Assembly (NCBI GenBank): GCA_016191785.1 | Contig: JACPVJ010000022.1 | Location: 1 to 64,000 of the forward strand | Length of the DNA stretch: 64,000 nt | Direction: 5' to 3' | Origin: Myxococcales bacterium | GTDB taxonomy: Bacteria; Myxococcota_A; Polyangia; Polyangiales; Polyangiaceae | Shown here: positions 1-64,000 of the stretch, in pieces | Layout: each line of letters starts with the position of its first letter | Position numbering within the stretch: the first letter of the stretch is position 1 | Notes under the pieces: model-generated | Database searches by the model: none | The model's input: only the letters and a program-made list of their open reading frames with translations | Told to the model about the DNA's origin: nothing | Position numbers and translations under genes: made by a program

Positions 1-326
1 CCGCCACGGGCACGGCCACGCCGACGTCCACGGCGTCCGCGCCCGCGCCCACGGCGCCGGCGACGGCCAGCGCCCTGCCGGGCCCCGCCCCCGAGCCGAG
101 CGCCGCGCCCGAGGCTCCGGTGGCCGACCTGCCGCCCGAGCCCGCGCCGAAAGTCGACAAGCCCGTGGCGGCGCTCCCGAAACCCGACAAGCCGCCCGAG
201 GGCGCGAAGCCCGATCCGAAGCCCGCCGCGGCCGGCAGCGCGAAACCAAAAACCCCGAAGGGGTGCGACAGCCCCTTCTACGTCGATTCGAACGGCATCA
301 AGCACATCAAGCCGGAGTGCATGTGA
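1..326 (+). CDS. C-terminal end of a probable Ser/Thr protein kinase (5' partial)
   Basis: Only the 3' end is inside the window; the frame is open from base 3. It encodes about 80 residues of Ala/Pro/Lys-rich linker without a domain, then a compact ending, PFYVDSNGIKHIKPEC. An Ala/Pro-rich tail ending in a Cys-containing (F/Y)xVDxxGxKxxKPEC segment is, from family knowledge, common at the end of myxobacterial Ser/Thr kinases. The next gene is a PEGA-type membrane protein whose ATG overlaps this stop (TGATG), the same kinase-then-PEGA order seen at 17758-20087 and 57827-61248. The kinase domain itself is not visible, so the identity is inferred from tail and context. Confidence 0.6.
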   Translation, partial: ATGTATPTSTASAPAPTAPATASALPGPAPEPSAAPEAPVADLPPEPAPKVDKPVAALPKPDKPPEGAKPDPKPAAAGSAKPKTPKGCDSPFYVDSNGIKHIKPECM

Positions 327-1201
327 TGATGAAGCATCCAGGTTCGTTCGGGCTCGCGACCTTGGCCGCGCTCGCCGCGCTGGCCGTGGCTTTGCCGGCA
401 GCGGCGGGCAAAAAGGAGTGCGCGGCGTCTTACGTCGAAGCGCAGAAGCTGAAGGCGCAGAGCTCGTTCAAGAAGGCGCGCGAGCAGCTCTTGGTGTGCG
501 CGAAGGACGAGTGCCTCGAGGCCGTGCGGAAAGACTGCGTGGCGTGGCTCGACGAGGTCAATGCGGCGCTGCCCTCGATCGTGATCGAGGCCATCGGACC
601 CGACGGCAAAGAGACCTTCGACGTGAAGGTCACCGTCGATGGCGAGGTCTTGGCGGAGAAGCTCGACGTGAAGGCGATCGAGGTCGACCCGGGAACCCAC
701 AAGCTGGTCCTCGAGTACGCCGGGGAGCCAACCGTCGAGCAAGAGCTGATCTTGCGACAGGGCCAGAAGAACAAGAGCATAGCGGTCAGCTTTGCCAAGA
801 AGTCGGCGACGAAACCGGCAGCCGTCGAGCCCGAGCCCGACACCGGCGAGCCCACGCCGAAGCCGTCGGGCACTGGGAAGCCTCCGGTGCTGAGCTACGT
901 GCTCGGCGGCGTCGGGCTGGTGGCGCTGGGGGCGACGGCCTACTTCTGGCTGGGCGCCAGCGGCGAAGAGAGCGACCTCGAGAGCTCGAAGTGTGAGCCG
1001 AGCTGCGACTCGAGCGACGTCGACTCGATCAAACAGAAACGCTTGATCGGAGACATAACGCTGGGGGTGGGGGTGGCAGCCATCGGGGCGGCCACCTATC
1101 TCTGGCTCGCGGGCAAGGGGCCACCGAAGAAAGAGGCCGTCGGGCTGAAGGTACAGGTCGCGCCTTCGGGGGGCTTCGTCGGCTACGCGGGTCGCTTCTG
1201 A
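326..1201 (+). CDS. PEGA-like membrane protein paired with the upstream kinase
   Basis: 291 residues from the ATG at 326, which overlaps the upstream stop; GTG 323 and ATG 329 are alternatives. It has a signal peptide (ending near AALAVALPAAAG), a short Cys-containing helical region with TPR-like spacing, and a beta-rich PEGA-like domain around residues 80-150 (KVTVDGEVLAEKLDV, then a PGTHKLVLEYAG-type strand). A Pro-rich linker and two hydrophobic segments near residues 190-212 and 245-265 follow. PEGA domains are extracytoplasmic modules of unknown ligand often found beside Ser/Thr kinases. Coupled translation suggests it works with the kinase as an envelope partner. No catalytic motif is seen. 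Confidence 0.7.
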   Translation: MMKHPGSFGLATLAALAALAVALPAAAGKKECAASYVEAQKLKAQSSFKKAREQLLVCAKDECLEAVRKDCVAWLDEVNAALPSIVIEAIGPDGKETFDVKVTVDGEVLAEKLDVKAIEVDPGTHKLVLEYAGEPTVEQELILRQGQKNKSIAVSFAKKSATKPAAVEPEPDTGEPTPKPSGTGKPPVLSYVLGGVGLVALGATAYFWLGASGEESDLESSKCEPSCDSSDVDSIKQKRLIGDITLGVGVAAIGAATYLWLAGKGPPKKEAVGLKVQVAPSGGFVGYAGRF

Positions 1202-1540
1202 GTGAAGAAGCTGGTCGGGAAGGTGAGCCTCGCGGAGGTGCGGCGCGCGGGCCTGGTGCGCTTGGCTCACCCCCCCTACGACGTGTGCGTGGCGCTGGTG
1301 GGCGGCGAGCCCTGCGCCATCGAGGACTCTTGCAACCACGCGGGCGCCAGCCTGTCGGAGGGCGAGCAATCGGCCGACACGGTGGCCTGCCCGATGCACG
1401 GCTACGTGTTCTCTCTCCGGAGCGGCGAGCTGGTCATGCCTCGGGGGTTGTGCGGCGCTCAGCGCCGCTATCTTGCGCGAATCGACGGCGACGAGATCGT
1501 GGTCGAGGACGACTTCGCGCTGACTGTCTTGCAGAAGTGA
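1202..1540 (+). CDS. Rieske [2Fe-2S] ferredoxin-type protein
   Basis: 112 residues from a GTG directly after the preceding stop. The two Rieske cluster motifs are clear: CNHAG (C-x-H) near residue 44 and CPMHGYVF (C-x2-H) near residue 62, spaced as in small Rieske ferredoxins of the nitrite reductase small subunit/dioxygenase ferredoxin type. There is no signal peptide or membrane anchor, so it should be a cytoplasmic electron carrier. No oxygenase or reductase gene is adjacent, so its partner is unknown. The tight junction with the PEGA gene suggests co-transcription. Confidence 0.88.
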   Translation: MKKLVGKVSLAEVRRAGLVRLAHPPYDVCVALVGGEPCAIEDSCNHAGASLSEGEQSADTVACPMHGYVFSLRSGELVMPRGLCGAQRRYLARIDGDEIVVEDDFALTVLQK

Positions 1541-1568
1541 CCGAACGCGGCCAGGCTTGTGCCCGCCG

Positions 1569-3479
1569 ATGACGCTGCGATCTTGGACACTGGGCTTGGG
1601 GCTGGCGCTGATTTCGGGCATGGCGGCGGCGACGCCCATTCCCCGCTACGAAGACCTGCTGGGCAAGCCGCCAAAGCCGGCGCTCCCGAAGCCGCTGTCC
1701 GCGCCGCCCTGGGTCAGCACCAAGGTGCTCGCCATCGACACCCAGCTGGACGTGACGCCCGAGACGGGCGTGCTCACGGGGCAGGTGGCCCTGAAGATCG
1801 AGGCGGTCGCCACGGTGACTCAGGTCTCGCTGCTGATCGATGGCGGGCTGAAGCCCGCGCAAGCGACTGCGCCCGGAAAGACCGTGAACGTCTCGAGTCA
1901 GGCGTACCAGGGGTACACGCTGGTGACGCTCGACGTGAGCCCCCCGCTCGCGGTCGGCGAGAGCGTCAGCGTGACCGTCGGGTACTCGGGCACCCTCGAG
2001 TGCAAGACGGAGGGGTGCCACGCGGGCAAGCCGCTGGCGTTTCTGTCGGAGAATGGCGCCATCCCTGGCGTGTACGACCAGGACAACCTCGGTGGCTACA
2101 ACGCTTGGGGCGCGAGCCGTGCGCTCACCGTTTCGGTGCCCGAGGGGACGGACGTGGTCGCCAGCGGCGATCGCGTGGCGAAGAGCACTGCCGCCGGCAA
2201 GACCACCACCCAGTGGGTGATCCCCGGCTACCACAGCTACGGCGGCAACGTCGTGATGATGGGACAGCTGGCCTCGAAGCCGGTCGGCGGGGTGAGCCTT
2301 CCGACCGAGGTGTTCACCACCAGCGCCGGGCCGAGCTACGCCGGCGAAATGGCCGGGTGGATGCAGCAGATCGTCCCGTTCCTGGACGACCAGGCCGGGC
2401 AGAAGCTGCCCTATCCCGAGCTCAAGGTGTTCAAGCTGCCGCTCGGCTGGCTGAACATCTTCCGCGGCACGGCCGGGCACGGGCTCACGCTGCTCAGCGA
2501 AGACTACGCCACGGGCAACGTCCACTACTTCGAAGAAACGCTGGCCCACGAGAACGCCCACCAGTGGTGGGGCGTGCTCGTCTCGCCGACGGACATCCAG
2601 ACCACCCGCTGGCTGGTCGAGGGCCTGGCGACGTTCAGCCAGATCGACTACGCGGCGAAGGTCCAGAACCCGAAGGTGTCGCGAGACGAGTACCTGGCGC
2701 GGCGCTACCGCGAGCACTGGCTCTTGGTGAAGTACCGGGGCGATCCCACCCTGCCGCTGGTGGTCGGAAGCTCGTCCGCGATCCCGACCGACAGCGTCCA
2801 GAACACGCTCTGGGCCTACATCCGTTCGTCGGCGCTGCTCGAGTACCTGCGGGTCGTGATCGGCGACGCGAAGTTCGCGACGTTGCTCCGGGGCTGGGCC
2901 AAGGCCTGCTCCCAGAAACTGTGCGACACCGCCGATTTCCTGACGCTGCTCGAGCAAGAGAGCGGCGAGGAGTTCGACGCCGTGTTCGCGCAGTGGGTCT
3001 GGGCCGGCGCGGCTGTCGAGCCCAGCATCGGCTTCACCCAAGCCGGGGGCCAGCTCCGCATCACCGCCGCGGGGGTTGGGAGCGCCACGCTGCCGCTCGA
3101 GCTCTGGATCACGCTCGCCGACGGCACGCTGAAGAAGCAGCGGGTCCGATTCGAGGGCTCGAAGCCCGTCGAGATCGACGAGCCGGCGGCGGTGCGCAGC
3201 GTGCGGCCGAACCCCCGACAAGAGGGCATGATCTGGAGCCGATCGGTGGTGCCTTCGGACGTCGATTTCGACGCCGAGGTCGACGGGCTCGACGTCATCC
3301 ACTGCGCGCGCCTCCGTGGAAAGAGCGCTGACCCGTCACAGCCCGAAGGTGAGGGGATCTGGTCCAGTGACCTCGACTTCGACCCTCGGTGCGACGCCGA
3401 CCACGACGGGACCATCACCGACACGGATCTGGCCACCCAAGCCCAGGCCTTTGGCACCCTGACTGGAGGCGCGAAGTGA
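1569..3479 (+). CDS. Secreted M1-like (gluzincin) metallopeptidase with C-terminal dockerin
   Basis: 636 residues from ATG 1569; TTG 1557 would add four residues. A signal peptide (LGLALISGMAAA) is followed by an M1 beta domain and the zinc site HENAHQWWG, with H327 and H331. The third ligand candidate is E351 in WLVEGLATF. The usual GAMEN-type substrate motif is not recognisable. After about residue 560 come two calcium-loop repeats, DVDFDAEVDGLDVI (from 564) and DADHDGTITDTDL (from 609), both with Asp at loop positions 1, 3, 5 and 12 as in type I dockerins. The next gene encodes a cohesin lipoprotein and overlaps this stop by GTGA. The enzyme is therefore probably tethered to the cell surface non-covalently. 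Peptide specificity cannot be read from the sequence. Confidence 0.85.
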   Translation: MTLRSWTLGLGLALISGMAAATPIPRYEDLLGKPPKPALPKPLSAPPWVSTKVLAIDTQLDVTPETGVLTGQVALKIEAVATVTQVSLLIDGGLKPAQATAPGKTVNVSSQAYQGYTLVTLDVSPPLAVGESVSVTVGYSGTLECKTEGCHAGKPLAFLSENGAIPGVYDQDNLGGYNAWGASRALTVSVPEGTDVVASGDRVAKSTAAGKTTTQWVIPGYHSYGGNVVMMGQLASKPVGGVSLPTEVFTTSAGPSYAGEMAGWMQQIVPFLDDQAGQKLPYPELKVFKLPLGWLNIFRGTAGHGLTLLSEDYATGNVHYFEETLAHENAHQWWGVLVSPTDIQTTRWLVEGLATFSQIDYAAKVQNPKVSRDEYLARRYREHWLLVKYRGDPTLPLVVGSSSAIPTDSVQNTLWAYIRSSALLEYLRVVIGDAKFATLLRGWAKACSQKLCDTADFLTLLEQESGEEFDAVFAQWVWAGAAVEPSIGFTQAGGQLRITAAGVGSATLPLELWITLADGTLKKQRVRFEGSKPVEIDEPAAVRSVRPNPRQEGMIWSRSVVPSDVDFDAEVDGLDVIHCARLRGKSADPSQPEGEGIWSSDLDFDPRCDADHDGTITDTDLATQAQAFGTLTGGAK

Positions 3480-4009
3480 CCCGCTGGCCGTTCCTGCTGC
3501 TGCCTCTTGCCGTCGCCGGCTGCTCGTCCGACGACGACGGCGGAAGCTCGAAGCCGAAGCCCGAGCCGACCCTGGCGTTCGAGGCCGATCCCAAGCCGCC
3601 CGGAGTGGCGCTGACCTTGCGCCAGAAGGAGCTCACCCAAGATCGGCTGGTGCTCGAGTTGGTCGGCAGCGCGGTTCAAGATCTGTATGGCGTGGCTTTC
3701 CGCTTGTCGTACGACAGCGCGGCCTTGTCGTTCACCAAGCTCGACGCGGGGCCGGCGTGGGGCGGCACCCCGGTCATCGCGCTCGGCGCCGTGAAGACGC
3801 CCGGCCTCCTCGTGGGGGCGGTCAGCGCGAAGGGCAAGCAGAGCGGGGTCGACGGCAACGAGGTCGTGCTCGGCGTCGTGACCTTCGTGCTGAACCAGCA
3901 GAAACCCACCGCGATCGACTTCGTCGTGCAGCGGAGCGCGTTCGTCGACGTGACGGGCAAGGCGGTCACCGGCGTCGCGTTCGCGGGCGGCGACCTAGTC
4001 CTGAGGTGA
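3476..4009 (+). CDS. Cohesin-domain lipoprotein, probable anchor for the dockerin peptidase
   Basis: 177 residues from GTG 3476, which overlaps the peptidase stop by four bases (GTGA). The signal peptide ends in a lipobox, LAVAGC, with Cys16 followed by S-S-D-D-D. A short Ser/Lys/Pro stalk leads into one domain that follows the cohesin pattern: a strand LVLELVGSA, the signature GVAFRLSYDSAALSF, a GLLVGAVSAKG strand, GVVTFVL, and a final segment GVAFAGGDLVLR. Cohesins bind dockerins in a calcium-dependent way. With the dockerin on the neighbouring product this reads as a two-gene anchor-plus-enzyme unit. The 3' end overlaps the convergent cyclase gene by 15 bases. Confidence 0.82.
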   Translation: MTRWPFLLLPLAVAGCSSDDDGGSSKPKPEPTLAFEADPKPPGVALTLRQKELTQDRLVLELVGSAVQDLYGVAFRLSYDSAALSFTKLDAGPAWGGTPVIALGAVKTPGLLVGAVSAKGKQSGVDGNEVVLGVVTFVLNQQKPTAIDFVVQRSAFVDVTGKAVTGVAFAGGDLVLR

Positions 4010-7000
4010 GACCAGCTCGGGGAGCGGTAGGGTCACCCCCAGACGTCTGAAGCTGCTCGCGAGCGCCTCGACCCGAGCAGCGAGCTCGGCGCTTCGGTCG
4101 CCGCGTGCGACCGCGGCCCAGGCCAAACCGCGCTCGGCGACCACCCGACACAGCTCGAGCGGGCCCTCGCTTGCGACCTGGGCCAACGCCTGGGCGTGGG
4201 CCTCGATCAGCTCCGGGTCGTGCCGCAGGAGGCCGAGCTCGATCGCCCACCTCCGGAAGAAGAAGTGGTTGTAAAACTGCGCGTCGCCGGCCAGCACCGC
4301 CTCGCCCTCGGTCAGGTGACGCTCTTGCGTGGGCCGGTCGGGACTCAGGAATGCTCCGAGTGCCAATAGCCAGGGGCCGACGTACCCGAGGCCGGTCTGC
4401 CGGGCGATTTCCAGCGCCGCGGCGACGATGGATCGAGCTTCATCGCGCTCCCCGAGCCCCACGTGCACCTCGGCCAGCACACCCAGGAACTCGGCTTCGA
4501 AGCGCCGGGCGTGGAGTGCCCTGGACATCGCGAGCGCTTGCTCCGCGGGCTCTCGTGCTCGGCTGGCGTCCCCGCAAAGCACCCACACCACCGAAATCAG
4601 GTGTCGGGCGAACATCTCGCTGTGACGATCGCCCAGGCGCACGGCGGCCTCAAGGCCCAGCCCGGCAGAGTCGAGCGCGCCGTGCATCCGGCCCTCGAAG
4701 ATGTCGCCGAAGCAGAGCATCAGTCGATTGGGTAGAGCGATCCGGTCGAAGCCGTGCGCGTCGCAGAGCTCGACCGACTCGCGGAAGCGCTGTGTCGCCG
4801 CGCTGATGTTGCCCAGAGCGTACTGTGCGTCGGCGATTCCACTCGCGGCTCGCGCCTGCCAGAGGGGGCTCGCCGCTCGCTCGGCCTGGGCCAGCGCAGT
4901 CAGGTGCTCGGCCAGGCACGCCTCTCGCCGAGACAGCGCGAACAGGAAACTGCCGCGATAGTAGTGGATTTGCGCCAGCTCGAGCGGCAGGTCGTGAGCA
5001 ATCGCGATCGCTTCCGCCGAGGCGAGCGCCGCCAGCCCGCGGTCGTGCTCGGACAAGCGGCGGAAGGCGGCGGCGAGGCCGATCGAGGCACGACAGCGCT
5101 CGAGGTCGCCGCCGGCCGCCTGCTCGGCGATCGCGTACATGCTCTCGGCCCGGCGTGCGTCCCCGACCTCGAGCGCCAGGTCGCCGAAGAACACCGCAAT
5201 GGAAAAGCGATCGTGGGCAGCACGGGCCAGCCCGAGCGCTCGTTCCAGCAGGCCGAACGCGCGCTCGAACTGGAACGCGGTTGCCTCTTCCTGGGCGGCG
5301 GCAAGGTAAGCCCGCGCCGCGCGCTCGTCGTCCGCTCGCTCGAGGTGCTCGGCGTGAGCCCGCGCGTCGTTTCCGCGGAAAAAGTCCGCGGCCTTGGTGT
5401 GGAAACCGCGGCGGCGCGCGCGGGTGAGCGAAGAGTAGACTCCTTCGCGGATGAGCGCGTGCTGGAAGCACAGGTCATCTCCATCCCGTCTCAAGAGCTC
5501 GTGCGTCACGAGCGCCGTCGGCGCGTAGGCCGGGTCGCCCACAACGGCTCGGAGTGACGCGAGCGCAACGCGGTGTCCCAGGACCGACGCGGCCATCAAG
5601 GCCATTCGGTCCGCCTCGGGCAGCCGATCGGCGCGAGCCATGACCAGACTCTGCAGGGTGGCGGGGAGCTTCTCGCTGTCGGCCTGTCGAACGTTCTCGA
5701 GCAGCTGAAGCAAGAACAGCGGGTTCCCGCCGGCGCGCTCGATGCAGCGCCGTTCGGCTTCAGCGTGACCGCCGTAGGTCGCAGATGCCAGCGCGAGCGC
5801 GTCCGCTTCGCTCAACGGGCCCAGGTCGATGGGCGACACCGGCGTCGGGGCAACGACAGCGGCGAGATCCGGGCCGAGCGGGTCTCCGTCGAGGCGCGTC
5901 GTCAGTACCACGACAGCCGGTGCGAAGGCTGCGGCGCGCGCCAGCTCGAGCAACGACGCGAGCGTCGCCGCGTCGGTCCAGTGTACGTCGTCGACCAAGA
6001 CGAGGGTGGGACGCCTGCGCGCGGCCTGCTCGAGCAAGCCACGAAACGCGGCCCGCCGCCCCGTCGTGCGCGCGGAGTGATCCATCTGTTCGAGCAGCTT
6101 CGCGCCGTCAGCCGTCGGGGCCAGCCCGATCAAGTCCCGGAGCATCGGGTCGAGATCGCCGTCGACCGGTGCCAAACCCCGGGCGAGCCTTCGGATCGGA
6201 TCGCGCTCGGCGGCGACCCCGAAGTCGAGCGCCATCGCCCGGTGGATCGAGAAGCCTCGCGCTTCGGCCAGCACCTCGAGCTCCGAGCAGAGGCGCGACT
6301 TCCCGATCCCCGGCTCACCCCGCACGACCACCAGAGCGCCGGCGCGCCGAGCGAGCACGCTCTCGAGCAGCGCGGCGAGCGAGGCCACCTCCGCACGCCG
6401 TCCGATCAACCGTGGACCGTCGGCGGGGGCGCCGGCCTCGAGCCCGGTCAGCCGCCAGGCTCTCACCGGTTCCGAGAGGCCCTTCAGCTCGAGGTCGCCG
6501 ACGGGCTCGAAGCGCGCCACGTGCCGGGTGGCTCGGTACACCGCGTCGCTGACCAAGGTCTCGCGCGCGCAGGCCTTGTCTTGCAGGCGCGCGGCCAGGT
6601 TCGCGGCGTCCCCCACCACCGTATAGGCCTGGTGGTGACGGCTGCCGAGCCCACTGGCCACGACCTCGCCGCTCGCGATGCCGATGTGGACGGTCACCTC
6701 GAAACCGACCTCGGCCGACAGGGCGTCGGCGCGCGCATGAATCTCGAGCGCCGCGCGCACGGCCCGCTCCGGGTCGTTGCCGTGGGCGACCGGCGCGCCG
6801 AATAACGCCATCACGTTGTCGCCGATGTGCTTGTCGATCGTCCCGCCGAGATCGGCGACGGCCCCGTCGGCTTTGGCGAAGAACCCCTCGAGCAGGTGGT
6901 GGACGTCTTCGGGGTCGAGGGTGCTCGAGAGCCGGGTGTAGCCGCTGAGATCGGCGAACAACACGGTGACGGGGCGGCGCTCGCCGGCCGTCGAGCGCTT

Positions 7001-7153
7001 TTCCGAGAGCGCGAGGCCGCACCCGCCGCAGTAGCTCTCGCCGGGGTGATTCACGAAGCCGCACGCGTCGCAGGCGCCGGCGAGCGCACCCCCGCACTCA
7101 CGGCAAAACCGCCTTCCCTCACGGTTGTCGGCGCGACAAATCGGGCAGTCCAT
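3995..7153 (-). CDS. Double zinc ribbon, class III adenylate/guanylate cyclase and AAA-type ATPase regulator
   Basis: 1052 residues. Four CxxC pairs (C3/C6, C17/C20, C28/C31, C42/C45) form a double zinc ribbon. A class III cyclase domain follows with the metal Asp in FADLSGYT, the second in HIGDNVMALF (preceded by Lys) and VVGDAANLAARL carrying the transition-state Asn/Arg, so the domain looks catalytically complete. A P-loop, GEPGIGKSR, near residue 275 and a Walker B-like LVLVDDVHW near 400 mark an NTPase module; the rest is TPR-like helical repeats. This fusion is common in signalling proteins of unknown input. It is the last gene of a minus-strand group (10201 to 3995), with a TAAGAT box 11 bases before the ATG that could give it its own transcript. 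Confidence 0.9.
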   Translation of the reverse strand: MDCPICRADNREGRRFCRECGGALAGACDACGFVNHPGESYCGGCGLALSEKRSTAGERRPVTVLFADLSGYTRLSSTLDPEDVHHLLEGFFAKADGAVADLGGTIDKHIGDNVMALFGAPVAHGNDPERAVRAALEIHARADALSAEVGFEVTVHIGIASGEVVASGLGSRHHQAYTVVGDAANLAARLQDKACARETLVSDAVYRATRHVARFEPVGDLELKGLSEPVRAWRLTGLEAGAPADGPRLIGRRAEVASLAALLESVLARRAGALVVVRGEPGIGKSRLCSELEVLAEARGFSIHRAMALDFGVAAERDPIRRLARGLAPVDGDLDPMLRDLIGLAPTADGAKLLEQMDHSARTTGRRAAFRGLLEQAARRRPTLVLVDDVHWTDAATLASLLELARAAAFAPAVVVLTTRLDGDPLGPDLAAVVAPTPVSPIDLGPLSEADALALASATYGGHAEAERRCIERAGGNPLFLLQLLENVRQADSEKLPATLQSLVMARADRLPEADRMALMAASVLGHRVALASLRAVVGDPAYAPTALVTHELLRRDGDDLCFQHALIREGVYSSLTRARRRGFHTKAADFFRGNDARAHAEHLERADDERAARAYLAAAQEEATAFQFERAFGLLERALGLARAAHDRFSIAVFFGDLALEVGDARRAESMYAIAEQAAGGDLERCRASIGLAAAFRRLSEHDRGLAALASAEAIAIAHDLPLELAQIHYYRGSFLFALSRREACLAEHLTALAQAERAASPLWQARAASGIADAQYALGNISAATQRFRESVELCDAHGFDRIALPNRLMLCFGDIFEGRMHGALDSAGLGLEAAVRLGDRHSEMFARHLISVVWVLCGDASRAREPAEQALAMSRALHARRFEAEFLGVLAEVHVGLGERDEARSIVAAALEIARQTGLGYVGPWLLALGAFLSPDRPTQERHLTEGEAVLAGDAQFYNHFFFRRWAIELGLLRHDPELIEAHAQALAQVASEGPLELCRVVAERGLAWAAVARGDRSAELAARVEALASSFRRLGVTLPLPELVSPQD

Positions 7154-7164
7154 CCCTCGCGACC

Positions 7165-7170
7165 ATCTTA
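7165..7170 (-). promoter_or_regulatory. TAAGAT -10-like box for the cyclase gene
   Basis: Read on the minus strand, TAAGAT ends 11 bases before the ATG at 7153, just inside the short space after the epimerase stop. It fits the TANNNT pattern recurring near starts in this window. No -35 match is obvious. Confidence 0.35.
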
Positions 7171-7174
7171 CCCG

Positions 7175-8116
7175 CTAAGAGCTCGCGGCCGCGCGGCTCT
7201 TTCTGAGGCCCGTGATCAGGTCTCGTAGGCGCGCGTCGTTGGTCGTGACCTCGTCGAACCCCAGCCGGCGACGCACGAGCTCGGTTCCCAGCACCAGGTC
7301 GTTGGGCATGCGGCCCAGAAACCCCAGGTCCGGAGGGAGGTCACCCGGCTCGTCGCGCCACTCGATGCGGGTCCCCATCGCGTCGGCGATGGCGTCCGCG
7401 CGCTCGCGCATCGTGGGCGTCGCACGCTCTGCGACGTTCATCGCCGCGAAGCCCGTGCGCCAGCGCTCGGCGCCGAGCACGATGGCGTGGGCGACGTCCT
7501 CGACGTGGGCGTGACTCTGGCGGAACACGCCGCCGCCCTGCAGCGGCAGCTCGCGCTGACCTGCATCCAAGCGGTCGACGACCCCGCCGAAGCGGCGACG
7601 GTGATCCCCGCTGCCGTAGACCGCCGGGAGCCGCAGCACGAGCGCGGCGACACCGGCTTGCTCGAGCTCGTGCTCCACGTCCTTCTTGTCGTAGTCCGCC
7701 GGGTGATCGCCGGCCATGCCGCGGAAGGGATGGGGAACGGTGAGCGGCGACGACTCGACGACCAGGGCCTCGACCTCGGGTGCGGGATGACCGTTCAGTC
7801 GTCCGAACTGGGCGTAGACGTCGGCGCTCGAGAGCACGACCGCCGGCACGCCCAAGAGCCGCAGCGCCAGCACCGTCACCTGGGCGTCGGCTCGGGTCAT
7901 GGCGCGCGTGTCGATCACCGCGTCCGGGGCCGCGCGCGCCAGCGCCGCGCAGAGTGCCGAGGGGTCCTGCCGATCGACCCGCACGTCGACGGCGCCCTTC
8001 ACGTCGCAGGCGTGCTGCCCGCGATGCAGCACGCTGACCCGGTGCCCGGCAGCGAGGGCGCGCCGGGCCGCGGCCCGGCCGATGAAACGAGTTCCACCGA
8101 TGAACGCGAGGTGCAC
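7175..8116 (-). CDS. NAD-dependent epimerase/dehydratase (extended SDR)
   Basis: 313 residues from GTG 8116. The N-terminal Rossmann motif GGTRFIG at residues 8-14 and a following SVLHRG segment show dinucleotide binding; VVLSSADVYAQFG is the usual SSxxVY strand of extended SDRs. A canonical YxxxK is not evident; the local sequence is ADYDKKDVE, as in the GGTRFIG subgroup where Tyr-Asp-Lys is common. The substrate is probably a nucleotide sugar or related compound but cannot be named. It lies 15 bases after a membrane protein gene and 21 bases before the cyclase gene, with no sugar-pathway neighbours. Confidence 0.82.
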   Translation of the reverse strand: MHLAFIGGTRFIGRAAARRALAAGHRVSVLHRGQHACDVKGAVDVRVDRQDPSALCAALARAAPDAVIDTRAMTRADAQVTVLALRLLGVPAVVLSSADVYAQFGRLNGHPAPEVEALVVESSPLTVPHPFRGMAGDHPADYDKKDVEHELEQAGVAALVLRLPAVYGSGDHRRRFGGVVDRLDAGQRELPLQGGGVFRQSHAHVEDVAHAIVLGAERWRTGFAAMNVAERATPTMRERADAIADAMGTRIEWRDEPGDLPPDLGFLGRMPNDLVLGTELVRRRLGFDEVTTNDARLRDLITGLRKSRAAASS

Positions 8117-8123
8117 GGCGAGC

Positions 8124-8129
8124 AGACTA
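8124..8129 (-). promoter_or_regulatory. TAGTCT -10-like box before the epimerase gene
   Basis: On the minus strand, TAGTCT ends 7 bases before GTG 8116. The spacing would place transcription start at or next to the start codon, so the transcript may be leaderless. It sits in the short space after the upstream stop. Confidence 0.35.
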
Positions 8130-8131
8130 CG

Positions 8132-8605
8132 TCAAGTGAACGCAGACTTCACTTCGGGCTTCATCAGCACGATCAGCGCCCAGATGCCGAACGGCATCAT
8201 CAGCATGCAACACACGTAAGTGGTGCAGGGGATGACGGCGACGACCGCGCTGGTCATCGCGAGACCGTAGTTCTTCATCGCCTTCATGCGCAGCGCGCCG
8301 GCGAAGCAGAGCCCGGACATCAAGGCCCAGAACAGATACATCAGCGAGGCCACGCCCATGCCGGCGGCCGAGCCGACGTCGCCCGTGCCCATGAACGACA
8401 TGCCACCGGCGAAGACCACCATCACCGTCGCAAACAGGTAGAACAGGCACGCGCAGCCCGACGCGATCATCAGCGCGATGGCGGGCCCTGCCACCTGGCT
8501 CTTGGCGAGGGCGTGGGTGTCTTGCACCGCGCCGCCCGGCACCGGCGGCAAGAAGCCACCCGGCGGGCCAGGCGGCTGAAAGGCACCAGGGTGATGGGGC
8601 TGCAT
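8132..8605 (-). CDS. Small membrane protein, four predicted TM segments
   Basis: 157 residues. A Pro/Gly-rich cytoplasmic start (QPPGPPGGFLPPVPGG) is followed by four hydrophobic segments around residues 40-65, 80-100, 112-130 and 130-150. No catalytic or transport motif is seen. The layout, a Pro-rich N-terminus before a four-helix membrane module, is common in uncharacterised proteins of Myxococcota and Planctomycetes. Its ATG is 3 bases after the stop of the lipoprotein gene 8609-10201, so the two are probably co-translated. Function unknown. Confidence 0.75.
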   Translation of the reverse strand: MQPHHPGAFQPPGPPGGFLPPVPGGAVQDTHALAKSQVAGPAIALMIASGCACLFYLFATVMVVFAGGMSFMGTGDVGSAAGMGVASLMYLFWALMSGLCFAGALRMKAMKNYGLAMTSAVVAVIPCTTYVCCMLMMPFGIWALIVLMKPEVKSAFT

Positions 8606-8608
8606 CGC

Positions 8609-10201
8609 TCAGGGCTCGCGGCTGATCGCTGCAGACGTGTCGCGCGCAGCCTTCGCGCGATCGGTGGCCTCGGCCCGCTTCGCCGGGTCGGACAGCTCGC
8701 TCGCTGCCCGGGTGTAGCGCTGGGCGATCGCCGCGAAGTAGCCGGCGTCCGCTCCCGACGGGCGAGCGATCTCGAGCAAGCGCGCCGCGTCGAACAGCGC
8801 CAGCCCGGCACGCGGGCCCTTGCCCTTTCCGATCTCGTCCAGACGGCTCACGTCGCCCAGGCCCTTCGGCAAGTGCGGGCCTCGCAGCATCATCTCGGCG
8901 GCGTCTTTCGGGCCCGACCCGAGCGCGCTGGCCAGGGCGGTGACCAGCTCGCCCTCGTCTTTGAGCGGGCCCGTTGGCTTCCCTTTGGCCAGCGCGTCGG
9001 CCGCCGCCGCGAAGTCCGCGGATCGCCAGTAGCGCTGGCCCAGCGCGAACAGCGCCCGTGCCAGAAGACGCCGGCTCTCGGTGGTCAGCGCTGGGTCGGC
9101 CTCGAGCTTCTGACGCGCCGACTTCGGCAAGCCGCGCTCCACGAGCGCGCGCAAGAGCGCCGGGTCGCTGGCCTTCTGGGTCGCGAAGATCGGCTCGGCG
9201 TAGGGCGTGGGCAGGAGCGTGGCCAAGCGCTCCAGGTCCGTCTTCGGGGTCGCCGCCGGCAGCTCGGGCAGCAGCAACGAGTCGAGCGCGTCGATGCGTC
9301 GCCCGGCATAGATCTCCGAGAGCAGCTTGCGCGCGCGCGCCACTCGCGGATCGTGGATCACCCCGGCTTCGGCGAGCTTCTTGAGCCCGACCAGCGCGGC
9401 GTCACGCCCTCGGACCTTTCGTGCGTCGAGCGCTTGTTCCAGCGCGCCCAGGTAGGCGTCCTTGAGCTCGCGGTCCTTGGCGATCTCGTCGGGGATCGGC
9501 GCCGAGCGCGCGACGTCGACGAAGCGCAGATCGGCCATACCGGCCTCCACCGCGACGACCGCCTTGGCGTACCCCTCGAGATTCGAGCCGTGCAGGCTCA
9601 CGGTGTGGATGGCCTTGGCCTGGCCCTCGATCCAGTGCTTCAGGGGCCCCGCCATGAACTGGTTCACCCGTGCCTTGCTGTGCGGCAGCGCCAGCTTCGG
9701 GGGCTCGCGCACCAGGCGCGAGGCGCGGGCCGCGAACCCGAGCCCCATCAGCGCGTCGCGGACCTCGGGCCCCAGGCCCGGAGGTGGCTTTGCCAGAAAT
9801 GGCTCGACCAGCACGTCGCCGCAGGCGACGGGGGCGAGCTCGGCGCGCAAGGCCCGCACGAGCCCGGCAGGCAACTTGGCGCAGGGCTCGAGCGCCGTGA
9901 GGGCCGAGTCGCGCTCGGCGGGGTCGGCCTTGGCCAGCCCGTCGGCGAGCAGGCCAGGGGCGTTCTTCTCGTTGCAGCTGGCAGCGGGCGCGGTGCGCGC
10001 CACGAAGGCCTGACACTCGGCGGGCGCCGGCGGAACTTTGTCGGCGTCGCCGGGCAGCGCCATCCCCGTCTCTTCCGGCGGTCGGGCCGCAGGGACCGCC
10101 GCCGCGGGGGGGGCGCTCGGGGGCGAGGTCGCGGGGGGCGGGCCGGCCGCGCAGCCCCAGAGGACGGCGGCCCCGAGCAGCAGCGTGAAAGTCGTGCGCA
10201 T
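8609..10201 (-). CDS. Large helical lipoprotein of unknown function
   Basis: 530 residues. The signal peptide ends in VLWGC; Cys17 is followed by AAG and a long Pro/Ala stalk to about residue 50. The rest looks alpha-helical with repeated Leu/Ala heptads and scattered Cys (ECQAF, SCNEK, PCAKL, ACGDV), resembling a HEAT/TPR-like scaffold, but no family is recognised. An AAGGA ribosome-binding sequence precedes the ATG. It is first in the minus-strand group 10201-3995 and diverges from the lipoprotein gene at 10260 across 58 bases. Probable envelope scaffold; role unknown. Confidence 0.75.
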   Translation of the reverse strand: MRTTFTLLLGAAVLWGCAAGPPPATSPPSAPPAAAVPAARPPEETGMALPGDADKVPPAPAECQAFVARTAPAASCNEKNAPGLLADGLAKADPAERDSALTALEPCAKLPAGLVRALRAELAPVACGDVLVEPFLAKPPPGLGPEVRDALMGLGFAARASRLVREPPKLALPHSKARVNQFMAGPLKHWIEGQAKAIHTVSLHGSNLEGYAKAVVAVEAGMADLRFVDVARSAPIPDEIAKDRELKDAYLGALEQALDARKVRGRDAALVGLKKLAEAGVIHDPRVARARKLLSEIYAGRRIDALDSLLLPELPAATPKTDLERLATLLPTPYAEPIFATQKASDPALLRALVERGLPKSARQKLEADPALTTESRRLLARALFALGQRYWRSADFAAAADALAKGKPTGPLKDEGELVTALASALGSGPKDAAEMMLRGPHLPKGLGDVSRLDEIGKGKGPRAGLALFDAARLLEIARPSGADAGYFAAIAQRYTRAASELSDPAKRAEATDRAKAARDTSAAISREP

Positions 10202-10247
10202 CGGAGGTTCCTTAGAGCGACTGTCTCCCGGATGGAAATGTTCCGTC

Positions 10248-10253
10248 TATAGT
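10248..10253 (+). promoter_or_regulatory. TATAGT -10 box, 6 bases before a GTG start
   Basis: TATAGT is one mismatch from TATAAT and ends 6 bases before GTG 10260. If used, transcription would start at the start codon, giving a leaderless mRNA. There is no Shine-Dalgarno sequence in the gap (CGGCGC). Confidence 0.5.
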
Positions 10254-10259
10254 CGGCGC

Positions 10260-10748
10260 GTGAAGTGGTTTTGGTGCCTTGGCCTGCTCGCGGCCGCGTG
10301 CGAGTCGCGGAGCGCGGGCACGGCGCCGGCCGAGCGGTCCAAGAAGAGCCCGCGGCAGCACGCCCAGGAGGTGGCCGCGGCCATCGCTGCCGGCAACGCC
10401 GGTCCGGTTGCGGCACTGGTAGCAACGTCCGGGGCCGAGGTGCGGGTCGAGGTCAAGCAGGCGCTGGTCGAGACCGACGAGCGCACCGCCGAGACCTTGC
10501 GCTCTCGGGCCGAGGTCGAGGCGTGGCTCGCGAAGATCAAACCGAAATGGAGCTGCGCCGGCGTGGGCTGCTCGTGGCCCAAGGGCCTGGTGACCGGGGA
10601 GCTCGCTCGGTGCCTGGGCGACTGTTGCTTCTCGGACCATCCGGCGGGCATCGAGAAGGACACGCTCTATGTTCGCCGGATTTGCCTGACCGCGCGGGAA
10701 GCGGGCGAGCCCCGGCTCTCATACATCGGATTCGTGGAAGCAAAGTGA
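10260..10748 (+). CDS. Small lipoprotein with Cys-rich C-terminal half
   Basis: 162 residues from GTG 10260, chosen because a lipoprotein signal, MKWFWCLGLLAAAC, begins there and a TATAGT box sits directly upstream. Cys14 follows the lipobox LAAAC. The N-terminal half is helical and Ala/Val-rich. The C-terminal half has paired cysteines (CAGVGC, CLGDCCF and a late RRIC), probably disulphide-bonded in the periplasm. It ends 7 bases before the Nudix gene and may share its transcript. No family recognised. Confidence 0.75.
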   Translation: MKWFWCLGLLAAACESRSAGTAPAERSKKSPRQHAQEVAAAIAAGNAGPVAALVATSGAEVRVEVKQALVETDERTAETLRSRAEVEAWLAKIKPKWSCAGVGCSWPKGLVTGELARCLGDCCFSDHPAGIEKDTLYVRRICLTAREAGEPRLSYIGFVEAK

Positions 10749-10755
10749 GACCCCC

Positions 10756-11301
10756 ATGAGACCCTGGCGCGTCGTCGACAGCGCGGTGCTGCTCGACCGG
10801 AAGTGGCTGAAGGTGCGCGAAGAGCGCATCGAGCTCCCCCACGGGGGCGAGATCGACGAGTTCCACGTGATCGTCGCCCCCGACTGGACCGGCATCTTGG
10901 CGCTGACCGACGACGACCGCGTGGTGATGGTCGAGCAGTACCGGCACGGCGCAGCGCGCGTCAGCCGCGAGCTGCCCGCTGGCGTGATCGACGGGCCCGA
11001 GTCGGCGCTGGAAGCCGCGATTCGCGAGCTTCGTGAAGAGACCGGCTACGAAGCGCGTGACTTCGAGCCACTGATCACCATCAACACCGAGCCGAGCCGT
11101 CACACCAACCGCGCGCACTTCTTCTTCGCCCGCCACGCCGTGCGAGTGGGTGAGCAGAAGCTGGACGCGAGCGAGCACATCCGCGTGGTACCGGTGCCGG
11201 CCCGGGAGCTCTGGTCGTCCATCGAGCGCGGCGAGGTCTTCCACGGCGTGCACGTCGCGGCCCTCTTGCTCGCGGCTCACCGCGGGCTGATCCGGCTGTG
11301 A
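10756..11301 (+). CDS. Nudix hydrolase, ADP-ribose pyrophosphatase type
   Basis: 181 residues. The Nudix box G-x5-E-x7-REL-x-EETG-x is complete, starting at GVIDGPESALEA and ending RELREETGY. The preceding VMVEQYRHG and ELPAG motifs are those of the ADP-ribose/NDP-sugar pyrophosphatase branch, so it probably hydrolyses ADP-ribose or a nucleotide sugar in the cytoplasm using Mg2+. It lies 7 bases after a lipoprotein gene and ends 7 bases from the convergent DUF362 gene. Exact substrate is not decidable from sequence. Confidence 0.9.
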   Translation: MRPWRVVDSAVLLDRKWLKVREERIELPHGGEIDEFHVIVAPDWTGILALTDDDRVVMVEQYRHGAARVSRELPAGVIDGPESALEAAIRELREETGYEARDFEPLITINTEPSRHTNRAHFFFARHAVRVGEQKLDASEHIRVVPVPARELWSSIERGEVFHGVHVAALLLAAHRGLIRL

Positions 11302-11308
11302 TCGAGGG

Positions 11309-12595
11309 TCAGAGCGGGGCGTGCGTGGGGCGGCGCTTCTTGGACTTGAACTCGGGGCTCTCGGCCACGGCCATGCCCACCAGGCGCACGCCTTCGGCGA
11401 AGTGCGCGAGCCCGGTCCGCACCAATTCGGCGTGCTCTTCGCCCACGTCCGGGTAGCCCCGGCCGGCGGCGTCGGGGTGCACCTTGCCCCAGTTGGCGAA
11501 GAGGCGTCCCCAGTCGCTGCGCAGCGCGTCCTCGACGCGCTTCTTGCCGTAGTACGGATACCAGAACAGGTCGTGATAGGTGACCGAGGCGACGTACGCC
11601 CACGGCGCGAGCCAGGTCTTGAGTGACCACTCGACGGGCTTCTTCAGCGGGCCCCAGTAGATGCGGTGCTGGTTCCGGCTGGCGAAGGTCATCTTCTTGA
11701 ACGGCCCGTCGAAGTGCCAGTTCTCCTTGGCGGCGTCGAGGTCGCCCACGATCTCGATGTCGCGCGGGTCGCCCACGCCGAGGCCCTGTTCGTGGGCCAG
11801 CCGCACGAACTTGAGGTCGCGCATCGGGTCCATGCCCATCAGCTTCGCCGCCACCGCGTCGATGGCGACCTGATCCGCGCTGGCGAGGAGCACGTTTTTC
11901 ACGTGGGGCACCATGCAGCGCGGGCCCGGGCCGTCGCCCGCGAAGGTGCCGTCCATCACCGCGAACACGCCGCGGTGGATCTTCTTCTGGATCATCAGGA
12001 GGTCGACCAAGGTCTCGTGGATCACCGGGTGCGTCCAGTGCCTGTGCTCGTTCAAGAGCCCGCCGAAGGCGTTCTTCATCGCGCCGGTGGTGGTGGTGAA
12101 GATGTGGGTCTTCACCGTGGGCAAGTGGATGATGTTCTCACCGATGAAGCGCTTGGGAATGTTGAAGCCCTTCGGGTAGACCTGGTTGAGGCACAGGAAC
12201 TTCTTGGTCAAGTCGCCGACGGCATCGCGCACGTCGATCCACTCTTCACCCTCGTACAGGTGCACGTTGCGCAGGCCGTGGGCCTCGACCACGTCGACCT
12301 GTTTGTTCTCGCGCTCACCCAGGTGCGCGTCGATCACCACCGTGCGGTTGTGACAGGCGTGGATCAGGTCGCTCTTGTAGCCGTCCTGCTTCATGGCGCG
12401 GATCACGCCCTCGAGCTGCCACGGCGTAGTGGACGACCCCGGGTAGAAGAAGTGCCACGAGATGTTGACCTTGAGCCCCGTGTCGGCGGTCTTGTCGACC
12501 ACCTCTTGGTAGCCCGCGAGGTTCATCACGCGGTGGTAGTCCTCGAGGACGGTTTGGGGGGACGTGCGGACGATCGCGACCTTGGAAGTGGCCAT
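11309..12595 (-). CDS. DUF362 family protein
   Basis: 428 residues from ATG 12595 (MATSKVAIVRT); an upstream extension to 12664 has no support. It matches the DUF362 pattern: an N-terminal KVAIVR strand, ISWHFFYPG, central HLPTVKTHIFT and GAMKNAFGG segments, and ADQVAIDAVAAKLMG. The family is often linked to Fe-S proteins, but no 2[4Fe-4S] cysteine cluster is present here, so this is the cluster-free form. Function is unknown for the family. The 126 bases upstream, to the stop at 12722, contain no gene; a CATAGCCCT sequence near the start resembles the -10 boxes found elsewhere. Confidence 0.82.
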   Translation of the reverse strand: MATSKVAIVRTSPQTVLEDYHRVMNLAGYQEVVDKTADTGLKVNISWHFFYPGSSTTPWQLEGVIRAMKQDGYKSDLIHACHNRTVVIDAHLGERENKQVDVVEAHGLRNVHLYEGEEWIDVRDAVGDLTKKFLCLNQVYPKGFNIPKRFIGENIIHLPTVKTHIFTTTTGAMKNAFGGLLNEHRHWTHPVIHETLVDLLMIQKKIHRGVFAVMDGTFAGDGPGPRCMVPHVKNVLLASADQVAIDAVAAKLMGMDPMRDLKFVRLAHEQGLGVGDPRDIEIVGDLDAAKENWHFDGPFKKMTFASRNQHRIYWGPLKKPVEWSLKTWLAPWAYVASVTYHDLFWYPYYGKKRVEDALRSDWGRLFANWGKVHPDAAGRGYPDVGEEHAELVRTGLAHFAEGVRLVGMAVAESPEFKSKKRRPTHAPL

Positions 12596-12721
12596 GGCGA
12601 GGGCTATGTGCCGCGTTTTCTGGCGTTCGCCAAGGCCCGCGGCGCGTCTGCACCGAAGCTCCACGCGGCCTGCACCGAGACGCGGGCAAATCGCCGCGTT
12701 TTCGCCGGGGTCGGCGCGCCG

Positions 12722-13432
12722 TCACCCCTCGGTGAAGACGAACGGAACGCGCGCGCTGACCGCGCCGTCGGCCGGGCCGAAGGCCCAGCCGCGGACCTCC
12801 GTCGCGACGCAACCGGCGAGGTCCGGGTAGTCCGCCGAGGTCGGACCCGCCGTGGCGGCGGTCACCCCGCCGCCCTTCTCGATCGTGAAACTCACGTTCA
12901 CCCTGACCGTGCTCGCAGCGCCGTCCTTCCGCTTGGCCAGCGCGGGCTCCCAGCAGCGCGACTTCACCTCGGCGCGATGCCGAGCCACCACTGCCTCGAT
13001 CGAGCCCGGCGTGCGTCCGGTCGAGAGGTCGCGTGCCGGCGGGTCGGCGCCGCGCACCGCGGGCGCCGGTCTTGGGGGCGCTGCTCGTTGCGTGGTGGGT
13101 AGCGGGGTGGGCTCGGCGGACGCAGAGGGCGGGGCCTGCGGCGTCGGCGGCAGCGCCGCCGGAAGCGCCTCGCCTCGGATCGCCGTCGGATCCGGGTCAG
13201 CCCCGCGCGTCGCCCGCTGCCACCCTCCGACTGCCGCGAGCACCCCGGCCGCCAGCGCCAGCCCGTAGAGGGTGAAGCGCCGCCCGCGCCCGGCCCTCGG
13301 GGCTGGTGTGTGTTCCGGCGCCGGCGCACGCCGCACGTGCTCGCGCACCCGAGGGAGCAGTCGTTCCAGGTACAGCACGTCGGGATCGGGCGTTCCGCTG
13401 CGATCCCAGAGGTAGTCATCTGCCACGGTCAC
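12722..13432 (-). CDS. Membrane protein with C-terminal AgmX/PglI domain, probable anti-sigma or sigma partner
   Basis: 236 residues from GTG 13432; a second GTG lies two codons in. The cytoplasmic N-terminus (about 50 residues, DYLWDRSGTPDPDVLYLERLL) is followed by one TM segment near 55-72 and a Pro/Ala linker. The C-terminal domain from about 145 (IEAVVARHRAEVKSRCW, VRVNVSFTIEKGGGV, RGWAFGPA) follows the AgmX/PglI C-terminal pattern, with two Cys that could form a disulphide. The start overlaps the sigma factor stop by 17 bases. Position and topology suggest an anti-sigma factor sensing the periplasm; no zinc anti-sigma motif is present, so this is inference. Confidence 0.75.
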   Translation of the reverse strand: MTVADDYLWDRSGTPDPDVLYLERLLPRVREHVRRAPAPEHTPAPRAGRGRRFTLYGLALAAGVLAAVGGWQRATRGADPDPTAIRGEALPAALPPTPQAPPSASAEPTPLPTTQRAAPPRPAPAVRGADPPARDLSTGRTPGSIEAVVARHRAEVKSRCWEPALAKRKDGAASTVRVNVSFTIEKGGGVTAATAGPTSADYPDLAGCVATEVRGWAFGPADGAVSARVPFVFTEG

Positions 13433-13991
13433 CTCCCTCGCCCAGCCGCCTTCTCAGCAGATTGAGCCCCCGGTTGAGCTTCACCCGGACGTAGCCGTCG
13501 GCAAGGCCGAGCCGCTCGGCGATCTCCGGTCCGGTCATCCCTTCCACGAACCTGAGGACCAAGAGCTCGGCGAAACCCTGCGGCAGCTCTTGGATCTTGG
13601 CGAGCAGGCCGAGCGCCCGCTCGTCCAGGGACACCACGCCGAGCGCGGACTCGTCCGCTTCCCGGATTTTCGATGATTTGCGGGCGACGTCGATCGATCG
13701 GTTGCGAGCGATGCTCGCGAGCCAGGTCGGGAACGCCAGCGGCGCGCGCAGCGATGGCAGCCGCGTCAGGACGGTGACGAACACGTCGTGGAGCACGTCC
13801 CGGGCGTCCCCGGGCGAGACCCGGGCCAGCGCGATGCCGCGGACCGTCGGCTCGAATTGGTCGTAGAGCTGGGCGAAGGCGGCGCGGTCGCCGCCCTGGG
13901 CAGCGACCACCAGAGCGACGAACGCCGGGGCCGGGGCGGGGGCCTCCGGTGCGGCGCGCTGGGGCTCGGGCCGGGTCGCGATGACCTTCAT
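13416..13991 (-). CDS. ECF-type RNA polymerase sigma factor
   Basis: 192 residues from ATG 13991 (MKVIATRPEP). Region 2 is clear (FAQLYDQFEPTVRGIAL, DARDVLHDVFVTVL, FPTWLASIARNRSIDV), as is the region 4 helix-turn-helix (LPQGFAELLVLRFVEG, GPEIAERLGLADGYVRVKL). The N-terminus carries an extra Pro/Ala-rich 25 residues. Region 3 is absent, as in ECF sigmas. The downstream gene overlaps by 17 bases and encodes a membrane protein that could control it. The divergent lipoprotein gene at 14071, which carries the same kind of AgmX domain, is a natural candidate target. Confidence 0.92.
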   Translation of the reverse strand: MKVIATRPEPQRAAPEAPAPAPAFVALVVAAQGGDRAAFAQLYDQFEPTVRGIALARVSPGDARDVLHDVFVTVLTRLPSLRAPLAFPTWLASIARNRSIDVARKSSKIREADESALGVVSLDERALGLLAKIQELPQGFAELLVLRFVEGMTGPEIAERLGLADGYVRVKLNRGLNLLRRRLGEGGDRGR

Positions 13992-14070
13992 CGGGGATTG
14001 GACGTACGACCCCGGTGGATCGTTAGCACCCTGGTGCAAGGCCGGGCTCCAGGCGGTGTCTTCGTGGCGC

Positions 14071-14778
14071 ATGCGTCTGGCGGTGCCGGCCCTCATCCTC
14101 GCGTCGAGTTGCGCCTCGGTCGGGACCCCACCGCCGACGCAGCGTCACGCTCGGGTCGAGGCGGCCGCCGAACCCGAGCTCAGCGAAGAGCTGCCCTCGG
14201 TCGAGGGCGAGATCGGCGGGATGAGCCAGTACGGCGTCGAGCAGAGCTGGGCCGATCTGCACCCGCGGTTCATTCGCTGCGTGGAGCAGGCCAGCACTCG
14301 GCTCTCGGCGATTGGCGGCCGGGTGAGCGTGAAGCTGCGGGTCGATCGCGGCGGCAACGTGCGCTGGGCCTACCTGAACGACACCACCCTGGGCGACCGG
14401 GAGGCCGAGCTCTGCGTGCTCGAGCTGGTCAAGAGCCGCAAGTGGCCGCGGCCGAAGAGCGGAGAGGGTCTGGCCGAGACCCGCTTCGAGGTGGACGCGG
14501 CCGACACTCCCCGCGAGCTGCCCGCGGCGCGGGCGAGTGGGTTTGCTCGCCAAGCGGGTGCGGCGACTCGCGACTGCCGCAAGGGGGTGGCAGGGGCGTT
14601 CGTCGCCACGGTGTACCTGAGCGACACCGGCGAGGTGCTCGCGGCGGGGGTGGCCCCGCCCGACGAGACGGCCGAGAGCGCGTCGGACTGCGTGGCCGCG
14701 GCGCTCCTGGGTGTCCGCGCGCGGGGGCTGGTCGCGTCGCGCGACGCGCCGGCGAAGCTCAGCGTGAAGATCCGCTGA
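14071..14778 (+). CDS. Lipoprotein with two AgmX/PglI-type domains
   Basis: 235 residues from ATG 14071; the signal peptide LAVPALILASSC puts the acylated Cys at residue 14. Two similar domains follow. The first, about 55-145, has DLHPRFIRCVEQA, GGRVSVKLRVDRGGNV, AELCVLELV and RKWPRPKSG. The second, about 155-235, has ATRDCRKGV, FVATVYLSDTGEV and SDCVAAALLGVRARG. Both show the helix-strand-strand-helix and two-Cys layout of the AgmX/PglI C-terminal domain. It diverges from the ECF sigma gene across 79 bases, and the sigma partner protein carries the same domain type. Probable envelope protein of an AgmX-related machinery; precise role unknown. Confidence 0.72.
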   Translation: MRLAVPALILASSCASVGTPPPTQRHARVEAAAEPELSEELPSVEGEIGGMSQYGVEQSWADLHPRFIRCVEQASTRLSAIGGRVSVKLRVDRGGNVRWAYLNDTTLGDREAELCVLELVKSRKWPRPKSGEGLAETRFEVDAADTPRELPAARASGFARQAGAATRDCRKGVAGAFVATVYLSDTGEVLAAGVAPPDETAESASDCVAAALLGVRARGLVASRDAPAKLSVKIR

Positions 14779-14784
14779 GCCTGC

Positions 14785-16215
14785 TCACGGCCAGGCGGCA
14801 CACGAGGCGAACAGCGCGGCCGCGACGGTGTTGGCGTTGATCGCCGTGCAGAGTGAGGTGCAGAGCTTGCTACTGGTCTTGTCCTTGCAGCACTTGTTCG
14901 CGCCATCGATGAACGGCATCGCCCCGTCGACGCCGCCGGCGCACTTCGCGCCCGCGGCCTCGGTCGCGAAGCAGTCGAGCACCCCAGTGTCTTTCGCGCC
15001 GCCGGCGCTGGCGTCGGCCTCGCACTTGCTCAGGCAACCGCCGCACTCCAGGTGCTTTCCGCCGCTGAAGCCCAAGGTCTCGAGCTGTGGGCCGAGCACC
15101 GGCTCGACCGTGGCATTCTCGACCGCGCAGTCGCCGATGAACTGACAGTACGTCTGGCACTTGGCGGTGGCGGTCGAGCCGCAGCTCACCGCGTTCGGGT
15201 TGACGAAGGTCGCCGCGCCGTCGAGGCACTCGAAATTCTCCCCGGGGCCGGGCGCCGTGTACTTCCACGGGCTGCCCTGGGCGAGCCCCTTGGGGTGCGA
15301 AAGGAGGTAGTCGATCATCCAGGGGTTGGCGCCGCCGAGCCAGGCGTGCCCCAGGTTCTTGCCGCGGCAGTGGACCTGCTCGGCCTTGGCCTCGTAGTGC
15401 TGGCTGGCCAGCGCGCCCTGCTCCACGAAGTTCACGCTGGGGACCGTCTTGCCGCCGGCGCTGCCGCTGTAGGCGTCGTTGTCTCCGCCCCAGGTCACGA
15501 GCACCGCGACGCCGTCGACTGCCGGCGCTGGGCTGGGCGCGGTGAGATCGAAGATCCCCGAGGCCGGAATGCCACCGGCCACCAGGCTGGACCGCGCGCG
15601 AAGCACGCGGTTGGTGAAGATGCCGCCCGCCGAGTGCCCCGACACGTAGATGCGCTTCGCGTCGACCGGGTGGTGGGCGGCGACGCACTTCACGAGCTTG
15701 TCGAAATACTCGAGGTCCTTGTTCGGCAGGCTCTCGTCCTTGGCCTCGCGCATGCCGTCCCACACTGGCCAGATGGTGCCGTGGCCGGCGCTGTCCGGCG
15801 CGACGACGATGAAGCCCGCGTCGACGAAGCTCTGGAGCTTGGCCCGATCGTAGATCGCCTTGCCGTTCTCGCCGGTGCCGTTGAAGGCCACCATCAACGG
15901 CCGCGGCCCCGGAAAGCGGTCTGCCGCCGCCGCCGAGAGCTGCAAGTAGAAGCTGCGAGTCTCACCCCCGACGTCGAAGCCCCCGTGCTGCCCGCTGTCG
16001 GGCGCGGTCTGGAATGCCGCGGGGCAATCTGCCACCTGAGCTTCGAGCGCGACGGGGGGCACCAGGACCAGCGGGTCGGTGCTCGCGCCGCCCGAGCCAC
16101 CCGCCCCGCCGGTGGCACCGGAGCCCCCGCCTGCGCCCCCTCCGCTCGAGTCGTCGCCCCCGCAGGCGGTGCAGATGAAGCCGAGCAGAGCTGCGAGCGC
16201 GACCAAGCGATTCAT
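14785..16215 (-). CDS. Secreted esterase/PHB depolymerase-like lipoprotein
   Basis: 476 residues from ATG 16215. The lipoprotein signal ends LLGFICTAC, followed by a Gly/Ser stalk (GGGAGGGSGATGGAGG) to about residue 45. The catalytic part has the alpha/beta hydrolase layout: oxyanion region PLMVAFNGTGENG, nucleophile elbow VSGHSAGG and a late His in GHAWLGG. This resembles secreted polyhydroxybutyrate depolymerase/feruloyl esterase (LpqC-like) enzymes. About 150 Cys-rich residues at the C-terminus (CGGCLSKC, CCKDKTSSKLC) form an extra disulphide-bonded module. Substrate is undetermined. It diverges from sthA; a TAGTTT box ends 8 bases before the ATG. Confidence 0.8.
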   Translation of the reverse strand: MNRLVALAALLGFICTACGGDDSSGGGAGGGSGATGGAGGSGGASTDPLVLVPPVALEAQVADCPAAFQTAPDSGQHGGFDVGGETRSFYLQLSAAAADRFPGPRPLMVAFNGTGENGKAIYDRAKLQSFVDAGFIVVAPDSAGHGTIWPVWDGMREAKDESLPNKDLEYFDKLVKCVAAHHPVDAKRIYVSGHSAGGIFTNRVLRARSSLVAGGIPASGIFDLTAPSPAPAVDGVAVLVTWGGDNDAYSGSAGGKTVPSVNFVEQGALASQHYEAKAEQVHCRGKNLGHAWLGGANPWMIDYLLSHPKGLAQGSPWKYTAPGPGENFECLDGAATFVNPNAVSCGSTATAKCQTYCQFIGDCAVENATVEPVLGPQLETLGFSGGKHLECGGCLSKCEADASAGGAKDTGVLDCFATEAAGAKCAGGVDGAMPFIDGANKCCKDKTSSKLCTSLCTAINANTVAAALFASCAAWP

Positions 16216-16223
16216 GGCCGCGG

Positions 16224-16229
16224 AAACTA
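16224..16229 (-). promoter_or_regulatory. TAGTTT -10-like box for the esterase gene
   Basis: On the minus strand, TAGTTT ends 8 bases before ATG 16215, with no ribosome-binding sequence in the gap. It is one of a back-to-back pair with 16282-16287 in the divergent space. Confidence 0.4.
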
Positions 16230-16281
16230 CGGCAGAACGGCGGCGTGTCAAATGCGAAAACGAGGCGCTTCGGTCTCGATC

Positions 16282-16287
16282 TACGAT
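16282..16287 (+). promoter_or_regulatory. TACGAT -10-like box for sthA
   Basis: TACGAT ends 6 bases before ATG 16294, consistent with a leaderless transcript. It faces away from the esterase box at 16224-16229. Confidence 0.4.
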
Positions 16288-16293
16288 GGAGCC

Positions 16294-17700
16294 ATGGGGA
16301 GCGACAGCGCCGAGCACTTCGATCTGGTCGTCATCGGTTCCGGGCCCGCCGGTGAGAAGGGCGCCGCCCAGGCGGCCTACTTCGGCAAGCGTGTCGCCGT
16401 GGTCGAAGCCGAGCCCGAGCCCGGAGGCGCGGCCGTTCACACCGGCACGCTGCCCAGCAAGACCCTGCGCGAGACCGCGCTCTACGTCTCTGGCTACCGG
16501 GCGCGAAACCTGTACGGCGTCGCGGTGGAGCTCGACTCGGCCGCCACGGTGCCTGCGCTGATCGCCCGCAAGAACGCCATCGCGGAGCTGGCCTCGCGCA
16601 CCATCCGCGACAACCTGGCGCGCCACCAGGTGACGTACGTGCGTGGTCACGGCAGCTTCGAGGACGCACACACCGTGGTGGTCGAGGGCCCCGAGGGGGC
16701 TCGGCGCCTGCGCGGTGAGTTCGTGCTGATTGCCACCGGCTCACGCCCCCACCGACCGAGCGACATCGACTTCGCCGACCCCGGCATCGACGACAGCGAC
16801 GAGATCCTGGGCATCGAGAAGCTGCCCAGCTCGCTCACCATCCTGGGCGGCGGTGTGATCGGTTGCGAGTACGCCTGCATGTTCGCCGCGCTGGGCGTGA
16901 AGGTCACGCTGGTGGACGCTCGGCCCGACATCTTGCCGTTTCTGGACAGCGAGATCGTCGGGCGCTTGCGTGAGGCCATGACCCACCTGGGGGTGCGCAT
17001 CGTGCTCGGGCGTCGCTGGAGCCGCGTTGCCCGGGAAGGGAAGGGGATCGTGGCAGACCTGGGCGACGAGCGCGTCGTGAGCGAGTACCTGCTCTTCGCG
17101 GCGGGTCGCATCGGCAACACCGAGCGGCTGAGCTTGGACCGCATCGGTGTGACCGCGAACTCGCGGGGATACCTGCAGGTCGACGCGGCCTACCGCACCG
17201 AGGTGCCGACCGTGCTCGCCGCCGGCGACGTGATCGGGTTCCCGGCGCTGGCCTCGGCCAGCATGGAGCAAGGGCGCGTCGCGGTCTGCCACGCGTTCGG
17301 CTTCGCGTACAAGCAAGCGGTCGCCGAGATCGTGCCCTATGGCCTGTACACCATTCCCGAGGTGAGCGCCGTCGGAGAGAGCGAGGAGAGCGCACGGGTC
17401 AAGGGCATGGACGTGGTCGTGGGGCGGGCGCTCTACCGAAACAACGCCCGCGGTCAGATCACCGGCGACGTCGACGGCATCACCAAGCTGGTGGTCGAGC
17501 AAGCCACGCGGCGCGTGGTCGGGGTCCACGTGATCGGCGAGCGCGCCACCGAGCTGGTCCACATTGGGCAGACCGCCCTGCACTGCGGCGCCAGCGTCGA
17601 CCTCTTCATCGAGATGGTGTTCAACTATCCGACCCTGGCCGAGAGCTACAAATACGCCGCCTACGAGTGTCTGGCGGCGCTCGCCCGCGGACCAGGCTGA
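16294..17700 (+). CDS. sthA: Soluble pyridine nucleotide transhydrogenase
   Basis: 468 residues. It has a Rossmann FAD motif VIGSGPAGEKGA near residue 13, a second dinucleotide motif ILGGGVIGCEYA near 184, and the conserved AAGDVIGFPALASASMEQG, YTIPEVSAVG and FNYPTLAESYKYAA blocks. The enzyme moves hydride between NADH and NADPH in the cytoplasm. In the flavin disulphide reductase family this position holds CxxxxC; E. coli SthA has CTHWGT, and here it is AVHTGT, so both Cys are absent. That is consistent with transhydrogenase rather than disulphide reductase activity. The gene stands alone, diverging from an esterase gene and followed by a kinase gene. Confidence 0.93.
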   Translation: MGSDSAEHFDLVVIGSGPAGEKGAAQAAYFGKRVAVVEAEPEPGGAAVHTGTLPSKTLRETALYVSGYRARNLYGVAVELDSAATVPALIARKNAIAELASRTIRDNLARHQVTYVRGHGSFEDAHTVVVEGPEGARRLRGEFVLIATGSRPHRPSDIDFADPGIDDSDEILGIEKLPSSLTILGGGVIGCEYACMFAALGVKVTLVDARPDILPFLDSEIVGRLREAMTHLGVRIVLGRRWSRVAREGKGIVADLGDERVVSEYLLFAAGRIGNTERLSLDRIGVTANSRGYLQVDAAYRTEVPTVLAAGDVIGFPALASASMEQGRVAVCHAFGFAYKQAVAEIVPYGLYTIPEVSAVGESEESARVKGMDVVVGRALYRNNARGQITGDVDGITKLVVEQATRRVVGVHVIGERATELVHIGQTALHCGASVDLFIEMVFNYPTLAESYKYAAYECLAALARGPG

Positions 17701-17740
17701 CGTGCCGGTTTTCCTTGGCCTCCCCGAGGCCCGGGCGGGG

Positions 17741-17746
17741 TATCAT
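17741..17746 (+). promoter_or_regulatory. TATCAT -10-like box for the kinase gene
   Basis: TATCAT ends 11 bases before GTG 17758. A GC-rich inverted repeat (CCCCG...CGGGG, 17722-17740) lies directly upstream where a -35 spacer would be. Confidence 0.4.
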
Positions 17747-17757
17747 CGCGGGTCCAA

Positions 17758-19158
17758 GTGTCGGAGGGTTCCGCGAAGCTGCCGGTGGCCGGTGAGGTGC
17801 TCGCCGGCAAGTACTCGATCGTGCGTGTGATCGGGGAAGGCGGCATGGGCGTCGTCTTCGAAGGTCGCCACGATCGCCTCGGTCAGCGGGTCGCGATCAA
17901 GGTGCTGCGCGAGGAAGAGCGAAAGAACCGCGAGGTGGTCGCGCGCTTCGAACGCGAGGCCCGGTTGGCCGCAAAGCTGAGGAGTGCCAACGTGGCCCGG
18001 GTCACCGACGTGGACGTGCTCGCCGACGGCACGCCGTTCATGGTCATGGAGTACCTCGAGGGCGTGGACCTGGATTTCGAGCTCACCCAGCGCGGCCGCT
18101 TGCCGGTGCCCGAGGCGGTCAGCTACGTGCTCCAGGCTTGCTCGGCGGTGGCCGAGGCTCACGCGCTGGGGATCGTCCACCGCGATCTCAAGCCCCACAA
18201 CCTGTTCTTGACCGACGACGGTGAGCGCCGCCTGGTCAAGCTGCTCGACTTCGGTATCTCGAAGACCACCACCGACGAGCCCGACTCGGTGACCCTCACG
18301 CGCTCTTCGCTCGGGACGCCGCTCTACATGTCGCCCGAGCAGATCCGCTCCGCCCGCAACGCCGACCAGCGTTCGGACCTGTGGTCGCTGGGCGTCATCT
18401 TGTACGAGCTGATCACCGGCAGCCCGCCGTTCGACGGCGATGGCCCGGCGGCCGTGATCGCCTCCATCACCGCAGACACGCCGCCCCCACCCCACGAGCT
18501 CAGGCCCGAGATGAGCCGCGCGCTCTCCGACGCCATCCTGCGAGCGCTGGCGAAGGACCCGGCGCAGCGCTATTCGAGCGTGACCGAGTTCGCCGAGGCG
18601 ATTCAGCCGTTTGGTGTGGCCGGCTCGTGGGCGCCGCCAGCTCTCACGGCGTCGCAGCCGCGGATCAGCTTCCCCGAGCTGCCGCGCATTTCGGCCGATG
18701 CCATCACGCTGCTCGACTCGACGCCGGGGCGCGACAGCCTCCCCGACCTCGGGGAGTCGCAAGCGCCCGTCGCCGCGTCGTCCCGGCCGGCCCTCGAGCC
18801 TGCCGGGGCGAAGCGGGTCGCTCCGCTGCTTCTGGCTGCTGCCGCCGTGGCCCTGGTCGGCGTCGGCGTGGCGCTCGGGTGGTCCTCTCGAAAACCGTCC
18901 GAGGCTTCTGCGCCGGCGGCTGCCCCTCCCGCGCCCTCGGCACCCGCGGCGCTTCACGCGCCGACCACGGAACCCGCTCGGCCCACCGTCGAGCCCGCGG
19001 CCCCGCCGTCCCCCGCGCTCTCTTCCTCGGCGCGCGCGTCGAAGCCCCGCGTCGCCGGGGCTGGGCCGGTGCCGTCGGCCGCCCCCTCCGCGCCTTCGGC
19101 CAAACCCAGCGCGGCGCCGGCGTCGCCCAAGAGCACGGAGAACCCGCTGCACCTATGA
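17758..19158 (+). CDS. Transmembrane Ser/Thr protein kinase (PknB type)
   Basis: 466 residues from GTG 17758. The kinase domain, about 18-285, is complete: glycine loop GEGGMGVV (26-33), VAIK with Lys48, catalytic HRDLKPHN (H141-N148), DFGIS (D164), SPEQ and the APE-region [12 protein letters not shown]. Two low-complexity stretches flank one TM segment near residues 355-375 ([18 protein letters not shown]). The tail is Ala/Pro-rich with no extracytoplasmic sensor domain, so input must come from elsewhere. The stop overlaps the ATG of the PEGA gene (ATGA), making that product the likely partner. Confidence 0.94.
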
Positions 19159-20087
19159 AGCTCTGCCTCCGCTTGCTGTTCTGCGTCTCGGTCGTGGTGT
19201 GGGCGCCCGCCGCGGCCCATGCCGACGAAGCGCCTCCGCCAACCACCTCCGAGGCATCGCGTCTGAAGAGCGAGGGCGACGACGCCATGCAGCGGCTGGA
19301 CTACGTCCAGGCCCTCGCGCTCTACGACCGGGCGTACTCGCTCGAGCAGAACCCGGCGCTGCTCTACAACCGCGGTCGCGCGCTGCAGGCGCTCGGGCGC
19401 TTCCCGGACGCGCAGGACGCCCTCGAGGCCTTCGACGCGCAGGCCCCTGAAGAGCTGAAAGCCCGCGTCCCCAAGCTGCGCGAGCTGCTCGCGGAGGTCC
19501 GCGCCAAGGTCAGCGTGCTGTCGCTCGAGGCAAACGTGAGCGGCGCGCGCGTGTTGGTGAACAGCCGTCTGGTCGGTACCACGCCGCTCGGTGCGCCCCT
19601 GCGGCTCAATGCGGGCCTCGCGGGGCTCGAGGTCACGGCCGAGGGCCATCACCCGTTCAAGCAGAAGGTCGAGCTCACGGGCGGCGGGCGCGTCTCGCTC
19701 AGCGTGGTGCTGCACTCGAAGAGCACCAGCGGTGTGCTCGAGGTCCGGTCGCCCGTCGCCGGTGCGCGGGTGTGGGTCGACGGTCGTCGCATCGGTTCGG
19801 TGCCCGCCCAGACCATCGTCGAGGCGGGCAGTCACGAGGTCGTGGTTCGCCGCGAGGGCTACGAAGACGCCACGACGCGCGCGGTGGTGCGCGTCGGGGG
19901 GACCAGTCGCCTGGACGTTCCGCTGCGTGAGCCCCCTGGGATCACCTCGCGCTGGTGGTTCTGGACCGGGGTCGGCGCGGTCGTGCTGGGCGGCACGGCG
20001 CTCACCGTGGCGCTCTTGACCGAGCGCGAGCCCGAGTCGGGCAGCATCCCCCCCGGGCAGGTGTCCGGGCCGCTGGTGAGGTTCTGA
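19155..20087 (+). CDS. TPR/PEGA-domain envelope protein, partner of the upstream kinase
   Basis: 310 residues from ATG 19155, overlapping the kinase stop by ATGA. It has a signal peptide (ending AAAHAD), a TPR pair near 35-100 (GDDAMQRLDYVQALALYDRA, LYNRGRALQALGRF), and then two PEGA domains (ARVLVNSRLVGTTPLG, ARVWVDGRRIGSVPAQ) to about 265. A TM segment near 275-295 (WFWTGVGAVVLGGTALTVALL) follows. PEGA domains are beta-sandwich repeats thought to bind extracellular surfaces. The protein is predicted to be held in the inner membrane with the repeats outside. Function is inferred only from pairing. Confidence 0.82.
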   Translation: MKLCLRLLFCVSVVVWAPAAAHADEAPPPTTSEASRLKSEGDDAMQRLDYVQALALYDRAYSLEQNPALLYNRGRALQALGRFPDAQDALEAFDAQAPEELKARVPKLRELLAEVRAKVSVLSLEANVSGARVLVNSRLVGTTPLGAPLRLNAGLAGLEVTAEGHHPFKQKVELTGGGRVSLSVVLHSKSTSGVLEVRSPVAGARVWVDGRRIGSVPAQTIVEAGSHEVVVRREGYEDATTRAVVRVGGTSRLDVPLREPPGITSRWWFWTGVGAVVLGGTALTVALLTEREPESGSIPPGQVSGPLVRF

Positions 20088-20090
20088 GCC

Positions 20091-21833
20091 ATGCGGGCCC
20101 TTCGACCCAGTCTCGCGCTCTTGCTCGTTGCCGGCCTGCTCGTGCCCGCATGCCGCGAGCCCACCCAGCTCACGCTGCACCTCAGCACCGACGCCAAGTG
20201 CGTGGACGTGAAAGGCACCAGCATCACTGTCGGCGCCCACGGCAAGCTCGAGGACAAAGATCCCGTCGCCCGCACCTCGGAGTGCAGCGCCAGCACGGGC
20301 AGCGTGGGGACGCTGGTCGTCGTGCCGAGTGGCGACAAAGACGACCCGGTGTCGGTCCGCGTGGTCACCGGCGTCGGCAAGAGTGCCGAGTCGTGTGTCA
20401 AAGACGGCTACGTGGGCGGCTGCATCGTCGCGCGACGCACACTGCGCTTCTTGCCGCATACCTCCCTCGACCTGCCGATCGCGATGAGCGTCGACTGCCT
20501 CGACGTGCCTTGCGAGGCCACCCAGACCTGCCTCGAAGGCAAGTGCGTGTCCGCCGCCACCCAGTGCACCGGGGCAGGCGATTGCAAGCTCAGCTCGCCG
20601 CCGGGTGACGGGGGCGCGGGCGAAACCGGGACCGGCGGCGCGGCCGGCTCGGGCGGAAGCGCCGGCAGCGATGGCGGCGGCGCCGGCGGCACGGGAGCAA
20701 CGGGCGGTACAGGAGCGACCGGCGGCACCGGGGCGACCGGTGGCACCGGGGCGACCGGTGGGGGTGACGCCGGCCCGGATGCAGACGCCGGTAGCGACGC
20801 GTCGGACGCCGGGGGCGATGTGAGCGTCACGTGCACCGGCACGATGGGCGAGTGCGACGGAAACCCGAGCCAGCTCTGCGAAACGGACCTCTCGACCAGC
20901 AAGAAGCACTGCGGCAAGTGCGGTCACGATTGTCTCGGGGGCGCCTGCGTGACCGGCGCGTGCCAACCGGTCACGCTCTACTCGAACGCCGTCAACGGCC
21001 CGTCGCGGCTCGCGCTGGACGCGACGCACGTCTACTTCGTCGACTACAAGGGCGGCACGGTTCGCCGCATGCTGAAAGACGGCACCGTGCAAGAGCTACT
21101 GGCGACGGGCGCCGAGTGCAACCGCATCGCGGTCGACGCGACCCACGTCTACTGGACCGAGCAGACTCCGAAGCTGGTGCGGCGCGCACCGAAGGCCGGC
21201 GGCGCGGCCGAGACGCTGGGCACCGGCGTGAGCTCTGCCCTCGGGCTCGCGCTCGGCGCGAGCGATGCCTACTTCAGCGACATGAGCGCCACCGGCGCGG
21301 TCAACCGCGTGCCCAAGTCGCCCGGAAGCATGCAGGCCCTTGCCACGAGCGTCCCCTGGCCACTGGAGCTGACGATCACGACCAGCCACGCGTATTGGAC
21401 CACGTTCGCCAACAACGGCGCGCTCCGCCGAGTGCCGCTCGGGGGCGGGGCGACCGAGGTGGTGGTGTCGAACGTCGACAACAGCTTCGGCATCGCGAGC
21501 GACGCGAACAACGTCTACTTCACCGTGCTCGGCACGGGCGCGAACAAGGGGCTGGTCCAGTCGGTGGCGCTGTCGGCGCCCCTTCCGGCGACGCCCACGG
21601 TGCTGGCCGCCGCGCAGGGGGGGCCCCGCGGGTTGGCGCTGGATGCGACCCACCTCTACTGGACCAACTCGGACACCCAGACCGTGATGCGCATCGCCAA
21701 GGACGGCAGCGAGCTGCAGAAGCCGACGACCATGGCCACCGGCGGTATCGAGCCCTTGGGGGTCGCGGTCGACGACGTTGCCGTCTACTGGGCAGACGAG
21801 AAGGCGGGAACGCTCTCGCGCGTCGCGAAGTGA
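20091..21833 (+). CDS. Lipoprotein with Gly/Thr stalk and YWTD-like beta-propeller
   Basis: 580 residues. The lipoprotein signal ends LVPAC (Cys21). A Cys-containing N-terminal region (to about 170) is followed by a long Gly/Ser/Thr stalk with four GGTGAT units and an Asp/Ala-rich spacer. A CxxC-rich segment (HCGKCGHDC) precedes a six-bladed-looking propeller of repeats with (V/L)YW(T/A)(E/N/D) strands (VYWTEQTPK, LYWTNSDTQ, VYWADEKAG) and ALDATHxY turns. Such propellers bind protein or sugar ligands. The ATG is 4 bases after the PEGA gene, so it may join the kinase operon. Probably displayed on the outer surface. Confidence 0.78.
   Translation: MRALRPSLALLLVAGLLVPACREPTQLTLHLSTDAKCVDVKGTSITVGAHGKLEDKDPVARTSECSASTGSVGTLVVVPSGDKDDPVSVRVVTGVGKSAESCVKDGYVGGCIVARRTLRFLPHTSLDLPIAMSVDCLDVPCEATQTCLEGKCVSAATQCTGAGDCKLSSPPGDGGAGETGTGGAAGSGGSAGSDGGGAGGTGATGGTGATGGTGATGGTGATGGGDAGPDADAGSDASDAGGDVSVTCTGTMGECDGNPSQLCETDLSTSKKHCGKCGHDCLGGACVTGACQPVTLYSNAVNGPSRLALDATHVYFVDYKGGTVRRMLKDGTVQELLATGAECNRIAVDATHVYWTEQTPKLVRRAPKAGGAAETLGTGVSSALGLALGASDAYFSDMSATGAVNRVPKSPGSMQALATSVPWPLELTITTSHAYWTTFANNGALRRVPLGGGATEVVVSNVDNSFGIASDANNVYFTVLGTGANKGLVQSVALSAPLPATPTVLAAAQGGPRGLALDATHLYWTNSDTQTVMRIAKDGSELQKPTTMATGGIEPLGVAVDDVAVYWADEKAGTLSRVAK
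20685..20756 (+). repeat. Four 18-bp repeats encoding GGTGAT
   Basis: Four in-frame 18-base units (GGC GGC ACN GGN GCN ACN type) encode GGTGAT x4 in the stalk of the propeller lipoprotein. The last two units are almost identical at the DNA level, so copy number could vary by slippage. Confidence 0.85.
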
Positions 21834-21908
21834 GCGATGGCCCTGGTCAAGCGCCGGCCGAAGCTCCAGGTGGTCCATGCGCTGGGTCACCCGAGTCGCG
21901 TTTTGAGG

Positions 21909-21914
21909 TAGTGT
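21909..21914 (+). promoter_or_regulatory. TAGTGT -10-like box, 7 bases before the LRR lipoprotein start
   Basis: TAGTGT ends 7 bases before ATG 21922, with no Shine-Dalgarno in the gap. An upstream GTG at 21913 would lie inside the box, which favours the ATG. Confidence 0.4.
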
Positions 21915-21921
21915 GCCGTCG

Positions 21922-22716
21922 ATGTCGAAGCGCGCCCTTTTGGTCCTTACCGCCCTCGCCGCCCTCTCGGCCTGCGAGGAAGAGAAGAAGCCTGCGGTCG
22001 CCACCGCCACTGCCAGCGCGGCCGCGGCTGCCAAGCCTCCGCCGCCGCCCTCGGCCAGCGCCGACCCACCGAAAGAGGCGAAGAAGCCCCGCCCCAAGAA
22101 GAGCGCGGCCGACTGCCCGAAGGGCCCGGCCGTGGCGTTCGACGACAAGGCGGTCGAGGCCGAGGTGCGCAAGAAGCTGAGCAAGGCCGACGGCGACATC
22201 ACCCAGGCGGACCTCGGCAAGCTCAAGAGCCTGAACCTGTCCCAGGTCGAGACCCACCAGATCGATCCGTGCCTCATCCCTCACGCCAAGAACCTGAAAG
22301 AGCTGTTCCTCGGTCCCGGCGATCTCGACGACCTCAGCTTGCTAGCGGGGCTGACCCAGCTCGAGTCGCTGCGCGCGAGCATCAACAAGGTGAACGACCT
22401 GGGGCCCCTCGAGAAGCTGACCAAGCTCGATCGGATCGATCTCGGGCGCACTCAGGTCACGGACCTCACGCCGCTCAAGGGACTGAAGAACCTGACCGAG
22501 CTCGCTCTCGACGACACCTCGGTGCGCGACCTGACCCCCCTGGCGGGGCATCCGAAGCTCGAGCGGCTGAGCATCCAACGCACGCAGGTCAAGGACTTCA
22601 GCCCCCTGAAGGACGTGAAGACCCTGAAGTTCTTGTACGTGGCCGGCACCCCGGGCAGCGACATCAGCGTGCTGCAGCCGCTGCGCGACAAGGGGCTGAA
22701 GGTCATCGATCAGTGA
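21922..22716 (+). CDS. Leucine-rich-repeat lipoprotein
   Basis: 264 residues from ATG 21922. The signal peptide ends LAALSAC (Cys15), followed by EEEKK and an Ala/Pro/Lys linker to about 65. From about 100 there are roughly seven leucine-rich repeats of about 22 residues (LKELFLGPGDLDDLSLLAGL, LTELALDDTSVRDLTPLAG, LERLSIQRTQVKDFSPLKD) of the bacterial internalin-like type. These form a curved surface for protein binding. It is probably anchored in the outer membrane. It ends 1 base from the convergent Tudor-knot gene. Ligand unknown. Confidence 0.85.
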   Translation: MSKRALLVLTALAALSACEEEKKPAVATATASAAAAAKPPPPPSASADPPKEAKKPRPKKSAADCPKGPAVAFDDKAVEAEVRKKLSKADGDITQADLGKLKSLNLSQVETHQIDPCLIPHAKNLKELFLGPGDLDDLSLLAGLTQLESLRASINKVNDLGPLEKLTKLDRIDLGRTQVTDLTPLKGLKNLTELALDDTSVRDLTPLAGHPKLERLSIQRTQVKDFSPLKDVKTLKFLYVAGTPGSDISVLQPLRDKGLKVIDQ

Positions 22717-22717
22717 G

Positions 22718-23248
22718 TCACGACGTCTGCCCGGCGATCTCGGGGGGCGTCGTCTTCGCCCGGGGCACCGTCCGAGCGCGCATGCGTGGCAGCTCGACCC
22801 ACTCGTCCCACTCGGGCCCCCAGCCGGTGTAGTGGATCTTGTAGAAGCCGTTCTTGATGGTCACCACCTCGGCGGGCCACCAGCTGCCGTGCCACTCTAC
22901 GTCGACGCGCTGGCCTACGCGGGCGCTCGCCAGCGGCGCGACTGGCGCGGCGGGCGCGGCTGCGCGGATCCGCTCGGGGCCGACCCACTCGTCCCATTCG
23001 GAGCCCCAGCCGGTGTAGTGGATGCGGGTGATGCCCGAGCGGGTCTCGAGGACCTCTGCAGCCCACCACTGCCCACCCCAGAGCACCTCGACCGCGCGGC
23101 TGACGCGCGGCGCCACGGCCAGCACCGGGCGGGTGGGCTTGGCGACCAGGGCGGGGGCTGGGCGGCGGGGTTTCGCGGGCTTGGACTCCGCTCCAGCCGT
23201 CACGGCCACCAGACTCACTCCCAGGGCGATCAGCAACCGGCGCAACAT
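22718..23248 (-). CDS. Secreted protein with two Tudor-knot (chromo-barrel-like) domains
   Basis: 176 residues from ATG 23248, chosen because a signal peptide (LLIALGVSLVAVTAGAES) starts there and AGGAGG lies 8 bases upstream. After a basic Pro/Lys linker come two copies of one module: VEVLWGGQWWAAEVLE ending IHYTGWGSEWDEWV, and VDVEWHGSWWPAEVVT ending IHYTGWGPEWDEWV. The WxYxGWxxxWDEWV pattern matches the Tudor-knot/chromo-barrel fold known mainly from chromatin proteins. Export makes a nucleosomal role impossible here; binding to a cell-wall or peptide ligand is a guess. It is convergent with the LRR gene. Confidence 0.8.
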   Translation of the reverse strand: MLRRLLIALGVSLVAVTAGAESKPAKPRRPAPALVAKPTRPVLAVAPRVSRAVEVLWGGQWWAAEVLETRSGITRIHYTGWGSEWDEWVGPERIRAAAPAAPVAPLASARVGQRVDVEWHGSWWPAEVVTIKNGFYKIHYTGWGPEWDEWVELPRMRARTVPRAKTTPPEIAGQTS

Positions 23249-23342
23249 CGCTTCGTCCTCCTGCCGTCGACCCAACGCGCGGGCCGCAAGTCCACTTACG
23301 CCCGAGCCAGCGGAAAGATTTCGGCACAGGCCCCAGATCGGC

Positions 23343-25601
23343 TCAGAGCTCGATCTGCGAGCCGACTTCCATCACCCGGTCCGACGGGACGTTGAAGAAG
23401 GTCGATGCGCGCTGCGAGTTGCGGCTCATGAAGGCGAACACGTGCTCGCGCCAGATGGCCATGCCCTCGCGCTTGGTGGCGAGCAGCGTCTCGCGACCCA
23501 GGAAAAAGGTGGTGTGCTCGATCGACCAGTCTTCCAGGTGGCGCTCGTCGAGCAGCTGGGGAATGTCCGGCTGCTCCATGAAGCCGTAGCGTGCGACCAC
23601 GCGTCGGAAGCCCTCGGGCAGGTCCTCGACGGTCACTCGCTTGTCGGGCATCACACGGGGCTCTTCGGTGGTGACCACGGTGAGCAAGATCACCTGCTGG
23701 TGGACCACACGGTTGTGCGTGAAGTTCTGCATCAGCGCCGGCGGCGTGCCATCGGCGTTGCTGGTCATGAACACCGCCGTGCCCGGCACCCGCGCCGGGC
23801 GCTCGATCCGCATCAGCTCGAAGAAGTCCACGAGCGGGATCATCTGCTCGCGCCAGCGCCTCCCCAGGAGCGCGCGCCCGTCCTTCCAGGTGGTCATGAG
23901 CACGAAGATCGTGCCTGCGATGGCCAATGGGACCCAGCCACCGTGTGGGATCTTGACCAGCTGGGCGCCCCAGAACCCGACGTCGACCACCAGCAAGAAG
24001 AGCGTGAGCCCCCCGGCAGCGGCGGCGCTCCACCCCCAGCGGTGCCGGGCGACCACGTAGGCGAGCAGGGTGGTGATGACCATGGTCGTGGTCACGGCGA
24101 TGCCGTAGGCCGCCGCCAGCTTGGATGAGGAACCGAACCCCAGCACCAACACCACGGTCGCGATCATCAACATCCAGTTGATCGCGGGCACGTAGATCTG
24201 CCCGATCTGGGTGGACGAAGTGTGCTTGACCGCGATGCGTGGCCAGAACCCCAGCATCATGCCCTGGCGCGTGTACGAGAACGCGCCCGAGATCACCGCT
24301 TGCGACGCGATGATGGTGGCCATGGTCGCGAGCACCAGCATCGGGTAGAGCGCCCAGGCCGGCGCCGAGCGATAGAACGGGTTCGAGGCGAACTCGGGGT
24401 TCTTCAGCAGCAGCGCGCCTTGTCCGAAGTAGTTGGTCAAGAGCGCGGGCCCGACCAGGAAGATCCAGGTGACCTGGATCGGTCGCCGGCCGAAGTGGCC
24501 CATGTCGGCGTAGAGCGCCTCTCCGCCGGTCACGACCAGGAACACTGCCCCGAGCACCAGAAACCCGGCCACCTTGTTCTCGAGCATGAACCTGACAGCG
24601 TGGTGGGGGCTCAGCGCCTCGAGCACGCCCGGGTTCCCGATGATGTGCGTGGCGCCGATGACCGAGAGCACTGCGAACCAGACCAGCATCACGGGTCCGA
24701 AGACCGCGCCGATGCCGGCGGTGCCACGGCGCTGCACCATGAAGAGCCCGATCAGGATCACGATCGTGGTGGGGATGACGAAGCGTTTGAGCGCCGGCGC
24801 TGCGACTTCGAGCCCTTCGACCGCGCTGAGCACCGAGATGGCCGGAGTGATCATTCCGTCGCCATAGAGCAACGAGGCGCCGAAGATTCCGAGCGCGATC
24901 ACGATCTTCGGCCCGACTTTGCCTTTGATGCTCGCCAGCGCCAGCGCCATCAGCGCGAGCTCGCCCCCCTCGCCCCGGTTGTCTGCGCGGAGGACGTAGA
25001 CCAGGTACTTGACGGTGACGACGATGAACAGCGCCCAAGCCATCAACGACAACACTCCGAGCACGTTGCCGCGCGTTGCAGCGATGGCGTGGTCCCCGTG
25101 GAAGCACTCGCGGAACGCGTACAGCGGGCTCGTCCCAATGTCGCCGTAGACGACGCCGAGGGCGCCTAGCGCGAGCGGGCCGAGCCGGCCGGGCCCCCCG
25201 TGCCCCGACCCATGACTGCTCGCGGCGCCGGGCGCGGCGCGACTCGCGGGCGCAGGCTCGACGGGCTTGTCGGCCGCGTGCACGGGCTCGGCCGCTGGTG
25301 CGGGCTCGGCGGCGGCAGCGGGCTCCGGCTCGGGCTCGGCGGCGGCAGCAGGTTCCGGCTCGGGCTCGGCGGCGGGTTCGGCTGCGGCAGTGGGTTCGGC
25401 TGCGGCGGAGGGTTCGGATGCAGGTACGGGCTCTGCAGCGGGCTCGTCGGCGGCTGCGGGCGCGGGTTCGGCGACGGCTGCGGGCTCGGTGGCGCCAGCG
25501 GGTTCGACTGCGGCGGCGGCCTCGGTGGCGCCGGAGGGCTCCGCCTTGGGCGTCGCGTCTGGGTCGGGCGCCGCCTTCTTGTCGGAATCCAGTTCGCTCA
25601 C
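23343..25601 (-). CDS. kup: Kup potassium uptake transporter with long low-complexity N-terminus
   Basis: 752 residues from GTG 25601. The Kup core begins about residue 136 with LGALGVVYGDIGTSPLYA, the family hallmark, and continues with about twelve TM segments (GIFGASLLYGDGMITPAISV, GGEALYADMGHFG, NYFGQGALLL) and the cytoplasmic C-terminal domain. It imports K+ with H+. The first 135 residues are Glu/Pro/Ala repeats unlike usual Kup, which starts within about 20 residues of the core. No internal ATG offers a shorter start. It diverges from a class IV aminotransferase gene; a K+/Ca2+ channel-like gene lies just beyond. Confidence 0.93.
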   Translation of the reverse strand: MSELDSDKKAAPDPDATPKAEPSGATEAAAAVEPAGATEPAAVAEPAPAAADEPAAEPVPASEPSAAAEPTAAAEPAAEPEPEPAAAAEPEPEPAAAAEPAPAAEPVHAADKPVEPAPASRAAPGAASSHGSGHGGPGRLGPLALGALGVVYGDIGTSPLYAFRECFHGDHAIAATRGNVLGVLSLMAWALFIVVTVKYLVYVLRADNRGEGGELALMALALASIKGKVGPKIVIALGIFGASLLYGDGMITPAISVLSAVEGLEVAAPALKRFVIPTTIVILIGLFMVQRRGTAGIGAVFGPVMLVWFAVLSVIGATHIIGNPGVLEALSPHHAVRFMLENKVAGFLVLGAVFLVVTGGEALYADMGHFGRRPIQVTWIFLVGPALLTNYFGQGALLLKNPEFASNPFYRSAPAWALYPMLVLATMATIIASQAVISGAFSYTRQGMMLGFWPRIAVKHTSSTQIGQIYVPAINWMLMIATVVLVLGFGSSSKLAAAYGIAVTTTMVITTLLAYVVARHRWGWSAAAAGGLTLFLLVVDVGFWGAQLVKIPHGGWVPLAIAGTIFVLMTTWKDGRALLGRRWREQMIPLVDFFELMRIERPARVPGTAVFMTSNADGTPPALMQNFTHNRVVHQQVILLTVVTTEEPRVMPDKRVTVEDLPEGFRRVVARYGFMEQPDIPQLLDERHLEDWSIEHTTFFLGRETLLATKREGMAIWREHVFAFMSRNSQRASTFFNVPSDRVMEVGSQIEL

Positions 25602-25710
25602 GGGGCGAAGCGATACCTGGCTCCGGGATCGCTTTCAAGCTCGTGCCCCGAACCGGCTGCATTCCTTGCGCTGGTGTGTCGCCTCGCCCAGGCTCACTCT
25701 TGGCGTGACC

Positions 25711-26568
25711 ATGCCCGCTCCGACGGTGGCCTGGCTCGGCGGCCACATCATCCCGTTCTCCGAAGCCCGCGTGCCGATCGAAGATCGCGGGCTGCAATTC
25801 GGCGAGAGTCTCTACGAGGTCGTCGCCGTCACCGCCCGGGAGCCGCGGCTCCTTGCCGAACACGCGGCACGCATGTCCGAGGCCGCCAAGCTCCTGGGTA
25901 TCGAGGCTGGCGTGCCGCTGCCCGAGGACTGGGCACGCATCGTGCGCGATCTGTTGGCGCGGGAGGCCCTGGACGAAGCCCTGTTCATCGCGCAGGTCAC
26001 CGGTGGCGTCGCGCCCCGGGCGCACGTGCCCGCGGAGCCGCCGGAGCCGACCTTCTTCGCGTACCTGCGACCGTTCCACTTCCCGCGCGCGGCGGACGTG
26101 GCCCGGGGGATCCGCGCCATCACGCGGCCCGACGTGCGGTGGGCGCTGTCGGACTTGAAGACCACCATGCTCTTGCCGGGCGTGATGGCGCGGCGAGAAG
26201 CCCTCGCGCGGGGCGCCGCCGAGGCGCTGTTCGTGGGGGCCGACGGCGTGGTGCACGAGGGCGCCGCGAGCAACGTCTTCATGATCGAGCACGGCCGCCT
26301 GCTCACGCCCGAATCCTCCCATCACCTCTTGCCCGGGTTGACCGGTCCCCTGGTCTCTTCGCTGGCAGCTCACGCGGGGCTCGAGGTCGTCTCGACGTCG
26401 ATCGCCGTCGAGCGACTGCTTCGGGCGGACGAGGTCTTCGTCACGTCGACCACGTTGCTGGTCATGCCCGTCGTCGACATCGACGGGCATGACATCGGGT
26501 CGGGCGACCCTGGTCCGCAAACGTTGGCGCTCGCTCGAGCGTTGCGCGAGCGCTGGAAGCTCGCCTGA
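25711..26568 (+). CDS. Class IV PLP aminotransferase (D-amino acid aminotransferase-like)
   Basis: 285 residues from ATG 25711. The fold-type IV signature is present: PIEDRGLQFGESLYEVV near the start, the PLP Lys150 in SDLKTTMLLPGV, and the phosphate-binding VHEGAASNVFMI with STTLLVMPV at the end. The closest pattern is D-alanine aminotransferase, but branched-chain aminotransferase and aminodeoxychorismate lyase share this fold, so substrate is uncertain. Product could be D-Glu/D-Ala for peptidoglycan. It lies between Kup and a POLLUX-like channel; the 64-base gap and an AGGAG before the next gene suggest an operon with the channel. Confidence 0.85.
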   Translation: MPAPTVAWLGGHIIPFSEARVPIEDRGLQFGESLYEVVAVTAREPRLLAEHAARMSEAAKLLGIEAGVPLPEDWARIVRDLLAREALDEALFIAQVTGGVAPRAHVPAEPPEPTFFAYLRPFHFPRAADVARGIRAITRPDVRWALSDLKTTMLLPGVMARREALARGAAEALFVGADGVVHEGAASNVFMIEHGRLLTPESSHHLLPGLTGPLVSSLAAHAGLEVVSTSIAVERLLRADEVFVTSTTLLVMPVVDIDGHDIGSGDPGPQTLALARALRERWKLA

Positions 26569-26632
26569 TCGCGCTTCTCGGTTGACGCTGGCCGCGTCCA
26601 CGAAAAGGCTGCGCCCCCTTCGAGGAGATGCC

Positions 26633-28582
26633 ATGGCGGTCGAGCGGGGAATGCGTGCGCGGTTTCGCTACCGGTGGGAAGAGTTCCTGAGCGGCGGCGC
26701 CGGAAAGCAGTTGTTCTTTCTGTTCGTGCTGACCATGGCGCTGGTCGTGGTTTTCACCGTCCTCTCGCTCTTGGGCGGTGTGGCTGGCGTCGAGCTGTCC
26801 GAAGGGGGGCTCCTCGACCGCGCTTGGTTCTACTTCACGCGCTTCCTGGACGCCGGCACCATGGGGGGCGATGCGGGCAATCCCAACCGCTTCGTCTCGA
26901 CCATGGCCACGGTCGCCGGCGTCGTGGTGGCCGGTCTGCTCATCTCGTCACTGGCGGGGAACTTCCAGGAGCGGCTCGAAGCGATTCGGCGCGGCATTTC
27001 GCCGGTGATCGAGCACGACCACTTCTTGATCCTCGGCTGGTCCGAGAAGGTCTTCAGCGTCATCGACCAGCTCTCCGAGGCGAACATCGAGGAGGGCCGC
27101 ATCGTCGTGGTGGTGATGGCCGAGCAAGAGAAGGTCGCGATGGAAGAGGCGCTGCGCGACAAGGTGCAGCACCCGAAGCGAGTGAAGCTCGTGGTGCGCA
27201 ACGGCAGCTCGGTGGCGCTCAGCGACCTGGCCAAGGTCAGCTTCGAGCGAGCTCAGTCCATCGTGGTCCTGGTGGACGATGCCCAGCGAGATCAGCCCTA
27301 CCGGGCCGACGGGCGGGTGATCAAGACGCTGATGGCGCTCTACAACCACCCCGACGGCCGGGGCCGAATCGACCAGGTGAAGGTCACCGCCGAGGTGATG
27401 TTGTCCGAGAGTCGCGAGATCGCGCAAATTGCCAGCCGCGGCCGCGCCCAGGTGATCAACACCAACGACATGATCTCGAAGGTCATCTTGCAGACCTCGC
27501 GCATCAGCGGTCTGAGCTTGATCTACGACGAGCTGTTCCGCTTCGAAGGCAACGAGATCCACTACGCGCGCTTCCCCCAGACCGTGGGCCGTCGCTTCGG
27601 CGAGATCGTGCTCGAGTTCCCCAACGCCTGCCTGATTGGCGTGGGCAAGGCCGACGGATCGGGCCACCTGCTCAACCCGCCTGCCGATCACGTGATCGCC
27701 CCCGACGAAGAGCTGTTGCTCGTAGCCGAAGACGACCACATCGCGTGGCAGCCCTATCAGGGGCCGCTGCGCATCGAGCAGATCCAGATCCCGTCGCCCC
27801 CGGCCGCCGACAAGCCCGTCGAGCACCTGCTGGTGCTCGGCTACAACGAGAAGCTCTTCCCCATCTTGAAGGAGTTCGACTCGTACGTCGGGCCCGGGTC
27901 CTCGGTGACCTTGATCAACTCGGTGTCGCTGGAAGAGCGCCAGCGCGAGATTGCCGACAAGTGCGGCGACCTTCAACTCAAGGTGCAGCACCTGGTCGGC
28001 GACTTCACCAACCGCCACATCTTGGAGCAGGTGAACACCGAGCGCTACCCGACGGTGATGGTCCTGGGCGACGCCTCGGACGCCCACGGCATGGACGAGA
28101 GCGAGGCCGCCGACACCCGGGCGATCATTGCACTGCTCTTGCTCCGCGACTTCCGGCACCGCGCCGGGGTCCACGGGCAAGAGGTGTGCAGCGAGATCCT
28201 CGACCCGCGAAACCGCGATCTGGCGGCCACCACCGAGATCAACGACATCGTGATCAGCAACGAGATGGTCAGCATGGTGCTCGCGCAGGTGACGCACGAG
28301 CCCCGCGTGCGCCCCGTGCTCGAGGACCTGTTCCAGTCCGAAGGCAGCGAGATCTACCTGAAGGACCTCGCCCGCTACGTGCCCCCCGGGCACCCGACCA
28401 CCTTCGAGTACCTGATGTTGGCGGCCAAGGCGCGGGGCGAGGTGGCGTTCGGCGTTCAGATCCACGTGAACGACCCGGCGCAGCGCTACGGCATCCACTT
28501 GAACCCGTTCAAGTTCCGCCACGCGCAGATCACACCGAAGCCGGGCGATCGGTTGATCGTGCTCGCCGAGGACGACGGCTGA
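26633..28582 (+). CDS. CASTOR/POLLUX-type ion channel protein
   Basis: 649 residues from ATG 26633, with AGGAG about 6 bases upstream. Two TM segments (LFFLFVLTMALVVVFTVLSL and ATVAGVVVAGLLISSL) flank a pore-like loop, RFLDAGTMGGDAGN. Two regulatory nucleotide-binding (RCK/TrkA-N-like) domains follow, beginning HFLILGWSEKVFSVI and HLLVLGYNEKLFPIL, each with its C-terminal part. This matches the CASTOR/POLLUX family, known from plant nuclear membranes and with many bacterial relatives; K+ or Ca2+ conductance is likely. It lies next to kup across the aminotransferase gene, so the locus looks like an ion-homeostasis cluster. Confidence 0.88.
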   Translation: MAVERGMRARFRYRWEEFLSGGAGKQLFFLFVLTMALVVVFTVLSLLGGVAGVELSEGGLLDRAWFYFTRFLDAGTMGGDAGNPNRFVSTMATVAGVVVAGLLISSLAGNFQERLEAIRRGISPVIEHDHFLILGWSEKVFSVIDQLSEANIEEGRIVVVVMAEQEKVAMEEALRDKVQHPKRVKLVVRNGSSVALSDLAKVSFERAQSIVVLVDDAQRDQPYRADGRVIKTLMALYNHPDGRGRIDQVKVTAEVMLSESREIAQIASRGRAQVINTNDMISKVILQTSRISGLSLIYDELFRFEGNEIHYARFPQTVGRRFGEIVLEFPNACLIGVGKADGSGHLLNPPADHVIAPDEELLLVAEDDHIAWQPYQGPLRIEQIQIPSPPAADKPVEHLLVLGYNEKLFPILKEFDSYVGPGSSVTLINSVSLEERQREIADKCGDLQLKVQHLVGDFTNRHILEQVNTERYPTVMVLGDASDAHGMDESEAADTRAIIALLLLRDFRHRAGVHGQEVCSEILDPRNRDLAATTEINDIVISNEMVSMVLAQVTHEPRVRPVLEDLFQSEGSEIYLKDLARYVPPGHPTTFEYLMLAAKARGEVAFGVQIHVNDPAQRYGIHLNPFKFRHAQITPKPGDRLIVLAEDDG

Positions 28583-28637
28583 TAGCTTCAGGTCGAGCTC
28601 GGCGAGCTCGCGCTGCGCCCGGCGGCCGCCCGGGTGC

Positions 28638-28643
28638 TAAGCT
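28638..28643 (+). promoter_or_regulatory. TAAGCT -10-like box
   Basis: TAAGCT lies 19 bases before ATG 28663, further than most boxes of this kind in the window. A short leader of about 12 bases would result. Confidence 0.3.
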
Positions 28644-28662
28644 CGCTGACCCCGGCAGAGCA

Positions 28663-30708
28663 ATGCGCTTCGCGTTTGGTATCAGTGCCCTGTGCACCCT
28701 CTTGGCGACCGGCTGCGGCGGTGATCCCGAACCGTGCTCCGACTGCGACGGCACCCGGCTGGTGATGGATCTGGCCGCCGATCTGACGAAGCCCGAGCGG
28801 TTCTACGACGTGCCGTATCCCAGCGACCTCCGCCTCGACGCCGACGGCCACCCGATCCTCGACGGGTTTCCGAACCCGAACGAGGTGTTCATCCTCGGCG
28901 GGCTCGCGGCGAACGCCGAAGAGGCCAAGGGCTTCCCGGTGATCCCGGTGGCGCACCTCCGGTTCACCGCGCCGCTCGCGGTCCAGAGCTCCGAGACGGT
29001 GATTGCCGCCGACGCCGGCTCGCCCGTGCTCTTGGTGGACGTGGATCCGGCTTCGCCCGAGCGCGGCCGGCTGGTGCCGACCCTGGCCGAGAGCGCGGAG
29101 CCCGACCTCTACACCGCCGAGAACGTCCTGTCGGTGGCAGCGCGCCCGGGGTTCGTGCTGCGGCCCCACACCCGCTATGCGGTGGTCGTGCAAAGTCAGC
29201 TGGGCGGCGCCGACGGTCGGCCGCTCGCCCAGGCCTCGGTGCTCGCCCGGCTGGCGAAGCGAGCGCCCCGCGGCGAGGCCGAGCAGCGCGCGGACGAGCT
29301 GTATGCTCCGCTCTGGGAGACGCTCGACACCCTCGGGGTCGAGCGCGCAAACGTGGCGGGCGCGACAGTGTTCACCACCGGGGACGTCGTCGCCGAGCAA
29401 GCCGCGCTGAGCCAGGCCGTCGTCGACGCGTACGACGTGACCCTGACCGGGCTGAAGGAACACGTGGACGCCGAGCTCGGGGAGCTCTGCGTGCTCGAGG
29501 GCAACGTCGAGTATCCGCAGTTTCAGGCCGGCAAGCCGCCGTACAACACCGAAGGTCACTTCGTGCTCGGTGGCGACGGGTTGCCCGTGCTGCAGCGCAA
29601 AGAGATCGCGCCGATCAAGATCGTCCTGCCCAAGACGCCGATGCCTCCCGGCGGCTATCCGCTGATGGTCAACATCCACGGCTCCGGCGGCTTCAGCATC
29701 GCGATGGTGCGCCCGGTGGGGGACGACGGCCAGCCCGGCGGGCCGATCGGACCCGCGTTCCCCTACGCTGCGCAGGGCATCGCCATGGCGGGCAGCGCCA
29801 TGCCGCTCAACCCCGAGCGCTTTCCGGGGGCGTCGGAGACGGCCTACCTGAACGCCAACAACTTGGCGGCGATGCGCGACACGTTCCGCCAGGGGCAGAT
29901 CGAGCTTCGGTTGTTCGTCGAGGCGCTGGCCAAGCTGAAGATCGAGCCGGCCGCGCTCGGCACCTGCACCGGGCCGACCCTGCCGACGGGCGTCACCCAC
30001 TTCCGCTTCGACCCGAAGCAGCTGCTGGTCACCGGGCAATCGATGGGCGGCATGTACACCAACATGATCGCGGCCACCGAGCCGAGCCTCTTGCTCGCGG
30101 TGCCCACTGGCGCGGGCGGGCTCTGGCCCCACTTCATCGTGCATACCCCGCTCCAGGGCGGGAAGTTCACCGGGTTCCTGAAGTTGATCTTGGGCACCGA
30201 CGTGAAGCTCACTCATCTGCACCCGGTGCTGGGGCTCGGCGCGGCCGCGCTGGAAGCCGCCGATCCGTTCGCGTATGCGCCACGCATCGCGCGTCGGCCG
30301 CTGCCGGGGCATCCCGTCCGGCCGGTCTTCGATCCCGTGGCCCCCGACGACAGCTACTTCGCCCAGGTCACCTACGACGCCATCGCGCTGGCGTACGGGC
30401 ACCAGCAGGCCGGGTCCGAGCTCTGGCCCGCCATGCAGCAGGCCTTGGCGCTGAACGAGCTCGACGGGCTCCTCCCGTTTCCGGTCATGAACAACCGCAA
30501 GAGCGAAGGCGGCGCCGCGTACACCGGGGTGGTGGCGCAGTACGCGCCGAAGGCGCTGCCCGGCGAGGCGAAGGCCGACGGCCATGCCATCTACTCGCAT
30601 CGCGACGACTTGAAGTTTCAGTACGCCTGCTTCGCGGCATCGTTCCTGAAGACCGGCAGCGCCACGCTGCTCGCCCCGAAAGCGGACTGGAAAGCGGCCT
30701 GCCCCTGA
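28663..30708 (+). CDS. Alpha/beta hydrolase lipoprotein
   Basis: 681 residues from ATG 28663. The signal peptide ends TLLATGC (Cys19), then CGGDPEPCSDCDG. The N-terminal 270 residues are beta-rich, with FYDVPYPSDLRLDADG and RPHTRYAVVV segments recalling Ig-like domains found before secreted hydrolases. The hydrolase part has an oxyanion loop, MVNIHGSGGF, and a nucleophile elbow, TGQSMGGMYT (Ser in GQSMG). The catalytic Asp/His are not assigned with certainty. Probably a cell-surface esterase or lipase; substrate unknown. It ends 1 base from the convergent DUF4345 gene. Confidence 0.82.
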   Translation: MRFAFGISALCTLLATGCGGDPEPCSDCDGTRLVMDLAADLTKPERFYDVPYPSDLRLDADGHPILDGFPNPNEVFILGGLAANAEEAKGFPVIPVAHLRFTAPLAVQSSETVIAADAGSPVLLVDVDPASPERGRLVPTLAESAEPDLYTAENVLSVAARPGFVLRPHTRYAVVVQSQLGGADGRPLAQASVLARLAKRAPRGEAEQRADELYAPLWETLDTLGVERANVAGATVFTTGDVVAEQAALSQAVVDAYDVTLTGLKEHVDAELGELCVLEGNVEYPQFQAGKPPYNTEGHFVLGGDGLPVLQRKEIAPIKIVLPKTPMPPGGYPLMVNIHGSGGFSIAMVRPVGDDGQPGGPIGPAFPYAAQGIAMAGSAMPLNPERFPGASETAYLNANNLAAMRDTFRQGQIELRLFVEALAKLKIEPAALGTCTGPTLPTGVTHFRFDPKQLLVTGQSMGGMYTNMIAATEPSLLLAVPTGAGGLWPHFIVHTPLQGGKFTGFLKLILGTDVKLTHLHPVLGLGAAALEAADPFAYAPRIARRPLPGHPVRPVFDPVAPDDSYFAQVTYDAIALAYGHQQAGSELWPAMQQALALNELDGLLPFPVMNNRKSEGGAAYTGVVAQYAPKALPGEAKADGHAIYSHRDDLKFQYACFAASFLKTGSATLLAPKADWKAACP

Positions 30709-30709
30709 G

Positions 30710-31237
30710 TCAGAGCTTGCTGCGCTTCGTCGCGTCCATCGGCAGCGTGCGCTCGATGGGCTGGGTCTTCTCGATGAGCAGGGTCTTCTCGGCCTTCGAG
30801 AGCAGAGCGCCCTCGTCGGACTGTGCCTCGCCTTGCCCCTGCTTGATTTTCATCAGCCCGAAGCCAGCCGCCACGACTCCGGCGAGCTCGATGGCCAGGA
30901 ACACCAGCACCATCGCGCCAGGCCAGCCCTCCGCGGTCAGTGCGTAGATCCGAGCGCCGAACACGCCCAGGAGCGACAAGAGGGCGCACAAGAGGCCGGG
31001 CAGCTGCCACTCGCGCCGCATGGCCGTGACCGCCAGGAACACGCCGAGCCCGAGCTGGACACCCCCGTAGAACGCCCGCAGCTCGACCAGACCGAGGCGG
31101 CTGGTGGTCGACACGTCGGCGTAGGCGGCGAGCTTTTGGGGAGCCAGCAGGAACGCCACGCCGAAGGCGATGAAGCCCGCGGCGAGTGCCAAGAGCACCA
31201 CGCGCGGGGTGCCCGACGTGGGCTCGGATTCGGCCAT
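30710..31237 (-). CDS. DUF4345-type membrane protein
   Basis: 175 residues. Four TM segments at about 12-30, 52-72, 80-100 and 108-130; the second is preceded by VELRAFYGGVQLGLG, the signature of DUF4345. A charged tail of 45 residues with Glu/Lys repeats (EKTLLIEKTQPIERTLP) follows. The family has no known function. A TAGAGT box ends 6 bases before the ATG. The gene diverges from rsgA across 66 bases and converges on the hydrolase lipoprotein. Confidence 0.82.
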   Translation of the reverse strand: MAESEPTSGTPRVVLLALAAGFIAFGVAFLLAPQKLAAYADVSTTSRLGLVELRAFYGGVQLGLGVFLAVTAMRREWQLPGLLCALLSLLGVFGARIYALTAEGWPGAMVLVFLAIELAGVVAAGFGLMKIKQGQGEAQSDEGALLSKAEKTLLIEKTQPIERTLPMDATKRSKL

Positions 31238-31243
31238 GGCGGG

Positions 31244-31249
31244 ACTCTA
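31244..31249 (-). promoter_or_regulatory. TAGAGT -10-like box for the DUF4345 gene
   Basis: On the minus strand, TAGAGT ends 6 bases before ATG 31237, the spacing expected for a leaderless transcript. Confidence 0.42.
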
Positions 31250-31272
31250 GGGCAGGTCGCGCTCGGGTGCGA

Positions 31273-31278
31273 TAGCAT
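31273..31278 (+). promoter_or_regulatory. TAGCAT -10-like box for rsgA
   Basis: TAGCAT lies 25 bases before ATG 31304 and overlaps an alternative in-frame ATG at 31277; if it is a promoter, the 31304 start is the real one. It faces the DUF4345 box across 23 bases. Confidence 0.35.
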
Positions 31279-31303
31279 GCGCGAGCGTGCACGTGCCGCC
31301 CCG

Positions 31304-32281
31304 ATGACGCTCGCAGATATCGGCTTCGATGCAGAGTTCGAGCAGGCGTTTGCCGCGCTCGCGGTCGCGCCCGGCTTTGCGGGTCGGGTGACCCGCATCG
31401 ACGCGGATCAGGCCCAACTCGTCACCGACTCCGGCGAGGCAACTGCCCGCGTGCCCCGCCGGGTGGTCCGGGTCGAGCCCGGGCGCCCGGTCACCGGGGA
31501 CTGGGTCGCGTGCTCGGCGAGCGCCGAGCCCGTGGTTTCTGCCGTGTTGCCCCGGCGGTCCGAGCTGGTGCGCCGCGCTGCTGGCCGGCGCGCGCGGCCC
31601 CAGGTGCTGTGCACCAACGTCGACGTGCTGTTCGTGGTGATGGGCCTCGACGGCGACTTCAACCTGCGTCGGCTCGAGCGCTACCTCACGCTCGCGGCCG
31701 ACGGTCGAATGAAGCCGGTGGTGCTGCTGACCAAGGCCGGCCTGTGTGCCGACCCCGCGGCTCGTGCCGCCGAGGCGCGGGGGGTGGCGTGCGGCGTCGA
31801 CGTGTACGCCATCGACGTCCTGGCGGGCATCGAGACCGACGCGCCCGTGCGCCACCTGGGCCCGGGGATCACCGCGGCCGCCGTCGGCTCTTCGGGCGCT
31901 GGCAAGTCCACGCTGGTGAACTTCCTGATGGGGTCTGACCGGATGCGCGTCGACGCGGTGCGTGCTCACGACGATCGCGGCAAGCACACCACCACCCATC
32001 GCGAGCTGATGTTGCTGCCGCAGGGCGGCGCCATCATCGACACTCCGGGGATGCGCGAGCTGGGGCTCTGGGCCGAGGGCGAGGCGCTCGAGACGGCCTT
32101 CCCTGACGTGATCGCGCTCTCGTCTGGTTGCCGGTTCCGCGACTGCCGGCACCAGACCGAGCCGGGCTGCGCCCTGCGGGCCGCGGTCCAGAAGGGCGGC
32201 CTCGACGCCGCCCGACTCGCGAGCTACATCGCGCTCGGCAAGGAGCTGGAGCGCCGGTCCAACCCCACCCGGCGAGGCTGA
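31304..32281 (+). CDS. rsgA: Ribosome small subunit-dependent GTPase RsgA
   Basis: 325 residues from ATG 31304; ATG 31277 in the same frame would add nine. It shows the circularly permuted GTPase order: an N-terminal OB fold, a G4-like LLTKAG, then G1 GSSGAGKST, switch RGKHTTTH, and G3 DTPGM. The C-terminal zinc knuckle CRFRDCRHQTEPGC is characteristic. RsgA releases late assembly factors from the 30S subunit in the cytoplasm. Canonical G4 has TKxD; here Asp is replaced (TKAG), a small deviation. The next gene begins 6 bases later. Confidence 0.93.
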   Translation: MTLADIGFDAEFEQAFAALAVAPGFAGRVTRIDADQAQLVTDSGEATARVPRRVVRVEPGRPVTGDWVACSASAEPVVSAVLPRRSELVRRAAGRRARPQVLCTNVDVLFVVMGLDGDFNLRRLERYLTLAADGRMKPVVLLTKAGLCADPAARAAEARGVACGVDVYAIDVLAGIETDAPVRHLGPGITAAAVGSSGAGKSTLVNFLMGSDRMRVDAVRAHDDRGKHTTTHRELMLLPQGGAIIDTPGMRELGLWAEGEALETAFPDVIALSSGCRFRDCRHQTEPGCALRAAVQKGGLDAARLASYIALGKELERRSNPTRRG

Positions 32282-32287
32282 CGTCGC

Positions 32288-33709
32288 ATGGCAGAGAACC
32301 AGTGGCGCTGGATTGGGACCGACGGGTTCGAGTACACCGGCAACCTCGAGAAGCTTCAGGCGGCGGTGCGTGATGGCGGTGTCTCTCCGACCTGCATGGT
32401 CTCGTCGACCCTCATGGAGGGCTGGTTGCCGGCCTCCGAGGTCCCCGAGCTCGGGGCGCACGATGCCCCGCTTCCCGCGTTCAAGGTCGAGGACGAAGCG
32501 CCGACCATGCGCGACAACCCGCTGCCCGAACCGCCGCTGATCGAACCCGAGCCCCCCACCGCGCGCCGGGGCGCTGCGAAGGGGTCGAGCGCGCCTTGGG
32601 TCATGGCTGTCGTCGTGCTCGGGCTGGCCGTGCTGGGCGCGATCGGGGGTGTCTCGCTGTGGCTCGCCCGCCGTCCCCAGGCAATGCCTCGGGCATCGGC
32701 GTCAGCGGCTGCCTCGGCGGCGGTCGCGCCCCCGCCGCCGCTGAGTCGCACCTGCGCCGCCGGGCGCGCGCGGCTGATCTCGAAGCCCGCCTACGGAAAG
32801 GTGCCGCTCGAGGTCGCCGCGGTGGGTCAGGGCCGCGTCGCCGTGGGGTTCGCGCGCACCCGGGCCGAGGCCGAGGTGGTGGTGCTTGCCGCCGAGTCCT
32901 TGGACGAGCACAGCAAGAAGCGACAGCCCAGCAAGGCCACCGTGACGGGGGCGCAGCCGCTGCTCCGGGGCGATGGCGTCGAGTTGGTGCTCGACACCGA
33001 AGAGTCCAACCTCGCCGATGCGCGCACCATCCTGGGCGACGACCCCTTGCGGATCGGGGCCGCACCACGAGGAATTGCCCGGAGGGCAGGGGACAGCGAG
33101 CCGGACGTGATCTGGCCATTGAACGAGCGAGAGCTCACCCCGGTCCGAGTCGAGAGCCATCCGACGGCCGGTCACTTCGTCGCGCTCCGCGCCGGCGGGC
33201 AATCCGGCAAGGTGCTCGCAGGGTGGCTCGGCCGAAACGGCGAGAAGTCCACCGACCTCGTCGCACCCGAGCTGCCCAAGGTAGCGGTCGGCACGCCCAC
33301 GCCGGTGGTGAGCCGGGGCAGCGCGCTGATCTTGGTCGCTGCCAAGGCCAGCGACTCGGACGACTACCAGCTGTTCGCCGGCAAGTCCCCGGTCGGGAAG
33401 GTCCCCGAGCGTTTCGCGCCCGTCGCGCTGGGCCCGGGGGGCGCCCGGATCTCACCGGCGGCCGTCGCCCTCGGCGATCGCGGCTGGCTCTTGCAGTGGA
33501 CCGAACGCACCCCCGCCGGTCACGTGGTCAAGCTGCGTGTGCTCGACGAGGCGCTCGCTCCGGTGGGCGAGGCCATCGCCGTTTCGCCTCAGGGGGCAGA
33601 CGCCGGCCAGGGCCGCGTGTGGCTCGAGGGGGACCGAGCGGTCTCGTTCTTTCTGGTCTCGACCGGCGAGCAGCACGAGCTCTGGGCCGCGCCGCTCAGC
33701 TGCAAGTGA
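32288..33709 (+). CDS. Membrane protein with GYF_2-like N-terminus and periplasmic domain
   Basis: 473 residues. The first 55 residues, WRWIGTDGFEYTGNLEK to EGWLPASEV, resemble the GYF_2/DUF4339 module (G-x-x-G with a Trp-Leu-Pro ending), a cytoplasmic peptide-binding fold. A Pro/Glu linker precedes one TM segment near 100-122 (WVMAVVVLGLAVLGAIGGVSLWL). The outer part of about 320 residues is beta-rich and may be a propeller, but no repeat is clear enough to name. The gene is 6 bases after rsgA and likely co-transcribed, though a functional link is not apparent. Confidence 0.7.
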   Translation: MAENQWRWIGTDGFEYTGNLEKLQAAVRDGGVSPTCMVSSTLMEGWLPASEVPELGAHDAPLPAFKVEDEAPTMRDNPLPEPPLIEPEPPTARRGAAKGSSAPWVMAVVVLGLAVLGAIGGVSLWLARRPQAMPRASASAAASAAVAPPPPLSRTCAAGRARLISKPAYGKVPLEVAAVGQGRVAVGFARTRAEAEVVVLAAESLDEHSKKRQPSKATVTGAQPLLRGDGVELVLDTEESNLADARTILGDDPLRIGAAPRGIARRAGDSEPDVIWPLNERELTPVRVESHPTAGHFVALRAGGQSGKVLAGWLGRNGEKSTDLVAPELPKVAVGTPTPVVSRGSALILVAAKASDSDDYQLFAGKSPVGKVPERFAPVALGPGGARISPAAVALGDRGWLLQWTERTPAGHVVKLRVLDEALAPVGEAIAVSPQGADAGQGRVWLEGDRAVSFFLVSTGEQHELWAAPLSCK

Positions 33710-33712
33710 GGC

Positions 33713-34540
33713 TCAGGGCTTCGGCGCGTAGAACCACTTCGGGCCCTTGCATGACGCGCCCGCGCCGTCGCAGGCGGTGACCGCGCCGCTCTTGCGGAAC
33801 CCATCGAACAGAGTGGCCTGGAGCTCGGCGTCGTTGTTGCACACGTGGTAGTCGGCCAGGGTCTCTTTTGCGGCGGCGACGATCTTGCCGAGCGCCTCAT
33901 CGAAGCCCGAGGCCCAGTCGAAGCCCGAGGCCCAGGTGCAGCTCGGCAGCGCCGCGAGCACGCCGGCGATGTCACCGGCCTTCAGCTTCTGCACGAGCCC
34001 TGCAGCGTCGACCGCGCCCGTGCAGGTGAGGTGCGCCATCACATACCCTTCGATTTCGGCCACCAGCTTCTGCACCGCGGCGTCGCCCAGGGAGTCCATG
34101 CTCAAGAACTGGGTCCCGCACTCGCAGCCGTCGTAGGCGGTGAGCAGCGCCTGGAGCTCGCTCCACGTCGCCGTCGCCTGCATCGTGCCGACGTCGACCA
34201 AGAACACCGCGCCGGTGCCGTCCTTGTCCCCGGGCTTGGTGCCGTGGTTCTCGCGAAACGCGGTCTTCACGAGCTGCCCGCCGCAGCTCACGTTGATCTG
34301 CGTCGTGGTGTGCGGCGGCCAGAGATCACTGCTGCGGCCTGCGGTCTCTTTGTAGGCGTCCTTCTGGAGCCAGGTGAAGGTGGCGGTGCAGCTCTCGGTC
34401 CCGGCCACGCCGCCTCCGCCGCCCGAGCCGCCTCCGGTGCCCCCCGCGCCGCCGGCTGCGTCGCCGCCGCCGTCGTCCGACGAGCAGCTGGCGAGGGTGA
34501 ATGCCGAAAAGACCAAGGCAGGCCAGAGCGAAGCGCGCAT
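33713..34540 (-). CDS. Lipoprotein with Gly-rich stalk, unknown domain
   Basis: 275 residues. The signal peptide ends FTLASC (Cys19) followed by SSDDGGG and a Gly stalk to about 48. The body has eight or more Cys (CTATF, VSCGG, CECGTQF, LTCTG, PSCTW, HVCNN, CDGAGASC), suggesting a disulphide-bonded extracellular fold. No family is recognised. A local tandem duplication gives WASGFDWASGFD near residue 210. A TAGGCT box ends 6 bases before the ATG. It converges on the GYF_2-like gene with a 3-base gap. Confidence 0.72.
   Translation of the reverse strand: MRASLWPALVFSAFTLASCSSDDGGGDAAGGAGGTGGGSGGGGGVAGTESCTATFTWLQKDAYKETAGRSSDLWPPHTTTQINVSCGGQLVKTAFRENHGTKPGDKDGTGAVFLVDVGTMQATATWSELQALLTAYDGCECGTQFLSMDSLGDAAVQKLVAEIEGYVMAHLTCTGAVDAAGLVQKLKAGDIAGVLAALPSCTWASGFDWASGFDEALGKIVAAAKETLADYHVCNNDAELQATLFDGFRKSGAVTACDGAGASCKGPKWFYAPKP
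33901..33936. repeat. 18-bp tandem duplication
   Basis: Two 18-base copies differing only at the last base lie head to tail and duplicate the hexapeptide WASGFD in the encoded lipoprotein. The near identity suggests a recent event. Confidence 0.8.
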
Positions 34541-34546
34541 GGGCGC

Positions 34547-34552
34547 AGCCTA
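34547..34552 (-). promoter_or_regulatory. TAGGCT -10-like box
   Basis: On the minus strand, TAGGCT ends 6 bases before ATG 34540, the spacing expected for a leaderless transcript. Confidence 0.42.
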
Positions 34553-34590
34553 GATCGGAACGGTGACGCTTGCTCGGTGTCTTGCTCGGC

Positions 34591-35826
34591 GTGACACTCG
34601 GTGCGTTGGCACGTGCGGCCTTGATTTCTGCCTGTGTCTTGGCGGCGTGCGCTGTCCCGGGTGCCGCCTTGCCCGGCCCTTCGCCCCCGGCCGTGGCGGC
34701 ACGGCCCGCGCCCACCGCTTGGCCCGAGCTGCCGCTGACGCCGGAGGGAGCCCATCGCGTGCTCGCGGCGCACACGCGTCGCCCACCGCGCACCGAGCCG
34801 ACCCTCACCCGGGAGAGCCTCGAGGCGAGCTTGCTGAGCGCCGCTCGGAAGAACCAGCTGGTGTCCGGGTACGACACCATCGCGGCCTTCTTGCGGGCAC
34901 GCGCCACTCGCCCCAGCTTCGTGCTCTTCGGCACCTATCACGACGCGCCGGGGCAAGTCGTCGCGTTTCGCCGGCTGGCGGGCGTGCTTGGGTTCGGCGC
35001 AACGGACGCCGTGATCGAGCAGTTTCATGCTCGAGGGCGCTGGAGCAACGTGCCGGCGCCCGAGCAAGCCGGCGACGCCGCGGCGCTCGATGTCGTCCCG
35101 CGCCTCGACGGGGTGATCGCCAGTCAGCGCGCTCACAATCACACCGCCTGGAAGTACGACTACCTGGAAGAGCTTCCAGCCCTGGTCGCCACGTTGCGTG
35201 CCGGCGGCGTTCGACTGCACGGCTGCGATCTGCCGACTGCGCTTCAGACGCGCCTTCGACCGGTCGGCGATGCCGCGCTGGCCGGGCTCCGCGAGCTCCA
35301 TTGCGTGCTCGCACTTGGAGAGGGCGCGCACGGGCCTGCGACCGTCGCCATGCTCTGGGGGGCGCGTCACGTCGCGGCCGATGGCGTGCAGCGGTTCTTG
35401 CCCAGCGGTGCAACCGTGGTCTCGATCGAAGTGTTCGGTGGCCGGCCTTCGGGCGACGGCATCGAGGCACGGCTCGGCTTCCGATTCACGGATCCGGTGC
35501 TGTTCCCGGTCGAGGGCCGAGATCGCTTTGCGCTCGTGCTGCCGCTCGGCACCCTCGCGGCGCGCGTCGACCGCGCTCGCACTTCGCTCCGCGTCGGCGA
35601 CCCGGTTGGCAAGCTGGTCGTGACCAGCGACCCCGAGGTCGAGCTCTGGGTCGACGGCCACGCCGAGCGCGTGGGAGCCCGACCCAGGGAGCTGCCGATT
35701 TTGCCGGGCCCGCACGCCTTCGTGGCGGGCAGCGTGGCGGGCGCCGTGTTCGTGCCGGAGGGCGGCTATTCCGAGCTCCACCTGGGCGGCGACACCCAGG
35801 TCATCGAGCACGCCCCGACGCCGTGA
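34591..35826 (+). CDS. Probable ChaN/TIKI-like lipoprotein
   Basis: 411 residues from GTG 34591; TTG 34570 in frame is an alternative. The signal ends VLAAC. The core has FVLFGTYHDAPGQ, then AVIEQFHARGRW, and a later AHNHTAWKYD. A Gly-x-x-His strand followed by an Ile-Glu strand is seen in ChaN/TIKI-superfamily (haem-binding or peptidase) proteins, but the match is partial. The last 70 residues (GKLVVTSDPEVELWVDGHAERVG in part) resemble a PEGA-like strand pair. No upstream Shine-Dalgarno is evident. Function tentative. Confidence 0.6.
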   Translation: MTLGALARAALISACVLAACAVPGAALPGPSPPAVAARPAPTAWPELPLTPEGAHRVLAAHTRRPPRTEPTLTRESLEASLLSAARKNQLVSGYDTIAAFLRARATRPSFVLFGTYHDAPGQVVAFRRLAGVLGFGATDAVIEQFHARGRWSNVPAPEQAGDAAALDVVPRLDGVIASQRAHNHTAWKYDYLEELPALVATLRAGGVRLHGCDLPTALQTRLRPVGDAALAGLRELHCVLALGEGAHGPATVAMLWGARHVAADGVQRFLPSGATVVSIEVFGGRPSGDGIEARLGFRFTDPVLFPVEGRDRFALVLPLGTLAARVDRARTSLRVGDPVGKLVVTSDPEVELWVDGHAERVGARPRELPILPGPHAFVAGSVAGAVFVPEGGYSELHLGGDTQVIEHAPTP

Positions 35827-35866
35827 CGGGAATCGCGCTCCTCACCCCGAGCGTTTTCAGCCGCGC

Positions 35867-38116
35867 ATGCGGCTCGGGGCTCTCGTCACGCTGACGGCGC
35901 TGATCTCGGTGGCTGACGCCTCGCCCGGGGCGCCTCGGCCCGCGCTCCTCCGCGCTCCGCACCTGGCCGCGGCCCGGGCCCTGTCGCCTCGCGCGCCCGC
36001 CGGGCTGCGGCTGCCCGCGTCCACGCAGCTCGCCATCGAGCGCGAGATCGACCGCGCCATCGACCGCGGCGAGATGCCCGGCGCGGTCGTGATCGTCGGC
36101 CGGCGCGACGGGATCTCGTTTCGGCGCGCCTTCGGAGCGGCCCGCGTCGAGCCGGTGCGTCGCGCCATGACCGAGGGCGCGATCTTCGATCTGGCCAGCG
36201 TGACCAAGGCCGTGGCGACGGCGACGGCGGTCGCGGCCTTGGTCGAGGACGGTCGCCTGGGGTACGACGATCCGGTCCGCAGGCACCTGCCCGCGTTCGA
36301 CCCTCGGGTCACCGTCCGCCACTTGCTCACGCACACCTCCGGCCTGCCGGCAGTGCTCGACGTGACGAAGAGCACGCTGCCCGAGATCTCGCGCGCTCCG
36401 CTCGTCGACGAGCCCGGAGTCCGACACCGCTACAGCGATCTGGGCTTCATCGCGCTGGGCGAGCTCGTGGCGCGGGTGGCGGGCGAGCGCTTCGAGGGCT
36501 TCGTCGCGCGCCGCCTCTTCGGGCCGCTCGGGCTCGTGGACACGGGCTTTCGCCCGGGGCCGAGCCCGCGGGTGGTGCCCACCGACGAGTGGCACGGTGT
36601 GGTGCACGATCCGCGGGCGCGGGCCCGGGGTGGCGTCGCCGGTCACGCCGGGCTGTTCTCGACCGCCGACGATCTCGCCCGGGTCGCCCGCATGCTGCTC
36701 GGCGGGGGCACGATCGACGGCCGCCGGGTGCTCCGCGCCGAGACGGTGCGGGCGATGACCGAGGTCCACGAGGTGCCCGGCGCCCGCGTGACTCTGGGTT
36801 GGGACGCGCCCGACGACCCCGCCAAGGCGGTCTTCTCAGCCAGGAGCTTTGGCCACGAGGGCTTCACCGGGACGTCGCTCTGGGTCGACCCTGACCGCGA
36901 TCGCTTCGTGGTGTTCCTGAGCAGTCGCCTTCACCCGGATGGCGAGGGCAAGGTCGCCCCGGTGGCCCACGCGATCCGGGCGCACGTCGCGCACGCGCGC
37001 GAGGTTCCCGACGCGCCCCTGATCGAGCTCGGCGTCGATCGGTTGGCGCGCGAGGGGTTCTTGGCACTCGGGGGTCGACGGGTGGCGCTCTTGACCCATG
37101 GTGCAGCTCGCGACGCGTCCGGTCGCCGCACGCTGGATCTGCTCGCCGCGGCGCCCGGGGTCGAGCTGGTGCGGGTCGTCACCCCCGAGCACGGGCTGTC
37201 GGTTGCAGAAGACGGGCCCGTGCCCGACGGTCGCGACGGACGCACCGGAGTCCCCATCGTCAGCCTGTATGGGGCGGGAACCGTCCACCACGCGTGGGCC
37301 GGCGTCGACACCGTGGTGGTGGATCTGGTCGATGCCGGCGCGCGCTTCTACACCTACGTGGCGGCGCTGGTGCAGGCCCTCGAGTCGGGTCGCCGCGTAG
37401 TGGTGCTCGACCGCCCGAACCCGAGCGGCGGCGTGCCCGCCGGTCCGGTCTCGCGCGCCGTGCCGCGCTCGCTGATCGATCCGCACCCGCTCCCGGTGAT
37501 TCACGGTATGACCCTGGGCGAGCTCGCCCGCTTCATCGCCCACGAGCGCGGGCTCGCCACCCCCGAGGTCGTTGCGCTCGCGGGTTGGCGTCGGAGCATG
37601 CGCTTCCGAGACACCGGGCTCGAGTGGTTCGACCCTTCGCCCAACTTGCGCTCGCCGCGCGCGGCGCTGCTCTACCCCGGCGTGGCGCTCTTCGAGATGA
37701 CCAACCTCTCGGTGGGGCGCGGCACCCCGACGCCCTTCGAGTGGGTAGGCGCACCGTGGCTCGATCCCGGCGCGGTCATCGCCGCGGTCGGCCCAATCGA
37801 GGGCGTGGCTCTCGCGCCCGCGGCGCGCACCCCCGAGCGCGGACCGTTCCGCGGGGAGCGGTGCCCGGGGCTGACGATCTCGCTCGCGCCCCGCGCCGAG
37901 GCTTCGCCGCTGCCGCTCGCGATGGCGCTGGCCCACGCGCTTCGGACGGTTCACCCCCGCGAGTGGGATCACCGGGGCGTGGGTGTGTTGCTCGGCAGCC
38001 CGGACACGCTCGCGCGGCTGGGGCAGGGCGCCGCACCGAACGAGCTGATGGCAGGCTGGCCGCTCGAGCTCGAGGCCTTCGCGGTCCGTCGTCGCCCGTT
38101 CCTGCTCTACCAGTGA
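35867..38116 (+). CDS. Fusion of AmiE-like beta-lactamase-family hydrolase and NamZ (DUF1343) muramidase
   Basis: 749 residues with a signal peptide (LVTLTALISVADA). Residues about 50-375 form a serine beta-lactamase-family domain: SVTK (S111, K114), YSD (Y189) and HEG (H330). Residues about 385-749 form a DUF1343 domain: GRRVALLTHGA, VTPEHGLS, VDLVDAGARFYTYVAALVQAL, VVVLDRPNPSGG and PFEWVGAPW. In Bacillus subtilis the separate amiE and namZ genes, neighbours in one operon, remove the peptide from MurNAc and release MurNAc from glycan ends. Here both activities are predicted in one exported protein. That would suit peptidoglycan recycling or digestion of prey walls. It is followed after 28 bases by the carboxylase operon. 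Confidence 0.85.
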   Translation: MRLGALVTLTALISVADASPGAPRPALLRAPHLAAARALSPRAPAGLRLPASTQLAIEREIDRAIDRGEMPGAVVIVGRRDGISFRRAFGAARVEPVRRAMTEGAIFDLASVTKAVATATAVAALVEDGRLGYDDPVRRHLPAFDPRVTVRHLLTHTSGLPAVLDVTKSTLPEISRAPLVDEPGVRHRYSDLGFIALGELVARVAGERFEGFVARRLFGPLGLVDTGFRPGPSPRVVPTDEWHGVVHDPRARARGGVAGHAGLFSTADDLARVARMLLGGGTIDGRRVLRAETVRAMTEVHEVPGARVTLGWDAPDDPAKAVFSARSFGHEGFTGTSLWVDPDRDRFVVFLSSRLHPDGEGKVAPVAHAIRAHVAHAREVPDAPLIELGVDRLAREGFLALGGRRVALLTHGAARDASGRRTLDLLAAAPGVELVRVVTPEHGLSVAEDGPVPDGRDGRTGVPIVSLYGAGTVHHAWAGVDTVVVDLVDAGARFYTYVAALVQALESGRRVVVLDRPNPSGGVPAGPVSRAVPRSLIDPHPLPVIHGMTLGELARFIAHERGLATPEVVALAGWRRSMRFRDTGLEWFDPSPNLRSPRAALLYPGVALFEMTNLSVGRGTPTPFEWVGAPWLDPGAVIAAVGPIEGVALAPAARTPERGPFRGERCPGLTISLAPRAEASPLPLAMALAHALRTVHPREWDHRGVGVLLGSPDTLARLGQGAAPNELMAGWPLELEAFAVRRRPFLLYQ

Positions 38117-38127
38117 GCGGGAAATGC

Positions 38128-38133
38128 TAGCCT
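38128..38133 (+). promoter_or_regulatory. TAGCCT -10-like box for the carboxylase operon
   Basis: TAGCCT ends 11 bases before ATG 38145. It overlaps the region just after an in-frame ATG at 38124, which supports the later start. Confidence 0.38.
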
Positions 38134-38144
38134 CCGCGGCCGCC

Positions 38145-39496
38145 ATGCCGCTCCTGTTTCATCGCGTGCTGATCGCCAACCGCGGCGAGGTGGCCGTGCG
38201 CATCGCCCGGGCCTGCGACGCCCTCGGGGTCACGCCGGTCTTGGCGGTGAGCGAGGCCGATCGCGACGCCGCCTACACCAGCGGCCGAGAGACGGTGTGC
38301 CTCGGCCCGGCGCGCTCGGCCGAGAGCTACCTCGACCTGGTGAAGGTGGTGCAGGCGGCCAAGCAGATGCGCTGCTCCGCCCTCCATCCCGGCTGGGGGT
38401 TCCTCTCCGAGAACCCGACCTTCGCCGCACTATGCGAGGCGCACGGGGTCACCTTCATCGGTCCGCCCGCCCACGCCATGTGGCTGATGGGCAAGAAGAC
38501 GCCGGCCAAGCGCGCCATGGGCGCGGCCGGTCTCACCCTCATCCCCGGCAGCGGCGGCGTGCTCTCGGGGCTGCCCGAGGCGCGCCGGGTCGCGGACCAG
38601 GTCGGCTATCCGGTGCTGTTCAAGGCCGAGAGCGGCGGCGGCGGGCGCGGCATGCGCATCGCGCGGGGGCCGAGCGAGGTCGACGAGGCGTTCACCGGCG
38701 CACAGCGCGAAGCCGCGGTCGCCTTCGGCGACGACCGCGTCTATCTCGAGCGGCTGCTCGAGGGCGGGCGCCACGTCGAGATCCAGGTCATGGCGGACCG
38801 CTACGGCAACGTCTGTCACCTGGGCGAGCGCGACTGCACGGTCCAGCGCAAGCATCAGAAGCTGATCGAAGAGTCGCCGTCGCCCGCGCTCTCGGCGGAA
38901 GAGCGGGCGCGCGGGGCAGAGCTGGCGCGGAGCGCCGCGGCCGCCATCGGCTACGTGGGCGCCGGGACCATGGAGTTTTTGCTCGACCAGTCGGGCACCC
39001 TCCGCTTCATGGAGATGAACACCCGCCTGCAGGTCGAGCACCCGGTCAGCGAGCTGCGCACGGGCATCGATCTCGCGGTCGAGCAGATCCGCGTGGCGGC
39101 CGGCTGCCCGCTGTCGTTCTCACAGAGCGACGTTCGTTTCGACGGTCACACCATCGAGTGTCGTATCAACGCCGAGGACCCGACGAAGGACTTCCGCCCG
39201 AGCCCGGGCACCCTCACCGTCTGGCAGCCGCCCGAGGTGAGCGATCACGTGCGCGTCGACACCCACGTGTCCCAAGGCTACAAGGTGCCGCCGTTCTACG
39301 ACTCGCTGATCTGCAAGCTGATCGTCAAAGGCAGAGACCGCGAGGACGCCCGTCAGCGCATGATCGCCGCGCTCTCGGCGCTGCGGGTCGAGGGCATCCA
39401 GACCACCGTGCCCATGCACATCGCCGTTCTGAAGAGCGAAGAGTTCGCGAGCGGCCGCTACGACAACCGCAGCATCCCCGGCTGGAGTCAGTCCTG

Positions 39497-39497
<1 letters not shown>
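38145..39497 (+). CDS. accC: Biotin carboxylase subunit of an acyl-CoA carboxylase
   Basis: 450 residues from ATG 38145; ATG 38124 would add seven residues. It carries the biotin carboxylase N-domain ([16 protein letters not shown]), the ATP-grasp loop [24 protein letters not shown]-type and [14 protein letters not shown] motifs, and the C-terminal [15 protein letters not shown]. It uses ATP and bicarbonate to carboxylate the biotin on the carrier protein. It is first of three overlapping genes with the carboxyltransferase (TGATG) and biotin carrier genes. Confidence 0.93.
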
Positions 39498-41223
<1,726 letters not shown>

Positions 41224-41227
<4 letters not shown>

Positions 41228-41844
41228 GCGCGCGGCGCCCCTTTCCCCGCGACGGTCGCGCATTTCATCGCACGCTGACCGCGGCCGGCGCGCGTCTGCC
41301 CGACGGTCGGGTCTCGGTCCGCTCGCCGGCGGTCGGCCTCTGGCGCGGCGCGCCGGCGCCCGGCACGTTGCTCATGCCCGGCGCGCACCTCGGCCAGATC
41401 GAGGCGCTCGGCGTGCTCCACGACCTGGTGCTCGACGACCACGCTCACGGCTTGGTCCTCGGCGAGGGCTCCGCGTCACGGCTCGCCCGGCAGCCGGTCG
41501 AGCACGGCACGCTGCTCTTCACCCTGGACCCGAGCGCGGGCGCGGTGCTGGCGGTCGAGGCCGAGGCCGAGGCCGGCGCAGGCGCTGCCGGGCTCGAGTT
41601 CCGCGCGCCCTCGAGTGGGCGCTTCTACCTGCGGCCCGCGCCGGACAAGCCGCCCTTCGTCGAGGCCGGCGCGGTGATAGAGGAAGGTCAGACCGTGTGC
41701 CTGCTCGAGGTGATGAAGACCTTCCACCGCATCAGCTACGGCGGCCCGGGCTTGCCGAAGCGTGCCAGGGTCACCACCGTGGCCGTGGCCGACGGCGCCG
41801 ACGTCGAGGTCGGCGACACGCTGATCGCGCTCGAAGACGCGTGA
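41224..41844 (+). CDS. Biotin carboxyl carrier protein with duplicated biotinyl-type domain
   Basis: 206 residues from ATG 41224, overlapping the carboxyltransferase stop (ATGA). The C-terminal half, from about 120, is a biotinyl domain with the biotin-attachment site [11 protein letters not shown] (Lys in VMK, where most carriers have AMK or VMK). The N-terminal half ([21 protein letters not shown]... GLVLGEG) has the hammerhead-like strand pattern of the same fold but no Lys at the matching turn, so it looks like a degenerate copy. The C-terminal domain alone should carry the biotin. It closes the operon. Confidence 0.85.
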
Positions 41845-41852
41845 GGCGCGGC

Positions 41853-42482
41853 TCAGCCCGCGTACCCCGACACCGCCACAGCGTGGCATGCGGTGCCGGC
41901 GATCACGAACAGGTGCCAGACCAGGTGGTTGTGTCGCAGGCGCTCCGCCGCGTAGAAGGCCACGCCGGAGGTGTACGCCACGCCCCCCGCGACCAGCCAG
42001 AACAGGCCCCAGGGCTGCATCGCGCGCCACAGCGGATGGATCGCGAACACCACGACCCAGCCCATCGAGAGATAGAGCACCATCGAGAGGCGAGGGAAGC
42101 GCAGGCCCCCGAGCAGCTTCAGGCCGACCCCGAGCGCCGCGAGCGCCCAGACCACGCCGAACAACGTGTATCCCCAGGCGCCGCGCAGCACGCCGAGGGT
42201 GAACGGCGTGTACGTCCCCGCGATCAGGAGGAAGATCGCCGCGTGATCGAGCACGCGTAGGCGCCGCTTCAGCGCTGGGTCCTTCGCGCCGTGATACAGC
42301 GTCGACGCCAGATAGAGCAAGACCATGGTCACCGAGAACACGGCGGCGCCGACCAGGCTTCGGCTGTTCCCGCGCTCGGCGACCGCGGAGAGCACGAACG
42401 GCGTCGCGATCAGCGCGGCGCAGAGCCCCAGCCCGTGGCTCAGGGTGTTGGCCGCTTCTTCGGGATCTCGACGGGGGGTCAT
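41853..42482 (-). CDS. PAQR/hemolysin III family membrane protein
   Basis: 209 residues from ATG 42482. Seven hydrophobic segments and the family motifs are present: ANTLSHGLGL near residue 10, STLYHG near 60, LDHAAIFLLIAGTYTPF near 80, and WHLFVIAGTACHAVAV at the end, which supply the Ser, Asp and three His of the zinc site. Bacterial members are called hemolysin III but are ceramidase-like hydrolases or receptors in related fungi and animals. A TATGCGT sequence lies 12 bases before the ATG. It converges on the carrier protein gene with an 8-base gap. Confidence 0.9.
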   Translation of the reverse strand: MTPRRDPEEAANTLSHGLGLCAALIATPFVLSAVAERGNSRSLVGAAVFSVTMVLLYLASTLYHGAKDPALKRRLRVLDHAAIFLLIAGTYTPFTLGVLRGAWGYTLFGVVWALAALGVGLKLLGGLRFPRLSMVLYLSMGWVVVFAIHPLWRAMQPWGLFWLVAGGVAYTSGVAFYAAERLRHNHLVWHLFVIAGTACHAVAVSGYAG

Positions 42483-42543
42483 CGGACGCGCAGACGCATA
42501 GCACCGATTCGAGGGTCGTGGGTGGAAGGCCGGCGCTTTGCGC

Positions 42544-46299
<3,756 letters not shown>

Positions 46300-46330
46300 G
46301 GTGATCTCCTGCCTCCCCGAAAAGAACCGG

Positions 46331-46828
46331 TCATGGCGGCGCGCACACGCCGATGCCCGGAATGATCTGCATGCACTTGTAGCCCTCGGCCTGGCGGCAC
46401 TCGCCGTCGTTCGCGCAGGGGGGCGAGCAGAGGGTGAGCGTGGTGCTCATGCCGCCGCCGGACTGCCCGACCGACGCGCAGCCGGCCTTCTCGCCGCACT
46501 CTTTCTCGGTCGACTGCGTGTCGCACGCCTTCGAGCAGAACCCACCGGGGAACGTGACGGTGGGCACGGGCCCACCGCCGATGGTGGTGAAGCACTCCGA
46601 GCCCGGCACCGCGGTGCAGTCGGCGTTCGTGCTGCAGGCGTCGCCGATCTCGCCGCCGCCGTTCGGCGCCGCCCCGGAACCGCCGCCGCCCGAGCCACCG
46701 CCCGAGCCACCGGAAGCCGCGGCGCCCTGTCCGGCGCTGCCGCTGGCCCCGCCCGAGCCGCCCGCGCCGTCGCTTGCGCTGCATCCCAAGAGGAGCACCC
46801 AGGCGCCCAGCGTCGCGCAGAGTCGCAT
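46331..46828 (-). CDS. Small Cys-rich lipoprotein with Gly/Ser stalk
   Basis: 165 residues from ATG 46828. The signal ends WVLLLGC (Cys16), followed by SASDG and a Gly/Ser/Ala stalk to about 58. The C-terminal 100 residues contain twelve Cys in a dicysteine-like pattern (GDACSTNADCT, CFTTIGG, GFCSKACD, KECGEKAGC, CSPPCANDGEC, KCMQI). No family is named. A TATCAT box ends 6 bases before the ATG. It lies upstream of the 1251-residue protein on the same strand (31 bases), so both may be expressed together. Confidence 0.75.
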   Translation of the reverse strand: MRLCATLGAWVLLLGCSASDGAGGSGGASGSAGQGAAASGGSGGGSGGGGSGAAPNGGGEIGDACSTNADCTAVPGSECFTTIGGGPVPTVTFPGGFCSKACDTQSTEKECGEKAGCASVGQSGGGMSTTLTLCSPPCANDGECRQAEGYKCMQIIPGIGVCAPP

Positions 46829-46834
46829 GCAGCG

Positions 46835-46840
46835 ATGATA
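46835..46840 (-). promoter_or_regulatory. TATCAT -10-like box
   Basis: On the minus strand, TATCAT ends 6 bases before ATG 46828. Only 36 bases separate the two divergent start codons here, so the -35 regions must overlap coding sequence. Confidence 0.45.
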
Positions 46841-46849
46841 CCCCAATGT

Positions 46850-46855
46850 TAGCTT
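46850..46855 (+). promoter_or_regulatory. TAGCTT -10-like box for the DUF4139 gene
   Basis: TAGCTT ends 9 bases before ATG 46865, back to back with 46835-46840. Confidence 0.45.
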
Positions 46856-46864
46856 CGGTGCGCC

Positions 46865-48874
46865 ATGACGAATGCCTTGCCAATCCGCCGGGTGGTCCTG
46901 TTCAAGCACGGCGTCGGGTACTTCGAGCGCGAGGGGGCCGTCGACGGCGACGCCAGCATCGACCTGGCCTTCAAAGCGGCCGAGATGAACGACGTCCTGA
47001 AGTCGCTGACGGTCCTCGACTTGGGCGACGGGCACATCGCGAGCATCAGCTACGAGTCCACGCTGCCGACCGAGAAGCGGCTGGAAGACGTGGCCATCCG
47101 CCTACCCGACGGCAACAGCTTGAGCGGGCTGCTCGAGCAGGTAAAGGGTGCGCGGGTCGCGGTGCTCGCCGGCAGCGACCGCCTCGAGGGCGTGGTCGCC
47201 GGCATCGAGACCCGCTGGCGCAAGGTGGGCGACGACACCCTGCACGAACACCAGCTGGTGCTCTTGGTGGGCGGCACCAGCTTGCGCGCGTTCGACCTCG
47301 GCGAGATCAAGTCGCTGGACTTCCTCGACGACGGGCTGCGAAAGGACCTGCAACACCTGCTCGAGATCTTGATCGGCGCCAAGAAGAAGGACCTGAAACG
47401 TCTGACCATCTTCGCGCGGGGTGGCGCCAGTCGCCCGGTGCAGGCCAGCTACGTGGTCGAGACCCCGGTGTGGAAGACCTCGTACCGCGTGATGCTGGGG
47501 CAGCCCGAGACTCGGATTCAAGGCTGGGCCATCGTCGACAACACCCAGGACGAAGACTGGGACGACGTCGCCCTCACCCTCGTGGCCGGCCTGCCCATCT
47601 CGTTCGTGCACGACCTGTACGCGCCCCGGCACCGCCGGCGGCCCACGGTCGAGGTGCAGGAAGAAGAGGCGTACGCCCCGCCGATCCTCGAGCAGGCGGC
47701 CTATCTGTCCGACGACGACGAGCGGACCTCGGCCGGCTTCCCCCCGCCCCCGCCGGCGCCGGGCGCGGCTTTCACCCGGGCCGGCATCATGCCCGCGCCC
47801 GCCGCGATGCCCGCGCGCATGGCTCCGCCGGGGCAGTCGCCCCAGGCGAAGGCCGCGGCCCGCGAGCGCAGCATGCAGGTGCAGACGCGCACGGCCCCGG
47901 TCGGCGATCTGTTTCAGTACGTGCTCGATCGCCCGGTCACGGTGAAGCGCAACCAGTCCGCGCTGGTACCGATCTTGTCCGCGGCGGTGAGCGGCAAGCG
48001 TGTCGCGGTCTACAACTCCGGCGTGCGCGAGAAGAACCCCCTCTCGTCCATCTGGCTCGAGAACACGACTGGGCTCACCCTCGAGGGCGGCCCGCTGACC
48101 GTGCTCGAGAGCGAGAGCTACGTGGGCGAGTCGATGCTCGAGACGATGAAGCCGGGCGAGAAGCGGCTGGTGCCCTACTCGGTCGAGCTCGGCTGCGTCG
48201 TGGCCATCGATCACGAGAGCGACGTGCGCGACGTGCACGCCGTCCGCATCGTCAACGGCGCCTTTCACCTGCTCCGGTTCCGGCTGGCGCGCACCATCTA
48301 TCGCGTGACCAACAAGACCGACGCGGTCATCGACCTGTTCTTGGAGCACCGCTTTCAACAGGGTTGGAAGCTGGTCGACACGCCCAAACCGGTGGAGACC
48401 ACCGAGAGCTTCCAGCGCTTCCGCTTCGACGCGGCTGCGAAGGGCGAGACGCGCTTCGTGGTGGTCGAGCAGGGCGACCAGTGGGAGAGCGTGCAGTTGA
48501 CCCAGGCCACGCGCGAGCACCTGAAGGTCTGGGTGGCCAGCCGCTACTTGAGCCAAGCGGCCCACGACGCCTTGGCGCAGATCGTCTCGCTGAACGAGCG
48601 GGTGGCTCAGTCGGCACGGCAAGAGGCCCAGCTCTCGCGCCAGATCGGCGAGATCGGCGAGAAGCAGAAGCGGGTGCGTGAGAACCTGAGCGCCTTGCGC
48701 GACTCCCGCGACGAGCAACGCCTGCGCGAGCGCTACGTGGCCGAGTTGACCCGCGACGAAGACACGCTCGCGCGCCTCGACGCCGAGCTGGCGCAATCGC
48801 GACAAGACAAGGTCCAGATCGAGGCCGAGCTCCGTCAGCGCATCACCACGCTGACCTTCGACGCGAACGTGTGA
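46865..48874 (+). CDS. DUF4139-domain protein
   Basis: 669 residues, no signal peptide. The N-terminal region (LFKHGVGYFEREG) and the beta-rich body with SYVVETPVWKTSYRVML and IVDNTQDEDWDDVALTLVAG fit the DUF4139 family, known from mucoidy-inhibitor-A-like proteins. A Pro-rich, Met-containing linker lies near residues 280-330. The C-terminal 90 residues are a long charged coiled coil (RQEAQLSRQIGEIGEKQKR). Biochemical activity of the family is not established. The gene diverges from the lipoprotein at 46828 across 36 bases. Confidence 0.82.
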   Translation: MTNALPIRRVVLFKHGVGYFEREGAVDGDASIDLAFKAAEMNDVLKSLTVLDLGDGHIASISYESTLPTEKRLEDVAIRLPDGNSLSGLLEQVKGARVAVLAGSDRLEGVVAGIETRWRKVGDDTLHEHQLVLLVGGTSLRAFDLGEIKSLDFLDDGLRKDLQHLLEILIGAKKKDLKRLTIFARGGASRPVQASYVVETPVWKTSYRVMLGQPETRIQGWAIVDNTQDEDWDDVALTLVAGLPISFVHDLYAPRHRRRPTVEVQEEEAYAPPILEQAAYLSDDDERTSAGFPPPPPAPGAAFTRAGIMPAPAAMPARMAPPGQSPQAKAAARERSMQVQTRTAPVGDLFQYVLDRPVTVKRNQSALVPILSAAVSGKRVAVYNSGVREKNPLSSIWLENTTGLTLEGGPLTVLESESYVGESMLETMKPGEKRLVPYSVELGCVVAIDHESDVRDVHAVRIVNGAFHLLRFRLARTIYRVTNKTDAVIDLFLEHRFQQGWKLVDTPKPVETTESFQRFRFDAAAKGETRFVVVEQGDQWESVQLTQATREHLKVWVASRYLSQAAHDALAQIVSLNERVAQSARQEAQLSRQIGEIGEKQKRVRENLSALRDSRDEQRLRERYVAELTRDEDTLARLDAELAQSRQDKVQIEAELRQRITTLTFDANV

Positions 48875-48880
48875 CGGCGC

Positions 48881-49459
48881 CTAGCCCTGGCGATACACCC
48901 GGCTGATCTTCGCTACGTGATCGACGAAGCTCATCAGCGCCTCGCCGGCGCGGGGGGCGAGCAGCGCGGCGATCCGCCGCAGCAGTTGTTCCTTCTGCTC
49001 GAGCTCGGCCTCGCTCGGAGGGGCGCCTTCGGCGTCGTGTGAGAGGTCTTCGAGCAGGTCCACGCAGTTGAAGATCAAGAGCGCCAGCTCGCGGGACTCT
49101 TCGGGGAACGAGCGGCGCAACACCGACAGGTCCATCCGTCGGGCCTCGTCGTCGTCGTCTGCCTTCTCTGCCGCGGCCTGACGCACTCGCGCCTCGAACG
49201 ACGCCGCGTCGTCGGCGTCGAAGTCGCGAAAGCTGATGTTCACCGCGGCCGCCGCCCGTGCCCGAGCGGGCGAGCGCTCGGGTCCGCGCCACCGACCCAG
49301 CGTCGCGACGGTTCTGAGGGCGATTTCCTCCGCGCGCTCGGTCACCGACTCTTTGACCGCATCGGCGATCTTGCCGGGCTCGATCAACTCCGCCGCCCGC
49401 ATGCCCTGCCGCGCCAGCGCGGCCTTCTCGTCCTCGTCCGCCACGTTGCCCCGACGCAT
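48881..49459 (-). CDS. Hypothetical cytoplasmic acidic helical protein
   Basis: 192 residues, no signal peptide or TM segment. Acidic and helical throughout, with clusters such as KADDDDEARR and SEAELEQKEQLLRR. No domain recognised. The reading frame is supported by codon position bias (GC at third positions) and lack of a better frame. It converges on the DUF4139 gene with a 6-base gap and diverges from the lipoprotein gene at 49515. Function unknown. Confidence 0.65.
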   Translation of the reverse strand: MRRGNVADEDEKAALARQGMRAAELIEPGKIADAVKESVTERAEEIALRTVATLGRWRGPERSPARARAAAAVNISFRDFDADDAASFEARVRQAAAEKADDDDEARRMDLSVLRRSFPEESRELALLIFNCVDLLEDLSHDAEGAPPSEAELEQKEQLLRRIAALLAPRAGEALMSFVDHVAKISRVYRQG

Positions 49460-49501
49460 GCCACGGCCCGGGCCCGCCTTTCAACCCAGGCGGTCCGGCG
49501 C

Positions 49502-49507
49502 TAGCGT
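49502..49507 (+). promoter_or_regulatory. TAGCGT -10-like box
   Basis: TAGCGT ends 7 bases before ATG 49515, consistent with a leaderless transcript. Confidence 0.42.
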
Positions 49508-49514
49508 GCCGCGC

Positions 49515-50435
49515 ATGCGCCCCTCGCTCTTCGTGGTCGTTCTGGCTGCTGCCTGCGCGCCCAAGGCTCCCGCGTCACCCGCCGCGCCCGGCGCCGGCGC
49601 CGCGCCCCCCCCGCCGAGCGCGTCGGCGGCCGCTCCGGCCACCGGCGCCGAAGCCCCGGCCGACGGCAAGACCCGCTTTTCCTTCGTGCTGCCCAAACCC
49701 GGCAGTCAACGCACCGAACGCGAGAGCACCGTGCTCGGGCTCGACATCACCATGACCGAGGGTCAGAAGGTGATCGCCACCGAGAAGAGCGGTGAGGGCA
49801 CGCGGAAAGTGCGGCACACGACGGTGCTCGCGAACGATGGGCGCGCGATCACCAAGAAGAAGGTGCGCTACGAAGAGCTGGTGCAGGTCTCGAAGAAGGG
49901 CGAACGCGAGCAGCGCGTGCCGAGCCCGCTCACGGGCAAGACCTACGTCATCGCGCTCGAGCACGGCAAGGCCGTCTACACCAGCGAGCGTGGGGAGCCG
50001 GTGAGCGGGGTCGAGGCCGAAGCGCTGGCGAGAGACAACAAGGAGTTCGGCAAGCCGCCGCAGTTTGCCAGCTTCGTGCCGAACCGGGCCCTTGCGCCCG
50101 GTGAGAAGTTCAGCCCGCCGGCAGAGGCGCTGGCGGACATGTTCGGCGGGGACAAGAGCTACGGGGAGGTCGAGTTCACCTTCGTCGGCCCCGACGACCG
50201 CGCTGGCAGGAAGGTCGGCCGGTTCGACTTCACGATGACCATCACCGACGACCGCGAGGGCGCCGTCACCACCATCAACTCGAAGGGCACCGTGCTCCTC
50301 TTGGCCGAGACCGGCTGGCCCCTCGAGCTTTCGCTCGGAGGCCAGGTCCGGATCTCGGCGCCCGGTGACAAGCCCAAGCGCCGGGTGACGGGGAGCGGCG
50401 TGCTCGAGATGAAGCTCGCCGCCGAGTATCGCTGA
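49515..50435 (+). CDS. Lipoprotein of unknown function
   Basis: 306 residues from ATG 49515. The signal ends VVLAAAC (Cys14), then a Pro/Ala stalk to about 50. The body is beta-rich with long amphipathic strands (RFSFVLPKPGSQRTERE, VEFTFVGPDDRAGRKVG, GGQVRISAPGDKPKRRV), resembling periplasmic beta-barrel or jelly-roll binding proteins, without any named family. It contains no Cys after the lipobox. It ends 5 bases from the convergent YceI gene. Confidence 0.75.
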   Translation: MRPSLFVVVLAAACAPKAPASPAAPGAGAAPPPPSASAAAPATGAEAPADGKTRFSFVLPKPGSQRTERESTVLGLDITMTEGQKVIATEKSGEGTRKVRHTTVLANDGRAITKKKVRYEELVQVSKKGEREQRVPSPLTGKTYVIALEHGKAVYTSERGEPVSGVEAEALARDNKEFGKPPQFASFVPNRALAPGEKFSPPAEALADMFGGDKSYGEVEFTFVGPDDRAGRKVGRFDFTMTITDDREGAVTTINSKGTVLLLAETGWPLELSLGGQVRISAPGDKPKRRVTGSGVLEMKLAAEYR

Positions 50436-50440
50436 GCCCT

Positions 50441-51085
50441 TCAGCTGGGCTTCGCGGTGGCCCGGATCGCGAGCTTGATCACCACGTCGTCGCGGATCAG
50501 GTCGTCGACCTTGCCCGGGTAGTTCAGCCCGAAGTCCTTGCGGTTGATGCTGAACTCCGCGTCGACGCTGGCCTTGCCGGCCTCGACCTTGATCGTCGCA
50601 GGGAAGGTGATGCTCTTCTTCTGCCCTCGGATCTCGAGGTTGCCGGTCACGGTGTGGCTCGCGCCCTTCTCGCCCCCGGCCTTGATGGTGGTCGACTCGA
50701 AACGCGCCTTCGGGAACTTCTCGACATCGAAGAAATCCGCGTTCTTCAGGTGGCCGGTCAGCTTGGGGTTGTCCGAGTCGATGGATGCCGTGTCGATTTC
50801 GACGTTCACCTGGCTCTTGGTCGGATCGGTGCCGACCAAGCTGACGGTGCCGTTGAAGGTTCCGAACGAGCCGTCGTGCTTGCCGGTGACCTTGGCGCCC
50901 ACGAACTGGACCTTCGAGTCCGCTCCGGTGAAGCGCAGCGTCTCCGCGCCGGCGGCCGGCGCCGCCGCCGTGACCGGCGCGGCCACCTCGGCCTTGGGTT
51001 TGTTCTTGGCGGGGTCCTCGCAGCCCGCGGTCGCGAGGAGAGAGAGGACGAGGGTCAGGCCGAGGGGGGTTCGTGTCGAAATCAT
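50441..51085 (-). CDS. YceI-family lipoprotein
   Basis: 214 residues from ATG 51085, with AAGGAG 6 bases upstream. The signal ends LLATAGC (Cys22). The YceI lipocalin-like barrel is clear: FTGADSKVQFVGAKVTG, GTFNGTVSLV, DTASIDSDNPKL, LKNADFFDVEKFPKARFES, VTGNLEIRGQKKSITFP and INRKDFGLNY. YceI proteins bind polyisoprenoid or amphiphilic molecules in the periplasm. It diverges from a LysR gene across 107 bases that hold inverted repeats, so LysR control is likely. Confidence 0.92.
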   Translation of the reverse strand: MISTRTPLGLTLVLSLLATAGCEDPAKNKPKAEVAAPVTAAAPAAGAETLRFTGADSKVQFVGAKVTGKHDGSFGTFNGTVSLVGTDPTKSQVNVEIDTASIDSDNPKLTGHLKNADFFDVEKFPKARFESTTIKAGGEKGASHTVTGNLEIRGQKKSITFPATIKVEAGKASVDAEFSINRKDFGLNYPGKVDDLIRDDVVIKLAIRATAKPS

Positions 51086-51156
51086 GGTTGCTCCTTGGTG
51101 CCCCAACCATGCGGCCCGCCCGGGGCGTGGGGTAGCCGCCGCGGGGGGAAATCACT

Positions 51157-51172
51157 GTTGCCCATCAGCAAC
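51157..51172. promoter_or_regulatory. Inverted repeat GTTGC-N6-GCAAC, possible LysR operator
   Basis: GTTGC and GCAAC are separated by six bases between yceI and the LysR gene. The core TTGCCCATCAGCAA contains the T-N11-A spacing typical of LysR boxes, twice. It lies 20 bases before the LysR start, the usual place for autoregulation. Confidence 0.5.
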
Positions 51173-51185
51173 AATCAGGCAGAAT

Positions 51186-51195
51186 CATTGCAATG
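51186..51195. promoter_or_regulatory. Palindrome CATTGCAATG over the LysR start codon
   Basis: A perfect 10-base palindrome that includes the ATG at 51193. With the repeat at 51157-51172 it could form a double LysR site; one short palindrome alone is weak evidence. Confidence 0.35.
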
Positions 51196-52161
51196 CCACC
51201 GATTTCTCGGGCCGCGGAGGCGCCACCCCTCGACGATCTGTTCGGGCTGGTTCGAGTGATCGAGCTCGGCTCGTTCGCCGGCGCCGCCCGCGAGCTGGGG
51301 GTTCCGACCTCGACCGTGAGCCGGGCCGTCCAGCGCCTGGAGGCGAACATGGGCGTGCGCCTTCTGCACCGGACCACCCGCTCGGTGCGGGTCACCGAAG
51401 AGGGCGCCGAGCTTCACCAACGCGTGGCGCCGGCGCTCTTGGCCCTGCGCGACGCGGTCCGAGACGTCGAGGTCAGCGAGTCGTCGCCGCGCGGCCGCCT
51501 GCGCGTGACGGCGCCCGCGGACATCGCCGCCACCTTCGTCGCAGACGTGATCGGCGACTTCACCCGGCAGCACCCCGAGGTCGACGTCGAGCTGGTGATC
51601 ACGCAGCGCCTGGTCGATCTCGTGGCGGAGGGCATCGACCTGGCCGTGCGCGCCGGTGTGCTTCGCGACTCGTCGTTGATCTCGCGCCGGCTCGGCAGCG
51701 TGCCCGCGTGGCTCTGCGCCGCCCCCGGCTATCTCGAGCGGCGAGGCGCGCCGCGCACGCTCGCCGACGTGTCTCGCCACGATCTGGTGCTGTTCCGCGC
51801 GGACCGCGGGCGCGCGCGCTGGGGGCTCGAGGCTGGCGCGAAGCGAGCCACCATCGAGGTGCGGGGGCGCATCGCCTGCGATGACTTCACCTTCGTGCGC
51901 GCCGCGCTGGTCGCCGGGGCGGGTTTGGGACTGCTCCCGGCGCCCGCCGCGGTCCGCGACATCGCCGAGGGCAAGCTGGTGCATGTGCTCGGCGCCAGCG
52001 GCGGCGACCTCGGGGCCCTTCACCTGGTCTACCCGTCGTCGCGCCACCTGCCGGCCAAAGTGACCGCCTTCCGCGACTTCTTGGTCGAGCGCTTCGCCGC
52101 CTATTGCCGGCCCGTCGTCTCTCGAAAACGGAGTGTCAGGACCAAGGCCGCCGGCGGGTGA
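51193..52161 (+). CDS. LysR-family transcriptional regulator
   Basis: 322 residues. The winged helix-turn-helix at 15-75 is clear (FAGAARELGVPTSTVSRAVQRLEANMGVRLL in part), followed by the LysR substrate-binding domain with GRLRVTAPADI, RLVDLVAEGIDLAVRAG, VRAALVAGAGLGLLPA. The DLAVRAG and GLGLLPA motifs are shared by the aromatic/quinone-responsive subgroup. It probably controls the divergent yceI gene and itself, as LysR proteins usually do with a divergent neighbour. Effector unknown. The last residues are unusually basic (SRKRSVRTKAAGG). Confidence 0.93.
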   Translation: MPPISRAAEAPPLDDLFGLVRVIELGSFAGAARELGVPTSTVSRAVQRLEANMGVRLLHRTTRSVRVTEEGAELHQRVAPALLALRDAVRDVEVSESSPRGRLRVTAPADIAATFVADVIGDFTRQHPEVDVELVITQRLVDLVAEGIDLAVRAGVLRDSSLISRRLGSVPAWLCAAPGYLERRGAPRTLADVSRHDLVLFRADRGRARWGLEAGAKRATIEVRGRIACDDFTFVRAALVAGAGLGLLPAPAAVRDIAEGKLVHVLGASGGDLGALHLVYPSSRHLPAKVTAFRDFLVERFAAYCRPVVSRKRSVRTKAAGG

Positions 52162-52302
52162 GCTTGCGCGGGTCGCGCGGTCTTGGCCCGCAGCGGCGCG
52201 CGCGATCGTCCGGGTGAAAGCGGACCCCCCGCACGCGCTCGGTGCCGATGTCGGTGGCTGTAGCTCTTTGGCCCCCGTATTTCGATGAACGGGATGCGCT
52301 GG

Positions 52303-52346
52303 TACGCTTCGAGATTGGCGTCGGGTCCATTTCGCGAACCGACGCC
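52303..52346 (+). promoter_or_regulatory. TACGCT -10-like box and leader hairpin before the 1819-residue gene
   Basis: TACGCT (52303-52308) would start transcription near 52315. An inverted repeat, GGCGTCGG (52317-52324) with CCGACGCC (52339-52346) and a 14-base loop, follows at once; AAGG then lies 6 bases before ATG 52358. This would be the longest leader in the window and could fold at the 5' end of the mRNA. The other 150 bases back to the LysR stop show no gene. Confidence 0.42.
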
Positions 52347-52357
52347 TGAAGGCAACC

Positions 52358-55300
52358 ATGGCGCACAATCGCTTCCGGGCTCAGGGAACACTCACCGCAG
52401 TCGTCTTGGGCTTCTTGGTGTTTGCTGCGTGCTCCGACGAGAGCAGCAACCGATCGCCGTCGACGTCGGATCTCGAGGCGCCCGCGTCGGGTGTAGCGCT
52501 CGCGGACTCGAACGCCGCGCGCGTCCGGACCGCGGAGGTCCGCCAGATGTTTCGCCTGTCTCACGAACGCGCGCCGCTCCGGTCGTCGTCGGCGGGGCTC
52601 GCGGCGCCGCCCACGCCGGCGGAGGTGCCACTGATCGGCCCGGGCCGCGCGGGCTTCGTCAGCGCGGGAGATCGCCTGCACGTGCTTCTCCGTGACGAGC
52701 CCGCGCGTCTCGAATCGAGACACGCCCGAGTGTCCCTGCCCGATCTGGCGTCCGGCGCGGTGCGCGTCGAAGACGAGTCATCGGGTGTGGCGCTCGCGTT
52801 CACGCTCGAGCACGCCAAGCCGGTGCCGGCGGCGGTCGCCGACGGTGTGGCCGTGTACTTCGCGGGGCTCGGCTCGGGTGCCGACGTGATCCACCGGCCG
52901 ACGGCAGAAGGCACGGAGGACTTCGTGGTCTGGGCAGCCCGTCCCGACAAAGAGCAGGTGAGCTACACCCTCGACGTTTCGAAGGTCCCGGGCCTGCGCT
53001 TCGTCTCGGGAGTGATCGAGTTGCTCGATGCTGCCGGCGCTCCCCGCCTGCGCATGTCGCCCCCGTTCGTCGTGGACTCGAAGGGCGAACAACGTGCGGC
53101 CCGGGTGGCGCTCGAAGGCTGCGCGTTCGACCAGAGCCCGGCGCCGCCCTGGGATCGGGCCATCACGCCACCCGGCGCCGCGGCCTGCAAGGTCGTGGTG
53201 TCGTTCGACGGCAGCGGTCTCACGTACCCGGTGGCGCTCGACCCGACCTGGACCGCGACGGGTTCCATGGCCTACCAGCGCGCCTACTACCCGTCTCTGA
53301 CGCTCCTCTCGACCGGCAAGGTGCTCGCCGCGGGTGGTTATGGCTGCACGCCGTCGTGCACCTACGTCGGACCGACCGAGCTCTACGACCGGACGTCCGG
53401 CACCTGGGCGACCACGGGCAGCCTGAACAACCCGCGCTACTACACCAGCGGCGAGCCGCTCCCGAGCGGCGGCGCGCTGGTCGCGGGTGGCTACGGCAGC
53501 TTGGGCTACCTGGTGACCGCGGAGCGCTACGACAGCTCGACCGGAGCCTGGGCGCTGGTCGGAGCGATGACCGTGAGCCGCTACTTGCACACCATGACGG
53601 CGCTCTCCAACGGCAAGGTCCTGGCCGCTGGCGGCTACGGTTCTGGCGGCTACACCGCCAGCGCCGAGCTGTTCGATCCGGCCCTCAACACCTGGAGCTC
53701 GGCCGGCAACATGCCGACGGGCCGTTATCAGCACTCGGCCACGCGCCTGGCGAGCGGAAAGGTGTTCGTGGCCGGCGGGTACCCCTCGACGCCCACCGCT
53801 GCGACCTACGACCCAGCGACCAATGTCTGGTCCGCCGTCGCTTCCATGTCCGCGTCGCGCTACGGGCACCTCGGGGTGGCCATCGCCGCCGGCAACAAGG
53901 TGCTGGTGGCGGGCGGGTACACCAGCAGCTACACCAACTCGGCGGAGATCTACGACGTCGCGTCCAACTCGTGGTCGAACGCTGCGAACCTGAACGTCGG
54001 CCGCGGCTGGGGCCTCGGCGGCGTGCTCCCGAACGGCAAGGTGCTGTACGCCGGCGGCTATGGCTGCCCCGCGGGCTGCAACTACCTCGCGAGCAGCGAG
54101 GTCTACGATCCCAGCGCCAACACCTGGACCAACACCGGTGACATGACGTCCAGCCGCTACTACGCGGACCCCGACGCGGTGCTGCTCGGCACTGGCGAGA
54201 TGTTCACGGCGGGTGGCTACGGCGGCAGCGGCTATCAGAACACCGCAGAGCTCTTCAAGCTCGTGCCACAAGGCGGGCCCTGCTTGGGAACGGGCGAGTG
54301 CGCCGCCGGCTACTGTGTGGATGGCGTGTGCTGCGACAGCCCTTGCACCGGGACGTGTCAGGCGTGCACCGGCGCCAAGAAGGGCGGCGGTCTGAACGGC
54401 GTGTGCGGTGTGATCGCCAACAGCACGGACCCCGACAGCGAGTGCACCGACCAAGGGGCGCTGTCGTGCGGGACCACCGGCGTGTGCAACGGCGCGGGCT
54501 CGTGCGCGCTCTACAATTCGGGCACCCAGTGCGGCACGCCTTCGTGCAGCAGCGGCAGCCGCACGACCTACGCCTGCAACGGCGGTGGCGCGTGCCTGTC
54601 GACGCAGACGGCATGCGCGCCTTACATCTGTGCCAGCGCCACGGACTGCCGGACCAATTGCACCGTCGACGCGCAGTGCGCCGCCAACGCCTACTGTCGC
54701 ACTTCGGACGGGACCTGCCAGTTCGACCAGGCGAACGGCGCCGCGTGCACCAGCGCGGCGCAGTGCTCGAGCGGGGTGTGCGCCGACGGGGTGTGCTGCG
54801 CCACAGCCTGTACGGGGTTGTGTCAGGCCTGCAGCGTGGCCAAGAAGGGCAGCGGCGTGGACGGCGAGTGCGGCGCGATAAAAGACGGGTCGGACCCCGA
54901 CGCGGAGTGCAGCGACCAGGGGGCCCCCAGCTGCCAGAACGACGGGCAGTGCAACGGCGCGGGCGCCTGCCGCAAGTACGCCAAGGGCACGAGCTGTGGC
55001 GCCACGACCTGTGTCGGCAACAACTCGACCGGCCAGGTCTGTGACGGGTTCGGGGCTTGCGTGGTGGACACCACGGGCACCAACTGCGCGCCCTACCTGT
55101 GCAAGGGCAGCTCGTGCGCGAACCCCTGCGCCAACGACCTGGACTGCGTGTCGGGTAACTTCTGCGAGGCCGGCACCTGCAAGCCCAAGCAAGCCAACGG
55201 CGCCACCTGCGCCGGCACCAACGCCTGCACCTCTGGCTACTGCGTGGACGGCGTGTGCTGCGCCACCGCTTGCACCGGCCTGTGTCAGGCGTGCAGCGTC

Positions 55301-57817
55301 GCGAAGAAGGGCGGCGGTGCGGGCGGTGAGTGCGGGCCGATCAAGACCGGCTCCGACCCTGACAGCGAGTGCGCCACCACGGCGGCCAGCACCTGCGGCA
55401 CCGACGGTTGGTGCAACGGCGCTGGCGCCTGCCGCGTGTGGGCAAAGAACACCGTCTGTGGCGCCGACGTGTGCATCGGCAATTCCAAGACCGGCAAGAG
55501 CTGCGACGGCTTCGGGACGTGTGGCAACAACGCTTCCGGTACGGACTGCACGCCCTACGTCTGCGGCGCCGGCGTGTGTCAGCAGCCGTGCACCACCGAC
55601 ACCAACTGCACCAGCGGTAACTTCTGCAAGGCCGGGGTCTGCACGCCGAAGCAGGCCAACGGCGCGGTCTGCGGCGGGACCAACCAATGCCAGTCGGGCT
55701 ATTGCGTGGACGGTGTGTGTTGCGCCACGCCCTGCACGGGCACCTGCCAGGCCTGCAGCGCGGCGAAGAAGGGCAACGGCGTCGACGGCGAGTGTGGCGC
55801 GGTGTCCAACGGCATCGATCCCGACAACGACTGCCCGGACGACGGCGCGTCGAGCTGCAACCGCGACGGCATGTGCAACGGGTTCGGGACTTGTCGCCAA
55901 TACGCCAAGGGCACCGCCTGCGGCTCGTCGGCGTGCATCGGCAACAAGGTGTCCGGGCAGTTCTGCGATGGGTTCGGCGCGTGCCAGTACGACCCGGTCG
56001 GGACCGACTGTGCGCCGTACACCTGCTCGGCCAACAAGTGCTCGACCCCCTGCGGCTCGGACAGCGACTGCACCTCGGGGAACTACTGCGACGCGGGCGT
56101 GTGCAAGGGCAAGCAGCTGAACGGCGCGGCCTGCACCGGCAACAACCAGTGCTCCTCGAACCAGTGCGTGGACAAGGTCTGCTGCGCGACCAGCTGCACC
56201 GGCCTCTGCCAGGCCTGCACGGCTGCCAAGAAGGGCAGCGGCGTCGACGGCGAGTGCGGAGCCATCGGCGACAACGCCGATCCCGACGCCGAGTGCCCGG
56301 ACGACGGCGCCGCCACCTGCGATCGCGACGGCATGTGCAACGGTTTCGGGGCCTGCCGCCTGTACAAGAAGGGCGAGGCTTGTGGAGCCACCCAGTGCGT
56401 CGGCAACCTGGTGAAAGGCCAGATCTGCGACGGGCTGGGCAGCTGTGGCTTCGATTCCACGGGAACCGACTGTGCGCCCTATGTGTGCGCGGCGAACGCG
56501 TGCAAGGACCCCTGCGCCACCAACTCGGACTGCCTCAGCGGCAACTTCTGCGACAAGGGCGTGTGCAAGTCGAAGCAGACGAACGGCTCGCAGTGCACCT
56601 CCGCAGCCGACTGCACCTCGGGCTATTGCATCGACGGTGTGTGCTGCGCCACGGCCTGCACCGGCACCTGTCAGGCGTGCAGCGCCGCGAAGAAGGGCGG
56701 CGGTCAAGACGGCGAGTGCGAGCCCATCAAGGACGGCAGCGACCCCGACGCCGAGTGTCCCGACGATGGTGCCGGGACCTGCAAGCGCGATGGCATGTGC
56801 AGCGGGACCGGCCTGTGCCGATACTACTCGAAGGGCACGACCTGCAAGCCCGGCTCGACCACCTGTGTCGGCAACTTCGTGAAGGGCTACATCTGCGACG
56901 GCCTCGGCACCTGCGAGAACGAGCCCACCGGTCTCGACTGCGCTCCGCACGCGTGCCTGAACAACCAGTGCGCCAACCCCTGCGCGACCAACACCGACTG
57001 CTTGACCGGCAACTTCTGTGATGCGGGCCAGTGCAAGGGCAAGCAGCCGAACGGCATGAGTTGCTCGGCCGGCACCCAGTGTCAGTCCGGGTTCTGCGTG
57101 GATGGCGTGTGCTGCGACAGCGCGTGCAACGGTCAGTGCTCGGCCTGCGACGTCGCCCCCAACGAAGGCACGTGCTCGCCCGCCACCGGAAAGCCGCACG
57201 GGACGCGCCCCGAGTGCAAGGGGTCCGGGACGCCCTGTGAGGGCACGTGTGACGGCGTGAACCCAGCGGCCTGCGAGTACCCGGGCAACGGGACGGCCTG
57301 CGGAACGACCTGTACAGGGAGCTCCGAGACCCCGAGCTTCTGCGCCGGCAACGGCGTGTGCGAGCCCGGCGAGGCCCATTCTTGCTCGCCCTACGTCTGC
57401 GGCACCGACAAGTGCAAGAAGAGCTGCGAGAAGAACGCCGACTGTTCGTCGGGCTACGTCTGCGCGCCGGACAAGACCTGCTCGCCGGCGGGCAACACGT
57501 GCTCGGACGATCACACCGTGCTGTCACCCGACGGCTTGAAAAAGGATTGCTCGCCCTACAAGTGCGAGCTCGGCGCGTGCAAGACGGCTTGCGAGTCGGT
57601 CGACGACTGCGTTCTGCCCGCGGTGTGCTCCGCTTCCGACAAGACCTGCCGTGCGCCATCCAAGCCGGCCGGCGACGAGTCCGGGTGCGGCTGCCGGGCG
57701 GCGGGCGCCGAGCGCCGTTTCTCTCCGGGTGCGCTCGGCGCGCTGGCGCTGGTGCTGGCCTTTTCGCTGAGAAGGAGGAAGGCCGGATTGAAATCGGCGC
57801 GCCGGCCGATAGACTGA
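52358..57817 (+). CDS. 1819-residue surface protein: kelch-like propeller, seven Cys-rich repeats, MYXO-CTERM tail
   Basis: The signal ends FLVFAAC with a lipobox (Cys25). Residues about 60-300 are beta-rich and unnamed. Residues 300-637 form a seven-bladed kelch-type propeller, each blade ending (V/A)AGGY. From about 640 to 1770 run seven Cys-rich units of about 154 residues (CVDGVCCATACTGTCQAC, CNGFGACR). The last 45 residues are a MYXO-CTERM: CGC (C1777, C1779), TM segment near 1791-1804, then RRR. Such tails direct cleavage and surface attachment. Having both a lipobox and a MYXO-CTERM is unusual. Probably an adhesin or recognition protein. Confidence 0.85.
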   Translation: MAHNRFRAQGTLTAVVLGFLVFAACSDESSNRSPSTSDLEAPASGVALADSNAARVRTAEVRQMFRLSHERAPLRSSSAGLAAPPTPAEVPLIGPGRAGFVSAGDRLHVLLRDEPARLESRHARVSLPDLASGAVRVEDESSGVALAFTLEHAKPVPAAVADGVAVYFAGLGSGADVIHRPTAEGTEDFVVWAARPDKEQVSYTLDVSKVPGLRFVSGVIELLDAAGAPRLRMSPPFVVDSKGEQRAARVALEGCAFDQSPAPPWDRAITPPGAAACKVVVSFDGSGLTYPVALDPTWTATGSMAYQRAYYPSLTLLSTGKVLAAGGYGCTPSCTYVGPTELYDRTSGTWATTGSLNNPRYYTSGEPLPSGGALVAGGYGSLGYLVTAERYDSSTGAWALVGAMTVSRYLHTMTALSNGKVLAAGGYGSGGYTASAELFDPALNTWSSAGNMPTGRYQHSATRLASGKVFVAGGYPSTPTAATYDPATNVWSAVASMSASRYGHLGVAIAAGNKVLVAGGYTSSYTNSAEIYDVASNSWSNAANLNVGRGWGLGGVLPNGKVLYAGGYGCPAGCNYLASSEVYDPSANTWTNTGDMTSSRYYADPDAVLLGTGEMFTAGGYGGSGYQNTAELFKLVPQGGPCLGTGECAAGYCVDGVCCDSPCTGTCQACTGAKKGGGLNGVCGVIANSTDPDSECTDQGALSCGTTGVCNGAGSCALYNSGTQCGTPSCSSGSRTTYACNGGGACLSTQTACAPYICASATDCRTNCTVDAQCAANAYCRTSDGTCQFDQANGAACTSAAQCSSGVCADGVCCATACTGLCQACSVAKKGSGVDGECGAIKDGSDPDAECSDQGAPSCQNDGQCNGAGACRKYAKGTSCGATTCVGNNSTGQVCDGFGACVVDTTGTNCAPYLCKGSSCANPCANDLDCVSGNFCEAGTCKPKQANGATCAGTNACTSGYCVDGVCCATACTGLCQACSVAKKGGGAGGECGPIKTGSDPDSECATTAASTCGTDGWCNGAGACRVWAKNTVCGADVCIGNSKTGKSCDGFGTCGNNASGTDCTPYVCGAGVCQQPCTTDTNCTSGNFCKAGVCTPKQANGAVCGGTNQCQSGYCVDGVCCATPCTGTCQACSAAKKGNGVDGECGAVSNGIDPDNDCPDDGASSCNRDGMCNGFGTCRQYAKGTACGSSACIGNKVSGQFCDGFGACQYDPVGTDCAPYTCSANKCSTPCGSDSDCTSGNYCDAGVCKGKQLNGAACTGNNQCSSNQCVDKVCCATSCTGLCQACTAAKKGSGVDGECGAIGDNADPDAECPDDGAATCDRDGMCNGFGACRLYKKGEACGATQCVGNLVKGQICDGLGSCGFDSTGTDCAPYVCAANACKDPCATNSDCLSGNFCDKGVCKSKQTNGSQCTSAADCTSGYCIDGVCCATACTGTCQACSAAKKGGGQDGECEPIKDGSDPDAECPDDGAGTCKRDGMCSGTGLCRYYSKGTTCKPGSTTCVGNFVKGYICDGLGTCENEPTGLDCAPHACLNNQCANPCATNTDCLTGNFCDAGQCKGKQPNGMSCSAGTQCQSGFCVDGVCCDSACNGQCSACDVAPNEGTCSPATGKPHGTRPECKGSGTPCEGTCDGVNPAACEYPGNGTACGTTCTGSSETPSFCAGNGVCEPGEAHSCSPYVCGTDKCKKSCEKNADCSSGYVCAPDKTCSPAGNTCSDDHTVLSPDGLKKDCSPYKCELGACKTACESVDDCVLPAVCSASDKTCRAPSKPAGDESGCGCRAAGAERRFSPGALGALALVLAFSLRRRKAGLKSARRPID
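53260..54270 (+). repeat. Seven kelch-type blades
   Basis: Seven blades of about 45-50 residues, each with AGGY near the end of a strand and a W(T/S/A) turn, followed by (T/S)AE(L/I/V)(F/Y)D-like strands. Together they close a beta-propeller. Confidence 0.85.
54290..57640 (+). repeat. Seven Cys-rich repeats with a DNA period of about 462 bp
   Basis: The marker C(V/A/I)D(G/K)VCC recurs near 54314, 54780, 55241, 55702, 56164, 56628 and 57096, a regular 461-468 bp spacing. Adjacent copies share long near-identical stretches, which points to recent gene conversion or unequal crossing-over. Confidence 0.85.
57810..57815 (+). promoter_or_regulatory. TAGACT -10-like box, overlapping the preceding stop
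   Basis: TAGACT ends 11 bases before TTG 57827 (or 5 before TTG 57821) and overlaps the TGA of the upstream gene. A GAGGA ribosome-binding sequence follows at 57816-57820, so this could also be chance. Confidence 0.3.
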
Positions 57818-57826
57818 GGATTGATC

Positions 57827-59392
57827 TTGAACGACACCGCGACAAAAATCCCAGTCGGAGACGTCGGGGCGGGTCACACCCTGGGCCGCTACGAGCTCTT
57901 GATCCCCATCGCGTCGGGCGGAATGGCGATGGTGTGGGCGGCGCGGCTCAAGGGCTCGCGCGGGTTCCAGAAGATCGTCGCGGTCAAGACCATGTTGCCG
58001 AAGCTGTCGGAAGACCCGCAGTTCGAGCGCATGTTCCTCGACGAGGCGTCGCTCGCCTCGCAGGTGCGGCACCCCCACGTCGTCGAGATCATGGATTTGG
58101 GCGAGCAAGACGGCGTGCTCTTCCTGGTCATGGAGTGGATCGAGGGCACTCCGCTCAGCACGTTGATCAAGGCCGCGCGACAGAGCGGCGGCATCCCGCT
58201 GCCCATCGCGGTTCGCATCGCCATGCAAGCCTGCGCCGGGCTCCACGCCGCGCACGAGCTCCGCGACGGTGCGGGTGAGCTGGTCGGCCTGGTGCATCGC
58301 GACGTGTCGCCGCAGAACCTCTTGGTCACCTACGACGGCGTGACCAAGGTCGTGGACTTTGGCGTGGCCAAGGCGTCGGGGGCCGGGGGGTTCAACACCC
58401 AGGGTGGCCAGATCAAGGGGAAGCTGGCCTACATGGCCCCCGAGCAGATCCACGGCGAGACCATCGACCGCCGGGTCGACGTCTTCGCCCTCGGCATCGT
58501 GCTGTATGCGATGACCACCGGGAAGCATCCGTTCCGCAAAGAGTCGGACGCGGCCACGCTCTATCGGATTTGCTCCCCCGAGCCGGCCATGTCGCCGCGC
58601 AAGGTCGTGCCGGGCTACCCGCTGCCGCTCGAACGGGTGGTGATGCAAGCGCTGGCGAAGGACCCCGCGCACCGGTTCAAGTCGGCCAACGAGCTCTTGG
58701 TCGCGCTCGATCGAGCCCTTCCTGCCAGCATGCGTGCGAGCTCGGACCAGCCGGTGGCCGATTTCGTGAAGAAGCTGGCGGGCGGCGCGCGCGAAGAGCA
58801 GAAGGTGCGGCTGGCAGCCGCGCTCGATCGCGCCGACAAGAAGGCCGCCGAGACCGCGACGCTGCGTGAGGTACTGGAGTCTCAGCCGCCGCCCTCGCGA
58901 GCCAGTCTCAGCGGCATCAGCGACGTTTCTTCCGTGACCGACGTCACCGGTCGCCCGAGCGGCGAGACCTCGGCGGTAGTGGGCATCACACGCCCCGACG
59001 TGTCCGAGGTGCCGGGGTTGGGTGGCGCGCCGCCGAAGAAGAGCCGCGTGCCGCTGCTCTTGGCCGGGGTGGCGGTGCTGGCGGGCGCTGCCGTGGCCGC
59101 CGCCGTGGTGCTCGGCCGTCGGGCCCCGCCCGCCCCGGCGGCGGCGCAGCCCGCGAGCGTCGAGCCCGCCACACCCGCTGCGACCGCCGAGCCGACGCCC
59201 ACGCCGACGCCCTCGGCGCCCGAGGCCACGGTCGCTCCGTCGGCTGCGCCCGAGCCGTCGGCCGCGCCCAGCGCCAAGCCCGGCGCCAAGCGCTGGGTGC
59301 CCGGGCCCGCCGCAGCGCCTTCGCCGGCGGCGGCCAGCAAGCCCGCGCCTGGGAAGAAACCCGGGCTTAGCGTGGACAAGGATTTCCAGTAG
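57827..59392 (+). CDS. Transmembrane Ser/Thr protein kinase (PknB type)
   Basis: 521 residues from TTG 57827, chosen because GAGGA (57816-57820) is 6 bases upstream; TTG 57821 is an alternative. The kinase domain has ASGGMAMV (glycine loop), AVKTML (Lys), HRDVSPQN, DFGVAK, MAPEQ and DVFALGIVLYAM. A Pro/Ser/Gly linker leads to one TM segment near 415-437 (LLLAGVAVLAGAAVAAAVVLG) and an Ala/Pro-rich outer tail. There is no sensory domain outside the membrane. The next gene is a TPR/PEGA protein 5 bases after the stop. The HRDVSPQN loop is common in myxobacterial kinases. Confidence 0.93.
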   Translation: MNDTATKIPVGDVGAGHTLGRYELLIPIASGGMAMVWAARLKGSRGFQKIVAVKTMLPKLSEDPQFERMFLDEASLASQVRHPHVVEIMDLGEQDGVLFLVMEWIEGTPLSTLIKAARQSGGIPLPIAVRIAMQACAGLHAAHELRDGAGELVGLVHRDVSPQNLLVTYDGVTKVVDFGVAKASGAGGFNTQGGQIKGKLAYMAPEQIHGETIDRRVDVFALGIVLYAMTTGKHPFRKESDAATLYRICSPEPAMSPRKVVPGYPLPLERVVMQALAKDPAHRFKSANELLVALDRALPASMRASSDQPVADFVKKLAGGAREEQKVRLAAALDRADKKAAETATLREVLESQPPPSRASLSGISDVSSVTDVTGRPSGETSAVVGITRPDVSEVPGLGGAPPKKSRVPLLLAGVAVLAGAAVAAAVVLGRRAPPAPAAAQPASVEPATPAATAEPTPTPTPSAPEATVAPSAAPEPSAAPSAKPGAKRWVPGPAAAPSPAAASKPAPGKKPGLSVDKDFQ

Positions 59393-59397
59393 AAGCT

Positions 59398-61248
59398 GTG
59401 AGGAGCATGCCGCGAAAGCTCCTGATCGCTCTCATCGTGCTCGCGCTCTCGTGCTTCGCCACGCTGACGAGCGCCCAGAAGAAGGGCGGCAAGCAGCCCA
59501 AGGCGCCGCCCGTCGTCGCTGAAGCCCCAGCCGAGGCGCCGACCAAACCCGGCCCGCCGGCGGTCGACCCGACCGAGCAGAAGAAGGCCGACGCCCGCAC
59601 TCATTTCGAGCGCGGCCTCTCGCTGTTCGATGAAGAGGCGTGGGACGCGGCGCTGGTCGAGTTCACCCGTTCACGCGAGATCTTCCCGACGCGCGCCGCC
59701 ACCAAGAACGCGGCCATCTGCTTGCGCCGCCTGCATCGATTCGACGAAGCGCTGGACATGTTCGACGCGCTCTTGCGCGAGTTTCCGAACCTCCCACCCG
59801 CGGACAAGTCACTGGTCGAGCGCGAGGTGTCCGAGTTGCGCTCGCGCGTCGGCACCATCGACATTCGCATGACCGAGCCGGGCGCGAGCATCGTCATCGA
59901 CGGGCGCAGCCGCGGTTCGAGCCCGACGGCTGGGCCGTTGCGCGTCTCGGTGGGGTCCCACGTGGTGCGTGTGTTCAAGAAAGGGTTCACGCCGTTCGAG
60001 CAGCGCGTGGACGTGAGTGGAGCGCAGAACGTGCCGCTGGACGTGAAGCTCGCCGGGCTGACCCAGTCCGGGACGTTGAAGATCGTCGAGAAGAACGCCC
60101 AGGCGGCGGACGTCATGATCGACAACGTGGTGGTGGGAAAGACGCCGTGGGAGGGCGCGCTTCCGCTGGGGGACCACACCGTGCACTTACGCGGGGAGGG
60201 CACGCAGGGCACGCAGCCGGCGCTGGCCACGGTCAAGCTCGGGGAAGAGACCGTGCTCACCCTCGCCCTCGAAGCCCTCGGCAGCGAGGTGCGCATCGAA
60301 CCGAAGCCGGTGGGCGCCTCGGTGGTGGTGGACGGCGTGACGGTCGGGCGGGGGATCTGGGACGGCCGTCTACGCGCTGGCGCCCACCGAATCGACGTCA
60401 GCGCCGAGGGCTTCTTGACCAAGACCCGACAGCTGTCGCTCGGGGTGGGGCAGCGCGAGGTGGTGAGCGTCGTGCTCGCACGCGATCCCGACTCGCCACT
60501 CTGGAAGGTCGAGAGCGCCCCGGCGCTCGCCCTCGAGCTCGGGATCGGTGCCGTCTGGGGCCCGGGGCTGGGCAGCGATCTCGAGGACAGTTGCAGCGGC
60601 GACTGCGTCAAGTCGCTCACGCAAGGTGGGCTGGCGCTCGCGCGCGTCGGCTACGACGTGAGCAGCAAGGTCACGGTCTCGCTCGACGTCGGCTACCTGG
60701 CCCTGCGCCAGAAGCTCTCTGGTCGCGACGCAGAGCTCACACCAGTCGGGCGCCCCGCCAATACGGGCGTGGCGTTCGACACGCTCTGGATGCGCGGGCT
60801 GCTCGCCGGAGGCTCGGTCGGGTTTCGAACCGGGCCGCGTTTGCCCTTCACCGCGCGCCTGGGCGCCGGCGCGTTCGTGGGCAGCGTCTCCGACGAGCGC
60901 AGCGGTCACTTCGAGACCAACCCGAACAGCAGCGGCCAGTCGGCGCGCTACACCACCGACTCGATCGAAGAGTCTTCCCCGGCGCGCTACCTGTACCTCG
61001 CGCCCGAGCTGCGATTCGGCCGTCGCATGGGCCGGTCAGAGCTCTCTCTGGGAGTGCAGGCTCTGGTGCTCTTCGCGCTGACGCGGCCCGAGTGGCCGGA
61101 GGACACCGCCGTGCTGACCGGCAACTGCGCCGGGTCGGCGAGCGCGAGCTGCGTCACCGACGGCGAGGGGACCTTCGGTAAGCAGGCCCTGACAGGCAAA
61201 GTGCTGATTCTGGTCGCGCCCCAGGTCGGGTTCCGCCACGACTTCTGA
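59398..61248 (+). CDS. TPR/PEGA outer-membrane-type protein, partner of the upstream kinase
   Basis: 616 residues from GTG 59398; ATG 59407 would give 613. A signal peptide (ending TLTSAQ) is followed by a TPR pair near 65-125 (AALVEFTRSREIFPT, FDEALDMFDALLREFP). Three PEGA-like beta domains follow near 130-370 (GASIVIDGRSRGSSP, ADVMIDNVVVGKTPW, ASVVVDGVTVGRGIW). The last 230 residues have alternating strands ending in Phe (RTGPRLPFTARLGAG, APQVGFRHDF), as in an outer-membrane barrel. So PEGA repeats and a possible barrel are joined in one chain. The pairing with the kinase repeats the arrangements at 1-1201 and 17758-20087. Confidence 0.8.
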   Translation: MRSMPRKLLIALIVLALSCFATLTSAQKKGGKQPKAPPVVAEAPAEAPTKPGPPAVDPTEQKKADARTHFERGLSLFDEEAWDAALVEFTRSREIFPTRAATKNAAICLRRLHRFDEALDMFDALLREFPNLPPADKSLVEREVSELRSRVGTIDIRMTEPGASIVIDGRSRGSSPTAGPLRVSVGSHVVRVFKKGFTPFEQRVDVSGAQNVPLDVKLAGLTQSGTLKIVEKNAQAADVMIDNVVVGKTPWEGALPLGDHTVHLRGEGTQGTQPALATVKLGEETVLTLALEALGSEVRIEPKPVGASVVVDGVTVGRGIWDGRLRAGAHRIDVSAEGFLTKTRQLSLGVGQREVVSVVLARDPDSPLWKVESAPALALELGIGAVWGPGLGSDLEDSCSGDCVKSLTQGGLALARVGYDVSSKVTVSLDVGYLALRQKLSGRDAELTPVGRPANTGVAFDTLWMRGLLAGGSVGFRTGPRLPFTARLGAGAFVGSVSDERSGHFETNPNSSGQSARYTTDSIEESSPARYLYLAPELRFGRRMGRSELSLGVQALVLFALTRPEWPEDTAVLTGNCAGSASASCVTDGEGTFGKQALTGKVLILVAPQVGFRHDF

Positions 61249-62838
61249 TCAGAGCAGGCGAGCCAGCTCCGGACCCAGCAGCGCCGCGTCCGCCGCGAGG
61301 GCCGCGAGGGTCTCGCTCGGCGGCGCGCCACGGTACGACAGCTCGACGCCCGCTGCGGTGGCGAACGCGGGGCGTTGCGAGTCCTTCGCCCGGACCTCGA
61401 CCGTGACCTCCTGACCGTTCACGCTCATCCGAAGCAGACGCGGCCCCGGCTGGGGCTCGACCCTCAAGAGTTGCCACCTTCCACCGGTCGCCAGGGCGAT
61501 CGCGGCACCGACCTCGCGCAGCCGCGCGGGGGCGACCCGGTCCGCCGCCGCGTCGCCACCGTCCAGGACCCAAGTCGAAAACGGAGTCGCTGGCAACGAG
61601 CTGGCCAGCCCGTTCAAGCTCGATGTGGCGCGTTCGAGGTCGGCTTCGCTCCACCCCGCACACGACGTGAGTCGCAACGTTCGGGGGTCGAACGCGATGT
61701 TCGAGCCCGGCGGCGCGCGCGTCATGAGCGCGTCCGGGAGCACCAGGCAGTGGAAGACCCGGACCTGGCACGGCAGCTCGAGGCTGCGTTCGAGCGTGCG
61801 CCGAAAGCCGTCGGGGCTGTCGCCCGGCAGGCCGAGGATCAGCTCCACGAAGACCTGCGCCCCGAGCCCGGCCAGGGCGCGAACGACCTCTCTCGCTCGC
61901 TCTTCGCTCTGGTGTCGCCCCAGCGGGTCGAGCACGCCTCGGTCCCATGACTGCACTCCGATTCCGACGGTACCCAGGCGAGCTCGCTCGAAGAACCGCA
62001 GGTGGTCGTCCGACAATCGGGAGGGATAGACCTCGAACGACAGGGGCAGCCGCTCGAAGACCCGCGCGCTCCGCTCGGCCTCGACCAGGTTGCGAAAGGC
62101 CGAGGGATTCAGGTTGATACCCGCGTCGATCAACTGGACCCCTGCGAACCCGAGGTCGGCGATCGCCTCGAGATCCCGCGCGATCGTCCGGGCCGAGAAG
62201 GTCCCCGCGCGGCCCGTCGAGGCGCCCCACTGGCAGAACGCGCAGCTGAGCGGGCAGCCTCGGAAGGTCTCGACCGAGGCGACCTGGCTCTTCGGCACCA
62301 GCCCGAGCGCATAGGGCGAGGCCAGCGCGTTCACGTCGGGGTTGGGGGCGACGACCGCCGCGGTCCACCTGCCGTTCTGCTTGACGCTGACGCCCGGCAG
62401 CGCCGCGAGTGACCCCGTGTCGCGCGAGGGGAGCGCGGCCATTGTCGTGAAGGTTCGTTCGCCCTCACCTGTGACCAGCGCGTCCACGAGCTGGCCGAGC
62501 GCCCGGTAGCGATCGAGCTCGAACATCGCGGGCCGCGCCGACGGCCCACCGAAGACGACGGTCGTCTCGGGGCGCTTCCGCTTCAGCAGAGCTGCCATCG
62601 CGAGCAGCCGAGGGAACGACCAGACATACGCCGAGCATCCGAGCAAGTCGGGGGAGTACCGTTCCAGCTCGCCCCAAGCTTCGTCGGCCGTGCCTTCCGC
62701 GACGTCGAACAGCCGAACCTCGACACCCGGCGGGGCCGTGTGAACGACCTCGGCCAGCACCCGCAGCACGGCGTAACTGGGCCACGAGCCCCCGGGATCG
62801 CCGGGCGGCTTGCAGGACACCAGCGCGACCCGAGTCAC
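61249..62838 (-). CDS. B12-binding radical SAM protein
   Basis: 529 residues from GTG 62838. An N-terminal B12-binding-like region (YAVLRVLAEVV, LLGCSAYVWSFPRLL, VVFGGPSARP) precedes a radical SAM core with C195, C199 and C202 (CxxxCxxC) and FVELILGLPGDSPDGFRRT. Proteins of this layout methylate or rearrange complex substrates. The DxHxxG cobalamin motif is absent from the B12-like part, so cobalamin binding is not certain. It stands alone; no biosynthetic neighbours reveal its substrate. It shares its last base boundary with the PEGA gene stop (no gap). Confidence 0.88.
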   Translation of the reverse strand: MTRVALVSCKPPGDPGGSWPSYAVLRVLAEVVHTAPPGVEVRLFDVAEGTADEAWGELERYSPDLLGCSAYVWSFPRLLAMAALLKRKRPETTVVFGGPSARPAMFELDRYRALGQLVDALVTGEGERTFTTMAALPSRDTGSLAALPGVSVKQNGRWTAAVVAPNPDVNALASPYALGLVPKSQVASVETFRGCPLSCAFCQWGASTGRAGTFSARTIARDLEAIADLGFAGVQLIDAGINLNPSAFRNLVEAERSARVFERLPLSFEVYPSRLSDDHLRFFERARLGTVGIGVQSWDRGVLDPLGRHQSEERAREVVRALAGLGAQVFVELILGLPGDSPDGFRRTLERSLELPCQVRVFHCLVLPDALMTRAPPGSNIAFDPRTLRLTSCAGWSEADLERATSSLNGLASSLPATPFSTWVLDGGDAAADRVAPARLREVGAAIALATGGRWQLLRVEPQPGPRLLRMSVNGQEVTVEVRAKDSQRPAFATAAGVELSYRGAPPSETLAALAADAALLGPELARLL

Positions 62839-63116
62839 GTCGTCGCCCCTCGCCTCGGGGCGCGTGGAGCCCGGCCGTTCACCTCATCACCTCACTGGGT
62901 ACGTGTTCGTACCTGGGCACGCCGCGGACAGCAACGCGTACCGCGCGGTGCGGAGCGGCTGGGGTCGTGAGCGGCGCCGAACTGAACGGTCGAGCCGGGC
63001 GAACGTCCAGGACGAGCCCAAGTGGACCAACTCGAGCAGGCGATTCGAGGTCCTTGACGCCGCCCTCGTTCGCCAAGGTCGGCACGCTCTCTCTCATCGG
63101 TCTTGGGCGATATCAG
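62839..63116. other. Non-coding stretch before the tRNA fragment
   Basis: No credible gene is seen in either strand. Short open frames here are not supported; one reads PRHESNVRPT, a known artefact of translating the antisense of a tRNA. A hairpin-like repeat lies at 62898-62913. Confidence 0.6.
62898..62913. promoter_or_regulatory. Inverted repeat GGTACG-TGTT-CGTACC
   Basis: Six-base arms with a four-base loop, 60 bases upstream of the radical SAM start codon on the minus strand. It is a possible operator for that gene or a stem in untranslated RNA. Confidence 0.35.
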
Positions 63117-63160
63117 CGCCCCCGGCACGAATCGAACGTGCGACCCACGGTTTAGGAAAC
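63117..63160 (-). pseudogene. 3' fragment of a tRNA-Arg(CCT) gene
   Basis: On the minus strand the 3' half of a tRNA is intact: an anticodon loop TTCCTAA (CCT), a variable loop, a perfect T arm (GCACG, TTCGATT, CGTGC) and an acceptor strand CGGGGGC plus discriminator G; no CCA is encoded. The anticodon stem stops pairing after two base pairs, and no D arm or acceptor 5' strand follows. The fragment is what site-specific integration into the 3' end of a tRNA gene leaves at one junction. The complete tRNA would then lie beyond the right end of the window. Confidence 0.75.
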
Positions 63161-64000
63161 GTCGTCAACGAAATCACGAACAACGGCTACGCCCAGTGTT
63201 TTCCGCAAGTTGCTCGACGTTTCGGGCCGTGGCGACGACGCTCGGAGACGCTCCATGACGCCAAACACCGTGCGGTCATGGCAATATTCTGGAAACGGTC
63301 TCAGCTCCCTCAGTAGGTCTGGATCTCTTCCGGCTTCACGCGGAGTACTTTGGCAACCCGGGCGAGAGTGTCGGCGTGGGGCGCACTGACCTCGCCTCGT
63401 TCGATTCGGGCGATCTCCTTCGCGCTGATGCCAGGGAAGTCCCCCCGAGACAGGCCACGAGCGAGGCGTAGCCGCCGCAGCGCTCCCCCAAACGAGTTGT
63501 CCCGCTCGACTCGCTTCGCCTTCGCGCGCTTTCGGAACGCTGCATCGAAATCGTACAGGATCGCGTCGGCCGCAGCCTCGTACTCCCCCATCCTGAGCGT
63601 GTGCCCCCAGTCGATGATTTCCGCGTCAGTAGGGTCGGGCGCAGGGAACCCCTCGACGCGCCTGAACCACGTGAGCGGCACCACCAGCGGTTGCAGGTCT
63701 CCCCTCAGCAAGACGAGCGCACCGGCTTCGCGATCTGCGGCGACGCCGATGAAGCGGTCGCCGGGGTAATCGGAGAGCATCACATCGATCAGCTCATCGC
63801 GCGGGAGCAACCTGAACCCGTCATCGACAGCACCGACGACGTACTCGAATGACGCTCGAAGTAGCTCAAGTCGCTGGCGCGAGATTGGGTTGAGTAGCAA
63901 GATGCGGTGCGCCGATGGCAAGATGCGGAACACTGCCAGGCACGAGGCGAGAGTCTCAGCGTTGAGGGAAACCCAGACGCCACGGCGGAGGCGGGTCAGT
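63161..64000. mobile_element. Probable end of an integrative element (continues beyond the window)
   Basis: By the polarity of the tRNA fragment, the inserted DNA lies on the right of about 63161. The region contains one gene, a helix-turn-helix regulator that runs off the window, and its composition looks less GC-rich than the rest. No integrase or transposase is within the window, so the element type is not known. Confidence 0.45.
63310..64000 (-). CDS. Protein with C-terminal XRE-type helix-turn-helix (5' partial)
   Basis: At least 230 residues; the frame stays open from the GTG at 63933 to the window edge (upstream codons read RRGVWVSLNAETLASC), so the true start is probably outside. The C-terminal 60 residues are an XRE helix-turn-helix: LRRLRLARGLSRGDFPGIS in part, then AKEIARIERGEVSAPHADTLARVAKVLRV. 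The N-terminal part has no recognised domain, with segments PRDELIDVMLSDYPGD and ILYDFDAAFRKRAK. XRE proteins with an extra domain often control mobile elements. A DUF2442-like match was considered but not found. Confidence 0.72.
   Translation of the reverse strand, partial: LTRLRRGVWVSLNAETLASCLAVFRILPSAHRILLLNPISRQRLELLRASFEYVVGAVDDGFRLLPRDELIDVMLSDYPGDRFIGVAADREAGALVLLRGDLQPLVVPLTWFRRVEGFPAPDPTDAEIIDWGHTLRMGEYEAAADAILYDFDAAFRKRAKAKRVERDNSFGGALRRLRLARGLSRGDFPGISAKEIARIERGEVSAPHADTLARVAKVLRVKPEEIQTY

Follow-up and report, generated by a model that had tools for sequence, protein, structure and literature searches.

Neighbouring genes in many families of Myxococcota, a phylum of predatory bacteria, encode an exported M1-like metallopeptidase that ends in a dockerin and a lipoprotein that carries a single cohesin domain, and this two-gene unit recurs in both gene orders. 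The copy described here lies in the window, the whole stretch of 64,000 nucleotides that was analysed (positions 1 to 64,000 of contig JACPVJ010000022.1, assembly GCA_016191785.1, from a Myxococcales bacterium). We favor the possibility, and hold it with good confidence, that the pair is a private one-to-one cohesin-dockerin tether, probably Ca2+-dependent, for an M1-like enzyme without the GXMEN glutamate of aminopeptidases. This model draws directly on the domain identities, the cohesin fold, the conserved calcium ligands, the lipoboxes and the gene pairing in two orders.

The peptidase gene occupies 1569..3479 (636 amino acids, ATG at 1569, stop included) and the lipoprotein gene 3476..4009 (177 amino acids, GTG start at 3476, stop included); both, with all of their features given below, lie on the forward strand. 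Start and stop overlap in the four nucleotides GTGA (3476..3479), and a Shine-Dalgarno-like GGAGG (3465..3469) sits within the peptidase gene ahead of the lipoprotein start, at a position that is the same in many relatives. A 4-nt ATGA or GTGA overlap, with the peptidase followed by the lipoprotein, was present at 14/14 Polyangiales loci, and such an overlap was available in 39 of the 44 distinct loci inspected phylum-wide, in both gene orders. The coordinates and the overlap given in an earlier, sequence-only reading of this DNA were correct, and its placement of the host among the myxobacteria agrees with our finding that the close relatives are Polyangiaceae MAGs. Co-translation through the overlap would be expected to yield near-equal amounts of peptidase and lipoprotein. 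Scans for promoters and terminators gave no signal above that of shuffled sequences.

Just upstream of the peptidase gene, on the same strand, is a gene for a small Rieske-type protein (1202-1540; PF00355, E=1.5e-10). On the opposite strand, a convergent gene (3995-7153) encodes a 1052-amino-acid protein with a zinc ribbon, a guanylate/adenylate cyclase domain, an AAA ATPase and TPR repeats, and its 3' end overlaps the end of the cohesin gene by about 15 bases. Both were considered as members of the unit and dropped. Only within the genus does the Rieske gene adjoin the pair (elsewhere, in Labilithrix, it is found 2-5 kb away on the opposite strand), and none of the relatives' fetched flanks, which were short, contained the cyclase gene.

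Judged on its own sequence, the window pair is only suggestive of cohesin and dockerin. The lipoprotein scored 15.5 bits against Cohesin (PF00963; gathering cut-off 24.1) and the peptidase scored 10.8 bits at full length and 16.1 bits when only a fragment was used against Dockerin_1 (PF00404; gathering cut-off 22.9). Because both scores were below the Pfam cut-offs, we tested the family instead. Dockerin_1 matched the C-termini of 14/14 Polyangiales orthologues (best 3.1e-6) and its gathering score was exceeded by the paired peptidases of some relatives (G314, G275 and G277), while Cohesin matched 9/14 Polyangiales lipoproteins (best 1.7e-5), with the lipoprotein of a genus mate, G086, above the cut-off at 25.7 bits. 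The Pfam search that had been proposed as a check thus succeeded for the family and fell short for the single sequences of the window. Searched against the PDB, the family profile of the lipoprotein found almost only cellulosomal cohesins (best 4.1e-5) and that of the dockerin region placed a dockerin on top (7.8e-5) with many others behind it, mixed with weaker EF-hand proteins. The family profile was needed for this, as a phmmer search of the PDB with the single lipoprotein returned only noise (SRP54, S5).

The lipoprotein begins with a signal peptide that ends in the lipobox LAVAG|C16 (3476..3523), and a lipobox-type cysteine was found in 14/14 Polyangiales members. The mature protein consists of little besides a short linker and a single cohesin domain (approximately residues 41-177; 3596..4006). 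Its AlphaFold2 model (m825637214261) has a mean pLDDT of 90, rising to about 98 across most of the domain, and forms the cohesin beta-sandwich; alignment with the cohesin 6kgc_A by VIA-align 2 gave a Z of 15.7 (133 residues aligned, 2.5 A) and Foldseek matched cohesins at E 4.9e-8. Nearly all of the 50 structural matches listed are cohesins, be they of types I, II or III or non-cellulosomal.

The dockerin (approximately residues 562-630; 3252..3458) has the two duplicated F-hand calcium loops of type I dockerins, with Asp/Asn ligands. Loop 1 (D564-D575, DVDFDAEVDGLD; 3258..3293) holds the best conserved piece of the domain, the pattern GD....G..DG.D, across 43 sequences from the phylum. Loop 2 (D609-D620, DADHDGTITDTD; 3393..3428) keeps its first and last Asp phylum-wide, the ligands of this loop being variable in distant members. 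The loops are not identical at positions 10-11 (GL versus DT) and DG.D is kept phylum-wide in loop 1 only, which hints at a single binding mode, rather than dual binding, for the window dockerin. Cys579 (3303..3305) and Cys608 (3390..3392) do not vary among the 14 Polyangiales sequences, absent from the other loci of the 43-sequence alignment and lost jointly in L073; going by this pattern they are likely to form a lineage-specific disulfide of the dockerin. Given the Pfam matches in orthologues, the PDB profile matches and the predicted cohesin fold, the domain matches are not due to chance. We conclude that the window proteins belong to the cohesin and dockerin families by fold and features, at scores below the Pfam thresholds in the source species, and the central claim of the sequence-only reading, that the gene for a dockerin-bearing peptidase is paired with one for a single lipidated cohesin, has been borne out.

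The peptidase starts with a probable Sec signal peptide (MTLRSWTLGLGLALISGMAAA; 1569..1631) that has no lipobox. Its assignment to an M1-like cargo was likewise upheld, as the protein matches PF01433 (E=5e-13), and its AlphaFold2 model (macd717401794, pLDDT 83) has the M1 fold, with a best VIA Z of 26.7 and a Foldseek E of 6.5e-29 against M1 aminopeptidases. The zinc site has the HEXXH...E form: H327, E328 and H331 of the motif HENAH (residues 327-331; 2547..2561) are invariant in 14 sequences, and the third ligand, Glu351 (2619..2621), is conserved in at least 90% and is Asp in L037. Glu351 follows HEXXH at a spacing of 19 residues in the window peptidase, compared with 18 in most non-Polyangiales members. 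Tyr417 (2817..2819), also invariant in the 14, is probably the catalytic tyrosine, judging from its role in M1 enzymes. In M1 aminopeptidases, the glutamate of the GXMEN exopeptidase motif binds the free N-terminus of the substrate. When aligned by position, the paired family has no Glu at the corresponding place, which reads GTAGH, GTATF, GAAFG or GGGYA, and canonical aminopeptidase activity should therefore not be assumed for the paired peptidase. The best PDB sequence match of the window peptidase (E 1.3e-6) is a bacterial enzyme, the two-domain M1 metallopeptidase from Deinococcus radiodurans (6a8z, 6iff), whose fold is similar (Z 24, with 22-23% identity); unlike it, the window peptidase carries an additional beta region at its C-terminus as well as a dockerin, and it is without Glu at the GXMEN place.

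In a search of 184 genomes of the order, the lipoprotein query gave 13 convincing genomes and the peptidase query 14 strong loci. The 14th Polyangiales lipoprotein (L037) had diverged too far to be picked up by the first lipoprotein search and was found beside its peptidase. Within the order, the dockerin and the gene pair were found in the same 14 genomes. Widened profiles run on 379 genomes of the phylum located 67 places for the dockerin and 55 for the cohesin, and at 46 of the latter a dockerin gene lies alongside in the same orientation, the cohesin coming first in 28 and the dockerin in 18. Three of the nine unpaired cohesin places (G261, G379 and G239) lie close to contig ends or on short contigs; a truncated peptidase flanks the G261 cohesin and a truncated likely peptidase that of G379. 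The other six are weak matches or lie within a giant open reading frame. Two more divergent pairs (G290 and G326) were seen only in fetched DNA. By genome, 45 of the 379 had both domains, 14 the dockerin only, 7 the cohesin only and 313 neither; Fisher's test on this co-occurrence gave a tiny p value, one that ignores shared ancestry. In the fetched neighbourhoods, the pairs showed M1-like peptidases with HEXXH, and the paired peptidase was M1-like at all loci where it was not cut off. No relative of the lipoprotein was found in the plasmids and phages searched.

Two further observations from the phylum-wide search concern other kinds of protein. Giant open frames of 3,466-4,615 amino acids with Pfam Cohesin stretches occur in G216:C12, G237:C137 and G225:C97, separate from the lipoprotein pair. 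At L159 (G443:C56) a dockerin-like motif lies in a 418-amino-acid frame and is followed by a hydrophobic, arginine-rich C-terminal tail; this protein is not a peptidase.

A plausible scenario for how the tether works is that the ordinary signal peptide exports the peptidase, an enzyme of M1-type zinc fold, while the lipidated cysteine would hold the cohesin lipoprotein in the membrane. The C-terminal dockerin, folded around two calcium ions, would then dock on the single cohesin domain. We infer the binding of cohesin to dockerin, its dependence on calcium, the activity of the enzyme and the membrane face of the anchor, be it the cell surface or the periplasm. Among the phylum loci, cohesin and peptidase were never found in one reading frame. 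That they persist as separate proteins whichever gene comes first suggests that being separable is itself important, and docking is probably kept as a separable step (assembly once the enzyme has been exported, or release on a drop in calcium) and not as a permanent anchor. A bolder extension, which we regard as doubtful, is that calcium gates display and release throughout the phylum: the lipidated cohesin would hold an M1-like peptidase that has no exopeptidase glutamate and is possibly an endopeptidase, and cells would attach, release or exchange the enzyme as the calcium level dictates, for instance during predation.

Strict pairing and coupled translation would fit an enzyme and its regulator equally well, and we also considered that the lipoprotein may be mainly a regulator, folding helper or inhibitor whose contact positions the enzyme or blocks it until it is at its site, with membrane attachment secondary. 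Divergence of the two proteins speaks to this alternative as well. Co-divergence was strong by Mantel test, and it was equally strong for the catalytic domain and the dockerin; the partial correlation of cohesin and dockerin given the catalytic domain was 0.35 and that of cohesin and catalytic domain given the dockerin was 0.46, so that the dockerin is not singled out. Nevertheless, we think a regulator unlikely, as the mature lipoprotein has no obvious inhibitory element beyond its linker and cohesin domain, and conservation of the lipobox in all 14 Polyangiales lipoproteins argues that membrane attachment matters. It could also be supposed, from the window scores below the Pfam cut-offs, that the domains derive from cohesin and dockerin but have lost the ability to bind each other, the dockerin being a calcium-stabilised C-terminal cap and the lipoprotein having another partner. 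This we find barely credible, since both domains keep their diagnostic features and are encoded side by side throughout the phylum in both orders, which would not be required of an unrelated cap.

Whether the anchor is private or shared was addressed by searching for further partners. The sequence-only reading had suggested that other dockerin proteins of the genome could share the anchor; no such proteins were found in the source genome, where the family dockerin profile finds only the window peptidase and where family profile searches overall give one dockerin and one cohesin of the pair's class. The sub-threshold Pfam dockerin matches inspected in that genome (L001-L009) turned out to be FG-GAP proteins, DNDGDGxVDC-type repeats and others, and were rejected as dockerins. 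With one dockerin and one cohesin, the anchor seems private there. The idea that it is instead a general socket for other dockerin cargos too, in a small multi-enzyme display system, takes its support from relatives: L153 (G361), L154 (G347) and L155 (G467) are extra dockerin-bearing M1-like peptidases whose fetched surroundings contained no cohesin gene, and in G308 there are about 24 dockerin-like matches and about 19 cohesin-like stretches. Another extra peptidase of this kind, L152 (G237), ends at a contig edge. In such relatives the anchor could be shared, and these few dockerin peptidases that have no adjacent cohesin indicate that pairing is not absolute. As a general account we nevertheless consider the socket very unlikely, given the single dockerin and cohesin of the source genome and two genus mates, G085 and G086, in which no Pfam dockerin match at E 0.01 or better was seen. 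In G308 (family f54; examples are C411, C73, C186 and C155), the cohesin- and dockerin-like open reading frames reach 3,914 amino acids, and a genuine non-cellulosomal system of several components may exist there.

Cellulosomes are the main source of known cohesin-dockerin pairs, and the function of the non-cellulosomal copies is mostly unclear. In Myxococcota these modules appear to have a simpler use, as plug and socket for one enzyme and one anchor, and a fixed two-gene unit with one enzyme family makes this function directly testable. These small natural pairs, some with a probable disulfide-stapled dockerin, also provide a set for protein engineering. In the literature that we searched, which excludes Peer et al. 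2009 (a possible earlier mention, and reportedly the main survey of non-cellulosomal cohesin and dockerin modules), we found no prior description of the pair in Myxococcota.

The type I and II pairs of cellulosomes (Clostridium thermocellum, Acetivibrio, Ruminococcus) resemble the Myxococcota pair in the cohesin fold and in having a two-loop calcium dockerin at the C-terminus of the enzyme. Unlike them, the Myxococcota pair consists of one cohesin and one dockerin, with a lipoprotein as anchor, a peptidase as cargo and neither scaffoldin nor carbohydrate enzyme. That the unit is non-cellulolytic, as the sequence-only reading proposed, is consistent with the source genome, in which we saw no sign of a cellulosome: there was no multi-cohesin scaffoldin, and a Pfam Cohesin scan returned nothing besides the window lipoprotein. 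There is precedent for such modules outside cellulosomes. The non-cellulosomal cohesin of Archaeoglobus fulgidus (2xdh) is among the structural matches of the lipoprotein (Z 14.1), and in ANME archaea cohesins and dockerins occur outside cellulose degradation and are described as variable between species (PMC9012536). The Myxococcota modules differ from these in forming a fixed pair of overlapping genes that involves one enzyme family and is conserved across the phylum. In Ca. Stygibacter (Cloacimonadota), dockerin-bearing secreted peptidases of families S8 and C25 have been proposed to serve polypeptide degradation, in a system that has a 3,755-amino-acid multi-cohesin scaffoldin and carbohydrate enzymes as well (PMC8542988). 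The Myxococcota pair differs from it in joining a single-cohesin lipoprotein to an M1-like enzyme.
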